A stretch of DNA of 41,352 nt from Nitrospira sp. (lineage in GTDB: Bacteria > Nitrospirota > Nitrospiria > Nitrospirales > Nitrospiraceae). The first letter of the stretch is position 1; every line of letters starts with the position of its first letter. Positions 1-41,352 of this stretch are shown here, piece by piece. The DNA lies in assembly GCA_016873395.1 (NCBI GenBank), contig VGXG01000021.1:1-41352 (forward strand), read 5' to 3'. Both the position numbers and the translations under genes were made by a program. The notes under the pieces were generated by a model. It saw only the letters and a list, made by a program, of their open reading frames with translations, did not search any database and was not told where the DNA came from.

Positions 1-93
1 ACGCCTACCGAGGAGAAAGACCAACGCGGGAGACTCTTTATAGACAGCCTATCTCGGCAAATTCATTGTTGGCCTGATTTCTGGCTTGAATTC

Positions 94-102
94 TGCTACA
101 CT
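94..102 (+). promoter_or_regulatory. extended -10 promoter of the toxin-antitoxin pair
   Basis: TGC-TACACT reads as an extended -10 element (TGn followed by a TATAAT-like hexamer). No convincing -35 box is visible at the usual distance. Transcription would start about 7 nt downstream, near 109-110, immediately before the ATG at 111. No Shine-Dalgarno sequence precedes that ATG, so a leaderless or nearly leaderless mRNA is likely. This is inferred from motif positions only. Confidence 0.4.
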
Positions 103-110
103 ACCGCCAC

Positions 111-422
111 ATGGCATATCGGATTGAATTCGTCAACTCCGCCAAGGATGACTTACGGTCACTGCGCAAGAGCGATCAAGTTAAAGTATTGGACAGGGTA
201 GAAGCGCACCTGACTTTCAAGCCGACACTCCAGAGTAAGAGCCGAATAAAGGCGTTGCGTTCAGGAACATTCCCGCCCTATCGGCTGAGGGTGGATGAGC
301 TTCGAGTCTACTACGATGTCATCGAGTCCGAACGGCTCGTCGTTGTTTTTGGAGTGGTACCCAAGGCCAAGTCAGCGGAATGGTTGCAACGATCCACTGA
401 GGATCACCAGAAGGGGGAATGA
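111..422 (+). CDS. type II toxin, RelE/ParE family
   Basis: A 103-residue protein with the RelE/ParE-superfamily layout: an N-terminal IEFVNSAKDDLRSL segment, a central basic stretch with the LRSGTFPPYRLRVDELRVYYD pattern split over residues 49-70, and a final hydrophobic strand (LVVVFGVV). Family members are either ribosome-dependent mRNA interferases or gyrase poisons; the sequence alone does not decide which. The length is typical. Its stop overlaps the next gene by 4 nt (ATGA), so the two are translationally coupled. The toxin is encoded before the antitoxin, the reverse of the common order. It appears intact. Confidence 0.85.
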   Translation: MAYRIEFVNSAKDDLRSLRKSDQVKVLDRVEAHLTFKPTLQSKSRIKALRSGTFPPYRLRVDELRVYYDVIESERLVVVFGVVPKAKSAEWLQRSTEDHQKGE

Positions 423-706
423 ATATGAAAGTCGTCCCGTTGAACGAGGTAAAGAATCGTTTATCGGCCTATCTGAAGTTGTCCAAGAGAGAGGATATTG
501 TCGTGACAAAGAACGGCCGGGCCGCGGCGGTGCTCCACGGGGTAACGGACGAGGACTTAGAGGACTATCTCTTTGAGTCCGATCCGAGATTCATCGCCCG
601 CATCGAGTCCCTCCGTCGCCAGTACCAGCGTGAAGGCGGCACGAAGATCGAAGACGTGCGAAGGGAGTTAGGGCTCCCCCTACGATCGCGCCGCAAGAAG
701 AGATAA
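419..706 (+). CDS. type II antitoxin, Phd/YefM-like
   Basis: A 95-residue protein. The N-terminus (KVVPLNEVKNRLSAYLK, then IVVTKNGRAAAVL) matches the Phd/YefM antitoxin DNA-binding fold. The charged C-terminal half (residues 55-95) is the expected toxin-wrapping tail and ends in a basic run (RSRRKKR). It should neutralise the toxin encoded just upstream and repress the shared promoter. The ATG at 419 overlaps the toxin stop codon; an ATG two codons later is an alternative start. Both partners look intact, so the module may be functional. Confidence 0.82.
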   Translation: MNMKVVPLNEVKNRLSAYLKLSKREDIVVTKNGRAAAVLHGVTDEDLEDYLFESDPRFIARIESLRRQYQREGGTKIEDVRRELGLPLRSRRKKR

Positions 707-742
707 GCGGACTCGAAAACGTGTTGGAAACCCTTTCGCCAT

Positions 743-937
743 TCAGCTCTTCTCCTTGCTGGATTCGCGCCAGAGCATGAAGGAGAGGCCGCCAGCGAGG
801 ACCAAGCCGACATAGCTCGCCCACATCGGGATGATGGTTCCGGCGACCACGATCTCCCAGCCCTGCCAAATGCGACAGGCGTGCGTCGCGGCAACGAGCG
901 CGAAAATGCCCACGGCGATGGTCGTGAATGGTTTCAT
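743..937 (-). CDS. small two-helix membrane protein
   Basis: A 64-residue protein with two hydrophobic segments (about residues 5-19 and 26-55) and a charged tail (RESSKEKS), so probably a two-pass inner-membrane protein. I do not recognise the family. It starts 6 nt after the stop of the upstream minus-strand gene, so the two are probably co-transcribed. The function is unknown. Confidence 0.55.
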   Translation of the reverse strand: MKPFTTIAVGIFALVAATHACRIWQGWEIVVAGTIIPMWASYVGLVLAGGLSFMLWRESSKEKS

Positions 938-943
938 CGCTTG

Positions 944-1240
944 TTACTCCTCGTAGACCTCGATCCAGCCTATCAAATCATCCGCATTGGAAAAGAGCCA
1001 GGACACAAACGCGCCGAGCAGCCTGTTTTCCTTTCTGGGAATCTGCGCCCAAGACACCCCGTCTTCTTTTTTCAGGGCCAGCTTGCCGAATTTGGCATGG
1101 TGCCAGGCGTAAGACGCTTTTCTGTGTTTGGGTCTGGACACGTTTCGGCTTTTGAAGACATAGCGGTCGTTGCTGCGGAGTCTATCGTTGAGGTCGTCCA
1201 CGGAGTACCCATGCCGGAACGAAATGCAGACAGTCAGCAT
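944..1240 (-). CDS. hypothetical protein
   Basis: A 98-residue soluble protein, rich in basic residues and tryptophan in the middle (KHRKASYAWHH) and acidic at the end (WIEVYEE). A GAGG Shine-Dalgarno lies a few bases before the ATG. I do not recognise a family and no catalytic motif is evident. It shares an operon with the following small membrane protein (6-nt gap). The two could form a small accessory unit, but nothing assigns a role. Confidence 0.5.
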   Translation of the reverse strand: MLTVCISFRHGYSVDDLNDRLRSNDRYVFKSRNVSRPKHRKASYAWHHAKFGKLALKKEDGVSWAQIPRKENRLLGAFVSWLFSNADDLIGWIEVYEE

Positions 1241-1334
1241 AGGAACCTCTTCTTTGGTTGTTTCTCAGCCGGCCTAGGAGTACGCCGAACTATAAGAAAA
1301 ATCAACAGGGTGATAGCCGGCCGCCTAAGGAGTG

Positions 1335-2261
1335 TTAGCGCGTCGGCTTTTTCGGCAGCCGTTTGCGTTGGGCTCCTTCCGACTCGGCCAGGCGGGCTTT
1401 GAGGCGGGCGATTTCTCCGGCCTGTTCCTCAAGCTTGTGTTTCAACCGCTCGGTCTCCTCTTGCAGCCTGAGCACCTGATCTTTCAACCCACTGATAACC
1501 GACTCGCTTGTCTGCGCAGAAGGTGACGGCACGGGGGTTGTCGGCGCAATGCTGGCGGGTGGCGAAGAAGCCTGAACGGGAGGGACCGGCGCCAGGGCCG
1601 GAACCAGGGGCACTGCCGGCTGGCGCGCCGCTTCGAGGAAGGTCGTCTGGTCCAGGATCAGCTCGCTGGCCGGGGCGCCGGCATAGCCGCCCATCCAGTT
1701 CTCCGGCGAGGCAAGAGCATACATCGGCGGGTCAAAGGTCAAGGTCCGTCCCGTCCGCTTCAGCGCCTGCAGGGGGTTCGCCTGCACCGCCTCGGTTCCA
1801 TCCCGCCCTGAGGACAGCGGCTCGCGATGGTTGGCGACAATCACGTGCAGGTGTCGTTCCTGTATGAAGAAGCCGCCGGAGGTCACCTCTTGAGCGGTTC
1901 CGGTGGAACGGATAACGCAGAACACGATCCATTCCGTGGGGCGGGCCGTGCGGAAGGCCTGCCGGAGCTTTGGGGTCAGTTGACTGACCTCGTCGGCTGA
2001 GAAGACCGGTCGAGGAGGCGGCTTTTTTTCAAGCAGGCCGACCCGTTCCTGCAAGAGGAGCCGGCTCAGGATCGCGCTCAACTCGGCTTCAGTCCATTCA
2101 GCCGGATGGTCATGGCGGACCTCGGCGGCCTTGCCCGGATCGGCATAGGTGTCCAGGCGGACCAGCCAGGTCTGGTCGCTGTGCACGGAGCGCGTGGAAA
2201 AAGCCGGCCCCGCGCAGGCCAGACAGAGGAGAAAAACACATGGATACAGCGCTTTGATCAT
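1335..2261 (-). CDS. secreted protein with proline-rich linker and C-terminal coiled coil
   Basis: A 308-residue protein. Residues 1-22 form a signal peptide (LYPCVFLLCLACAGPAFS); the cysteine at about position 16 could be a lipobox, but the match is imperfect. Residues 25-210 form a domain I do not recognise. A Pro/Ala/Ser-rich linker (about 215-250) follows, then a coiled coil of heptads from about 255 to 295 (LKDQVLRLQEETERLKHKLE) and a very basic tail. GGAG lies 5 nt before the ATG. The shape suggests an envelope protein with an oligomerising tail. It is divergently placed from thiD. Confidence 0.65.
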   Translation of the reverse strand: MIKALYPCVFLLCLACAGPAFSTRSVHSDQTWLVRLDTYADPGKAAEVRHDHPAEWTEAELSAILSRLLLQERVGLLEKKPPPRPVFSADEVSQLTPKLRQAFRTARPTEWIVFCVIRSTGTAQEVTSGGFFIQERHLHVIVANHREPLSSGRDGTEAVQANPLQALKRTGRTLTFDPPMYALASPENWMGGYAGAPASELILDQTTFLEAARQPAVPLVPALAPVPPVQASSPPASIAPTTPVPSPSAQTSESVISGLKDQVLRLQEETERLKHKLEEQAGEIARLKARLAESEGAQRKRLPKKPTR

Positions 2262-2332
2262 AGGGGCTCCCCGACGGCCAAGCGTGACATATACCTGGAT
2301 TCACTCGGCGCTGCAACAATCCCCCCAGCATC

Positions 2333-2359
2333 TTTACTGTGCGGCCATATTCGTATAAA
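2333..2359 (+). promoter_or_regulatory. candidate promoter of the thiD operon
   Basis: TTTACT (2333-2338) and TATAAA (2354-2359) are separated by 15 bp, a slightly short spacing. The implied start is about 15 nt before the thiD ATG, with GGAG in between. I found no TPP riboswitch in the 118-nt region, so thiamine control at this position is not supported. Confidence 0.3.
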
Positions 2360-2379
2360 AGAGTCCTGGAGCAATTCGT

Positions 2380-3171
2380 ATGAAACAAGTGTTGACGATC
2401 GCGGGATCGGATTCAGGCGGGGGGGCCGGCATTCAGGCGGACCTCAAGGCCATGGCGGCCAACGGGGTGTACGGACTGTCCGTGATCACCTCGATCACGG
2501 CCCAGAATACGAGAGGGGTGAACAGCGTCTACGACCTGCCGCTTCCGGTCATCGAGGCACAATTGGACGCGATCTTCGAGGATTTCGAAGTGGCGGCGGT
2601 CAAGACCGGCATGCTCGCCTCGGCCCAGATCGTGGATGCGGTCAGCCGGAAGCTCCGGCAGAACCGGGCCGCCAACCTCGTGGTGGACCCGGTCATGATC
2701 GCCAAGAGCGGGCACCCGCTCCTGCAGCAGGACGCGGTGGATCACCTCCGGACAGCCCTGATTCCCCAGGCGCTGGTGCTCACGCCGAACATCCACGAGG
2801 CCGAGCGGCTGGCCGGCCTTTCGATCAAGACCCTGGCCGACGCCCGCCAGGCCGCCAAGATCATCCACAAGCTCGGGTGCCGGCACGTCCTGATCAAGGG
2901 CGGGCACCTGCTGGAGGAAAAGGGAACCGACTTGCTTTACGATGGCCGTTTCTTCAATCTGTTCAAGGGCGAGTTCATCGACAGCCCGCACACCCACGGC
3001 ACCGGCTGTACCTACGCCTCGGCCATCGCCGCGCAGTTGGCCAAGGGAAAGGCCTTGCCTGAGGCGGTCCAGACCGCCAAGATCTACATCACGGAGGCCA
3101 TCCGCCACGGCCTGGCCATCGGCCACGGCAGAGGGCCGACGAATCATTTCTATTTCATGACTGGAGTATGA
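2380..3171 (+). CDS. thiD: hydroxymethylpyrimidine/phosphomethylpyrimidine kinase
   Basis: A 263-residue ribokinase-fold enzyme that phosphorylates HMP and then HMP-phosphate to give HMP-PP for thiamine synthesis in the cytoplasm. Diagnostic features are the N-terminal TIAGSDSGGGAGIQADLK motif, the VVDPVMIAKSG segment near residue 107, TPNIHEAE, and the anion-hole GTGCTYASA motif near residue 210 with its cysteine. Length is standard. It is the first gene of a tight plus-strand operon; the next gene starts 4 nt after its stop. The other operon members have no evident thiamine role. Confidence 0.95.
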   Translation: MKQVLTIAGSDSGGGAGIQADLKAMAANGVYGLSVITSITAQNTRGVNSVYDLPLPVIEAQLDAIFEDFEVAAVKTGMLASAQIVDAVSRKLRQNRAANLVVDPVMIAKSGHPLLQQDAVDHLRTALIPQALVLTPNIHEAERLAGLSIKTLADARQAAKIIHKLGCRHVLIKGGHLLEEKGTDLLYDGRFFNLFKGEFIDSPHTHGTGCTYASAIAAQLAKGKALPEAVQTAKIYITEAIRHGLAIGHGRGPTNHFYFMTGV

Positions 3172-3175
3172 CGCC

Positions 3176-4462
3176 ATGGAATTCCGCCCGCCGCTGTTCC
3201 TGATGACCGGCTTGTGTTGGCTGATCCTGTCCGCCCTGCTGGGCGTCGCGATCTTCCTCGGGATGGTCATGGGGAAGCCGCTGCCGCCTGGGGCTCGCAT
3301 CCTCCACGTGCACAGTGCCCTCGTCGGCGGCGTCGCCCAGATCATCCTGGGCGCCCTGCTGGCCTTCATCCCGCCCCTGCTCTTGACCGGTCGGGACCGG
3401 CCCGAATCCCATCCGGTCCTGTACCTCGCGATCAACGGAGGCGCGATCGGCCTGTTGGCCGGGTTTGCCCTGGGACAGTCCGCGCTGGTCGGCGGGGCTG
3501 GCCTGCTGGTGCTCCTCGCCTTTCTCTCGCTCGCCGGCGAGACGTTCCGACAAGCCAAGACCAGCCTGGTCTCGCCACCCTTGAACCTCTGGTTTTACGG
3601 GATCGCGCTGCTGGCGCTCCTCGTGGGCTTAGGCATGGGCGAGGCGATGGCGTTCCGGCTGCTCCCTCAGGCCTACGTCGGACAGGAACGGCTCGCCCAC
3701 GTCCATTTGAACCTCATGGCATTCGTGACGCTCACGATCGTCGGCACGATGCACAACCTCTTCCCGACCGTGCTGAACACCTCTCTCTATAGCCCCCGCC
3801 TGGCCCGGCTGACGTTTTTCATCCTGCCGGCCGGCATCCTGCTGCTGATTACCGGATTCCTGCTCGCGCATCTCTACCTCCAGATCGCAGCCGGCGCGCT
3901 GTTCATCCTCGGCACGCTGCTCTATGCCTCGAACATCGTACGCACGTGGATCGGTGCCGGCCGGCCTCGAGCCGTTTCCTCGGACCATTTTCTGATGGCC
4001 ACGTTTTTCTTGCTGGCCACCGCGATCACGGGACTGCTGGTGGCCGTCAACTCCCTGTGGAACCCTCCGCTCATGCCCTTCGGCACCCTGCACCTGGTCG
4101 CCTACACGCACCTGGCCATGGTCGGGTTCATCTTGCAAACGATCATCGGCGCCCTGTCCCACCTGCTGCCGGTCAGCCTGGCCCTGGGTCGAGTCAAGAG
4201 CAACAAGAAACGCGGGCCCTATCTGGCTGAGCTGACCGCCCTCGTCGAGCAATGGCGCCCGCTCCAGGTGTGGGCTCTGAGCCTGGGCACGATCGGGCTG
4301 GCCTTTGTGGCCACCCTGGTCTGGCAGTTCAACCTGATCTCGGTTCCTGTTCTGGTCGCAACCTGGACCGCGGCCGGCTTGCTGACTACTGGACTGGTCC
4401 TGTTCGGCAGCAAGGTTGCCAGGCTCTTGCTCCGGCAGCCGCAAGACCAAGGACATGAGTAG
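3176..4462 (+). CDS. stand-alone haem-copper oxidase subunit I-like membrane protein (cbb3/NO reductase-like)
   Basis: A 428-residue polytopic protein with about 12 membrane helices. Histidines lie in conserved-looking helix contexts: HVHSALVGG (44/46), LAHVHLNLMAF (175/177), GTMHNLFP (193), LHLVAYTHLAMVGF (306/312) and LSHLLP (329). This pattern resembles CcoN/NorB-type haem-copper oxidase subunit I. No CcoO/CcoP, NorC or other oxidase subunit lies nearby, so it may bind haem without being a proton-pumping terminal oxidase. It starts 4 nt after thiD and its stop overlaps the hydrolase start. Haem binding is an inference from histidine placement. Confidence 0.72.
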   Translation: MEFRPPLFLMTGLCWLILSALLGVAIFLGMVMGKPLPPGARILHVHSALVGGVAQIILGALLAFIPPLLLTGRDRPESHPVLYLAINGGAIGLLAGFALGQSALVGGAGLLVLLAFLSLAGETFRQAKTSLVSPPLNLWFYGIALLALLVGLGMGEAMAFRLLPQAYVGQERLAHVHLNLMAFVTLTIVGTMHNLFPTVLNTSLYSPRLARLTFFILPAGILLLITGFLLAHLYLQIAAGALFILGTLLYASNIVRTWIGAGRPRAVSSDHFLMATFFLLATAITGLLVAVNSLWNPPLMPFGTLHLVAYTHLAMVGFILQTIIGALSHLLPVSLALGRVKSNKKRGPYLAELTALVEQWRPLQVWALSLGTIGLAFVATLVWQFNLISVPVLVATWTAAGLLTTGLVLFGSKVARLLLRQPQDQGHE

Positions 4463-5297
4463 CCCTGAACAATCCCTCACCTTCCGCGATCCGGCCGGTC
4501 ATCGGGTCGCCGCCATCCTGGCCGCACCGGAAACCCCGACGGACCGGCTGGTCGTCCTCTGCCACGGGTTTCTCTCGAACAAGCACAGCACCACGAACAA
4601 AGTCCTGACCGCCAAGCTGGTCGAACAGGGCATCGCGACGTTCCGGTTCGACTTCTTCGGACAAGGCGAGAGCGAGGGGCCGTTCGAGCGGATCACGGTC
4701 GGGATCGCGCTGGGACAGGCGCTGGCTGCCCTCGATCTGGTTGTCTCCCAAGGCTACAGGCGGATCGGGCTGATCGGCTCAAGCTTCGGCGGGCTGGTGG
4801 CGGTCCTGGCCGCCGCGCAGTTCCGCGCCGCCGGCGCAACATTGGCCTGCCTGGGCCTGAAATGTCCTGTGCCGGACTTCGAAGAGATGCTCCGGCTGGA
4901 ATTCGGTCCGGAGGGCATCGCCGAATGGAAAAGAACCGGCACGATCCCGGACGTGACCGGCGGGCGCGACCGAGTGAAGCTCCACTTTGGATTTTTCGAG
5001 GACTGCGCCGGACACAAAGGGTACGACGCGGCCCAATCCATCACGGTCCCGACCTTGATTGTGCAGGGCGACCAAGACGAATATGTGCCGCTCCATCAGA
5101 GCCGGCGCCTGCTGGAAGCCTTCCAAGGAGAGAAGCGCCTTCAGATATTGCCCGGCGCCGACCACGGTTTCACCAAGGGCGAGGACTTCCGCACGATGAC
5201 CACCCTGCTGGTTGACTGGATGACCAGCCACCTCGCCGACTCACAGGGCGCGCCACGTTCGACCGTTTCCTCGACTACAGCCAAGGTGACGCGCTGA
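4455..5297 (+). CDS. alpha/beta hydrolase
   Basis: A 280-residue hydrolase of the serine aminopeptidase / dienelactone hydrolase-like type. The oxyanion segment LVVLCHGFLSNK is followed by the nucleophile elbow GSSFGG (about residues 111-116), a late acid in QGDQDEYVP and the catalytic histidine in GADHGF. No signal peptide is seen, so it is probably cytoplasmic. The ATG at 4455 overlaps the upstream stop codon by 8 nt and fits the N-terminus of the family; a longer start at 4416 would add 13 residues lying inside the upstream gene. The substrate is unknown. Confidence 0.85.
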   Translation: MSSPEQSLTFRDPAGHRVAAILAAPETPTDRLVVLCHGFLSNKHSTTNKVLTAKLVEQGIATFRFDFFGQGESEGPFERITVGIALGQALAALDLVVSQGYRRIGLIGSSFGGLVAVLAAAQFRAAGATLACLGLKCPVPDFEEMLRLEFGPEGIAEWKRTGTIPDVTGGRDRVKLHFGFFEDCAGHKGYDAAQSITVPTLIVQGDQDEYVPLHQSRRLLEAFQGEKRLQILPGADHGFTKGEDFRTMTTLLVDWMTSHLADSQGAPRSTVSSTTAKVTR

Positions 5298-5764
5298 TGC
5301 CGAACACGCAGCCCCTGCGGGAAGAACAACTGGAAGTCTTGAAGGTCCTCTACCCCTGGTACAAGGAAGAGGTCTTCCGGCGACGCGAGCAGATGATGCG
5401 GCTGACCGCCTTTGCCAGCGCCTTTCTGGTTCTGCTGCTGGTCACGATGCTGGCGGTCCCTTCGGCCCCGCATCCCGGCTTCACCGGCGAGCTCTTCGCC
5501 ATGACCGGCGTGGCGCTCTTTACCGGCATCTTCGCCTACCTCATCCTCCAGCAGCGGGACCGGCACCGGATGGCCAAGCGGGCGCTCATCGAGATCGAGC
5601 GGACGCTGGGACTCTACGAGGAAGGCTTGTACCTGGAGGGCAAACCGCTCTTTCCGGAGGACTGGCAGACCGCCTGGCTCGGCGACCGCAGCGTGACGGT
5701 GTATCTGACGGTCCTGACCACACTCACCGTCCTCGTCATCGCCGCCTTGCTCTTGAGACCGTGA
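5297..5764 (+). CDS. small membrane protein, last gene of the thiD operon
   Basis: A 155-residue protein with a soluble N-terminus (about 1-35), a pair of hydrophobic helices (about 36-75), a charged cytoplasmic segment and a C-terminal helix (about 130-152). Its ATG shares one base with the hydrolase stop (TGATG), so translation is coupled. I do not recognise the family. The stop codon at 5762-5764 lies at the first unit of the heptad repeat that follows. Confidence 0.6.
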   Translation: MPNTQPLREEQLEVLKVLYPWYKEEVFRRREQMMRLTAFASAFLVLLLVTMLAVPSAPHPGFTGELFAMTGVALFTGIFAYLILQQRDRHRMAKRALIEIERTLGLYEEGLYLEGKPLFPEDWQTAWLGDRSVTVYLTVLTTLTVLVIAALLLRP

Positions 5765-5850
5765 TGGGTGACAGGTGACGCGTGACAGGTCACAAAAGTA
5801 TCTAGGCCTGACCTAACTGCTCGTCACCCGTCACTTGTCGCTCGTCACTG
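5761..5850. repeat. inverted heptad-word repeat, GTGACNN type
   Basis: The left arm (about 5761-5793) consists of 7-nt words of the form GTGACRN (GTGATGG, GTGACAG, GTGACGC, GTGACAG). The right arm (about 5820-5848) is the reverse complement of similar words (GTGACGA, GCGACAA, GTGACGG, GTGACGA). The arms can pair into a long imperfect hairpin. It lies between convergent genes, includes the stop codon of the plus-strand gene and encodes the last residues (TVTSDK) and stop of the minus-strand gene. Confidence 0.7.
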
Positions 5851-6667
5851 TTTGGGCGCAGCGGAAGCCCGTATAGCTGTTCCGCGTATTCGGCGGCAGC
5901 TTGAACCGCCCGTAGGTCAGAAGGTACTTGGGCAGCTCGGACCAGGAGCCACCGCGCAGCACTTTGAACTGCCCCTCCTCAGGCCCGGTGGGATTCCGTT
6001 TCTGGCTCCGCTCGTAGTAGCTCCCGTCGTACCAATCCTGCACCCATTCCCAAACATTACCGGCCAGGTCATAATGGCCGTAGGGTCCTTTGGCTTTCTC
6101 GTACTTGCCCACCGGCATCAAGGCCTGGCTGTAGCTAAACCGCGCCCCCACCGCGAAGTTCGCCAGCTCGGCGGTGGGGACCTGGTTGCCCCAGGGATAG
6201 AGACGCCCATCGGTCCCGCGCGCGGCCTTTTCCCATTCGGCCTCCGTCGGCAGGCGCTTCCCCGCCCAACGGCAGTAGGCCTCGGCATCCGCCCAATCCA
6301 CCCCGATCACCGGCCGATCACCATGGATGTCCAGGTTCACCGTCTCCCATTGCCAGGGCGGCTGGCGGCTTGTTGCAGCGAGGAATCGGGCATAGTGTTT
6401 CGTCGCCACTTCGTAAAGGTCCAGCGAAAAGGCCTCCAGCCAGACCTGGTGGCGGGGCCGTTCGTCTTCAAGCCCGACCATCCCATCCACGCCCATCCAG
6501 AAATCGCCTGCGGGCACGACGGCCATTGCCGTCTCATCGCCTTGCCGGGGTTGCACCTCTTTCTTCCGGCTGCGCAACTTGTCGAGCTGCGCTTCAACTG
6601 GGAGAATCCACGCCACGACGACCACAACCGTGAAAATTCCGACGAGCACCGACCTCACTTCACTCAT
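5831..6667 (-). CDS. SUMF1 / formylglycine-generating-enzyme-like domain protein, exported
   Basis: A 278-residue protein. Residues 1-27 are a signal peptide or anchor (LVGIFTVVVVVAWILPVEA). The rest is an FGE-sulfatase fold: VPAGDFWMG, LPTEAEWEKAARG, YPWGN, DLAGNVWEWVQDWY, VLRGGSW, TGFRCA. The cysteine pair of true formylglycine-generating enzymes in the segment after RGGSW is absent (SELPKYLLTYGRFKLPP here), so sulfatase activation is unlikely; many such proteins have binding or other roles. It starts 3 nt after the upstream methyltransferase. The final residues come from the overlapping repeat. Confidence 0.85.
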   Translation of the reverse strand: MSEVRSVLVGIFTVVVVVAWILPVEAQLDKLRSRKKEVQPRQGDETAMAVVPAGDFWMGVDGMVGLEDERPRHQVWLEAFSLDLYEVATKHYARFLAATSRQPPWQWETVNLDIHGDRPVIGVDWADAEAYCRWAGKRLPTEAEWEKAARGTDGRLYPWGNQVPTAELANFAVGARFSYSQALMPVGKYEKAKGPYGHYDLAGNVWEWVQDWYDGSYYERSQKRNPTGPEEGQFKVLRGGSWSELPKYLLTYGRFKLPPNTRNSYTGFRCAQTVTSDK

Positions 6668-6670
6668 CGC

Positions 6671-7333
6671 TCAGTAAATTCGCCCGCCCACGACCCAGTG
6701 GCGGTCGTCCACCACGTCGATCAGCAAGCGGCTCAGATTCAGCTCGGCCAACTGGGCCGCCACTTCGTCCTCGGTGAAGGCCGCCAGGAGCGAGTTGTAG
6801 AAATCACGCCGGAGGATGGCCGGCTCATCGGCTGCATAGCAGTCCACGATGGCTTGGGCTTCCTCCGGCGACTCGGGGCGGAGCAGGTCCATCACCAGCA
6901 CATACGAACCAGGTTTTACCAGCTTCTTCAGCCCGTACCAGAACTGCAAGGGATTGGGTAGATGATGCAGCAGGCTGTTGGAAATGGCCGCATCAGCCGG
7001 CTCGGAGAGGGCCAGGGATTGAAGCCGCTCGCACCGGAGCGTGATACGATCCACGCAGCCGGCTTTGCGCACGGCTTCCTCGGCGAGCCGGATCATGGCC
7101 GGCGAGGCATCCACGCCTGTCACCCGGCAACCGGACAGGGCTCGCACGAAACGGATCGGAATATCGCCCGGGCCGCAGCCTAAGTCCAGCACATGCCCTG
7201 CGGTCAGGTCCGGAAAATACTCCCGGAACCGATCCACGAAGCCCTGGTTTTCCTCCTCGAAGTCGGCTTGCGCATAGGCGAGACACTGCTCCTCTTCGTC
7301 CATGACCTCCGGCTCAAGTATGCGGGGCATCAT
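6671..7333 (-). CDS. class I SAM-dependent methyltransferase
   Basis: A 220-residue cytoplasmic protein with motif I VLDLGCGPGDIPIRF (about residues 49-63), an acidic post-I loop (GVDASPAMI) and an ISNSLLHHLPNP segment typical of Methyltransf_11/25 enzymes. The substrate cannot be read from the sequence. Two consecutive ATGs start it. It is followed after 3 nt by the SUMF1-domain gene, so the two form an operon. Confidence 0.85.
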   Translation of the reverse strand: MMPRILEPEVMDEEEQCLAYAQADFEEENQGFVDRFREYFPDLTAGHVLDLGCGPGDIPIRFVRALSGCRVTGVDASPAMIRLAEEAVRKAGCVDRITLRCERLQSLALSEPADAAISNSLLHHLPNPLQFWYGLKKLVKPGSYVLVMDLLRPESPEEAQAIVDCYAADEPAILRRDFYNSLLAAFTEDEVAAQLAELNLSRLLIDVVDDRHWVVGGRIY

Positions 7334-7344
7334 CGTGAACCCAC

Positions 7345-7475
7345 AAGAGCATCAAGAGCATATGGCTTATGGCCATCAAGAGTCCAGAGCGTATGGCATA
7401 TGGCTTATAGCAAGAGTTCAATCTCTCTGGCCATAAGCTATACGCTATATGCCATCAGCCATATGCTCTTGCTCT
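7345..7475. repeat. inverted heptad-word repeat, GCTTATG/GCATATG type
   Basis: The left arm (about 7345-7414) runs in 7-nt words such as GCATATG, GCTTATG and ATGGCAT. The right arm (about 7429-7475) read on the minus strand gives TGGCTGA, TGGCATA, TAGCGTA, TAGCTTA. The core AGAGCATATGGCT is present in both arms in opposite orientation. The right arm contains the last codons and the stop of the MOSC gene. It lies between two minus-strand genes. Confidence 0.7.
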
Positions 7476-7939
7476 ACAGTCACTGCATCCCCGACGCGCA
7501 CCAGTCCTTCTGCCAGGACGCGCGCGTACATTCGGCTCCAGCCAGGATGTTTCTTGTGGGAAATTCGATTGAAGTTTCCATCCCTGAACCAGCAGCCGTT
7601 CTGCTTGCAGGGATCCGTGTAGCTTGTGATCTCCAGCAGCACGTCCTTGCCGACCCTCAGCCGATCTCCCGGTCGGAGCCGGGCCCAGTCCAGCCCCGCG
7701 ATCGTCAAGTTCTCCCCGGCGCTTCCTGGCGCGATCGCATGGCCCTCGGCCTTCAGGGCTTCAATCCGTTCCAGGGAAAAGAGGCAGACCGCCCGATCCG
7801 GTCCCCCGTGGAACAGGCGACTCCTCTGCCGGTCCCCCTCCACCCCCTTTTCAGTGATGCGGGCTTCCGGCACGGGCAGCTTGGGCACCCCGCCGTTGGA
7901 AATGCTGATCTGATGGACCTGCGGCCGGCCGCGGCTCAT
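7445..7939 (-). CDS. MOSC domain protein
   Basis: A 164-residue MOSC-domain protein (C-terminal domain of molybdenum cofactor sulfurases and YiiM-like proteins). Family signs are KLPVPEARITEKGVEGDRQ, FHGGPDRAVCLFSLE, PGSAGENLTIAGLDW, LRPGDRLRVG and a conserved cysteine in DPCKQNG. Such proteins act in Moco-linked sulfur or N-hydroxylated substrate metabolism. The ATG at 7939 overlaps the stop of the upstream small gene (ATGA); a longer ORF to 8017 would run through that gene. The C-terminal EHMADGI and the stop codon are encoded by the heptad repeat. Confidence 0.85.
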   Translation of the reverse strand: MSRGRPQVHQISISNGGVPKLPVPEARITEKGVEGDRQRSRLFHGGPDRAVCLFSLERIEALKAEGHAIAPGSAGENLTIAGLDWARLRPGDRLRVGKDVLLEITSYTDPCKQNGCWFRDGNFNRISHKKHPGWSRMYARVLAEGLVRVGDAVTVEQEHMADGI

Positions 7940-8145
7940 GCGCCGGTCCCCTCGCAGGATTCCGGCGCCAGCAGCTCGCCTGAATCCACCGAAGCCTCGA
8001 TGCGTACCTCGATCCAATCCTGCCGGTTCTGAGTCATGGTGTCATACCGGACGACGCCGTAGCCCGGCATCATAGCAGGCTGGAAAGCCCAGTGCACAGG
8101 CTGCGACTCCTCTTCCTTGACAGCCACTGACTTGCTCGCTACCAT
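7936..8145 (-). CDS. small protein coupled to the MOSC gene
   Basis: A 69-residue hydrophilic protein of unknown family. Its stop overlaps the MOSC start by 4 nt, which is the main evidence that it is real. The middle (YGVVRYDTMTQNRQDWIEVRIEAS) looks like ordinary protein with alternating beta-type segments. Translation coupling suggests a partner of the MOSC protein, but this is an inference. Confidence 0.55.
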   Translation of the reverse strand: MVASKSVAVKEEESQPVHWAFQPAMMPGYGVVRYDTMTQNRQDWIEVRIEASVDSGELLAPESCEGTGA

Positions 8146-8204
8146 GAGATGCGTCCCAGAACGTCATCAGCCCTGCCGGGTGACCAGTGAATGGAGGCTT
8201 ACCG

Positions 8205-8612
8205 ATGAGAATTCAAAAATGGAGGATTTTGAGCCTGTTACCAGCGACAGTTTTCTTGCTCACCATGACGGCTTGCACGACCAAGCTCACCCCGAACCCG
8301 ACCGACACCACGTCATCGACCACTCCCGGCGCCTTCTTCACGCAAGACGGGCTCCTGAAAGACGACCAAAAGGTCAACGCGTTCGTGGCCTTCAATTTCG
8401 AGAACCTGAAAGACGAGATGGCTCGAGGGCATGGGGAATATCTGGCTTCTCTGGGCAGTCTGCTCGGCGTGCCGAACAATCGTCAGACCGAATTCCTTTC
8501 ATGGGCAAGGGGGAAATACCCGGTGCTGGTTCCTTCCGAGCAGACCACGCCCGATCAACTGGTGATCGCGCTCGCCCAAGAACTGTCGGCTAATCCGTCC
8601 CTCACACGCTAG
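8205..8612 (+). CDS. lipoprotein with a DUF3015-like C-terminus
   Basis: A 135-residue lipoprotein. The signal peptide ends in LTMTAC, a good lipobox, followed by a Thr/Pro-rich spacer. The C-terminal segment (NFENLKDEMARGHGEYLASLGSLLG and later PVLVPSEQTTPDQLVIAL, given in parts) resembles the end of DUF3015 proteins; the function of that family is unknown. The ATG at 8205 has GGAGG 7 nt upstream; a GTG at 8187 is less likely. The last 4 nt overlap the converging remnant gene. Confidence 0.65.
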   Translation: MRIQKWRILSLLPATVFLLTMTACTTKLTPNPTDTTSSTTPGAFFTQDGLLKDDQKVNAFVAFNFENLKDEMARGHGEYLASLGSLLGVPNNRQTEFLSWARGKYPVLVPSEQTTPDQLVIALAQELSANPSLTR

Positions 8613-8812
8613 ATCCGTCCCTGGGCCTGGCGCCAGGGCGTGCCGACCGGCTGGGCATCGGCTCGTTCTCTGTCGCGCTCGGCACCGGAGCGGACCGGCA
8701 ACCCGTCCCGAAAAACGACGTAATTGGACGGCACGGCCGGCACCTCGGTGGGCATTCCGAAGCGGCGTCGAAACCAGTCGGCAATGATCGGGTGAAAGGA
8801 GGCCAAGGGCAT
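8609..8812 (-). pseudogene. probable remnant of an Lhr-type DEAD/DEAH helicase gene
   Basis: The first 23 residues (FHPIIADWFRRRFGMPTE) look like the opening of Lhr-type large helicases, where the Q-motif and Walker A should follow. Instead the reading continues as NYVVFRDGLPV, which resembles the very end of such helicases, and stops after 67 codons. An internal deletion of more than a thousand codons would explain this. No helicase motif remains. It could also be an unrelated small protein; similarity searching would decide. Confidence 0.4.
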
Positions 8813-8845
8813 GGGAGCGTCATCTTACCATGTTAGAAGCAGCGG

Positions 8846-8922
8846 GCAAGTTGCAAGTTGACAAGATACAAGATGAAAGAGTCAGACGTTTGTTTCTTGC
8901 CACTTGTTACTTGTTCACTTGC
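8846..8922. repeat. inverted heptad-word repeat, CAAGTTG type
   Basis: In the left arm (8846-8884) AAG recurs at steps of 7, 8, 7 and 7 nt (GCAAGTT, GCAAGTTGA, CAAGATA, CAAGATG). The right arm (8896-8922) read on the other strand gives AAG at steps of 8, 7 and 7 nt (AAGTGAAC, AAGTAAC, AAGTGGC). It lies between the end of the CPBP gene and the helicase remnant. Confidence 0.65.
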
Positions 8923-8937
8923 TCCGGCCGCATCCCG

Positions 8938-10350
8938 CTAACGGAGCAGCCACATCTCCGTCAAACAGACCATCAGGTTGTTCAGCGCATGGGCGACCAT
9001 GCCGGGAAGAAGGCTGCCGGTCTTTTCATAGACCCAGGCCCAGAGCAGCCCGCTGAAGATCACGCTGGCGAAGCCCAACAACCCGTAGCCGTGCGCGAGC
9101 GCGAAGATCGCCGCGCTGAGGGTCGCCGAGAGCCAGAACCCGAACCTGCGGCGGAGGGTGGCAAAGAGCAGGCCGCGAAAGACCAGTTCTTCGAACAGCG
9201 GGGCAAACAGAACGTACTCCACCAAGCTGACCGCCACGACCGCCGCCCCACCCCAGATCAGGTCTTCATCAAACCATTCGGTCCAGTGACTGGAGAGATC
9301 CAACGGCTCAGCGACTTTTCCCAACCCCCACTCCACGAGGAACCCGACCGCCAGCGCGGCCAAAACCACCAGGCTCAGCGGCCTCCACGCGCCGGGCAGG
9401 GGTCGGAGCCCCAACCATTCCACGAAGCCCGGACCGTCCCGGTTCATGAGGTATCGATGGGCCAGAATCAGCAGCGGCAGGTTGGAAAGTGGGATAGAGA
9501 GGAACCGCACCAGCAAATTCTCGGATTCGAGGAAGAGAAACGCCAGCATCACGACGAGGCCGACGGCTCCGCCCCGCACCAGCACCAGCATTCCAACCCG
9601 CCCCTTCCAGGGAGGGGGCATCAGCGCTGCGCCGATGCGCCAGGCGTCCTGTTCCTGCCGCCGCGACAGGAGGAACAAGGCCGCCATGGCGCCGACAAAG
9701 ACCCCGCCGAGCTGGACGAGAGCCAGCCCGTAGGATCGTTGCAGGATTTGTTTCCCTCGATCAGCCAGGGCTTGATCGACCGCCGAGGACCAGGCCTGAT
9801 CGCCGCTGCTTACGGCCAAGCGGCCCGAGAGACGGTCGGCGAACCAGCCGGCTGGCAACGCCTCAGCCAATGCTGCTTCCAAGGCTTTGCTGCCGACCTG
9901 ATCCTGCTTGCCTCCCAAATAGCCGATCTTGAGCAAGCGCGCGAAGGAAGGGAAGGGGTCGGGGCCGGCAGTCCAGGCTTCGACCTTCCGTCGGACCTGC
10001 TCCAGACGGCCATCTTCTGCTTCCAGGATGGCCAGTTCCAACTGGACCGTCGGCCGGCTCGAATAGACAGCCAATTCTTCGTACCAGGTGATGGCCAGCT
10101 TCCGTTCGCTCTTTCCATCGCTGGACAGCCACTCGAAGAACGTCCTCGCCCACTCCGGCTCACGCGCGAGCGCCCCGTCCAGGTCCATCTCGCGGCCGAC
10201 CATCAGGGCCAGCGCCTGTTCAGGCTGCGTCACCCGATCGAGCTTCGGCACCGTCACCTGCAGCCAGGCGAGCAGGAGCATGCCGGCAAGAAGCACCAAG
10301 GAGGCCAGCTTCGTCACGAAGGGGGAGAATCGAGGCTCCGAATCCTGCAC
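8938..10350 (-). CDS. CPBP family intramembrane glutamic endopeptidase
   Basis: About 470 residues: an N-terminal helix, a soluble domain (about 40-200), then about seven membrane helices. CPBP/Abi motifs are EELVFRGLLFATLRRRFG (catalytic glutamates), FALAHGYG and the late HALNN. Homologues include CAAX-type proteases and bacteriocin self-immunity proteins. The start is uncertain: ATGs at 10452 and 10404 lie within the inverted repeat or the -10 promoter element, so the GTG at 10350, preceded closely by AGGAGG, is preferred. Confidence 0.82.
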   Translation of the reverse strand: MQDSEPRFSPFVTKLASLVLLAGMLLLAWLQVTVPKLDRVTQPEQALALMVGREMDLDGALAREPEWARTFFEWLSSDGKSERKLAITWYEELAVYSSRPTVQLELAILEAEDGRLEQVRRKVEAWTAGPDPFPSFARLLKIGYLGGKQDQVGSKALEAALAEALPAGWFADRLSGRLAVSSGDQAWSSAVDQALADRGKQILQRSYGLALVQLGGVFVGAMAALFLLSRRQEQDAWRIGAALMPPPWKGRVGMLVLVRGGAVGLVVMLAFLFLESENLLVRFLSIPLSNLPLLILAHRYLMNRDGPGFVEWLGLRPLPGAWRPLSLVVLAALAVGFLVEWGLGKVAEPLDLSSHWTEWFDEDLIWGGAAVVAVSLVEYVLFAPLFEELVFRGLLFATLRRRFGFWLSATLSAAIFALAHGYGLLGFASVIFSGLLWAWVYEKTGSLLPGMVAHALNNLMVCLTEMWLLR

Positions 10351-10394
10351 CAGCCTCCTCGCCTGTCTTGCGCGGTCACCCTTTCCGCGCCGGC

Positions 10395-10422
10395 AGTATA
10401 CCATGCGCTCCCGGTGGCGAAA
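10395..10422 (-). promoter_or_regulatory. extended -10 promoter of the CPBP gene
   Basis: On the minus strand TTTCGC (10422-10417) is followed after 16 bp by TATACT (10400-10395), preceded by TG one base upstream, an extended -10 element. The implied start near 10388 leaves a leader of about 38 nt before the GTG at 10350. The -35 is weak and the -10 is good. Confidence 0.45.
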
Positions 10423-10444
10423 CGCGGCCTGGTCCGATATACTA

Positions 10445-10654
10445 GCCCGCATTATTTATGAGGGTTCGTGACAAAACCGCTGAGACGCTTTGCGAGACGG
10501 GCGCGTGGAGCCGCAAGGAAGGGAGTCATCCTTGAACAGGATGTCGACCGACCGAGCGGCGAGCCCGCCCGCCTGGCCGCGTCGAGCCAGCGGCCAGGCT
10601 TGTCGCAGCGGCGTATCGGCGGTTGCAGTAGAAGCTTTCATGAATAATGCGGGC
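10445..10654. mobile_element. 210-bp MITE-like element with 17-bp terminal inverted repeats
   Basis: GCCCGCATTATTTATGA (10445-10461) is matched by its reverse complement at 10638-10654 with one mismatch. The 176 bp between holds no convincing ORF. Size, lack of coding and terminal repeats fit a non-autonomous transposable element. No target-site duplication is evident next to the repeats. It sits exactly between the CPBP promoter and the aminotransferase gene, and its right end contains TTGCAG-16 bp-TAATGC, which could act as an outward promoter. Confidence 0.55.
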
Positions 10655-10688
10655 GACCTCCCGCTTGGCCCCGATGAAACGACATTCC

Positions 10689-11894
10689 ATGCCTGCTGAG
10701 CCCATCGGCGAGTTTGTTCCTTCACCCCGCCTCTTGCTGGGACCGGGTCCCAGTTTGGTCCATCCGCGCGTGTTGCGCGCGATGGCCGCACCCCTGCTCG
10801 GTCACCTGGACCCGGAGTTTCTGAAATTGATGACCGAGGTCCAACTGCTCCTGCGACGCCTGTTCCAAACCGGCAACCGCTTTACCATCGCCCTGTCCGG
10901 CACCGGATCGGCCGGCATGGAAGCGTCGCTGGTGAACTTCGTTGAACCGGGCGATCCGGTCTTGGTGGGAATCAACGGAGTCTTCGGGGCACGCATGGCG
11001 ACGATCGTGGAACGTTGCGGCGGGAAGCCGATCCGTGTGGAGGCCCCCTGGGGACGGATCGTAGAGCCGGAGACGATCAAGGAGGCGATCGGACGGGCCG
11101 GTCCTGTCAAGGTCGTGGCGCTGGTCCACGCGGAGACCTCCACGGGCGTCGAGCAGCCTCTCGCGGAGATCGGACGGTTCTGCCGCGAGCAGGGGTCGCT
11201 CTTCCTCGTGGACGCCGTCACCTCCCTTGGGGGCTTGCCGCTCGAAGTGGATCGCTGGAACATCGACGTGTGCTACAGCGGGACCCAAAAGTGTCTGAGC
11301 TGCCCGCCGGGCCTGGCTCCCCTCACCCTCAGCGACCGGGCGCTGGCCGCGATCAAGGCCCGCAAGACCCCCTGCCAGAGCTGGTACCTGGACCTCTCGC
11401 TGGTGGCGGATTACTGGGCGGAAGCCAAGCGAACGTACCACCATACCGCGCCGATCTCGATGCTCTACGGCCTGCGGGAAGCCTTGCGCCTGATCGACGA
11501 AGAAGGGTTGGAAGCCCGCTTCGGGCGGCACCGGACGAACAGCGAGGCCCTGATGGCCGGCTTGGGCGCCCTCGGGCTCGCCCCCTTCGCGGAAGAAGGG
11601 CACCGGCTCCCAAGCTTGAACGCCGTCACCCTGCCGGCCCATATCGACGACGCCCCGGTGCGGACTGAACTGCTGCAGCGGTACGGCATCGAAATCGGCG
11701 GCGGGCTCGGCTCGCTCCAGGGCAAGATTTGGCGGATTGGACTGATGGGCGAGTCTTCGCAAAAAAGCCACGTCCTGACCTTGTTGAGCGCGCTGGAAGA
11801 AATCTTCCTCCGCCGGCGCTGGCTCAGCCGACCCGGCACAGCTCTCGAAGCAGCGGCGCGGGCTTATACCGGTGGCGGGGGTTTCCAAACCTAG
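10689..11894 (+). CDS. pyridoxal-phosphate aminotransferase, class V (alanine-glyoxylate / serine-glyoxylate type)
   Basis: About 401 residues. The fold-type I class V features are LLLGPGPSLVHPRVL near the start, SGTGSAGMEASLVN (cofactor phosphate site), HAETSTGVEQPL, VDAVTSLGG, and the Schiff-base lysine in YSGTQKCLSCPPG. These match AGXT/SGAT enzymes that convert glyoxylate to glycine using alanine or serine. Start choice: ATG 10689 or 10674; the longer ATG at 10647 lies in the element's terminal repeat. No Shine-Dalgarno is evident. The haem-sensor gene follows after 42 nt. Confidence 0.9.
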   Translation: MPAEPIGEFVPSPRLLLGPGPSLVHPRVLRAMAAPLLGHLDPEFLKLMTEVQLLLRRLFQTGNRFTIALSGTGSAGMEASLVNFVEPGDPVLVGINGVFGARMATIVERCGGKPIRVEAPWGRIVEPETIKEAIGRAGPVKVVALVHAETSTGVEQPLAEIGRFCREQGSLFLVDAVTSLGGLPLEVDRWNIDVCYSGTQKCLSCPPGLAPLTLSDRALAAIKARKTPCQSWYLDLSLVADYWAEAKRTYHHTAPISMLYGLREALRLIDEEGLEARFGRHRTNSEALMAGLGALGLAPFAEEGHRLPSLNAVTLPAHIDDAPVRTELLQRYGIEIGGGLGSLQGKIWRIGLMGESSQKSHVLTLLSALEEIFLRRRWLSRPGTALEAAARAYTGGGGFQT

Positions 11895-11936
11895 CCCTCA
11901 CCGGTTCTGGAGAAGGAGAAAGGGGAACAAGCATCT

Positions 11937-12533
11937 ATGAAGAACAGCATCCTCTGGGCCATTGTCATTTCGATTTTCGCCGCCCTGGCAGGGATCGGTT
12001 ATTGGAGCCTCTCCCTCGTCATGACGAAACCGGATGAGTCGGCCAGGATTCCGCTGGAGATCGCGGCCGACTATATCCATGCCGTGATCGAGGCCAACCG
12101 GACGGTCTATGCCACGGAGATCGTGGACAAGTTCCAGGAAAAAGGCCTCATCGAAGCAGCGGAGCATTGGCGGCAGGAGAATGCCCTCCCCCTCCCGGCC
12201 CAGTTCCTGATCGAAACCGGCAAGCACGTCGCCGCCACGGGGAGCGGAATCAAGTACCGGCTCGCCAGCCTGACGCCCATCTACGTGTGGAACGCGCCTG
12301 TGACCGACTTCGAACGCAAGGGGCTGGAGGCGGTCATCAAGGATCCGTCAAAACCCTTCACGGGCATCGTCCGCATCGGACGGGAGCGGGTCTTCCAGGC
12401 AATCTATGCAGACCGGGCCGTGGCCAAGAACTGCATCGCCTGCCACAACACGCACCCCAACAGCCCCAGGCGTGATTACAAGCTCCACGATGTGATGGGA
12501 GGCATCATCATCACGCTCCCAATCAGCCGGTAA
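11937..12533 (+). CDS. Tll0287-like (DUF3365) c-type haem sensor protein
   Basis: A 198-residue protein. A single N-terminal membrane helix (about 5-28) anchors a periplasmic Tll0287-like domain, and CIACH (166-170) is a covalent haem c site. Short conserved-looking pieces are ANRTVYATEIV, PLPAQFLIETG and FTGIVRIGRERVFQ. Proteins of this family are haem-binding gas or redox sensors, often fused to signalling domains; here the domain stands alone. GGAGAAGG-type Shine-Dalgarno lies upstream. It may be co-transcribed with the aminotransferase and converges on a histidine kinase gene. Confidence 0.85.
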   Translation: MKNSILWAIVISIFAALAGIGYWSLSLVMTKPDESARIPLEIAADYIHAVIEANRTVYATEIVDKFQEKGLIEAAEHWRQENALPLPAQFLIETGKHVAATGSGIKYRLASLTPIYVWNAPVTDFERKGLEAVIKDPSKPFTGIVRIGRERVFQAIYADRAVAKNCIACHNTHPNSPRRDYKLHDVMGGIIITLPISR

Positions 12534-12562
12534 GCATGCGTCGTCCGCTTGGATGAATATTC

Positions 12563-13918
12563 CTACAGGCCGGCAGACCGCGACGAGCCGCGACGGCTCG
12601 CCCTGCGAGACCTGGGTAGCTTGCGTGAGTTGGGGGGCGCCCGGCGCGCGCCGGGCGGATGAACCGGAAGCCGGAGGTGAAAGCTCGTGCCCACCCCCTC
12701 CTGGCTCTCGACCGTGACCCGCCCGCCGTGGGCTTCCACCACATCCTTCACGATCTTGGTGCCGAGGCCGGTCCCGCCGACCTTGCGACTGATCGCCCGG
12801 CTGGTGAAGAGACTGTCCCGCACCTCCGGCGGCATTCCCCGTCCCGTATCGATGACAGACACAAGGACCGACTCGGCGCGAGGCTCGCGGTTGCCTCGGA
12901 CGGTGATGGAGCCGTCCGGCGGCACCTCCGGGATCGCGTTGTTGACCAGGTTATAAAAGGCCACGTAGAGGCGACGTTCGTCGGCTTGGATGGTCGGCAA
13001 ACCATCCAGCCCCTCGCCCCGGAGGGAGACTCCCTTTTCCTCCGCCACAAGCCGCAAGGTGTCGAAGACCTGCTGGACCACGGTGGCTACCTGGCAGGGG
13101 GCGAACTGCGGCGGAGCGCTGAGCCCCTTCACGCAGTCCGCCATCTCCCTCACCTGGTCCTGGATGCGGCGGGCATTGCGCCGGAGAAGGTCGAGCACCT
13201 CGCGGCAGAGTTGGCGGGTCTCTTCCTTATCAGCCATCGCGTCCGGCAAGCCGTCAAAAAACTCGTCCAATTTCGGTCCCAGCATGCCCACCCCGCAGGT
13301 CACGGGGGTCAGGAGGTTGCCGATATCGTGCCCGATGTCGCCCAGCAGCCGGCCGACTTCAGCCAGCTTCGTCTCCTCGAAGAGCCGCGCCTGTTCGATG
13401 GCCGCCGCCGTCAATGCCGAGATGATGGTCAGAATCGACAGGTCCTCTTTCCCGAGCCGGCCCCGCTTCTTGTTCAGCACCTGCAGCACGCCGATCGGCT
13501 TGCCTTCCCATTGCTTGAGAGGCAGTGTGATCATGTCGCGGGTCTTGTATCCGGTGACGGCGTCTACCTGCGCCAGATGGCGGCGATCCTGCCGGACATC
13601 CTGCGACACTTGCGGGACGCCGGAAGCGAACACGGCGCTGGCGATGCCCCGGTCCCAGGGAATGGCCATCCCCCGCAACTGCGTGGCTTTCGCCCCGATC
13701 ACGTGGCGAAATACCAGTTGCTTGGAGCCGGGATCGGCCAGGAGCACGGAGGCCGCCTCCGCCCCGACCACCTCCAGGGCGGTGCGGATGGCGCGCTCCA
13801 CCATCGCGTCCACCTGGACGTGCTGGGACAGGGCTTGGCTGATGCGGCGCGCCGCCTCTAGCTCGCGCGCGAGCCGGCTGGTGTGAGTGGGACGGCGGGC
13901 GGATGGACGAACGGCCAT
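12563..13918 (-). CDS. GAF-domain sensor histidine kinase
   Basis: A 451-residue soluble kinase: GAF domain (about 20-182), H-box GDIGHDIGNLLTP (His about 197), N-box YNLVNNAIPEV, and G-boxes DTGRGMPPE and GGTGLGTKIVKDV. It autophosphorylates after sensing an unknown intracellular signal; no response regulator is adjacent. After the final kinase strand (SFHLRLPV) there is an unusual basic, Pro/Arg/Ser-rich tail of about 32 residues encoded by GC palindromes. The ATG at 13918 begins the gene. Confidence 0.9.
   Translation of the reverse strand: MAVRPSARRPTHTSRLARELEAARRISQALSQHVQVDAMVERAIRTALEVVGAEAASVLLADPGSKQLVFRHVIGAKATQLRGMAIPWDRGIASAVFASGVPQVSQDVRQDRRHLAQVDAVTGYKTRDMITLPLKQWEGKPIGVLQVLNKKRGRLGKEDLSILTIISALTAAAIEQARLFEETKLAEVGRLLGDIGHDIGNLLTPVTCGVGMLGPKLDEFFDGLPDAMADKEETRQLCREVLDLLRRNARRIQDQVREMADCVKGLSAPPQFAPCQVATVVQQVFDTLRLVAEEKGVSLRGEGLDGLPTIQADERRLYVAFYNLVNNAIPEVPPDGSITVRGNREPRAESVLVSVIDTGRGMPPEVRDSLFTSRAISRKVGGTGLGTKIVKDVVEAHGGRVTVESQEGVGTSFHLRLPVHPPGARRAPPNSRKLPRSRRASRRGSSRSAGL
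12638..12657. repeat. perfect 20-bp GC palindrome inside the kinase 3' end
   Basis: CGCCCGGCGCGCGCCGGGCG is fully self-complementary. A smaller hairpin, GAGCCG-CGA-CGGCTC, lies about 50 bp further toward the gene end. Both fall in the part of the reading frame that codes for the basic tail, and they could form terminator-like structures for the converging genes. Confidence 0.6.
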
Positions 13919-13970
13919 GCCGTCATGGTAGCGGATTGCACGTACATGTCAAGACAGGCGCCGGCCGGGA

Positions 13971-14112
13971 CTTGAGCTGACAAGTGAGCAAGCCACAAGT
14001 GACAAGTAAGCAAGTGCACGAATAACAGTGGCAAGGAACAAACGTCTCACTCTTTCAGCTTGTACCTTGTTAACTTGCAACTTGTCAGCTTGCGCGCACG
14101 TCAACTTGCAAC
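13971..14112. repeat. inverted heptad-word repeat between divergent genes, CAAGTGA type
   Basis: The left arm (about 13974-14039) repeats GACAAGT, AGCAAGC, CACAAGT, GACAAGT, AAGCAAG. The right arm (about 14055-14112) is built of reverse-complement words (CAACTTG, CAGCTTG, TACCTTG). It fills most of the 245 bp between the divergently transcribed kinase and amidohydrolase genes, so it is near the promoters rather than at gene ends. It shares GAGCTGACAAGTG with the repeat at 16174. Confidence 0.65.
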
Positions 14113-14163
14113 CTCCTGTGAGCCGGGGACGGCCTACTTTTCACGTGCGGGGGGCAGCCCGAT

Positions 14164-15411
14164 ATGGTAGTGGTAAAGCCCATGAGCACGAAGCAAGCGT
14201 TGCGCCGCGTCCGGGTCATCGACGGGCTGGGCGGCGTGATCGAACGGGCCACGGTCCTCATCCAGGACGGCCGCATCGCCGCGGTCGGCGAAGAGGGCCG
14301 GGTCTCGGTGCCCAGAGGGGCCGTCACGGTCGATTGCCGCGGCTTGAGCCTGATCCCCGGTCTGATCGATTGCCACGTCCACCTCTGCTTGGGGGGCGAT
14401 GCGGACGTGGTCCGCGCAATCCGCGACGAAGCCCCCGGCCTAACGCTGCTGAAAGCCGCCCGCTTCGCCCGCCTAACGCTGGAGGCCGGCTTCACGACGG
14501 TCCGCGACCTGGGGGCCAGGGACCACGCGATTTTCTCGCTGAAACAGGCGATCGAACAGATGCTCACACCAGGCCCCCGCATCCTTGCGGCAGGCCTGGC
14601 GATCTGCATGACGGGAGGCCATGCCCGCTTTATCGGTCGCCAGGCGGACGGTCCGGCCGAGGTCGTTCACGCCGTCAGGGAGCAACTGGCGGCCGGGGCG
14701 GAGGTGGTTAAGTTCATCGCCTCCGGCGGCGTCCTTACCCCCGGCACCTCCCCGGACCGCCCGCAGATGACGCTTGAAGAACTGGCGGCCGGCATGGCGG
14801 AGGCGCGCCGGGCCGGCTGTCGCGTCGCCGCCCACGCGCATGGGGCCGAGGGGATGAAAAACGCAATCCGGGCCGGGGCCCACTCGATCGAACATGCCAC
14901 CTTGATGGATGAGGAGGCCGCGTCGTTGATGGCGCAGCATGGGGTGTTCATGGTCCCCACGCTCTCCGCGCTCGCCACCACCGCCGACTGCGCTCCGAGC
15001 TGCGGAGTGCCGGCGGACGCGGTGACCAAGGCACGGACGATGCGCGCCCGGCACGAAAGCAGCTTCAAGAAGGCCCGGCAATCTCATATCCCGATCGCGC
15101 TGGGCACCGATGCCGGCACCCCCTTCAACTACCACGGAGAGAACGCGCAGGAACTCACCAGGATGGTCGCCCTGGGCATGAGTCCGATGGAGGCGATCAT
15201 GGCCGCCACGTCGGGCGCCGCTGAGCTGCTGGGGATCGAGCGGACGGTCGGAACCGTTCAGGCAGGCAAGACCGCGGATTTGATCCTGGTGGAGGGCAAC
15301 CCGCTCAAGCACATCGCCCTGCTGCAGGACAAGGCTCGCATCGTCGGAGTCATGCAAGCAGGCCGTTTCGTCAGCGGCCTGCTGAAGAATGAGCATATGG
15401 CCAATAGCTGA
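14164..15411 (+). CDS. metal-dependent amidohydrolase (imidazolonepropionase / Xaa-Pro dipeptidase-like)
   Basis: A 415-residue TIM-barrel amidohydrolase. Metal ligands are the HVH pair in LIDCHVHLCLGG (71/73), a lysine in VVKFIASGG (183), histidines 224/226 and 244 (HAHGAEG; SIEHATL), and Asp 316 in ALGTDAGTP. The C-terminal strand domain (GKTADLILVEGNPL) is typical. Substrates of this group include cyclic amides and Xaa-Pro dipeptides; it cannot be narrowed here. Start is ATG 14164 or 14182; neither has a strong Shine-Dalgarno. The final residues (EHMANS) and stop lie in the following repeat. Confidence 0.9.
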   Translation: MVVVKPMSTKQALRRVRVIDGLGGVIERATVLIQDGRIAAVGEEGRVSVPRGAVTVDCRGLSLIPGLIDCHVHLCLGGDADVVRAIRDEAPGLTLLKAARFARLTLEAGFTTVRDLGARDHAIFSLKQAIEQMLTPGPRILAAGLAICMTGGHARFIGRQADGPAEVVHAVREQLAAGAEVVKFIASGGVLTPGTSPDRPQMTLEELAAGMAEARRAGCRVAAHAHGAEGMKNAIRAGAHSIEHATLMDEEAASLMAQHGVFMVPTLSALATTADCAPSCGVPADAVTKARTMRARHESSFKKARQSHIPIALGTDAGTPFNYHGENAQELTRMVALGMSPMEAIMAATSGAAELLGIERTVGTVQAGKTADLILVEGNPLKHIALLQDKARIVGVMQAGRFVSGLLKNEHMANS

Positions 15412-15473
15412 TGGCCTATAGCAGACGGTTTCTAGGTCGTGCCATAAGCTATACGCCATTAGCTATCGGCTCC
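15390..15473. repeat. inverted heptad-word repeat, GCATATGGCC type
   Basis: The left arm (15390-15424) reads AGCATATGGCC, AATAGCTGATGGCC, TATAGC; the right arm (15440-15472) is its approximate reverse complement (GCCATAAGCTATACGCC, AGCTATCGGCTC). The word set matches the repeats at 7345 and 39486. The left arm codes for the last five residues and stop of the amidohydrolase. The element ends 5 bp from the converging DnaJ-domain gene. Confidence 0.7.
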
Positions 15474-15477
15474 CCGT

Positions 15478-16119
15478 TTAGCGTCTCACGTACAACAACT
15501 CGAGGGCGCCTCGGAAGCCGCTGAGGCGGCCTCGCAAGAAAGTCTCTGTGAACCGATTCCGCACCTCGTGGAATCGCTGGTCGTCGTTCTTCGTGACCAC
15601 CTGCTGCGAAGCCATCATCTGGAGCGCCACCTCCAGCAGCTTCTTCATCCTGGCCTCCATCTCGGGAGTGACGAGTTCGCGCAGCACTTCAGCGCCTCGT
15701 TCCAGAACGATCGCCTCCTTGAACGAATCATAGCCCTGCCGCTCGACCGTGCGCTCCCGGACGATCGCCAGTTCTGCCTTGATCCGCTCGAGATCCTTGA
15801 TCAGGATCGCAAAGATTTCCTTGCGCCCTTCGTCATAGAGTTTCTGCTCCATCGCCTCGAGAATGACCGAAGGGTCCGGCGCTTCCGCCGTGATCTCCTG
15901 CTCGCCGAACCGAATCCGCTCATAGGTCCGCCTCGCCTCCGGATCGCCGATGACTTCGTAGGCAGCGTTGATCTCGCGGATCTTCGCCTCGGCTGCCTGG
16001 TCGTTGGGATTCCGGTCCGGATGGTACTCGAAGACCAGCTTTCGGTAGGCCTTCTTGATCTCCTCGTCGGAGGCATCCCGTCGGACGCCGAGGGTCTCGT
16101 AAAAGTCGAGGCGCGCCAT
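15478..16119 (-). CDS. DnaJ-domain protein
   Basis: A 213-residue protein. The J-domain occupies residues 4-68 ([13 protein letters not shown], the HPD triad at about 33-35, then [15 protein letters not shown]) and should stimulate a DnaK-type ATPase. There is no Gly/Phe region, zinc finger or DnaJ C-terminal domain, so this is a type III J-protein. The helical C-terminal part (75-213) is unrecognised. The ATG at 16119 places the J-domain at the N-terminus; longer ORFs reach 16185 but add an unlikely sequence. Confidence 0.85.
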
Positions 16120-16173
16120 CGTGCGCGCGATCATAACACCGGGTCGGCGGCGCAGCAACAGACCGGATAGGAC

Positions 16174-16264
16174 CTGAGCTGACAAGTGCGCAAGTGGCCA
16201 GCAGCAAGTGTTCCGAAACTTGTCAACTTGTCAACTTGTCAGCTTGCAACTTGTCTCCTTGTCC
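16174..16264. repeat. inverted heptad-word repeat between divergent genes, CAACTTG type
   Basis: The left arm (about 16174-16210) is GAGCTGACAAGTGCGCAAG and further AAG words. The right arm (about 16216-16262) contains AACTTGTC three times at 8-9 nt steps (some steps 9), then AGCTTGC and AACTTGTC. It lies between the divergent DnaJ-domain and MFS genes. Its left flank (GGACCTGAGCTGACAAGTG) is nearly identical to that of the repeat at 13971. Confidence 0.65.
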
Positions 16265-16331
16265 CCTGGCAGCTTCCTGCTGCGTGTGGGCTTGACACTG
16301 ACCTCGTCAACCCGTAGCCTGGCACGCCATT

Positions 16332-17645
16332 ATGCCGACCTTGCCGACGCAGCCCACCGCTCATCATCGCTCCTGGCGTGAGGGGGTTACCCCCTATCAA
16401 TGGCTCGTCCTTCTGGTGGCCTGGCTGGGCTGGGTCTTCGATTCCATGGACGCGACGATTTATGTGATCGTCCTGCATCCGGCCCTGGAAGAACTGCTTG
16501 GCGCTTCCATCGGCGGGCCGGTGAATCAAGAAATCATCGGCTGGTACGGCGGCGTCATCCTCTCCATCTTCCTGATCGGCTGGGCGATCGGCGGGGTGCT
16601 CTTCGGAATCGCCGCGGATTATTTCGGCCGGACCAAGACGCTGATCGCTACCATCCTGATTTACGCAATCTGCACGGGGCTGGCGGCCCTGTCGCAGGAT
16701 TGGTGGCACTTGGCGATTTATCGGTTCCTGACCGCGCTGGGGATCGGCGGGGAATGGGCCGCCGGCGCGGCCATGGTGGCGGAGGTCTGGCCGGAAGAAA
16801 AGCGGGCCAAGGCGGCCGGTATCTTACAGTCGGCCTGGGCGGCAGGCTTCTTCTTGGCTGCGTTGGTCAATTTGCTGTTGAGCGGGTACGGCTGGCGCGC
16901 CCTGTTCGTGGCCGGCGTCGCACCGGCGCTCGTCGCCCTCCTGGTCCGTCTCTGGGTCAAGGAGCCGGAGCGGTGGGTGCAAGCCCATGCGCAGGACCTT
17001 GCCGCCGGCAAGGGGGGAGTCATCAAGCTCGGCGAGCTGTTTCACGGCCCCCTGCGCCGCCATACAGTCGTCGGTTCCGTCCTGGCTTTTGTCGCGGTCT
17101 TCGGGCTCTGGGGAGGAGCTAACTGGACCCCGACCCTCATTGGTGCCCTGCCGGACACGCAAGGGCTCAGCAAGGCCGATCTCTCCCGGTCCATCAGCTA
17201 CGCCATCATGGCATTCAACGTCGGCTCTCTCGCCGGGTACCTGAGTTTCGGGCCGCTGGCCGACCGTTTCGGCCGACGGCCGATCTTTGCGCTCATGTGC
17301 GCCGGCAGCTTCGTGATGCTGCCGGTCACCTACCTCACCCCGCACGCCTATGCTCACGTGCTGCTGCTGCTTCCCCTCTTGGGCTATTTCAACAACGGCC
17401 TCTTCAGCGGCTTCCCCATCTATTTGCCGGAACTCTTCCCAACCAGGCTACGAGCCACCGGGGCCGGGTTTTGCTTCAACGCCGGACGGGTGCTGGCCTC
17501 AGTCGGCCCCTTCATGACCGGCTCGCTGGTCGCCACCTTGGGCAGTTTCGGACTGGCCGCCAGCGCCATCGGATTGATCTATCTGGTCGGCCTGGCAACC
17601 CTGCCCTTCGCGCCGGAGACGAGAGGGCAGCCTTTGCCGGACTGA
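16332..17645 (+). CDS. MFS transporter (sugar / organic acid symporter type)
   Basis: A 437-residue, 12-helix major facilitator. Features are the first helix with FDSMDATIY, the loop 2-3 motif (AADYFGRTKTLI), an RFLTALGIGGEWAAG segment in helix 4, and the equivalent second-half loop ADRFGRRPIFA. The pattern fits the metabolite:H+ symporter/sialate-aromatic acid branch. The transported compound is unknown and no catabolic gene adjoins it. The ATG at 16332 places WREGVTPYQW just before helix 1. Confidence 0.88.
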   Translation: MPTLPTQPTAHHRSWREGVTPYQWLVLLVAWLGWVFDSMDATIYVIVLHPALEELLGASIGGPVNQEIIGWYGGVILSIFLIGWAIGGVLFGIAADYFGRTKTLIATILIYAICTGLAALSQDWWHLAIYRFLTALGIGGEWAAGAAMVAEVWPEEKRAKAAGILQSAWAAGFFLAALVNLLLSGYGWRALFVAGVAPALVALLVRLWVKEPERWVQAHAQDLAAGKGGVIKLGELFHGPLRRHTVVGSVLAFVAVFGLWGGANWTPTLIGALPDTQGLSKADLSRSISYAIMAFNVGSLAGYLSFGPLADRFGRRPIFALMCAGSFVMLPVTYLTPHAYAHVLLLLPLLGYFNNGLFSGFPIYLPELFPTRLRATGAGFCFNAGRVLASVGPFMTGSLVATLGSFGLAASAIGLIYLVGLATLPFAPETRGQPLPD

Positions 17646-17671
17646 ACAGCAATCACGTGTCTGGAGAACTG

Positions 17672-17977
17672 CTAGACTACCTGCGTGCAGGGCAGGACAA
17701 AGACATGGATGGGGGCCTTGCCCGTCCGGTGACTGCTGGCCAGTGCATCGCGGAAGATTTTCAACTTGCCGATCAGTTGATCGGCCTGTTCATCCGGAAG
17801 GGCCACAAGCATCATTGAATTAGACCCAATGGACGCGAAGGACCCCGTGGCGGCCCCGGTTGCCCCCACGCCGGAGACTTCCCGAAACAACGTATAGGCT
17901 TTGATCTCCTGCTCCTGGAGCACAGCCAGCACGTCCTCTGTGAGCGTGTCACGGAACACAGTCATCACCATTTTCAT
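17672..17977 (-). CDS. PII-like (nitrogen regulatory protein-like) small protein
   Basis: A 101-residue protein with the ferredoxin-like PII fold pattern: start MKMVMTVFRDTLTEDVLAVLQ, a central Gly-rich loop (SGVGATGAATGS, about 40-51) replacing the T-loop, then MMLVALPDEQADQLIGKLK and a last strand IHVFVLPC. It resembles the DUF3240/PII-like group rather than true GlnB, since the uridylylation tyrosine segment and ATP-binding motif are not evident. It is 28 nt from the MFS end (converging) and follows the CCA-type fusion gene start-to-end on the minus strand, 48 nt upstream... of that gene's stop. Confidence 0.65.
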   Translation of the reverse strand: MKMVMTVFRDTLTEDVLAVLQEQEIKAYTLFREVSGVGATGAATGSFASIGSNSMMLVALPDEQADQLIGKLKIFRDALASSHRTGKAPIHVFVLPCTQVV

Positions 17978-18025
17978 GGGCCGTTCTCCCGATTGGTTAG
18001 GTTGGAATCTTCCTGAGCCTGCCCC

Positions 18026-20662
18026 TCACAGACGCGCAATCTGTTTCACCAGCGCCCGCTCTTCCGCCTCGGATGTGACCTGGCCGTTCAAGCGCGCGTC
18101 CAGCAGACAATCCAGAATCTTTTTGAATTGGGGGCCGGGCTTGAGGCCCATGGCCTTCAGGTCGGCCCCGGTGAGAACCGGCTTGGTCTGCTGATAGGTC
18201 GTCAGGTAGGCGGAGACCCGGCGCTTGACCGACTCCGATTTCGTCTTGGCCATGAGGAGCAAGAGGGTCTCGGCTGACCGGCCGCTCAGCAGACGGTAGG
18301 TCTCGGCTGGGGTCGGCGGGGGCCGCTTCATGAGCCGGCGGAGGATGCCGTTGGAGGCGGCGTGGCCGACCCGGATCTTTTCGGCGAACCGTTCGGGGGT
18401 CGTCAGGCGCTTGAGCGTCTCCCCGACCGCCTTGGGCGGAATCACGTCCATGAGCGCCATGAAGTACACCAGCCACGCATGGATTGACCGTGACAAAGCG
18501 ATCTTGTACCAGTCCAGCGCCTGCTCGACCCCCTTGAGGAGACCGGCCAGCCGAGGAGACCAGTTGAGCGTCGGGTGAACGAACCTGAGCAGGTCCAGTT
18601 CCCCCAGCCGGGCGACGGCTTTGCGCGGCTCCTCTTCGGACAGCAGCAGCATCAGCTCCTCCAGCAAGCGGTGGCCGGAGAGCCGATGGAAGAGATCCAT
18701 CTTGACCGCGCCCTTGATCAAGGCCAGGGTTTCCTTGCCCAGATGGAATCCGAACCGCTGCTCGAACCGGATCGCCCGGATCACGCGGGTGGGATCCTCT
18801 ACGAAGCTCAGGCTGTGGAGCACGCGAATGGTCCCCTCCTTGAGGTCCCGCTGCCCGCCGTAAAAGTCGATCAGCTCCCCGAAGGAACGGGCATTCACGC
18901 GGACCGCCAGGGTGTTGATCGTGAAGTCCCGCCGGTAGAGGTCCTTCTTGATCGAGCTCTGCTCGACAGTCGGCAGCGCGGTCGGATACTCGTAGTATTC
19001 GGTGCGGGCCGTCGCCACATCCAGCTTGAACTGGTCCGGGAAGATCACCACCGCCGTCCCGAAGCGCTCGTGTGCCTTGACGCGGGCATCGTGCTTCCGG
19101 CCCAAGGCACGGGCAAAGGCGATGCCGTCCCCCTCCACCACCAGGTCCAGGTCGAGATTCTGGATGCCCAGCAAGAGATCCCGCACGAACCCGCCCACGA
19201 CATAGATTGAGACGCCGATCTCATCGCCCAGCTCGCCGGCCTGCCGAAGCAGATGGACCACCCGAGCGGGCAGCCGCTCTTTCAGCATCCCGCCGATGTT
19301 CCGTCGGTGGGCGTACGCCGGCGGCTCTTCCCCCTTCGTCCTGGCCCGCGCTGCGCGCAGCACGTCGTCGTGCAGGGTCCTGAGCAGGTCGGTCCTGGTG
19401 ATCACCCCGATGACCCTGGTTCCGTCCAGGACCGGCACAAACCGCTGGTTCCGCTCGATCATCCTCGCTTCGATCTCACGGAAAGGCGTCTCCGGCCCGG
19501 CCTGGTACTGGTCGGATTGGAGGACGGCCAGGACGGGGGACTCGGCAAAGCCGTGGAAGAGGGCTTTCTGGATGATCTCCCTCGTGACCAATCCGATATA
19601 TCGGTCCTTGCTATCCAGCACCGGCAGGACATTGACCCCGTATTTGGTCATCCGGTCGCCGGCTTCCGCCACCGTTGCCTCTTCCCCGATGGCTTTCACC
19701 GGCTTGGTCATCACGTCCCTGGCCAGCAAGGTCGGATGGAAGCGCTCGCTCAGCAACTGCGCCAGCCGCTCCTTGACTTCGACCAGCGTCCGGCCCTTGA
19801 CGCTGGCTGCGGCCGCCCCCGCATGGCCGCCCCCGCCGAATTCCTGGAGGAGACGCCCCACGTCGATCTCCGGGCGCCGGCTGCGACCGATGACCTCGAC
19901 CTTGTCCTCCATCGCGATGGCCGCCACTACCGCGTCGAGCCCTTCTAATTCAGCCAGCTTGTGGACCACCTCGGCCAGGTCGCCGCGGTATCGGTCATAG
20001 GTGCTGGCGGACACGAGCAGCTTGCGCCCGTCCAGGTAGTGGATCTCGCCGTGATGGAGCAGGTCATTGAGCAGCGTGATCTGCTCCGGGTCCAGGTGGG
20101 GACGCAGCCGGTCCGACACCAGGTTCAGATCGGCGCCGGCCCGCAGCAGCGCCGCGGCCGCCTCCAGGTCGCGGGCGGTGGTCGAGGCATAGGCCAGCGA
20201 ACCGGTCTCCTCGTAGAGCCCGAGGGCCAGCACGGTGGCCTCAAAAGACGTGAGGCTCTGGCCCTGGGCAAGCAGCCGCTCGATCAGGATCGTCGTGGTG
20301 GCTCCGACCGGCTCCACCACCCGGAGCTCGGCTTGGATCGGCGACAGGGCCCCGCCTGCCTGATCCGCATGGAGGTGATGGTCGTAGACGTGAACCGGGA
20401 GTCCCGGCTTCACACACAGGTCCTTGAGAGAGCCGATACGCTCCGGCTCCTGGGTATCCACCAGAATCAGGCGCGTGACCTGCGAAACGTCGAGGTCCTT
20501 CAGCCGCGTGACCCCGAGGTCATGCAGGGCCAGAAAGTTGCGGACCGTTTCCTGGGCCCCGCCCGGAAACACCAGCGTCGCGCCCGGGTAGAGCTTGCGC
20601 GCGGCGACCATGGAGGCCAGCCCGTCGAAGTCGGCGTTCAGATGGGTCGTGATGAGGTCCAT
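18026..20662 (-). CDS. DHH-CBS-tRNA nucleotidyltransferase fusion (CCA-adding / poly(A) polymerase family)
   Basis: An 878-residue multidomain enzyme. DHH phosphoesterase domain (1-160: HLNADFDGLAS, VDTQE, DHH at 94-96); DHHA1 with GGGGHAGAAA (277-286); two CBS domains (about 312-435) that may bind adenosine nucleotides; class II nucleotidyltransferase head with GGFVRD (490-495), LDLDLVVEGDG (catalytic carboxylates 504/506) and RRDFTINTLA; then the helical RNA-binding region. Bacterial homologues add C or A to tRNA 3' ends; the DHH part may be an exonuclease-like activity. The ATG at 20662 starts the protein. Confidence 0.92.
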   Translation of the reverse strand: MDLITTHLNADFDGLASMVAARKLYPGATLVFPGGAQETVRNFLALHDLGVTRLKDLDVSQVTRLILVDTQEPERIGSLKDLCVKPGLPVHVYDHHLHADQAGGALSPIQAELRVVEPVGATTTILIERLLAQGQSLTSFEATVLALGLYEETGSLAYASTTARDLEAAAALLRAGADLNLVSDRLRPHLDPEQITLLNDLLHHGEIHYLDGRKLLVSASTYDRYRGDLAEVVHKLAELEGLDAVVAAIAMEDKVEVIGRSRRPEIDVGRLLQEFGGGGHAGAAAASVKGRTLVEVKERLAQLLSERFHPTLLARDVMTKPVKAIGEEATVAEAGDRMTKYGVNVLPVLDSKDRYIGLVTREIIQKALFHGFAESPVLAVLQSDQYQAGPETPFREIEARMIERNQRFVPVLDGTRVIGVITRTDLLRTLHDDVLRAARARTKGEEPPAYAHRRNIGGMLKERLPARVVHLLRQAGELGDEIGVSIYVVGGFVRDLLLGIQNLDLDLVVEGDGIAFARALGRKHDARVKAHERFGTAVVIFPDQFKLDVATARTEYYEYPTALPTVEQSSIKKDLYRRDFTINTLAVRVNARSFGELIDFYGGQRDLKEGTIRVLHSLSFVEDPTRVIRAIRFEQRFGFHLGKETLALIKGAVKMDLFHRLSGHRLLEELMLLLSEEEPRKAVARLGELDLLRFVHPTLNWSPRLAGLLKGVEQALDWYKIALSRSIHAWLVYFMALMDVIPPKAVGETLKRLTTPERFAEKIRVGHAASNGILRRLMKRPPPTPAETYRLLSGRSAETLLLLMAKTKSESVKRRVSAYLTTYQQTKPVLTGADLKAMGLKPGPQFKKILDCLLDARLNGQVTSEAEERALVKQIARL

Positions 20663-20710
20663 GCGCGGGATTCTAGCAGGACCTGCCGGAGGCGGAAAGC
20701 GAATTGTCGG

Positions 20711-21399
20711 CTACTTACCCTTTACGACTTTGCCCAGGATGATCTCGCCGGACTGTTCGCCCTTGAGCACCGGCCGTTGCTTCTGATCGGTGGCGCGGGG
20801 GACCTCCCGGCTGACATAGGCATAGGCTTCAGGCACGGACACGAACCCATCCTGGTTGCTGTCCGCCTCGCCCCGCAAGGCCTTCAGCAGGTAGTAGGTG
20901 AAGACCCCGTGGCCAAGGTTGGGATTTTCCTGACTCAGTTCGTTCGGCCCCGAGGCCGACAGGATGACACGCCCTTCTCCCTGGGACATGCGCGTGTAGA
21001 AAGTTTCGGAGACCGCGACACCCCGAAACTTTGACGACAACTCGATCGTCCGCCCACCCGCAGCCCCGCTGAAGCAGGCATCCACGATGAAGATCAGGCG
21101 CTTGGCGCGGATGCGGGTGAAGATGGTCCGGACCTCTTCCATGGCGAAGGCGGTGGCATAGAGATTCTCCTTGTGTTCCTTTCAGAAAGCATGAGGTCAA
21201 TCCCATCGAGGGACGATCGAGACACAGGAGTCAGAGTGCCTCTGGTGCCAATAGGAGGACTGATGTTCGTATCGGTCCTGACGAGCGGACCCCGGAAGAC
21301 TTGGCCGGTTGAAGTCGAACAGGCAGGGAGAAAAGCAAGCAGGGCGAGCAAGACAAGAATTAGTGTGTGGAGGACTTTGGAGTGACGGTGCAAGCGCAT
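20711..21399 (-). pseudogene. caspase-like (peptidase C14) lipoprotein gene, internally deleted and frameshifted
   Basis: The 5' part (ATG 21399 onward) codes for a lipoprotein signal ending LLAFLPAC and about 50 further residues. Near 21180 the reading frame changes. In the other frame, just after a TGA at 21182-21184, begins ENLYATAFAMEEVRTIF, followed by the catalytic-cysteine segment FIVDACFSGAAGGRT and a long C-terminal half. The portion with the catalytic histidine is missing. This looks like a deletion that joined signal peptide and late p20 in different frames. An ATG at 21142 could still express a non-catalytic C-terminal fragment. Confidence 0.65.
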
Positions 21400-21415
21400 G
21401 ATCTTCCCCACGCCC

Positions 21416-21745
21416 TCACCGGCCGGCGCGGGCCGCCACGGCAAAGGTCAAGAAATAGCGGTCCAGGCTCTCCAAGTCGCCCCCATACTCCTTCCCGCCC
21501 TGCATCGCGTCGCATAACAATTCCCGCGCACGTGTCAGTTCTTTCCGGCGGCCCGTCCACCGCTGATCACCGATCGTGAGATCGAGGAGTTCCAACGCGC
21601 GGACGAAGGCATGCTCATAGAGTTGCGCATCCTTCCCCTGCCAGCGGCGCATACGGCCAACTTCGCTTCCGACATTGGCGAGTTGTTCCACCACCGACAG
21701 CGTCTGCCAGCGGCCCACGGCTAGACTTGCATGTTGAGAGGCCAT
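21416..21745 (-). CDS. four-helix-bundle protein
   Basis: A 109-residue all-helical protein. The pattern (LSVVEQLANVGSEVGR, YEHAFVRALELLDL, RRKELTRARELLCD, DLESLDRYFLTFA) resembles small proteins of the 23S rRNA intervening-sequence / four-helix-bundle type and similar helical proteins. No enzymatic motif. It starts 3 nt after the DUF5674 gene and is followed by the caspase-like pseudogene, so the three are likely a transcription unit. Confidence 0.6.
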   Translation of the reverse strand: MASQHASLAVGRWQTLSVVEQLANVGSEVGRMRRWQGKDAQLYEHAFVRALELLDLTIGDQRWTGRRKELTRARELLCDAMQGGKEYGGDLESLDRYFLTFAVAARAGR

Positions 21746-21748
21746 GCT

Positions 21749-22096
21749 TCAGCCTTGCACCAATCGGTTGACGATGCGCGTGATGGCTTCCCGTATCTCC
21801 GGGTTTTCCACATCGCGTGACCGGTTGCCCTGCGACGGCCGCACGTTGATCATGGAGTCAAATTCGATCCATTCTGCAATCGGCTTGCCGGGATACAGAT
21901 TGATTCCCCACAAGTGGCGTTGTTCAGAACCCTGGTCCAAGAGCACAGCCTCCTCGTCCGCGTGCAGCTCCCCGCCGATGGCCATGATGCCGCGTTCCAC
22001 ATCTACCACCGCTTTCACCAGATCCCCGAATTGCCGCTTCGCCATCTCCGCCAGCTCGCCGCGCGATATGGCGTCCCGGACAACCCTGATCTCCAT
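21749..22096 (-). CDS. DUF5674 family protein
   Basis: A 115-residue protein matching the DUF5674 pattern: ISRGELAEMAKRQFGDLVKAVVDVERGIMAIGGELHADEEA (given as the region 10-50), then LWGINLYPGK and a segment with the phrase WIEFDSMINVRPSQGN. Members are widespread, often next to small helical or PIN-like genes; the biochemical function is unknown. It is the first gene of the three-gene minus-strand unit and diverges from the histidine kinase gene. Confidence 0.75.
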   Translation of the reverse strand: MEIRVVRDAISRGELAEMAKRQFGDLVKAVVDVERGIMAIGGELHADEEAVLLDQGSEQRHLWGINLYPGKPIAEWIEFDSMINVRPSQGNRSRDVENPEIREAITRIVNRLVQG

Positions 22097-22293
22097 CTAT
22101 GCCCCCAGCCCTGTCAACGGACGAATGGGCGCTCGGCTCCTGACCCACCGCGCCTCCCATCCGGCCACGCATAGGTTACGCAGATGCCCCACTCATTGCA
22201 AGCGTTTCCGCGACCTTCCCTTGCCTCCCCTTACGAAAGGGAGGGACGAGGAGTGGTCAGAGGCTACGCAGCTTGTTGAGTATGAACGCGGTC

Positions 22294-22347
22294 CCCTCAC
22301 CCTCCCCTCTCCCCCTGGTCAGGGGGAGAGGATCGAGGAGAGGGGGC
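22294..22347. repeat. strong hairpin repeat (CTCTCCCCCTG / CAGGGGGAGAG)
   Basis: CTCTCCCCCTG (22307-22317) and CAGGGGGAGAG (22320-22330) form a perfect 11-bp inverted repeat around GT. The flanks CCCTCACCCTCC and GAGGAGAGGGGG extend it imperfectly. It lies in the 357-bp space between the divergent DUF5674 and histidine kinase genes. I see no gene in that space. A second pyrimidine/purine pairing (CTCCCCTTACGAAAGGGAG) lies near 22226. Confidence 0.6.
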
Positions 22348-22453
22348 TTCAGAGGCAATGTGGCTCATCAAGTTGGAACGGCACTATCAGGATGTCCGGG
22401 CGCTTGCAGCCGAAGCCGGAAGATGCAATAGTAAACGGTAGAGTCTGGGGCTT

Positions 22454-23482
22454 GTGCAGATGATCATCGAACGTCTCGAGGGCCCTTTCAGAGGGATGGC
22501 GTTGTGGATCGCCCTGGCGATCGCGGCGGGCGTCCTCGTGCTCGACGTCTTCACGCCGCAGGAAATGCCTCCGCAGTACCTGTACGTCCTCTGCATTCTG
22601 CTGACGATCCGGTCGCCTCACGAACGCGCGCTTTGGCTCATGACGATTCTGTGCGTCGGCCTGACCGTCTTGGGAGCCCTCCTGTCGCCGCCGCAGTTTG
22701 ATTTTTATATCCTTCTCTTCAACCGCTCCATCGCGATCGTGCTGTTTCTTGCCACCGCCCTGCTGGTCCGGCAATACCGCCGCACCCACGACTGGCTCCA
22801 GGCCTTGAACAGGGAACTCGAGGCCCGCGTCGAGGATCGCACGCGCGATCTGTCGCGCGCCTTCGAGGAGCGCGAGGAGCTCAACCGGAACCTGCACGAT
22901 GAGGTGCTGCAATCGCTCTATGCGATCGGGCTGGGCCTGGAAGCCTCAGGCCGGTCTCATCAGTACGGCCCCCTCGACCCTGAAGGGCCCCGATCACAGG
23001 CGCTCCAACGACTCAATCTGGTCATGCAGCGGATCCGGAGCTACATCGGCGGCCGGACGGCCTCTGAGACACAGCCGTTCGACCTCGCCCTGTCCGGCCT
23101 CGTCCACGACATGACCCCCGTCGCCGGTCCCCGGTTCAGCGTTGACGTAGACAAGGGGCTGGCTCACTGCGTCGCGAGCGCGCAGGCGGAGCCGCTGCTG
23201 CTCATCGTGCGCGAGGCGCTGAGCAACTGCGTCCGGCATTCCCAGGCCCGGCATGGGACGATCAGGGCACAGTGCTACAACGGCGTGATGCGGATCGAGG
23301 TCCGGGACGATGGGATCGGTTTCGATCCGGACGTTGGGACGCCGGGCGGACAGGGGCTCGCCAACATGGAAGCTCGCGCGAAGCAGATCGGCGCGATCTA
23401 TCGACTCCACACCATGCCGGGACAGGGAGTGCGCGTGGTGCTCGACGTGCCGCTTGGCAAAGAGGCGCCGACCGGTGACTAA
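22454..23482 (+). CDS. membrane sensor histidine kinase (HisKA_3, NarX/DegS type)
   Basis: A 342-residue kinase. Three to four membrane helices occupy residues 16-108, a coiled linker follows (RELEARVEDRTRDLSRAFEE), then the HisKA_3 H-box NRNLHDEVLQSLYA (His 148), and an HATPase_c domain with REALSNCVRHSQA, RDDGIGFDPD and GGQGLANMEARA. No periplasmic domain, so the signal is probably sensed in the membrane. The GTG at 22454 or the ATG at 22460 begins it. The response-regulator gene overlaps its end. Confidence 0.9.
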   Translation: MQMIIERLEGPFRGMALWIALAIAAGVLVLDVFTPQEMPPQYLYVLCILLTIRSPHERALWLMTILCVGLTVLGALLSPPQFDFYILLFNRSIAIVLFLATALLVRQYRRTHDWLQALNRELEARVEDRTRDLSRAFEEREELNRNLHDEVLQSLYAIGLGLEASGRSHQYGPLDPEGPRSQALQRLNLVMQRIRSYIGGRTASETQPFDLALSGLVHDMTPVAGPRFSVDVDKGLAHCVASAQAEPLLLIVREALSNCVRHSQARHGTIRAQCYNGVMRIEVRDDGIGFDPDVGTPGGQGLANMEARAKQIGAIYRLHTMPGQGVRVVLDVPLGKEAPTGD

Positions 23483-24143
23483 CGAGACGCCCATCGGAAT
23501 CCTCCTCGTGGACGACCATGAAATCGTCCGCCAGGGGCTGAAAACGGTCCTGGCGCAGGACGCCCGGTTTCGCATCGTCGGCGAAGCCGCCACCGCCAAA
23601 GCCGCGGTCTCCGCAGCGCTCGCCTCCAAACCCGACGTCGTGCTTCTGGATATCCGCCTGCCCGACGAGAGCGGCGTGCAGGCATGCGGCGACATCCTGG
23701 AGCAGTGCCCGGGGACGCGGGTCTTGTTCCTCACTTCCTATGCCGACGACGATACCGTGCTGGCGGCGATCCTCGCCGGCGCGCACGGCTATCTGGTCAA
23801 GGAAATCGGCATCGACACGCTGGTAGAGGCCATCAAGCGTGTCGCCGCCGGTGAAACGATTCTGGATCCGGCGGCCACGAACCGCGTCCTGACCTGGGTC
23901 AAGAACCACAGCGAAACACCGGCCGGCGGCGTCCAGGAGCCGCTGTCTCCGCAGGAGCAGCGGGTCGTCGCCTTGGTGGCCGCGGGCAAGACCAATAAAG
24001 AGATCGCCGCCGAGTTGGGGCTGAGCCCCAAGACCGTCAAGAACTATCTGTCCAATATCTATCAGAAGCTCCAAATCACCCGCCGAGCCCAGGCTGCCGC
24101 CCTCTTTGCGAAGCAGGCCCCCACTAAGGCCGATCGGCCCTAA
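23475..24143 (+). CDS. NarL/FixJ-family response regulator
   Basis: A 222-residue regulator. Receiver domain: acidic pair DD at 13-14, phospho-acceptor Asp in VVLLDIRLP (59), Thr/Ser in FLTSY, and a Lys in YLVKEIG. The C-terminal LuxR-type helix-turn-helix contains LSPQEQRVVALVAAGKTNKEIA and LSPKTVKNYLSNIYQKLQ. The GTG at 23475 is chosen because it overlaps the kinase stop by 8 nt and begins the receiver; longer ORFs run back through the kinase. It is the cognate partner of the upstream kinase. Confidence 0.93.
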   Translation: MTNETPIGILLVDDHEIVRQGLKTVLAQDARFRIVGEAATAKAAVSAALASKPDVVLLDIRLPDESGVQACGDILEQCPGTRVLFLTSYADDDTVLAAILAGAHGYLVKEIGIDTLVEAIKRVAAGETILDPAATNRVLTWVKNHSETPAGGVQEPLSPQEQRVVALVAAGKTNKEIAAELGLSPKTVKNYLSNIYQKLQITRRAQAAALFAKQAPTKADRP

Positions 24144-24306
24144 CCTCCCAGGGCCGTAAAACTTCCCGTCCCTTCCCCCTGCGCCCTACCGCGATCTGCG
24201 TCTTCGAGGTACATATTACGCATGATCCTTGAGCTACACCCGGCGGTCGTGGATTGCGACCGTTCCGCACGCACAAGGCCGGACGACGGCAGGAAGGAGG
24301 GCTGTC

Positions 24307-24558
24307 ATGGACTGTTCGCGGTGTCAGGGACTCATGGTCGAGGAACGGTTCGAAGATGCGCGGGGCGACCTGCGCGAGGTGAGTTTTCACGGATGGCGCT
24401 GCGTGTGTTGCGGCAATATCGTCGATCCCATCATCATCAAGCATCGGGCCGGTCTCTTTTCAACGGTACTGCCCAGCCTTACAGAGCAGTCGTTGACGCA
24501 TCCTGCGCTTCTTCACCCGTTGTCCCTGCTGAGCCCCGAGACAACGGCTGGCTGCTGA
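24307..24558 (+). CDS. small zinc-ribbon protein
   Basis: An 83-residue protein. Two CxxC pairs (CSRC at 3-6 and CVCC at about 34-37) form a zinc-ribbon. The ATG at 24307 is preceded by AGGAGG. The pattern, MDCSRCQGLMVEE then WRCVCCGNIVDPII, is like small zinc-ribbon proteins that often follow signalling genes. The C-terminal 35 residues are leucine-rich and unlike the usual basic end, so the 3' end might be altered. DNA or protein binding is an inference. Confidence 0.65.
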   Translation: MDCSRCQGLMVEERFEDARGDLREVSFHGWRCVCCGNIVDPIIIKHRAGLFSTVLPSLTEQSLTHPALLHPLSLLSPETTAGC

Positions 24559-24593
24559 TGGCAACGAGGAAGCCCATTTCACTGGATGAAAAA

Positions 24594-24714
24594 TACCTCT
24601 CCGCCCGCATTTGAGCGCTGCACCCGTTGCACTGAAAAGCAACGGGTGCCCGGGTTCAAGCGAAGCGTGGTTGATAGTTACTGAAGGCAAGGTACCTCTC
24701 CGCCCCCAGTTGAT
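24594..24714 (+). repeat. pair of imperfect direct repeats flanking a hairpin
   Basis: TACCTCTCCGCCCGCATTTGA (24594-24614, 21 nt written here in parts: TACCTCTCCGCCC then GCATTTGA) recurs as TACCTCTCCGCCC then CCAGTTGA at 24693-24713. The copies are 99 bp apart, with 18 of 21 identical, and similarity extends weakly upstream (ACTGRANGNAAR). The hairpin at 24620-24649 lies between them. This 197-bp intergenic region precedes a lipoprotein gene. Confidence 0.5.
24620..24649 (+). terminator. hairpin after the zinc-ribbon gene
   Basis: GCACCCGTTGC (24620-24630) and GCAACGGGTGC (24639-24649) form a perfect 11-bp stem with an 8-nt loop (ACTGAAAA). There is no following T-run, so it is not a classical intrinsic terminator; it could be a regulatory or transcript-stabilising structure. 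Confidence 0.45.
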
Positions 24715-24755
24715 CGAAGGGGGCGGCTCAACAGAAGGTTGGTATGGAGGTGATT

Positions 24756-25058
24756 ATGGTGGCGCAACCGCTCGCGCAACCCAAACCGGTGCAGCTTGCA
24801 TGCCTGGTCGTGATCGGCCTTGCGCTCGTTGGCTGTCAGCCCCGCGCTTTTATTGCGGACGATCCGTGGCTATACGACCGAGACGTAGCGTGGAATGCCT
24901 GTCTCGGCCCGAACAGCGCTGCGTGGTGCGGTCCCGAGGGATCTTCTGCGTATTGGTCCCGGCCAGCACTGACGTATTCCTATTTCTGGGGGGGACCGCA
25001 AAGGTCCTGGAGAGGATCGGCAGGAAGCTATTCAGGGAGCTATTATGGACCCCGCTGA
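24756..25058 (+). CDS. small lipoprotein, Tyr/Ser/Gly-rich
   Basis: A 100-residue protein. The signal peptide ends VIGLALVGC (lipobox VGC), followed by a mature part rich in Trp, Tyr, Ser and Gly (YWSRPALTYSYFWGGPQ, SYSGSYYGPR). The ATG at 24756 has GGAGGTGA just upstream, better than the ATG at 24744. I do not recognise a family. It is followed after 27 nt by a second well-initiated but cut-off reading frame. Confidence 0.65.
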   Translation: MVAQPLAQPKPVQLACLVVIGLALVGCQPRAFIADDPWLYDRDVAWNACLGPNSAAWCGPEGSSAYWSRPALTYSYFWGGPQRSWRGSAGSYSGSYYGPR

Positions 25059-25085
25059 AAGAACGCACTTAACAAAGGAGGCACC

Positions 25086-25148
25086 ATGTCTTATCGCAGC
25101 AACGGCTCCCCACCTTGGACAAATACGAAGCGCAACCCGTCACGGTAG
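25086..25148 (+). pseudogene. start of a truncated gene after the lipoprotein
   Basis: AAGGAGG lies 5 nt before an ATG at 25086; the frame reads MSYRSNGSPP and stops after 20 codons, having run into the antisense of the radical SAM fragment. The ideal ribosome site and the short spacing after the lipoprotein suggest the natural start of a next gene in the operon whose body was lost at a junction near 25095-25125. Chance initiation cannot be excluded. Confidence 0.3.
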
Positions 25149-25324
25149 AGCCCGGCGAAGACGCGGCGAATCTCCTCTCGCGTCATTTCATAGCGGCCCT
25201 CGTTGAGCGGGAGCCCGCAATAGCCGCAGGCCGAGTTGCAGCGCAGACAGACCTCGAAGATGGCCAGAATCGGCCGGCCCTGGATGATGTTCAGAAGCGG
25301 GCGCCAAGCGGCATTGGCTTTCAC
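25091..25324 (-). pseudogene. truncated radical SAM protein gene
   Basis: Seventy-seven codons with the radical SAM cluster motif CNSACGYC (C29, C33, C36) and the SAM-contact GGEP sequence, as expected for the first quarter of a radical SAM/SPASM-type enzyme. The frame then ends at GGEPLLR-stop, where the family continues for over 200 residues. The barrel and C-terminal domain are missing. The GTG start overlaps the DUF3047 stop by 4 nt, so the gene was part of that operon. The truncation may come from a rearrangement. Confidence 0.7.
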
Positions 25325-26112
25325 GGACTCGACGCCTTCTTGAATAGGATGTCCCCGTAGTAGGCGGTCGCCGATTCCTGGGTATTGTCCGTGTCGGTCA
25401 TGACCGCCACCCCGTTGATCAGCGGAGGCTCCTCGTCGAAGGCCTTTTTGTAGTCCTCATAGATGTTCCGTTCTTCCTCAACCCAGGCCCCCAGGCCTTG
25501 GACTCCGCTCCGCACAACGATCATTTTGGCGAAATCCGTGTAGGCATTGTCGATGATCAGGCCCTGGACCGCCTTGGCCTCCCAGATGTAGTTCAGCGCC
25601 GCGATCGGGATGTCGCCGAACAGAACCCGTCCGGCCTTATACTTGGCCTTTCGGGAAAAGCCGACCTTGTCCGGGTCATATTCGAACGTGATATAGACGC
25701 GCGCCGGATAGTCGTCCCCGTCCTTCCTGGTTACGTCGCTTTTGGTCAGGAGATTATCCACCTTCCACCGCCAGCGGAGGATCGGGTATTCCTTCGGGTC
25801 CACCTTGACCGGCTTCACCAACCCGGAGGCGGCGCCCTGGCTCGTCGCCTTCACCACCACCGTGCTCCCGTCTTTCACCAGCATGTAGGTCGTGTGTTTC
25901 GGGACTTTCGGGAACGTGAGCGGCTTCCAACCGTCCGGCAGCGCGCTGCCCTCCGACGCCTCCGAGAACTTCCCGACTTCGAGGATGGTGCCCTGTTCCG
26001 CGGAAACAGGAACCGGCAGGAAAAGAACGGCTGGCAGTGCGAACGAGCAGATACGCCGTCCGACTCCCGGACGCCTCTCGCCCCTCGCCGCTTGCCGCTC
26101 GCCTCGCGTCAT
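25321..26112 (-). CDS. DUF3047 family exported protein
   Basis: About 263 residues. A signal peptide (ICSFALPAVLFLPVPVSAEQ) is preceded by an arginine-rich N-terminus; the rest matches DUF3047: ILRWRWKVDNLL, DYPARVYITFEYDPD, YIWEAKAVQG, NIYEDYKKAF and VAVMTDTDNTQESATAYYGDI. The function is unknown, though the fold resembles carbohydrate-binding-like beta-sandwich proteins. The ATG at 26112 overlaps the upstream stop (ATGA). Its first 15 codons are a single arm of heptad words. Confidence 0.85.
   Translation of the reverse strand: MTRGERQAARGERRPGVGRRICSFALPAVLFLPVPVSAEQGTILEVGKFSEASEGSALPDGWKPLTFPKVPKHTTYMLVKDGSTVVVKATSQGAASGLVKPVKVDPKEYPILRWRWKVDNLLTKSDVTRKDGDDYPARVYITFEYDPDKVGFSRKAKYKAGRVLFGDIPIAALNYIWEAKAVQGLIIDNAYTDFAKMIVVRSGVQGLGAWVEEERNIYEDYKKAFDEEPPLINGVAVMTDTDNTQESATAYYGDILFKKASSP
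26072..26110 (-). repeat. single-arm heptad-word repeat inside the DUF3047 N-terminus
   Basis: On the minus strand the words GGCGAGC, GGCAAGC, GGCGAGG, GGCGAGA and GGCGTCC follow each other at a 7-nt step. The words are read as codons for the residues TRGERQAARGERRPG. No inverted second arm is seen nearby. The composition and period match the arms of the intergenic repeats elsewhere in this window. Confidence 0.5.
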
Positions 26113-27659
26113 CGCATCCACGCGAATAGCTTGGTCAGGAACCGCTTCTTGCTTTCCGTAAACGTGGTCTTGCGCCAGGCGTTGGCGACCTTCTTCACGA
26201 CTTCGGCCTGGGTGGGATAAGGGTGAATGGTCGAGCAGATCGTGCTCAGCCCCTTGCCGGACTTCATGAGCACGGTGAATTCGCTGATCATGTCGCCGGC
26301 ATGGGACGCCACGATCGTCGCGCCGAGCAGTAGATCCGTGCCTTTCTTGACATGGATCCGCGCAAAGCCCTCGTCCTCCCCGTCCAGGATCGCACGATCC
26401 ACTTCATCCAGCTTGTACGTGAAGGTCTCGACCTCGATCCCCTTAGCCTTGGCATCGGCCTCGTACATCCCTACGTGCGCGACCTCCGGCTCCGTATAGG
26501 TGGCCCAGGGGATGATCAGCGAGTTCGTGCTGGCATAGCCCAGCCCCAGCGGATGCGGGAACAGGGCATTTTGGATGACGATCTGCGCCATCGCGTCCGC
26601 CGCATGGGTAAATTTGAACGGGAAACAGATGTCGCCGGCGGCGTAAATATTGGGATTGGTCGTCCGCAGCCGGTCGTTCACCTTCACGCCGGTCTTGTCG
26701 TAGGCCACCCCCACGACATCCAGTCCCAATCCCTCCGTATTCGGCTTGCGGCCGACACCAACCAGAATTTCATCCACCGTGATGTCATACTGCTGCCCGT
26801 GCGAATCCACCGTGAGTCGCTTGCTGCCATTCACTTTGCCGACCTTCAGATCCTTGCCGCAGCACATCAATCGGAGGCCGTCGCGGAGCATGGATTGGAG
26901 CGCGATCTCCGCCGCGTCACGGTCCTCATTCGGCATGATGCCGTGCATGGCTTCGATGAGATACACCTGGCTCCCGAACCGGGCGAAGGATTGCGCCAGC
27001 TCGCAGCCGATCGGACCGGCGCCGATCACCGCCACCCGCTTCGGCAGGTCGGTCAGCGTGAAGACCGTCTCGTTGGTCAGATAGCCGGCTTCCTCCAACC
27101 CAGGAGTCGGCGGCGCGGCGGCGCGGGCCCCCGTGCAGATCGCGGCCTTCTTGAACCGGAGCGTCCGGTTGCCGGCAGGGCCTTCCACCGCGATGGTGCC
27201 CGGTCCGGTGAACCGCCCGCTGCCGATGTAGACGTCCACGCCCAGTTTCTTGTAGCGATGGGCCGAGTCCGTGTGGCTGATGCGGGCCCGCAGCTTACGC
27301 ATTCGCGACATGGCCGCTGCGAAGTCGTATTTCACGCCGGGGGGTATGTGTACGCCGAATTCTTCCGCGCGGCGGACATCAGCCCACGCGCGCGAGGCGC
27401 GGATGACTCCCTTGGAGGGCACGCAGCCCACGTTGAGGCAGTCTCCACCCATGAGGTGTTTTTCGATCAACGCGACCTTGGCTCCGACCGCCGCCGCAAT
27501 CACCGCCGTGACCAGCCCTGCCGTGCCGGCGCCGATCACCACGATGTTGTACCGGCCGTCGGGCTCGGGGTTCACCCAGGCGGACGGATGGACATTGTCG
27601 ACGAGCGTACGATTGTGCTCGTCGTCGGGCAGAACCGACACCCTGTCATGTTGGCTCAT
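26109..27659 (-). CDS. mercuric reductase / dihydrolipoamide dehydrogenase-like flavoprotein
   Basis: A 516-residue class I pyridine nucleotide-disulfide oxidoreductase. FAD site VVIGAGTAGLVTA (40-52); redox-active disulfide in GGDCLNVGCVPSKG (C74/C79); NAD(P)H site RVAVIGAGPIGCELA; FAD ribityl site NIYAAGDIC; C-terminal HPYPTQAEVVKK. It lacks an N-terminal HMA domain and the C-terminal vicinal cysteines of true MerA, so it is not a proven mercury reductase. It follows the TVP38-like gene after 48 nt. Confidence 0.9.
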   Translation of the reverse strand: MSQHDRVSVLPDDEHNRTLVDNVHPSAWVNPEPDGRYNIVVIGAGTAGLVTAVIAAAVGAKVALIEKHLMGGDCLNVGCVPSKGVIRASRAWADVRRAEEFGVHIPPGVKYDFAAAMSRMRKLRARISHTDSAHRYKKLGVDVYIGSGRFTGPGTIAVEGPAGNRTLRFKKAAICTGARAAAPPTPGLEEAGYLTNETVFTLTDLPKRVAVIGAGPIGCELAQSFARFGSQVYLIEAMHGIMPNEDRDAAEIALQSMLRDGLRLMCCGKDLKVGKVNGSKRLTVDSHGQQYDITVDEILVGVGRKPNTEGLGLDVVGVAYDKTGVKVNDRLRTTNPNIYAAGDICFPFKFTHAADAMAQIVIQNALFPHPLGLGYASTNSLIIPWATYTEPEVAHVGMYEADAKAKGIEVETFTYKLDEVDRAILDGEDEGFARIHVKKGTDLLLGATIVASHAGDMISEFTVLMKSGKGLSTICSTIHPYPTQAEVVKKVANAWRKTTFTESKKRFLTKLFAWMR

Positions 27660-27707
27660 GATCGCACCCTTTCCTTCGTCAGGTCACCAACTGCCTTCAG
27701 GCTCCGG

Positions 27708-28445
27708 TTACGCCCCCTTTTTCGCAGCGAACTTCTGATAGAGAGTCGGCACCAGGGCCAGCAGGCCCAGGAGCGTAAAGGCCAGGAGTACATTGGGCGA
27801 GGCAATTTCCTTCAAGGAATTGATCGTCCCCAACTGCCGCCCTGCATAGGCATAGACAAAACTGCCGGGGATGATGCCGATGGCCGTGGCAGTCACATAG
27901 GTTCCCAGGCTGACTTTGGTCAGACCGGACAGGGCGTTGACGATAAAGAAGGGAAAGACCGGGATCAGCCGGAGGGTCATGAGGTAACTGAACGCGTTCT
28001 TAGCGAATCCGTCCTGAATCGGCCCCAAACGGTTCCCGAACTTGCGCTCCACCCAGTCCCGCAGGAGGTAGCGAGAGGTAAGAAAGGCCAGGGTCGCGCC
28101 GGTCGTCGCCCCCAGGTTGACGTACAAGGTCCCGACCAGGCTGCCGAACAGAAACCCGCCGGCCAGGGTAAAGAATACCGCGCCCGGGAGGGAGACGGCC
28201 ACCAGCAGACAGTAGCTCACGACGAAGATCCCGACCGCCGCTCCGTAATGCTCATCGGTGAAGGCCAGGAGCCCGTCTCGATTCGCTTTGAGGGCATCCA
28301 GCGACAGATACCGTCCGAGATCTAAATAGAAGAATATGGCGATGGCGGCAGCGAAGAGCGCGAGGACGATCAGTTTCCCGCGACTGGACGTGCCAGCGGC
28401 TGATTGTGTCTCGACGGATGCTTGCATGGTGTCCCCCCGTATCAT
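27708..28445 (-). CDS. TVP38/TMEM64 (VTT/DedA-type) membrane protein
   Basis: About 245 residues with five to six membrane helices. The VTT-domain signatures are LPGAVFFTLAGGFLFG, GATTGATLAFLTSRYLLRDW and RLIPVFPFFIVNALSGLT followed by IGIIPGSFVYAYAGRQ. Homologues act in lipid scrambling or phospholipid transport and sit beside flavoprotein disulfide reductases in many genomes. GAGGAGG lies before the ATG at 28445; a second ATG at 28427 is possible. It heads the operon with the flavoprotein, DUF3047 and radical SAM genes. Confidence 0.87.
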   Translation of the reverse strand: MIRGDTMQASVETQSAAGTSSRGKLIVLALFAAAIAIFFYLDLGRYLSLDALKANRDGLLAFTDEHYGAAVGIFVVSYCLLVAVSLPGAVFFTLAGGFLFGSLVGTLYVNLGATTGATLAFLTSRYLLRDWVERKFGNRLGPIQDGFAKNAFSYLMTLRLIPVFPFFIVNALSGLTKVSLGTYVTATAIGIIPGSFVYAYAGRQLGTINSLKEIASPNVLLAFTLLGLLALVPTLYQKFAAKKGA

Positions 28446-28649
28446 GGCTGCCTCCTCTGTCTCTGTCAATTTCAGGCTGCGACGGGACCCTAGAAAAGGA
28501 TCGCCCGACCCTGCTGGAACCGATTGTTCAGGAACGGCCAGCTTCTGGAGGACTTGCCGGTTAGTCGGACGCCGAGCCGGCTCCTTACAGGCTTTCTTCG
28601 GAAGCCGATGGCGGACGGATTGGAAACGGAGGGGCAGCAACCGGTGGAA

Positions 28650-28949
28650 TTACCGCCGGTCGTCTCGGAGGGCTTGCCCGATCCGCTCGCGGGCCCCCGG
28701 CGACAAGGCAGTGGAGGAAGGCGACTCGGCGCTCTCCAGCCTCTCTGGGTGCTCGCGGACGGCTTCTCGCAGGAACCTGACCTGCGTGAGGTACCGTTGG
28801 CACCAGACGCAGATCAGGAAGTGCAGCCGGACTGCAAGGCGTTTATGCAGAGGAAGGCTGTGGTCAAGCGACGCGGACACAAGGGCAGTAACCTTGTCGC
28901 AGTTCGGCATATGCCGGATGACGAAATCTCGCAACCAGAGGGGCTTCAC
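28650..28949 (-). CDS. zf-HC2-like anti-sigma factor-type protein
   Basis: A 99-residue protein. The core (NCDKVTALVSASLDHSLP, then RLHFLICVWCQRYL) has the His-x3-Cys-x2-Cys arrangement of zf-HC2 anti-sigma domains. There is no membrane helix, so it is soluble and presumably holds the upstream-encoded sigma factor. It lies 99 nt downstream of the sigma gene on the same strand. The GTG at 28949 starts the open frame; an ATG at 28910 is an alternative that places the core at the N-terminus. Confidence 0.7.
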   Translation of the reverse strand: MKPLWLRDFVIRHMPNCDKVTALVSASLDHSLPLHKRLAVRLHFLICVWCQRYLTQVRFLREAVREHPERLESAESPSSTALSPGARERIGQALRDDRR

Positions 28950-29048
28950 GTTTACTTAGTGCCCAGAAAGGTCTCTTGATCTTTCTGATGGATAGTCGGA
29001 CAAGCAAGACAATCCTTACACCTTTTATAACGCCATGAGCTGCTGCAA

Positions 29049-29624
29049 TTAAGTGGTCAGCCCCTGGTAATTCTGCTCCAGACAAGACCTTAGATGAGTA
29101 CGCGCCCGATGCAGCATCACCCAGAGGTTCGACTTGGTCAGCTTCATCGCCGCGCAGATCTCCTCGCTGGGCATATCGTCAATCTCCCGCAGGGCAAACA
29201 CGCGGGAAGTCCGCGGCGGCAGTCCATCCAGACAGCGCCTGAGCACTTGCCAGAATTGCGCCTTGTCCAGCGCGCTGCTCGGATCCATCCACTCTTTCGG
29301 CCCCGTCGTCTCAATCTTCCAATGGCCGTCCTTGTCGAACAACCCGGTGAACTCATCATTCATTAATTCGACGTCGCTGACCGGCTGCTCCCGCACCGAC
29401 TTGCGGAAATGATCCACGACCTTATGCTTCATGATCCCCACCAGCCAGCTTCGCTCCGAGGATTGGCCGGCGAAGCGGTCCTTGGCCTGGAGCGCCGCCA
29501 GGAACGTTTCCTGGACCATCTCTTCAGCCACAGTGGCATCGCGCACGCGGAGCATCGCGCAGCGATAGAGATAATCGCCGTGTTGTTCCAGCCAGGTCTG
29601 GGGATCAGACAAGTTGCCGGCCAC
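29049..29624 (-). CDS. ECF-type RNA polymerase sigma factor
   Basis: About 191 residues. Region 2 (YLYRCAMLRVRDATVAEEMVQETFLAAL, then WLVGIMKHKVVDHFRK) and region 4 (LPPRTSRVFALREIDDMPSEEICAAM, then NLWVMLHRARTHLRSCLE) are clear, given here in parts. The GTG at 29624 with GAGG upstream is preferred, because the longer frame would begin at a TTG that is the -35 box of the gene's own promoter. The zf-HC2 partner follows. The signal sensed is unknown. Confidence 0.85.
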   Translation of the reverse strand: MAGNLSDPQTWLEQHGDYLYRCAMLRVRDATVAEEMVQETFLAALQAKDRFAGQSSERSWLVGIMKHKVVDHFRKSVREQPVSDVELMNDEFTGLFDKDGHWKIETTGPKEWMDPSSALDKAQFWQVLRRCLDGLPPRTSRVFALREIDDMPSEEICAAMKLTKSNLWVMLHRARTHLRSCLEQNYQGLTT

Positions 29625-29680
29625 CCTAGGTCCCTCGACAGATTGGTAAGAAGCGGATCGTCCCAAACAATTTGCGGGAT

Positions 29681-29708
29681 GGTATAGGAAGCACTTATGG
29701 TGGGTCAA
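29681..29708 (-). promoter_or_regulatory. sigma-70-type promoter of the ECF sigma gene
   Basis: On the minus strand TTGACC (29708-29703), a 16-bp spacer, then TATACC (29686-29681). This is a good housekeeping promoter. The expected start is near 29675, giving a leader of about 50 nt to the GTG at 29624. It lies in the 90-bp gap after the debranching-enzyme stop codon, so the sigma gene is separately transcribed. Confidence 0.6.
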
Positions 29709-29714
29709 GTTGGG

Positions 29715-31733
29715 CTAACGACCGGCTCCTGTTGGTCCGTGGCGGGCCGGTCTTCCGGCGCCTTCTGCACGCTCCGGCCTTGTGTCATGCACGTCCTCCA
29801 TCAACGTCCGGAGAACTTCAGCCACAGACCAGGCTTGAGCCATACAGCCGCGCGGCCGATATGGCGGCTCCGCGTCGAAGATTTCCGACACTTGGCCGAG
29901 ACAGGCCTCGCGCAGGTGCTGCTCGATGCCGGCTAAGAACCCCCGCGCCTCGTGCTTCGCTGCCTCGGTCCCGCCATGTACCTTGACCCAGGCCGTGATG
30001 AACGAACCCAGAAGGAAGGGCCAAACCGTGCCCTGATGATACGCGCCGTCACGGCCAACAACGCCTCCCTCATACCGAGGCCGGTACTGGGGGTCGTTCG
30101 GCGCTAGCGTTCGCAACCCCACCGGCGTGAGTAACCGCTCCTCCACCACCTGGACGACACGTTCCGCCTGTTGTTCCTCGAGCAGTTGGCCGGGGAACGA
30201 GACCGCATAGATTTGATTCGGCCGCAGGCTTGGGTCGTTGCCGCCTTCACCGTCCACAACGTCGTACAGGTAGCCGCCGTCCGCAAACCAGAAACGGGCG
30301 CGGAAGGACTTGATCGCGCTGATCCGATCGTCTTCGCAGCGTTTCGCATAGGGCTTCTCGCCGAACCGCTCTGCCAGCGTCTCCCCGACCGACAGGGCCC
30401 GCACCCAGAGAGCTTGAATCTCGACCGGCTTGCCCCGGCGCGGAGTCACCACCCAGTCCCCGACCTTGGCATCCATCCAGGTGAGCTGGACGCCGGGTGC
30501 GCCTCCGGTCACCAATCCGTCGTCGTCCACCCGAATCCCGAAGCGGGTCCCCTCCCGGTAACCATCCAGAATCGCGCGGACGGCGGGCCAGGCCACACGC
30601 CGGACCGTGTCCAGGTCGCCCGTATAGTCCAGATACAGCCCGACCGCATGGATGAACCACAGCGACGCGTCGATCGTGTTGTACTCCGGTGTCTCGCCGG
30701 CGTCGGGGAAGCGGTTGGGAATCATCCCCTGCGACACGTGCGGTGCGAAGGCCTCAATGACCTGACGGGCCACGTCGAACCGGCCGGTGACCAGGCACAG
30801 ACCGGGCAGAGAGATGAACGTATCCCGTCCCCAATCGGTGAACCAGGGATACCCGGCGATGACGGTCTTCTGCGTGCCTCGGCCCGAGAGGTATGTTTCG
30901 GTCGCCTGCCACAGGGCACGAACCAGCGGATCGTCACCCGGCCTGCGCTCAGCCGCCAACTGACGGCGTTGCCGTTCGTCTCTGACCAGAGCTTCTATCT
31001 CGACCGCCTCAATCGGCTCCGTCGTAAACACCAGATAGGCGGCCTGATCAGAGGACAGGGTCATGGCGAACACGCCCGGCGACCACCAATCCTCCTCGAA
31101 GTCCAGGCCCCGCTCCTGTTCGATCGGGAACTGGACCCGACAGTACCAGTCCGGCGCATGCCGGTATATCCCGCGATAGAACGTCCTGATCTCCGGCAGC
31201 CCTCCGTACGGACGCCAGGCCACGTGGCTGTTGAGGCGCGCCCCCGCCTGCAGCGAACCGTTCTCGTGGTGCGTGGCATGATAGTCGCGCCCCGACAGCA
31301 TGGGGCGGACCGTGAGCTGCACATGCCGACCGGCGGCAGCCAGTTGCCAGCGCACCACCACCAGGTCCCGCCCCTGCGGACAGAAAATTTCTCGTATGAC
31401 GTGGGTGCCGCCCACGTCATAGGTCCAGGTCGGCCACGGATCGGACGAAAAGCTGATGCAGCGCCGGTGGCCGTCCGGATGAACAACCCCGGGATAGCAA
31501 TTCGCAGAGAGCGGAATCGATTGTCCGTCGATCTCGACCTGCTCTTCCAGGTGATTGACCAGGACGACGCGGTCCACCGGGGGGTTGCGTGCGATCAATA
31601 ACAACGCATGGTAGCGCCGCGTGTTGGGCCCGGCCACCGTGCCGGACGAAAATCCGCCGCGCCCGTTGGTCTCAAGCCATTCGAGGGCGAGCGCGTGATC
31701 GAGGTTCTGACAATCCTTGGGTTCGAGGTTCAT
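29715..31733 (-). CDS. glycogen debranching enzyme (amylo-alpha-1,6-glucosidase, GH133-like)
   Basis: About 672 residues. The N-terminal beta domain begins LEWLETNGRGGFSSGT-like (glycogen debranching N domain, WLxTNGxGGxAS pattern) and continues with NTRRYHALLL. The C-terminal (alpha/alpha)6 domain has WFTDWGRDTFISLPGL, IDASLWFIHAVG, YHQGTVWPFLLG. It hydrolyses alpha-1,6 branch linkages of glycogen. The ATG at 31733 places the GRGG motif correctly; the longer frame to 31943 reads into the hairpin cluster. A Pro/Arg-rich short tail ends the protein. Confidence 0.92.
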   Translation of the reverse strand: MNLEPKDCQNLDHALALEWLETNGRGGFSSGTVAGPNTRRYHALLLIARNPPVDRVVLVNHLEEQVEIDGQSIPLSANCYPGVVHPDGHRRCISFSSDPWPTWTYDVGGTHVIREIFCPQGRDLVVVRWQLAAAGRHVQLTVRPMLSGRDYHATHHENGSLQAGARLNSHVAWRPYGGLPEIRTFYRGIYRHAPDWYCRVQFPIEQERGLDFEEDWWSPGVFAMTLSSDQAAYLVFTTEPIEAVEIEALVRDERQRRQLAAERRPGDDPLVRALWQATETYLSGRGTQKTVIAGYPWFTDWGRDTFISLPGLCLVTGRFDVARQVIEAFAPHVSQGMIPNRFPDAGETPEYNTIDASLWFIHAVGLYLDYTGDLDTVRRVAWPAVRAILDGYREGTRFGIRVDDDGLVTGGAPGVQLTWMDAKVGDWVVTPRRGKPVEIQALWVRALSVGETLAERFGEKPYAKRCEDDRISAIKSFRARFWFADGGYLYDVVDGEGGNDPSLRPNQIYAVSFPGQLLEEQQAERVVQVVEERLLTPVGLRTLAPNDPQYRPRYEGGVVGRDGAYHQGTVWPFLLGSFITAWVKVHGGTEAAKHEARGFLAGIEQHLREACLGQVSEIFDAEPPYRPRGCMAQAWSVAEVLRTLMEDVHDTRPERAEGAGRPARHGPTGAGR

Positions 31734-31837
31734 TATTTGACATTCTACCGCGACGATCCGCTTCAGGAAACAAAGATCGCTCTCAGGCGGTAACGGCGCC
31801 GGCTTATTGGATGGCGACGCGCAGCCGAAGTGGAGCC

Positions 31838-31998
31838 CCACGGCTTTACAGCCGTGGTTCCTTTGTGATCTTCGGCGGAACCCGCCGAAGCGGGTGTCCT
31901 CCTTCGCCAAGGCTTCGGAGGACACCCGCCCGCATTCCTCCACGGCGTGAGCCTACTCCGCCGGAGTAGCCTCGGCTACGAAGGCTGGACAGCCGTGG
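31838..31998. repeat. cluster of four perfect hairpins
   Basis: CCACGGCT-TTAC-AGCCGTGG (31838-31857); TTCGGCGG-AAC-CCGCCGAA (31871-31889); GCGGGTGTCCTCC (31890-31902) with GGAGGACACCCGC (31917-31929), 13 bp perfect; CTACTCCG-C-CGGAGTAG (31953-31969). The last is enclosed by CCACGGC (31940-31946) and GCCGTGG (31992-31998). The phrase ACAGCCGTGG occurs twice. The cluster fills the 287-bp space between the oxidoreductase stop and debranching-enzyme start; no gene is seen there. Confidence 0.7.
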
Positions 31999-32020
31999 CT
32001 TCCTGCGTAGGCGGGTGGAA

Positions 32021-32749
32021 TTACGGTAGGATGATCGCCTGTTCCGGATATCCGAGATCTTTGAGCGTCCGCTCGATGGCATCCATCATTGGAGGAGGAC
32101 CGCACAGGAACACCACCGTGTCAGGAGCCGGCGGCGGCAGGTGTGCACGCAGAATGTCGGCGGTTACTCGCCCGACTCCCTGGGTCCATCCGGGGGGCTC
32201 CTGTTCCAGCACGTGGTAACAGTGAAACGTCGGGTGCTCACGGGCATACCGATCAAACTCCTGGCGCAGGATGATGTCCGCCTCCGTCTTGTTGGCAAAG
32301 ATCAAGAACTGCTCGACCGGCAGCCGTGTGACCAGAATCCAGCGTATGATGGAGATCATCGGCGTGATGCCGGTGCCGGCGGCGACATAGCCGACCTTCG
32401 TCGCCATCCCATCCTCCCAGTGCCCTCCTGTGCTGGGACCGTTCATCTGTACCACATCCCCGACTTGCCGCTCGTGGAGGTACTTGGAGATGGTGCCGGT
32501 CGGATACCGTTTTACGGTGAGCTCGAAATAGCCCAGCGTCCCGGGCAGCGAAGACGGCGTGTAGGGCCGCTTGACGGCTTTGCCGCTCAGCGTCGCGTGC
32601 ACGTAGAGATGATCACCGGGAAACATGTCGAGCGTCGCATCGTCCGGCAGGCCGAAGCGGAAGGTTTTGGTGTCGTGCGTATCCTCCTGGATCGCCGTGA
32701 TCTGGTAGGGAGCCGGCGTTTTGGTCTTGACGCGGACCACGTCCGTCAT
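32021..32749 (-). CDS. FAD/NAD(P)H oxidoreductase, cytochrome b5 reductase-like
   Basis: A 242-residue ferredoxin-NADP reductase-fold protein. The FAD-binding motif is KRPYTPSS (RxYS/T), phosphate loop segment TGTISKYLHE, nucleotide site VGYVAAGTGITPMISIIR, and C-terminal FLCGPPPMMDAI. It should pass electrons from NAD(P)H to a haem or iron-sulfur partner; no partner gene adjoins. The ATG at 32749 has GGGAGGGG upstream; the frame upstream of it runs through the octad repeat and is not coding. Confidence 0.88.
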   Translation of the reverse strand: MTDVVRVKTKTPAPYQITAIQEDTHDTKTFRFGLPDDATLDMFPGDHLYVHATLSGKAVKRPYTPSSLPGTLGYFELTVKRYPTGTISKYLHERQVGDVVQMNGPSTGGHWEDGMATKVGYVAAGTGITPMISIIRWILVTRLPVEQFLIFANKTEADIILRQEFDRYAREHPTFHCYHVLEQEPPGWTQGVGRVTADILRAHLPPPAPDTVVFLCGPPPMMDAIERTLKDLGYPEQAIILP

Positions 32750-32799
32750 GCGCCCCTCCCTACCACGCTTGCGAGAGCCACCCGCTTCGATACTCTTAT

Positions 32800-32884
32800 A
32801 GTCCAAAAGTCTGAAAGTCGAAATGTCGTCAAGTCGTACGCTCTCGCAGGCTTGATGACTTGATAGACTTTCGGACTTGATGAC
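32800..32884. repeat. inverted octad-word repeat, GTCNNAAA type
   Basis: In the left arm (32801-32836) GTC recurs at 8-nt steps (GTCCAAAA, GTCTGAAA, GTCGAAAT, GTCGTCAA). The right arm (32851-32884) read on the other strand gives GTCATCAA, GTCCGAAA, GTCTATCAA, GTCATCAA. GCGAGAGC (32771-32778) and GCTCTCGC (32840-32847) add a further inverted pair. It lies upstream of the oxidoreductase gene. The remaining 120 bp to the next gene show nothing else of note. Confidence 0.65.
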
Positions 32885-33006
32885 CCATTCGATCACCTGC
32901 GGGCGGAGAGTTTTTTTGCCTCACGGAGGCTTACATTCTTCGCGTGCCTCACCCATCATCCCCGTGGGACGCTCGAGTGGAACTCAGCCACCACTTCTGA
33001 TCTCAC

Positions 33007-33684
33007 TCACTGGCCGCCTAAGTCTTCGTTGAACCGGGACGCGAGCGCCCGACTCTCGACAAAGAGCACACCCTGCTCGCGCTTGACATCATAGGTCAGG
33101 TTGATCTCGGTGTCGTCCCCTCGCCAGGTGAACTGCTGCTGCGGTTGCGTTCCAGCAGCCAGTTGCCCAGGCGTGAGGTCGAGCGTGCCGAACCATCGCT
33201 GGAGAGCCGCCAGCATCGCGTCGTGGGTGTCGTTTCCTTGGTAGCGCACCACGGCGCGGGCAAATTGCGCATCGACCGTCACCAGCCGGATAGAACTGAC
33301 AGGGACATCGCCGAGCCGGAGCGGCGTCCGCACAAGGTTGTACTCTTTGACCCGTCCCTCGCCTTCCGGCGTGGAAAGGTCTCCTCTGCCCTCAAGCGAC
33401 GACTTCCAAGGAATGTTCAGGAACCCGCCCGGATCGCTCGTCATGGGAACAGCGAGAAGGAGCGCCGGGCCGAACGGGCCGATCGGGGATGAGGCAAGTA
33501 TCGCGGAGGCGGCGAGGGCAAGAACCCATGAACCCCGGCGTCTGGCAGCCTGCCGGACTTCTTTGGAGGCGTGGCTCTCCTTCAGCGACCGGGTCGCCTC
33601 ATACAAGGCCAGGGATTGGGGTCGAAGGGGCATGGGGCTAGAGGTCCCGTCAGAGACACCGTAAGTTCGAGAAGATTGTGCCAT
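33007..33684 (-). CDS. hypothetical protein with one membrane segment
   Basis: About 225 residues. A hydrophobic stretch (VLALAASAILASSPIGPFGPALLLAV, residues about 50-75) could anchor it or act as an internal signal; the C-terminal part (80-225) is soluble and likely periplasmic. I do not recognise a family. The ATG at 33684 keeps it clear of the upstream MsrA gene; a second ATG at 33633 is possible. The C-terminal region has an antiparallel beta look (TYDVKREQGVLFVESR). Confidence 0.55.
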   Translation of the reverse strand: MAQSSRTYGVSDGTSSPMPLRPQSLALYEATRSLKESHASKEVRQAARRRGSWVLALAASAILASSPIGPFGPALLLAVPMTSDPGGFLNIPWKSSLEGRGDLSTPEGEGRVKEYNLVRTPLRLGDVPVSSIRLVTVDAQFARAVVRYQGNDTHDAMLAALQRWFGTLDLTPGQLAAGTQPQQQFTWRGDDTEINLTYDVKREQGVLFVESRALASRFNEDLGGQ

Positions 33685-33793
33685 GGTCGCGGAGGAAGAA
33701 CAACCCCGCTTGTTTTGGAAGCCCGGTGATGCCAATTGAGAAGGCCGCTGGGACGAGAGAATCGCATATGGGCGGAGCAAAAGAAGACGACGG

Positions 33794-34426
33794 CTAGCCC
33801 TTGCCGACGCCCCACAGTTCTTCAAGACGTTGCGCCCGCCCGCAGTTGTACTTGTAGAACTTGTACCGGATGGGATTCTTCTTGTAGAAATCCTGGTGAT
33901 AGTCCTCAGCCGCGTAGAAGGTCGAGGCCGGGACGATCTGGGTAACGATCGCTCCCTTGAACGGTTTGGAGGCCTCTACAGCCTTTCGCGATTCCTCCGC
34001 CAGCTTCCGTTGTTGCTCGTCATGGTAAAAGATCGCGGCCCGATACTGATTCCCTTGATCGCAGAACTGTCGGTCCGGCGTCGTCGGATCGATGTTGCGC
34101 CAGAACATCTCCAAGAGCTTGCTGTAACCGACCTTCGTCGGGTCGTAGAGGATCTCCACTGCCTCGGCATGGCCCGTGCCGCCCGCCGACACCTCCTCGT
34201 AACTCGGATTGGCCTTGTGGCCACCCGTATAGCCTGATGTGACCGAGATGATCCCCTCCATGCCTTCAAAGGCTTCCTCCATACACCAGAAGCAGCCACC
34301 GGCGAAGGTGACTGTTTCGAGTTGACGCGCGCGCGCCGATGGATCGGCGTCTTTTGCCGCCACCGGCCAGGCGGCAAGCAACCCGATGACCAACATCACT
34401 ATGCGGGCGATACGGCTGTTCATCAT
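33794..34426 (-). CDS. msrA: peptide-methionine (S)-S-oxide reductase, exported
   Basis: About 210 residues. A signal peptide (ARIVMLVIGLLAAWPVAA) precedes the MsrA domain with the catalytic GGCFWCME motif, VTSGYTGG, YEEVSAGGTGHAEAVEI, NIDPTTPDRQFCDQGNQYR and AAEDYHQDFY, so the enzyme reduces methionine-S-sulfoxide in envelope proteins. The ATG pair at 34426/34423 precedes the signal; the longer frame to 34504 is unlikely. No msrB lies nearby. Confidence 0.93.
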   Translation of the reverse strand: MMNSRIARIVMLVIGLLAAWPVAAKDADPSARARQLETVTFAGGCFWCMEEAFEGMEGIISVTSGYTGGHKANPSYEEVSAGGTGHAEAVEILYDPTKVGYSKLLEMFWRNIDPTTPDRQFCDQGNQYRAAIFYHDEQQRKLAEESRKAVEASKPFKGAIVTQIVPASTFYAAEDYHQDFYKKNPIRYKFYKYNCGRAQRLEELWGVGKG

Positions 34427-34623
34427 GTACCTCTTGTGATTGTACTTCAGAGGTGATCCCTTGCGGAACCAGACTTCTACCCTGGAGTCGTAACTGATGG
34501 GCAACCCTTACAGCAGACTCGACCTCCCTGAAGGATGCACCAGATTACGATGAGTGGAAAACAATCGATGGATGGCAGGAGGCGAAAAAAAAGAAGTGAA
34601 GAGATGGGAAGTTGGCTCGACTG

Positions 34624-34809
34624 CTAACTCCAGGTCACGTGATCCTGGTTCAGCAAGAAATCAATCAATTCAATGCCCTCGCGCAAGGCAACCTGGGCAT
34701 GCTCGGACATGGGCAGGACGGCACCGACAGGTTTTCCGGCTTCCAAAGAATCGAGCGATGGAATGCCTTCATTGTCGGATTTTTCAAGTTCTGACCGGAA
34801 GCTGGCCAT
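34624..34809 (-). CDS. small hypothetical protein
   Basis: A 61-residue protein, mildly acidic (KSDNEGIPSLDSLEAGK, ALREGIELIDFLLNQD). GGAGAA lies 5 nt before the ATG at 34809, which is the main support. I do not recognise a family. The 196 bp between it and msrA and the 260 bp up to the beta-helix gene contain no convincing gene; two GTGAGAAGAA and two AAGGATTCTT direct repeats occur near 35009-35057. Confidence 0.4.
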   Translation of the reverse strand: MASFRSELEKSDNEGIPSLDSLEAGKPVGAVLPMSEHAQVALREGIELIDFLLNQDHVTWS

Positions 34810-35069
34810 TTCAGTTCTCCATACCAAGCTTGCTAGAACCGCCGCGCTCGATCATACCGCGGCGGATAGTTACTTTGCCTCTAGTAGGCTTAATCTTGAA
34901 GCAATTCCCACGCCAGATCGTAGTGACGCGCTCATCATACCACAGATTTGTGAACCGATGCGGACGCCCTCATAATTCGTCAATTTTCCGAAGGATTCAC
35001 CGGGGGTGTGAGAAGAACGTGAGAAGAAATCGGCAAGGATTCTTTGAAGGATTCTTAGGAGGAACCATC

Positions 35070-36110
35070 TCATGGGGAACCATTAACGGGGGCCAAGGCT
35101 CCCAGGTAGGCAAATTCGCCGACCTTCACCAGCGGGGTGTCGGCCCGCAGGCGAAAGTCGTCCCGATCGGGATCGACGAATTTCGGGTCCCCGGTGATGT
35201 CCGAGCTGGCCTTGAGCTCCGGCGCCGGGATTTTGTCCGGGGAGCCCGCTCGATAGTAATCACCCTCGCTGTTATAGAGGGAGTTGTAGGAGAAGGTCGC
35301 CTGGCTTGACGGCCCCAGCAGAAAGCCGAACTTGTTCAGCCCCACGATGTTCCCCGTCGCCTCGCTCTGGGAGGTTCCCAGGAAACCGACCCCGCCGCCG
35401 TTCTTGACGATCGTGTTGCCGACGAGCATCGCCTTCGCACTGTCCATCACCAGCACACCTTCGAACAGGCTCCGCATGATGACGTTGCGTTCCAGTCGGA
35501 CGACGGACCTGCCCGCAATCGTCACCCCGTGGTCATTGTCGTGGATGGCATTGTGCGCCAGCACCGCCTGGGAGTCAGCAAACTGGACGCCCGTGGTTTC
35601 GCTCCCGCCGATCTCGCACCGCTCGATCCGGACATCCTGCACCTGTTGCCCGAAGAGCATCCCGTTGATCCGAACGTGGCGGAGGAGGATCTTGCGCCCG
35701 TTGAAGATCCCCATTGCATGTCCCCCATGCTCGTTGATCGTCAGCCCGCTGATCTCGATGTCCGTCGCCCCATAGGGCCACTTGCCGATGTGAAACACCC
35801 CGACCCGCTCCCGTCCCAGGATCGTCACCTGATCCACCCCGTCTCCCACCAGCTTGAGCCCCTCCTTGCTGTGGATCGTTACGTCCTCCCGGTACTGTCC
35901 GGCTTTGATCTGAATCGTATCCCCTGCGCCGGCTGCATCGATGGCTTCTTGGATGGACCGATAGGGCCCGGACCCGTCGAGCGCGACCACCAGGGTGCGC
36001 GGGTGCCCGCCGGCTGGCTTGCCGTCCGGAATCGCCTGGGCCATCCCGGTCCCGCCAAGCGAAAGCAGTAGCACGACCATCAATGCGGTGAGATGCACGG
36101 CGATTTTCAT
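35070..36110 (-). CDS. exported right-handed parallel beta-helix (NosD-like) protein
   Basis: A 346-residue protein. Signal peptide (LTALMVVLLLSLGGTGMAQA), then a pectin-lyase-like region that begins with a DGSGPYRSIQEAIDAAGAGDTIQIKAG pattern (split 46-72) and continues through about ten short repeats of about 22 residues (for example NVIMRSLFEGVLVMDS, NTIVKNGGGVGFLG, NIVGLNKFGFLLG). This is the PbH1/NosD type, used in carbohydrate modification or copper-site assembly. No nitrous oxide reductase genes are near. Catalytic residues are not identifiable. Confidence 0.87.
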   Translation of the reverse strand: MKIAVHLTALMVVLLLSLGGTGMAQAIPDGKPAGGHPRTLVVALDGSGPYRSIQEAIDAAGAGDTIQIKAGQYREDVTIHSKEGLKLVGDGVDQVTILGRERVGVFHIGKWPYGATDIEISGLTINEHGGHAMGIFNGRKILLRHVRINGMLFGQQVQDVRIERCEIGGSETTGVQFADSQAVLAHNAIHDNDHGVTIAGRSVVRLERNVIMRSLFEGVLVMDSAKAMLVGNTIVKNGGGVGFLGTSQSEATGNIVGLNKFGFLLGPSSQATFSYNSLYNSEGDYYRAGSPDKIPAPELKASSDITGDPKFVDPDRDDFRLRADTPLVKVGEFAYLGALAPVNGSP

Positions 36111-36160
36111 GATGAGCGTGATACAGGGAAGCCTTGCGACAAGTCAAGTTAACAACGGGG

Positions 36161-36235
36161 TGTCATTGGTCATTCGTCATTCGTCACTCGAGGAGGATTA
36201 CCAGACCTATTGACCGTTGACCATTGACCATTCAC
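36161..36235. repeat. inverted heptad-word repeat between divergent genes, GTCATTN type
   Basis: The left arm (about 36162-36188) has GTCATTG, GTCATTC, GTCATTC, GTCACTC. The right arm (about 36210-36234) read on the other strand has GTGAATG, GTCAATG, GTCAACG, GTCAATA. The spacer holds GGAGGATTACCAGACC. It lies in the 142 bp between the divergent beta-helix and coaE genes. Confidence 0.65.
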
Positions 36236-36252
36236 ACATGCTATGCTCCGCC

Positions 36253-36855
36253 ATGATTTTGGTCGGATTGACCGGCGGCTTGGCGACGGGCAAGACCACG
36301 GTGGCGTGCCTGTTTCAGGACTGTGGGGCCTCTCTCATCGACGCGGACCTGCTGGCCCGCACGGTGGTGGAGCCGGGACGACCGGCCTGGCGGGAGATTG
36401 TCCGCTCGTTCGGGAAGGGCATCCTGCGTCCAGACCGCGCCATTGATCGCGCGGCCCTGGCCGGGATTGTGTTCCGAAACCAAGCCAAGCTCCGGCGCCT
36501 CAACGCCATCGTCCACCCGCGCGTGGCCCGCGAACAGGCCCGGCTGGCCCGCGAGATCGCCAAGAAAGACCCCCGCGCCGTGGTCATTTACGATGTTCCC
36601 CTCCTGTTCGAAGCCGGTGTGCACAAGCGGGTGGACCGGACCATCGTCGTGACCGCCGACCGGGAGACCCAGATCGCCCGTCTGCTGAAGCGCAACGGAC
36701 TGACCCGCGCCGAAGCCCTCCGCCGACTCCGCGCCCAGATGCCTCTGCGTGAGAAGATCAAGCGGGCAGATTACGTGCTCGACGGCTCCCTTCCCCTGCC
36801 TCGGCTCCGACGAAAAGCTGCCCGCCTGTATACGGAACTCAAGGCGTTGGCCTGA
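36253..36855 (+). CDS. coaE: dephospho-CoA kinase
   Basis: A 200-residue P-loop kinase catalysing the last step of coenzyme A synthesis. Walker A is GLTGGLATGKTT near the start; DADLLARTVVEPG, HPRVAREQ, VIYDVPLLFEAG, RLLKRNGLTRAEALRRLRAQMP and ADYVLDGS are diagnostic. Length is standard. The ATG at 36253 puts the P-loop at residue 8; the frame upstream enters the repeat. It is transcribed toward a decayed DprA-like gene. Confidence 0.94.
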   Translation: MILVGLTGGLATGKTTVACLFQDCGASLIDADLLARTVVEPGRPAWREIVRSFGKGILRPDRAIDRAALAGIVFRNQAKLRRLNAIVHPRVAREQARLAREIAKKDPRAVVIYDVPLLFEAGVHKRVDRTIVVTADRETQIARLLKRNGLTRAEALRRLRAQMPLREKIKRADYVLDGSLPLPRLRRKAARLYTELKALA

Positions 36856-36860
36856 CACCG

Positions 36861-37495
36861 TTACCGGAAGAGATCGGCAACGTGCTCAGCGGCGACCATC
36901 GGCCTGGCTCCAGCAGCCATCAGGGCAAAGTTGGCGTCGTCGTCGAAGGTGAACAGCGGTTTTCCCCAGGCCAGCACCTCGCGGCAGAACTGTTCGGTCT
37001 TGCTCCGCGGCGCAGCGTGGGCCACCACGATCGCGTCCGCGAGGGCGGCCACAAGCCGATTCCGGAACAGGGCCATCTCCACCGTAGCACGGCTGGCTTT
37101 CTGGCCAAAGGGAGAGAGGAACAGCAGCCGGTTTTGCCCGACCGGCTGTTTATACTCCTTCCGCAGGCGGAGCCCCGCGATGCCGCGGGCCGGGCAAAGA
37201 ATCACCGGCTGGGTCCCCCGCAAGAGAATCGTCAGACATTCACGCTCCATCGGGGAGTGGAAGCCCCGATAACCGTGACACCTGCCTGTCGCAAGCGCTG
37301 AGCAAGGTCATAGGTCTGCAAGATCAAATTTCCTGGGCACTTGACCGAGCAGAACAGCGCCAGCGATTTGTGTTTCAGGATGTCGAGGTTACCCAATGCG
37401 GAGATGCGTTTCGGGGCTTGCTTGCCCAGATACATGAGGAGGGGAGGCGGGAAGACGGATTCGTCTTGGTGAATCCAGGTGAGGGGAGGAGACAT
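36861..37495 (-). pseudogene. DprA/Smf-like Rossmann protein gene, split by one frameshift
   Basis: The 5' part (37495 to about 37265) reads PPLLMYLGKQAP, LGNLDILKHKSLALFCSVKCPGN and DLAQRLRQAGVTVIG. The other frame continues as FHSPMERECLTILLRGTQPVIL, then LFLSPF, FRNRLVAALADAIVVAHAAPRSKT and GKPLFTFDD. The two parts join perfectly if one G is restored in the C4 run at 37264-37267 (minus-strand GGGG to GGGGG). The protein would be a truncated SMF fold lacking the winged-helix of DprA. A sequencing or assembly error is as likely as real loss. Confidence 0.72.
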
Positions 37496-37522
37496 ACCCG
37501 GTTGCCCTCGAAAAGGATAGGC

Positions 37523-37906
37523 CTAGCCTTTTCTCGGATGGTTCTGCTGCTTGGGAGACCGAACGCGGATCTTGTGTTCAGTCGCCACGACGAAGCATCG
37601 TGTCCAGGCCTCGACGTTTTCATTTTGGAAAAGACTTTGAACCCTTCGCGCAAGCGCATGACGACCGGGCTCCCGTAAGCGCACGAGTAAAAGGCCCTGG
37701 TGTGTGCCGGGCGCGAACCGCCGGACGTCAGAAAAATCCAAATCCTGAGTGAGGAAAAAGCGACCGGCTGATTGCGCCGCTTGCCAAACGTGGGCGTCAT
37801 CCTGTCCAGCCAAGCCTTCCTATGGAATGGTATCGGCCTCATGGCCAAGCTGGGCAAGCATGCGGACGAGTCGGAGGGGAAGATTTTCGTCCAATTTGAT
37901 CCTCAC
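37523..37906 (-). pseudogene. DUF5615 (PIN-like) toxin-type gene with an in-frame amber codon
   Basis: The frame from GTG 37906 begins VRIKLDENLPLRLVRMLAQLG and continues HEADTIP, then TAG at 37822-37820, then EGLAGQDDAHVWQAAQSAG and FFLTQDLDFSDVRRF to the end. Both sides match DUF5615, whose acidic residues (D6/E7 and the TQDLDFSD segment) form a PIN-like active site. One base change (CAG or GAG to TAG) accounts for the break. The GTG overlaps the DUF433 stop (GTGA). Confidence 0.75.
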
Positions 37907-38142
37907 TGGACGTCCGGCACACTCTGGACCGGCAGGTCTTCCTCGGCAGAGGCGGCGGCAAAGGCGATCACGGCACGCACAGCTTCTTCCGTCAGGGTGG
38001 GAAAGTCTTCAAGAATTTCCTCGATCTTGGCGCCCTCGGCGAGGCTTGCCAAGATCGTCCGTACGGTCACCCGTGTGCCTTTGATCACCGGTTCCCCGCC
38101 GCAGACTTTTGGATCGCGCACGATGTACTGTTGGTAGTCCAC
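37903..38142 (-). CDS. DUF433 family antitoxin-type protein
   Basis: A 79-residue protein with the DUF433 signature: YIVRDPKVCGGEPVIKGTRV, then VRTILASLAEGAKIEEILEDFP and LTEEAVRAVIAFAA. It is a small HTH-like domain usually paired with a DUF5615 PIN-like toxin, as here. The GTG at 38142 has AGGAGG six bases upstream; ATGs further upstream lie in the ribosome-binding site. It is intact while its partner has a nonsense codon. Confidence 0.82.
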   Translation of the reverse strand: MDYQQYIVRDPKVCGGEPVIKGTRVTVRTILASLAEGAKIEEILEDFPTLTEEAVRAVIAFAAASAEEDLPVQSVPDVQ

Positions 38143-38197
38143 ACCGCTCCTCCTCATCCAGCAAACATTCTCACATGTTCCCAAGATTAGCCCTGGA

Positions 38198-38512
38198 TTG
38201 CAACTTCAATTCTCAACAGCCTGCGCGCGAGCTTTCGGCTCCGGCTTCCTTCCGACACCTCTTCATTGGATAATCCATTCCGCTCAAATCAGCCTACATG
38301 TCCTGAGCGTGGCGGTCTGGATTGCGCCCCCCGAGGACCTGATCTTGCTTAAACTCAAAGCCGGTCGCCCTACAGACTTTGAGGATGCCCTCGGCATCGT
38401 GATGAACCCTCATCTCCAGCTTGACCTGGCCTATCTGCGGGAATGGGCGGATCGGCTGGGGCTCCAGGGAGAGCTGCGCTACGTCCTCCAAACAGCGACC
38501 CCGAGCGAGTAA
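38198..38512 (+). pseudogene. fragment of a nucleotidyltransferase-like (DUF6036/AbiEii type) gene
   Basis: A 104-codon frame. Residues 40-104 (WIAPPEDLILLKLKAGRPTDFEDA, then LDLAYLREWADRLGL) look like the C-terminal half of small nucleotidyltransferase-like proteins, where PEDLILLKL and DxxDA occur after the catalytic part. The first 38 residues are out of keeping and the catalytic GSxxxD region is absent. It is divergent from DUF433. Assignment is by pattern only. Confidence 0.45.
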
Positions 38513-38561
38513 CTGCGCTGCCTTCATGCATTCGCCCTCTGTTTTGTGGTAGAAAGATTTT

Positions 38562-39485
38562 ATGCGAAACGTCGTCATCATCGGCTCGGGGCCGGCTGGA
38601 TTGACCGCCGCCATCTATACGGCGCGGGCAAACCTGTCACCGCTGGTGATTGAAGGGCTCCAGGCCGGCGGCCAGTTGACCACCACAACGGAAGTCGAGA
38701 ACTATCCCGGCTTTCACCATGCCATCATGGGGCCCGACCTGATGAAGGAGATGCGGGCCCAGGCCGAGCGGTTCGGCACGGAATTCCTCCAGGGCGACGT
38801 CTCGGCTGTGGACCTCACGCAAAACCCCTTCACCATCACGATTGAAGGCGAGCAGAGGATTGAGACCCGCACGCTGATCATCGCGACCGGCGCGTCGGCG
38901 ATTCACCTTGGAATCCCCAATGAGGCTCGGCTCACGGGGCACGGCGTCTCCACCTGCGCCACCTGCGACGGGTTTTTCTTTCGCGGCAAAGAGTTGGTCG
39001 TGGTCGGCGGCGGAGACAGTGCGATGGAGGAAGCGAATTTCCTCACGAAGTTCGCCACCAAGGTGTCCGTGGTGCATCGGCGGGATAAGCTGCGCGCCTC
39101 CAAGATCATGCAGGACCGGGCCTTCAAGAACGAGAAGATTGCCTTCGTCTGGAACTCGGTCGTGGACGACGTGTTAGGAGACCCGGTCGTGACCGGAGTG
39201 CGCCTGCGGAACGTCGTCACCGGCAAGACGTCCGATCTCCCTTGCGCCGGCGTGTTCGTGGCGATCGGCCACACCCCCAACACCGCCCTGTTCAAGGGCC
39301 AGATCGAGATGGACGCCAAGGGCTATCTCCTCACCAGGAACGGCACGGCCACCAATGTTCCGGGCGTGTTTGCGGCCGGGGACGTGCAGGACTCCAAGTA
39401 CCGCCAGGCCGTCACCGCGGCCGGCTCCGGCTGCATGGCCGCCATCGACGCCGAGCGATATCTGGAAGCCGAGGGCCAACACTGA
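38562..39485 (+). CDS. trxB: thioredoxin reductase
   Basis: A 307-residue low-molecular-weight thioredoxin-disulfide reductase. FAD site [18 protein letters not shown] (6-23), redox disulfide CATC (132-135), NADPH site [15 protein letters not shown], and [15 protein letters not shown] at the C-terminus. It uses NADPH to reduce thioredoxin in the cytoplasm. The ATG at 38562 lies right before the FAD motif. It is followed by a heptad repeat and then thiI. Confidence 0.95.
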
Positions 39486-39556
39486 AGAGCTTATGGCTGA
39501 TAGCTTCTAGCAAGCGATTCCGACCATAAGCCATCGGCTATAGGCCATTAGCTCCC
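39486..39556. repeat. inverted heptad-word repeat, GCTTATGGCT type
   Basis: The left arm (39486-39514) reads AGAGCTTATGGCTGATAGC and TTCTAGCAAG; the right arm (39524-39553) is the reverse complement of similar words (CATAAGCCATCGGCTATAGG, then CCATTAGCTC). It starts at the base after the trxB stop and ends 10 bp before the thiI start. The word set is the same as at 7345 and 15390. Confidence 0.7.
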
Positions 39557-39565
39557 GCTTTAAGA

Positions 39566-40771
39566 ATGCGCTGCGCGATCATCCATTACCACGAACTGGC
39601 CCTCAAGGGTCGGAACCGCCCCTTCTTCGAGCAGCGCCTGGTCCAACACCTCCGGCACCTCCTTCGCGATCTGGGTGTCAAGCAGGTTGATGCGCTGACC
39701 GGGCGCATCCGCGTCACCCTGCCGGAGTCGCTCCCCTGGGACTCGGTGAAGAGGCGGCTGGCGCGAGTCTTCGGGGTGGCGCATTTTTCCCTGGCCCAGT
39801 CTGTACTACTGGACGTGGAGGCCATGAAATCGGCCATCGGTCAGGCGGTGCAGGGTCTCTCCTTCAACGCCTTCCGTGTCTCGACCAAGCGGGCAGACAA
39901 GCGGTTCCCCCTGACCTCCATCGAATTGGACCGGGAACTCGGCGCCCATATCTGCCGCCTCACCGGCAAGAAAGTCAGCCTGGGCTCGCCGGACCTGACC
40001 GTGGCCGTCGAGGTCCTGTCGCGCGAGGCCTACTTTTCTTTGCAGAAGGAAGCGGGACCCGGCGGACTGCCGGTCGGGATCAGCGGCAAGGTGGCCTGCC
40101 TGACCTCCGGCGGCATCGATTCGCCGGTCGCCGCCTCCCGCATGATGAAGCGCGGGTGCAGGGTCCTGTTTATCCATTTCCACGGCCGGCCTTATGTGAG
40201 CCGAGCTTCCGAGGAGAAAGTCCGCGAGATCGTGCAGCTCTTAACCGAGTATCAGCTCTATTCGCGCCTCTACCTGATCCCCTTCGGCGAGATCCAACGG
40301 CAGATCGTGCTGGGGGCGCCGGCGGCGTTTCGGGTCGTCTTGTACCGCCGGATGATGGTGCGGATTGCCGAGGAGCTGGCCCGGCAGGAACGGTGCTGGG
40401 CCCTCGTGACCGGAGACAGCCTCGGACAGGTGGCGTCACAGACGCCGGAGAACCTCAGCGTCGTCGAAGAGGCGGCTCAACTCCCGATCCTGCGTCCGTT
40501 GATCGGCATGGACAAGATCGAGATCACCGAGCAGGCACATCGGATCGGCACCTTCGAGACGTCGATCGAGCCGGACCAGGATTGTTGCAAGCTCTTCGTG
40601 CCGCCGCATCCCAGCACCAGAACCCACCTTGACTCCATTCGAAAGATCGAGCGAGGCTTCGACCTCCCTGCGCTGGTCAAGCAAGGCGTGGAGCAGGCGG
40701 AGGTCGCCGAGTTTCGCTTTCCGCTCAACGCCCCCCCGCCCGTGCCAGCACGGCCCGCAGCAAGAGACTGA
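39566..40771 (+). CDS. thiI: tRNA 4-thiouridine synthase
   Basis: A 401-residue enzyme. An N-terminal NFLD/THUMP RNA-binding part (1-165: ELALKGRNRPFFEQRL, RVFGVAHFS) precedes the PP-loop SGGIDSPVA (181-189) and the QTPENLSVVEEA and PLIGMDKIEI segments. It adenylates U8 of tRNA and inserts sulfur; it may also act in thiazole synthesis. The E. coli C-terminal rhodanese domain is absent, so an external sulfur carrier must serve. The end overlaps the next gene by 47 bp, tail to tail. Confidence 0.93.
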   Translation: MRCAIIHYHELALKGRNRPFFEQRLVQHLRHLLRDLGVKQVDALTGRIRVTLPESLPWDSVKRRLARVFGVAHFSLAQSVLLDVEAMKSAIGQAVQGLSFNAFRVSTKRADKRFPLTSIELDRELGAHICRLTGKKVSLGSPDLTVAVEVLSREAYFSLQKEAGPGGLPVGISGKVACLTSGGIDSPVAASRMMKRGCRVLFIHFHGRPYVSRASEEKVREIVQLLTEYQLYSRLYLIPFGEIQRQIVLGAPAAFRVVLYRRMMVRIAEELARQERCWALVTGDSLGQVASQTPENLSVVEEAAQLPILRPLIGMDKIEITEQAHRIGTFETSIEPDQDCCKLFVPPHPSTRTHLDSIRKIERGFDLPALVKQGVEQAEVAEFRFPLNAPPPVPARPAARD

Positions 40772-41306
40772 AGTGCTCCTTCAATTGGCGCCGAAGCTCA
40801 TAGGCGACCAGCGAGTTTGGCGCCCAGGTATCGGCCTCGATGAGCAGGTCGAACTCCGCCCTGGTCGCCGGCGGGCTGCCATCCGGGGTGAGTTTCCAGA
40901 CCCGACGGTACTGTTTGAAATCCCCGGCGACCAGGCTCGTGACCAGCCCGCCTTGAGGCAATTCGCGGTTCTCACTGTACAGTCGGTTCTCGAGAAAAAA
41001 GAGGAGCGGATGCGTGATATAGAGGTCCACGAGGACCCGATCCGCCTGGCGCTCCACGTGGGCCACGCGCATCGACACGCTGAACAGGCTCGGCCACTGT
41101 TCATAGTCGGTCAGGACCTGTTGGACCATCAAAGGCGGCGCCGGCAGGCGCAACGTGGCTGTGGCGCGGAGTCCGCCGGATGGCTCCGACCGCACATCCA
41201 CGGTCGGGAGAGGCTCAACTGACGCTGACGCAGCGGACCCGACGGCGAGCAGGAGGCTTACGGCCGGCAGGAGCTTCCAGATCGACGGTGGTTCACCGGC
41301 CTTCAT
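40725..41306 (-). CDS. START/SRPBCC-type exported protein
   Basis: About 193 residues: signal peptide (LLPAVSLLLAVGSAASA) followed by a polyketide cyclase/START-like domain (VQQVLTDYEQWPSLFS, RVLVDLYI, FKQYRRVWKLTP, LLIEADTWAPNSLVAYELRR). Such domains bind hydrophobic ligands, and the ligand is unknown. The ATG at 41306 precedes the signal peptide; a GTG at 41318 is an alternative. It overlaps the end of the thiI gene on the other strand and the end of the next minus-strand gene. Confidence 0.8.
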   Translation of the reverse strand: MKAGEPPSIWKLLPAVSLLLAVGSAASASVEPLPTVDVRSEPSGGLRATATLRLPAPPLMVQQVLTDYEQWPSLFSVSMRVAHVERQADRVLVDLYITHPLLFFLENRLYSENRELPQGGLVTSLVAGDFKQYRRVWKLTPDGSPPATRAEFDLLIEADTWAPNSLVAYELRRQLKEHFSLLLRAVLARAGGR

Positions 41307-41352
41307 CCAAGAGCTCACGCACCCTCCGCACCAAGATATCCGGTGCGAACGG
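41293..41352 (-). CDS. partial gene at the window edge (C-terminal end only)
   Basis: Nineteen codons read from the window edge, ending LVRRVRELLDEGR and a TGA at 41295-41293. The phrase PFAPDILVRR resembles the end of small nucleotidyltransferase proteins, but the fragment is too short to be sure. The stop overlaps the START-like gene start by 14 bp, as in an operon. Confidence 0.35.
   Translation of the reverse strand, partial: PFAPDILVRRVRELLDEGR

Follow-up and report, generated by a model that had tools for sequence, protein, structure and literature searches.

The hairpin cluster described here is most probably part of a non-autonomous single-strand DNA transposon with ends of the IS200/IS605 type, a PATE, which would be moved in trans by a Y1 transposase; we put the probability of this reading at about 0.85. 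It lies in the window, by which we mean the whole stretch of DNA analysed, i.e. positions 1-41,352 of the forward strand of contig VGXG01000021.1 from Nitrospira sp. (GCA_016873395.1; genome of 2.34 Mb in 97 contigs). The features that carry this reading can all be read from the sequence: sharp ends, seamless empty sites, hairpins, co-variation between guides and targets and, for four of the five empty sites, a target already present in the best homologue read. As the testable features given in the available text of the published PATE definition were found in it, the element was assigned to the PATE kind, as a new family.

The four hairpins are located between two minus-strand genes, one of glycogen debranching type, which matched Pfam GDE_N and GDE_C, and one for an FAD/NAD oxidoreductase. 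The start of the debranching-type gene was placed at 31733 by sequence reading, and the listed ORF start at 31943 would traverse the hairpins. The oxidoreductase gene lies upstream with its stop codon at 32021-32023, and the window copy of the element is 6 bp beyond this stop. All four of the perfect stems described in an earlier note were found: 31838-31845/31850-31857 (8 bp), 31870-31878/31882-31890 (9 bp, given as 8 bp in that note), 31890-31902/31917-31929 (13 bp) and 31953-31960/31962-31969 (8 bp, with a loop of 1 nt), base 31890 being common to the second and third. As claimed, the last is nested inside another pair, a 7-bp stem at 31940-31946/31992-31998. The span of 31838-31998 that had been given holds for the hairpins, but the unit itself is larger. 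Following the IS200/IS605 convention it is read on the minus strand, with the left end at 32014 and the right end at 31830, and its parts are as follows.

31830 to 32014, minus strand: whole PATE-like element, with sharp ends in 97 copies and empty sites at five other copies
32015 to 32019, minus strand: putative left cleavage and target site TCCAC (family consensus TTYAC), role by analogy with IS608
31999 to 32002, minus strand: left guide GAAG, next to the base of the left hairpin on its 5' side; its first base and the target co-vary in 88 of 95 copies
31940 to 31998, minus strand: left subterminal hairpin with a 7-bp stem and a nested palindromic module that lengthens its loop; absent from the minus-strand minimum-energy fold
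31947 to 31991, no strand assigned: left-hairpin loop with the insert module (inner hairpin 31953-31969), reflected in length classes near 46/85 and 147/185
31890 to 31929, no strand assigned: internal hairpin 3 with a 13-bp stem, covarying pairs in 27 copies
31870 to 31890, no strand assigned: internal hairpin 2 with a 9-bp stem, conserved, with no two-sided changes
31858 to 31861, minus strand: right guide GGAA, next to the base of the right hairpin on its 5' side, from sequence reading and guide/target comparison
31838 to 31857, minus strand: right subterminal hairpin with the minus-strand loop TGTAAA, the same loop as in both hairpins of the IS200-class locus L157
31830 to 31833, minus strand: putative right cleavage site CCAC, the minus-strand 3' end of the element, role by analogy with IS608

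The unusual hairpin density noticed earlier was borne out. When non-overlapping hairpins with a stem of at least 8 bp and a loop of at most 15 nt were counted in 161-nt stretches at steps of 20, the region had three (four stems, two of them sharing a base), the highest count in the window. Among 500 dinucleotide shuffles, 469 had no hairpin, 30 had one, a single shuffle had two and none had three. Folded as single-stranded DNA, the region gave z = -5.4 on the plus strand and z = -6.3 on the minus strand, where the outer 7-bp stem is displaced by other pairings in the minimum-energy fold and the other long stems form. The region is G+C-rich, as would be expected if the palindromes had arisen by chance or simple composition, but none of the shuffles reached its hairpin count and the minus-strand z-score also speaks against this explanation. 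It is hardly conceivable and is already refuted by the long near-identical copies elsewhere in the genome.

A BLAST search of the region against its own genome returned 15 places including itself, the longest near-identical one showing 91% identity over 148 bases. The right end occurred 12 times at up to three mismatches, against one match for a control pattern, so that the cluster is not unique, which the earlier note had wanted to see settled by a count of genome copies. Nine of these 12 right ends were still exact; in the GTDB set, right ends were gathered by an exact pattern and their invariance there is partly by construction. From 115 right ends, 97 copies were kept; the other 18 had no left end within 420 bp and were excluded. 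The ends are sharp and the flanks unconserved: in the ten columns preceding 5'-GTGRAG and the eleven following RAA-3', no base is above 38%.

The 97 copies, with end spacing of up to 420 bp, are 44-298 bp long and therefore too short for a transposase. They fall into classes of 44-46 bp (18 copies), 76-101 bp (10), 105-129 bp (10), 142-151 bp (28), 172-191 bp (16), 213-233 bp (8) and 243-298 bp (7). Near-terminal palindromes are present at both ends and terminal inverted repeats are absent; copies of 44-46 bp have just one palindrome. Removing everything between the two CCACGGC...GCCGTGG hairpins would leave the 46-bp form, and these short copies look like products of core deletion. The classes differ in steps of about 39 bp, owing to a palindromic module within hairpin loops; in the window copy this module lies in the last hairpin, and copies lacking this insert have a left-hairpin loop of about 6 nt. 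By a strict joined pattern the module occurred 54 times, 52 of them near element ends, in loci that had been chosen for having the element. The module, CCTACTCCGCC...GGCTACGAAGGC, was also seen with no element ends nearby in L050 (near 1502) and L284 (near 780); in L050 it sits within a hairpin of other sequence, as if hairpin loops generally accept it.

The stems were compared in 27 of the 28 copies of 142-151 bp, leaving out L010, a short form with a long loop. The named stems were 95.4% paired, and two-sided changes were found in 37 cells compared with 10.3 after shuffling (0/500). RNAalifold favoured pairing of the tail with an internal ACCCGCC over hairpin 2, in columns that hardly vary.

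On the minus strand the copies share one layout, in which TTYAC is followed by 16 nt ending in the guide RAAG, the left hairpin and, further on, a second guide, the right hairpin and the end YCAC. Two subfamilies can be told apart, the first with TCAC/GAAG (target TTCAC) and the second with TTAC/AAAG (target TTTAC). The left pair was readable in 95 of the 97 copies: the target base at -3 and the first base of the left guide were C with G in 68 and T with A in 20, with seven exceptions, and so target and guide switch jointly in 88 of 95. At the right end, the base at -4 and the second guide base were in matching states in 58 of 65 copies (48 + 10), counted from 70 copies of at least 100 bp after setting aside five that were unreadable. 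By our reading, the seven exceptions include three short forms that have no right guide (L097, one of L075, and L105) and L103, where the reading fell within an insert. Among the same 70 copies, the right and left types were combined in four ways, in 48, 11, 9 and 1 copies, plus one odd left end, suggesting that the two ends need not switch together. A tree built without the four guide/target columns shows one or two changes of the left pair and two of the right; as Fisher values are calculated from counts of copies and the tree shows few events, these values overstate the co-variation. We regard the evidence for guide/target co-variation as good but not overwhelming.

The pairing positions of the presumed guides and cleavage sites were assigned by comparison with IS608, which, in the portions of PMC5934647 available, has C_L TTAC, G_L AAAG, C_R TCAA and G_R GAAT and inserts 3' of TTAC, its target being picked by guide pairing. 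The second subfamily described here resembles it in having AAAG at the foot of the left hairpin together with TTAC, and the guide/cleavage pairing at the right end appears to be of the same kind. Compared with IS608 as described there, our element lacks tnpA and tnpB, has targets TTCAC or TTTAC, carries four hairpins and ends in YCAC at the right site in place of TCAA. The window copy belongs to the first subfamily. Its left target TCCAC mismatches its own guide at -4, and this, together with the left terminal stem missing from the fold, suggests that the copy may be poorly mobile or poorly excised; it is probably a passive insertion.

Empty sites were sought by searching the joined flanks of 10 and of 9 sites in 175 genomes, with two candidates scored per genome, and among the matches listed five sites with junction-spanning homologues were read. 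At the three sites with a GTGAA end, the closest homologues have GTGAA precisely where the element precedes it, with the empty-site junctions TTGTGT|GTGAATCG (L207), CATTTAG|GTGAATG (L208) and GATTG|GTGAACAAC (L213). For the L125 site, 14 homologues were read, of which seven have GTGAA, among them the closest (L207, at 92% identity), and seven lack it; GTGAA was present in two of three for the L116 site, the third having GTAAA, and in both for the L129 site. The L015 site, with a GTAAA end, has GTAAA in the sole homologue read (L275, 72% identity in a gapped alignment), and its count rests on L275, a G004 homologue also among the matches listed having been left out. For the L042 site the homologue L267 (84%) has GCAAA where GTAAA was expected. 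The expected pentanucleotide is thus found in the best homologue read at four of the five sites, and no target duplication was seen at the best-aligned junctions of the five. At the well-aligned sites, then, the target existed before insertion, and nothing was duplicated or lost. With two candidates scored per genome, the matches listed held no junction-spanning homologue for the site in the window itself.

A single-strand route for the transposition can be envisaged from these features. When the minus strand is single-stranded, hairpins would form near both ends, and the guide tetranucleotide at the 5' foot of each hairpin would pair with its cleavage site, the flanking TTYAC on the left and the terminal YCAC on the right. 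A Y1 HUH transposase acting in trans could then cut 3' of both sites, and the excised single-stranded circle could be inserted 3' of another TTYAC without target duplication. The route, the circle and the action in trans are what we infer from the ends.

The earlier note had also offered a structured RNA leader of the debranching-enzyme gene. This is not supported, since copies adjoin different genes in all orientations and no Rfam match was obtained at gathering scores in the window. By simple ORF rules, applied to 92 of the 97 copies (five in loci under 3000 bp were left out), the neighbouring genes were oriented -,- in 26, +,+ in 17, -,+ in 14 and +,- in 12, while 11 copies were inside an ORF and 12 at a contig edge. 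A leader RNA or terminator of this gene was rejected in view of the dispersed copies, their varied orientations and the empty sites. More generally, a structured RNA or regulatory element (leader, terminator or mRNA stabiliser) could be retained for a host function, and the compensatory changes in the stems and the position of copies mainly between ORFs would agree with it. However, recognition of a DNA hairpin explains the stem compensation equally well, and the seamless empty sites, patchy distribution, unconserved flanks, occurrence in every gene orientation and lack of an Rfam match in the window make a retained RNA very improbable.

The distribution is indeed patchy. Among 80 genomes compared, the own genome and 79 relatives, 16 had a match (15 of the 79 relatives); long matches of up to 91% identity were found in other genera, and many of the relatives had none. 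In a family survey allowing one mismatch, the right end was present in 43 of 175 genomes, own included, at 1 to 56 copies each. An exact scan of 84,980 GTDB species gave 91 stretches, of which 80 were listed by title: 61 from Nitrospirota and 19 from outside, namely Elusimicrobia (6), Deltaproteobacteria (6), Omnitrophota (3), Phycisphaerae (2), Syntrophaceae (1) and Oleimmundimicrobium (1). By eye, at least eight distant copies have the four hairpins in the same order (L079, L083, L087, L094, L103, L114, L115 and L130), and five have little beyond the last hairpin and the tail (L064, L066, L082, L107 and L143). As the distant hosts are metagenome-assembled genomes, mis-binning is possible for single cases, although it is unlikely as a general cause because six matches come from three Elusimicrobia genomes of separate projects. 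Carriage by phages or plasmids was rejected as a vehicle within the searches made, as the exact right-end pattern was not found in viral contigs, the window copy had no matches in phages and the L087 copy had none in plasmids.

The REP-type palindrome cluster suggested in the earlier note was right in part: with 12 right ends in its own genome this is a dispersed, mobile palindrome, but a strict association with RayT was not found. The only Y1 gene detected in the own genome, which bears on the suggestion of a nearby RayT-type transposase, is a truncated RAYT that scores 38 bits where the cut-off is 80; it lies on a different contig, and no end of the element is found less than 1.5 kb from it. 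This gene (G000:C57:5905-6189; L022:1742-2317) is flanked on either side by the phrase AAAAGTAGAATGTCCCC, a repeat that has nothing to do with the hairpin element. From a larger number of Y1 loci detected, 80 were examined, and none has matching ends to both sides of its Y1 gene; several are truncated at contig edges, and two (L159 and L170) represent one gene. In an Omnitrophota locus (L244), a partial copy was seen over 1 kb away from the Y1 gene.

It is nevertheless possible, if unlikely, that the element is a REP/REPIN-type repeat moved by RAYT (TnpA_REP) and not by an IS200-class TnpA. The plus-strand head at the hairpin foot is GTGG in most copies, agreeing with the REP head GT[AG]G in the available parts of PMC2817692 and PMC6006769, and the element also resembles the REPs and REPINs described there and in PMC3733652 in being a short intergenic palindrome with many copies. 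The remaining copies, the second subfamily, start with GTGA, which does not favour RAYT. Y1 matches were present in 119 of the 175 family genomes and were commoner in element-bearing ones (37/43 versus 82/132; Fisher p 0.004), but this association may reflect general mobile-element load. The genome with 56 copies has 13 Y1 matches and also contains a complete RAYT-like gene that is followed, about 30 nt downstream, by a degenerate 46-bp copy (L196), a finding that keeps this alternative alive. The absence of flanking copies is indecisive since some of the RAYT subclasses described (in the portions consulted of PMC6006769 and PMC3733652) have no REPs at their flanks, or have long TIRs. Against it stand the 80 Y1 loci lacking paired matching ends, the own genome with only a truncated RAYT detected, and the two dissimilar ends, the left with a flanking target, unlike a simple REP as described in those texts. 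In its ends the element is closer to IS200/IS605-type elements (PATEs) than to REPs. A REPtron flanking a RAYT was rejected, being absent from the Y1 loci examined.

Within the preferred reading of a PATE moved in trans, a TnpB/IS605 parent was rejected: TnpB (PF07282) was found in 1 of 18 genomes, and its three loci had no element ends. An IS200-class TnpA is favoured on account of a shared end layout together with similar hairpin loops or right ends. IS200-class loci with this layout were found in element-bearing genomes of the family (L157) and of other groups (L234 and L236), with the hairpin loops TGTAAA/TGTAAG in L157 and L236 and a right end of hairpin-TTCTTCAC in L234. Six of the 43 element-bearing family genomes had no detected Y1 gene; all are drafts in several contigs, three have a completeness of 75% or less, and they include G004 (five right ends, 95% complete) and G031 (six right ends, 92% complete). 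This raises the question of which transposase mobilises the element in such genomes. According to the available text of PMC3119063, strain-specific PATE insertions also occur in a Haloquadratum strain whose IS200 genes are all pseudogenes.

The PATEs of Haloquadratum walsbyi, as set out in the same text, have near-terminal palindromes, IS605-like ends, no terminal inverted repeats and no target duplication, are too short for a transposase, and can lose the core between two palindromes to leave terminal-only copies. Our element shares all of these traits, but differs in the two additional internal hairpins conserved across phyla, in the nested loop modules and in that no IS with the same ends was found at the 80 Y1 and three TnpB loci. 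A bacterial PATE-like element in Halanaerobium, an ends-only IS605 remnant, also has terminal hairpins, but there only one sequence is involved, and its parent IS is present in that genome as well (PMC7290912, consulted in excerpt, as was PMC12306157). Set against the descriptions available to us, three features go beyond published PATEs: the two conserved internal hairpins, the modules in the loops and the occurrence in several groups. The four right-end strings were absent from the literature searched, and the element was unreported in the literature searched by title and abstract start.

More tentatively, and with a good deal of doubt, this could be a trans-mobilised family of Nitrospirota and at least five other groups in which compensatory guide changes reset the target in nature at each end independently, conserved internal hairpins have a role of their own in transposition (e.g. 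by exposing single-stranded DNA) and a second palindromic module can be taken up by the hairpin loops. Since guide and target are matched in each of two subfamilies within one bacterial family, the element offers a natural test of IS200/IS605-type, guide-dependent target choice. A PATE common to several groups of environmental bacteria would also explain a repeat carried by about a quarter of the family genomes (43/175).

The 56 right ends and 13 Y1 matches mentioned above belong to one draft genome (G163, whose contigs match Nitrospira sp. 8_1_Oct_SF_Bin54), an apparent burst. In two other family genomes the same insertion site is occupied (L229 in G191:C169 and L217 in G205:C177), and as the site is common to both, this insertion probably predates their split.
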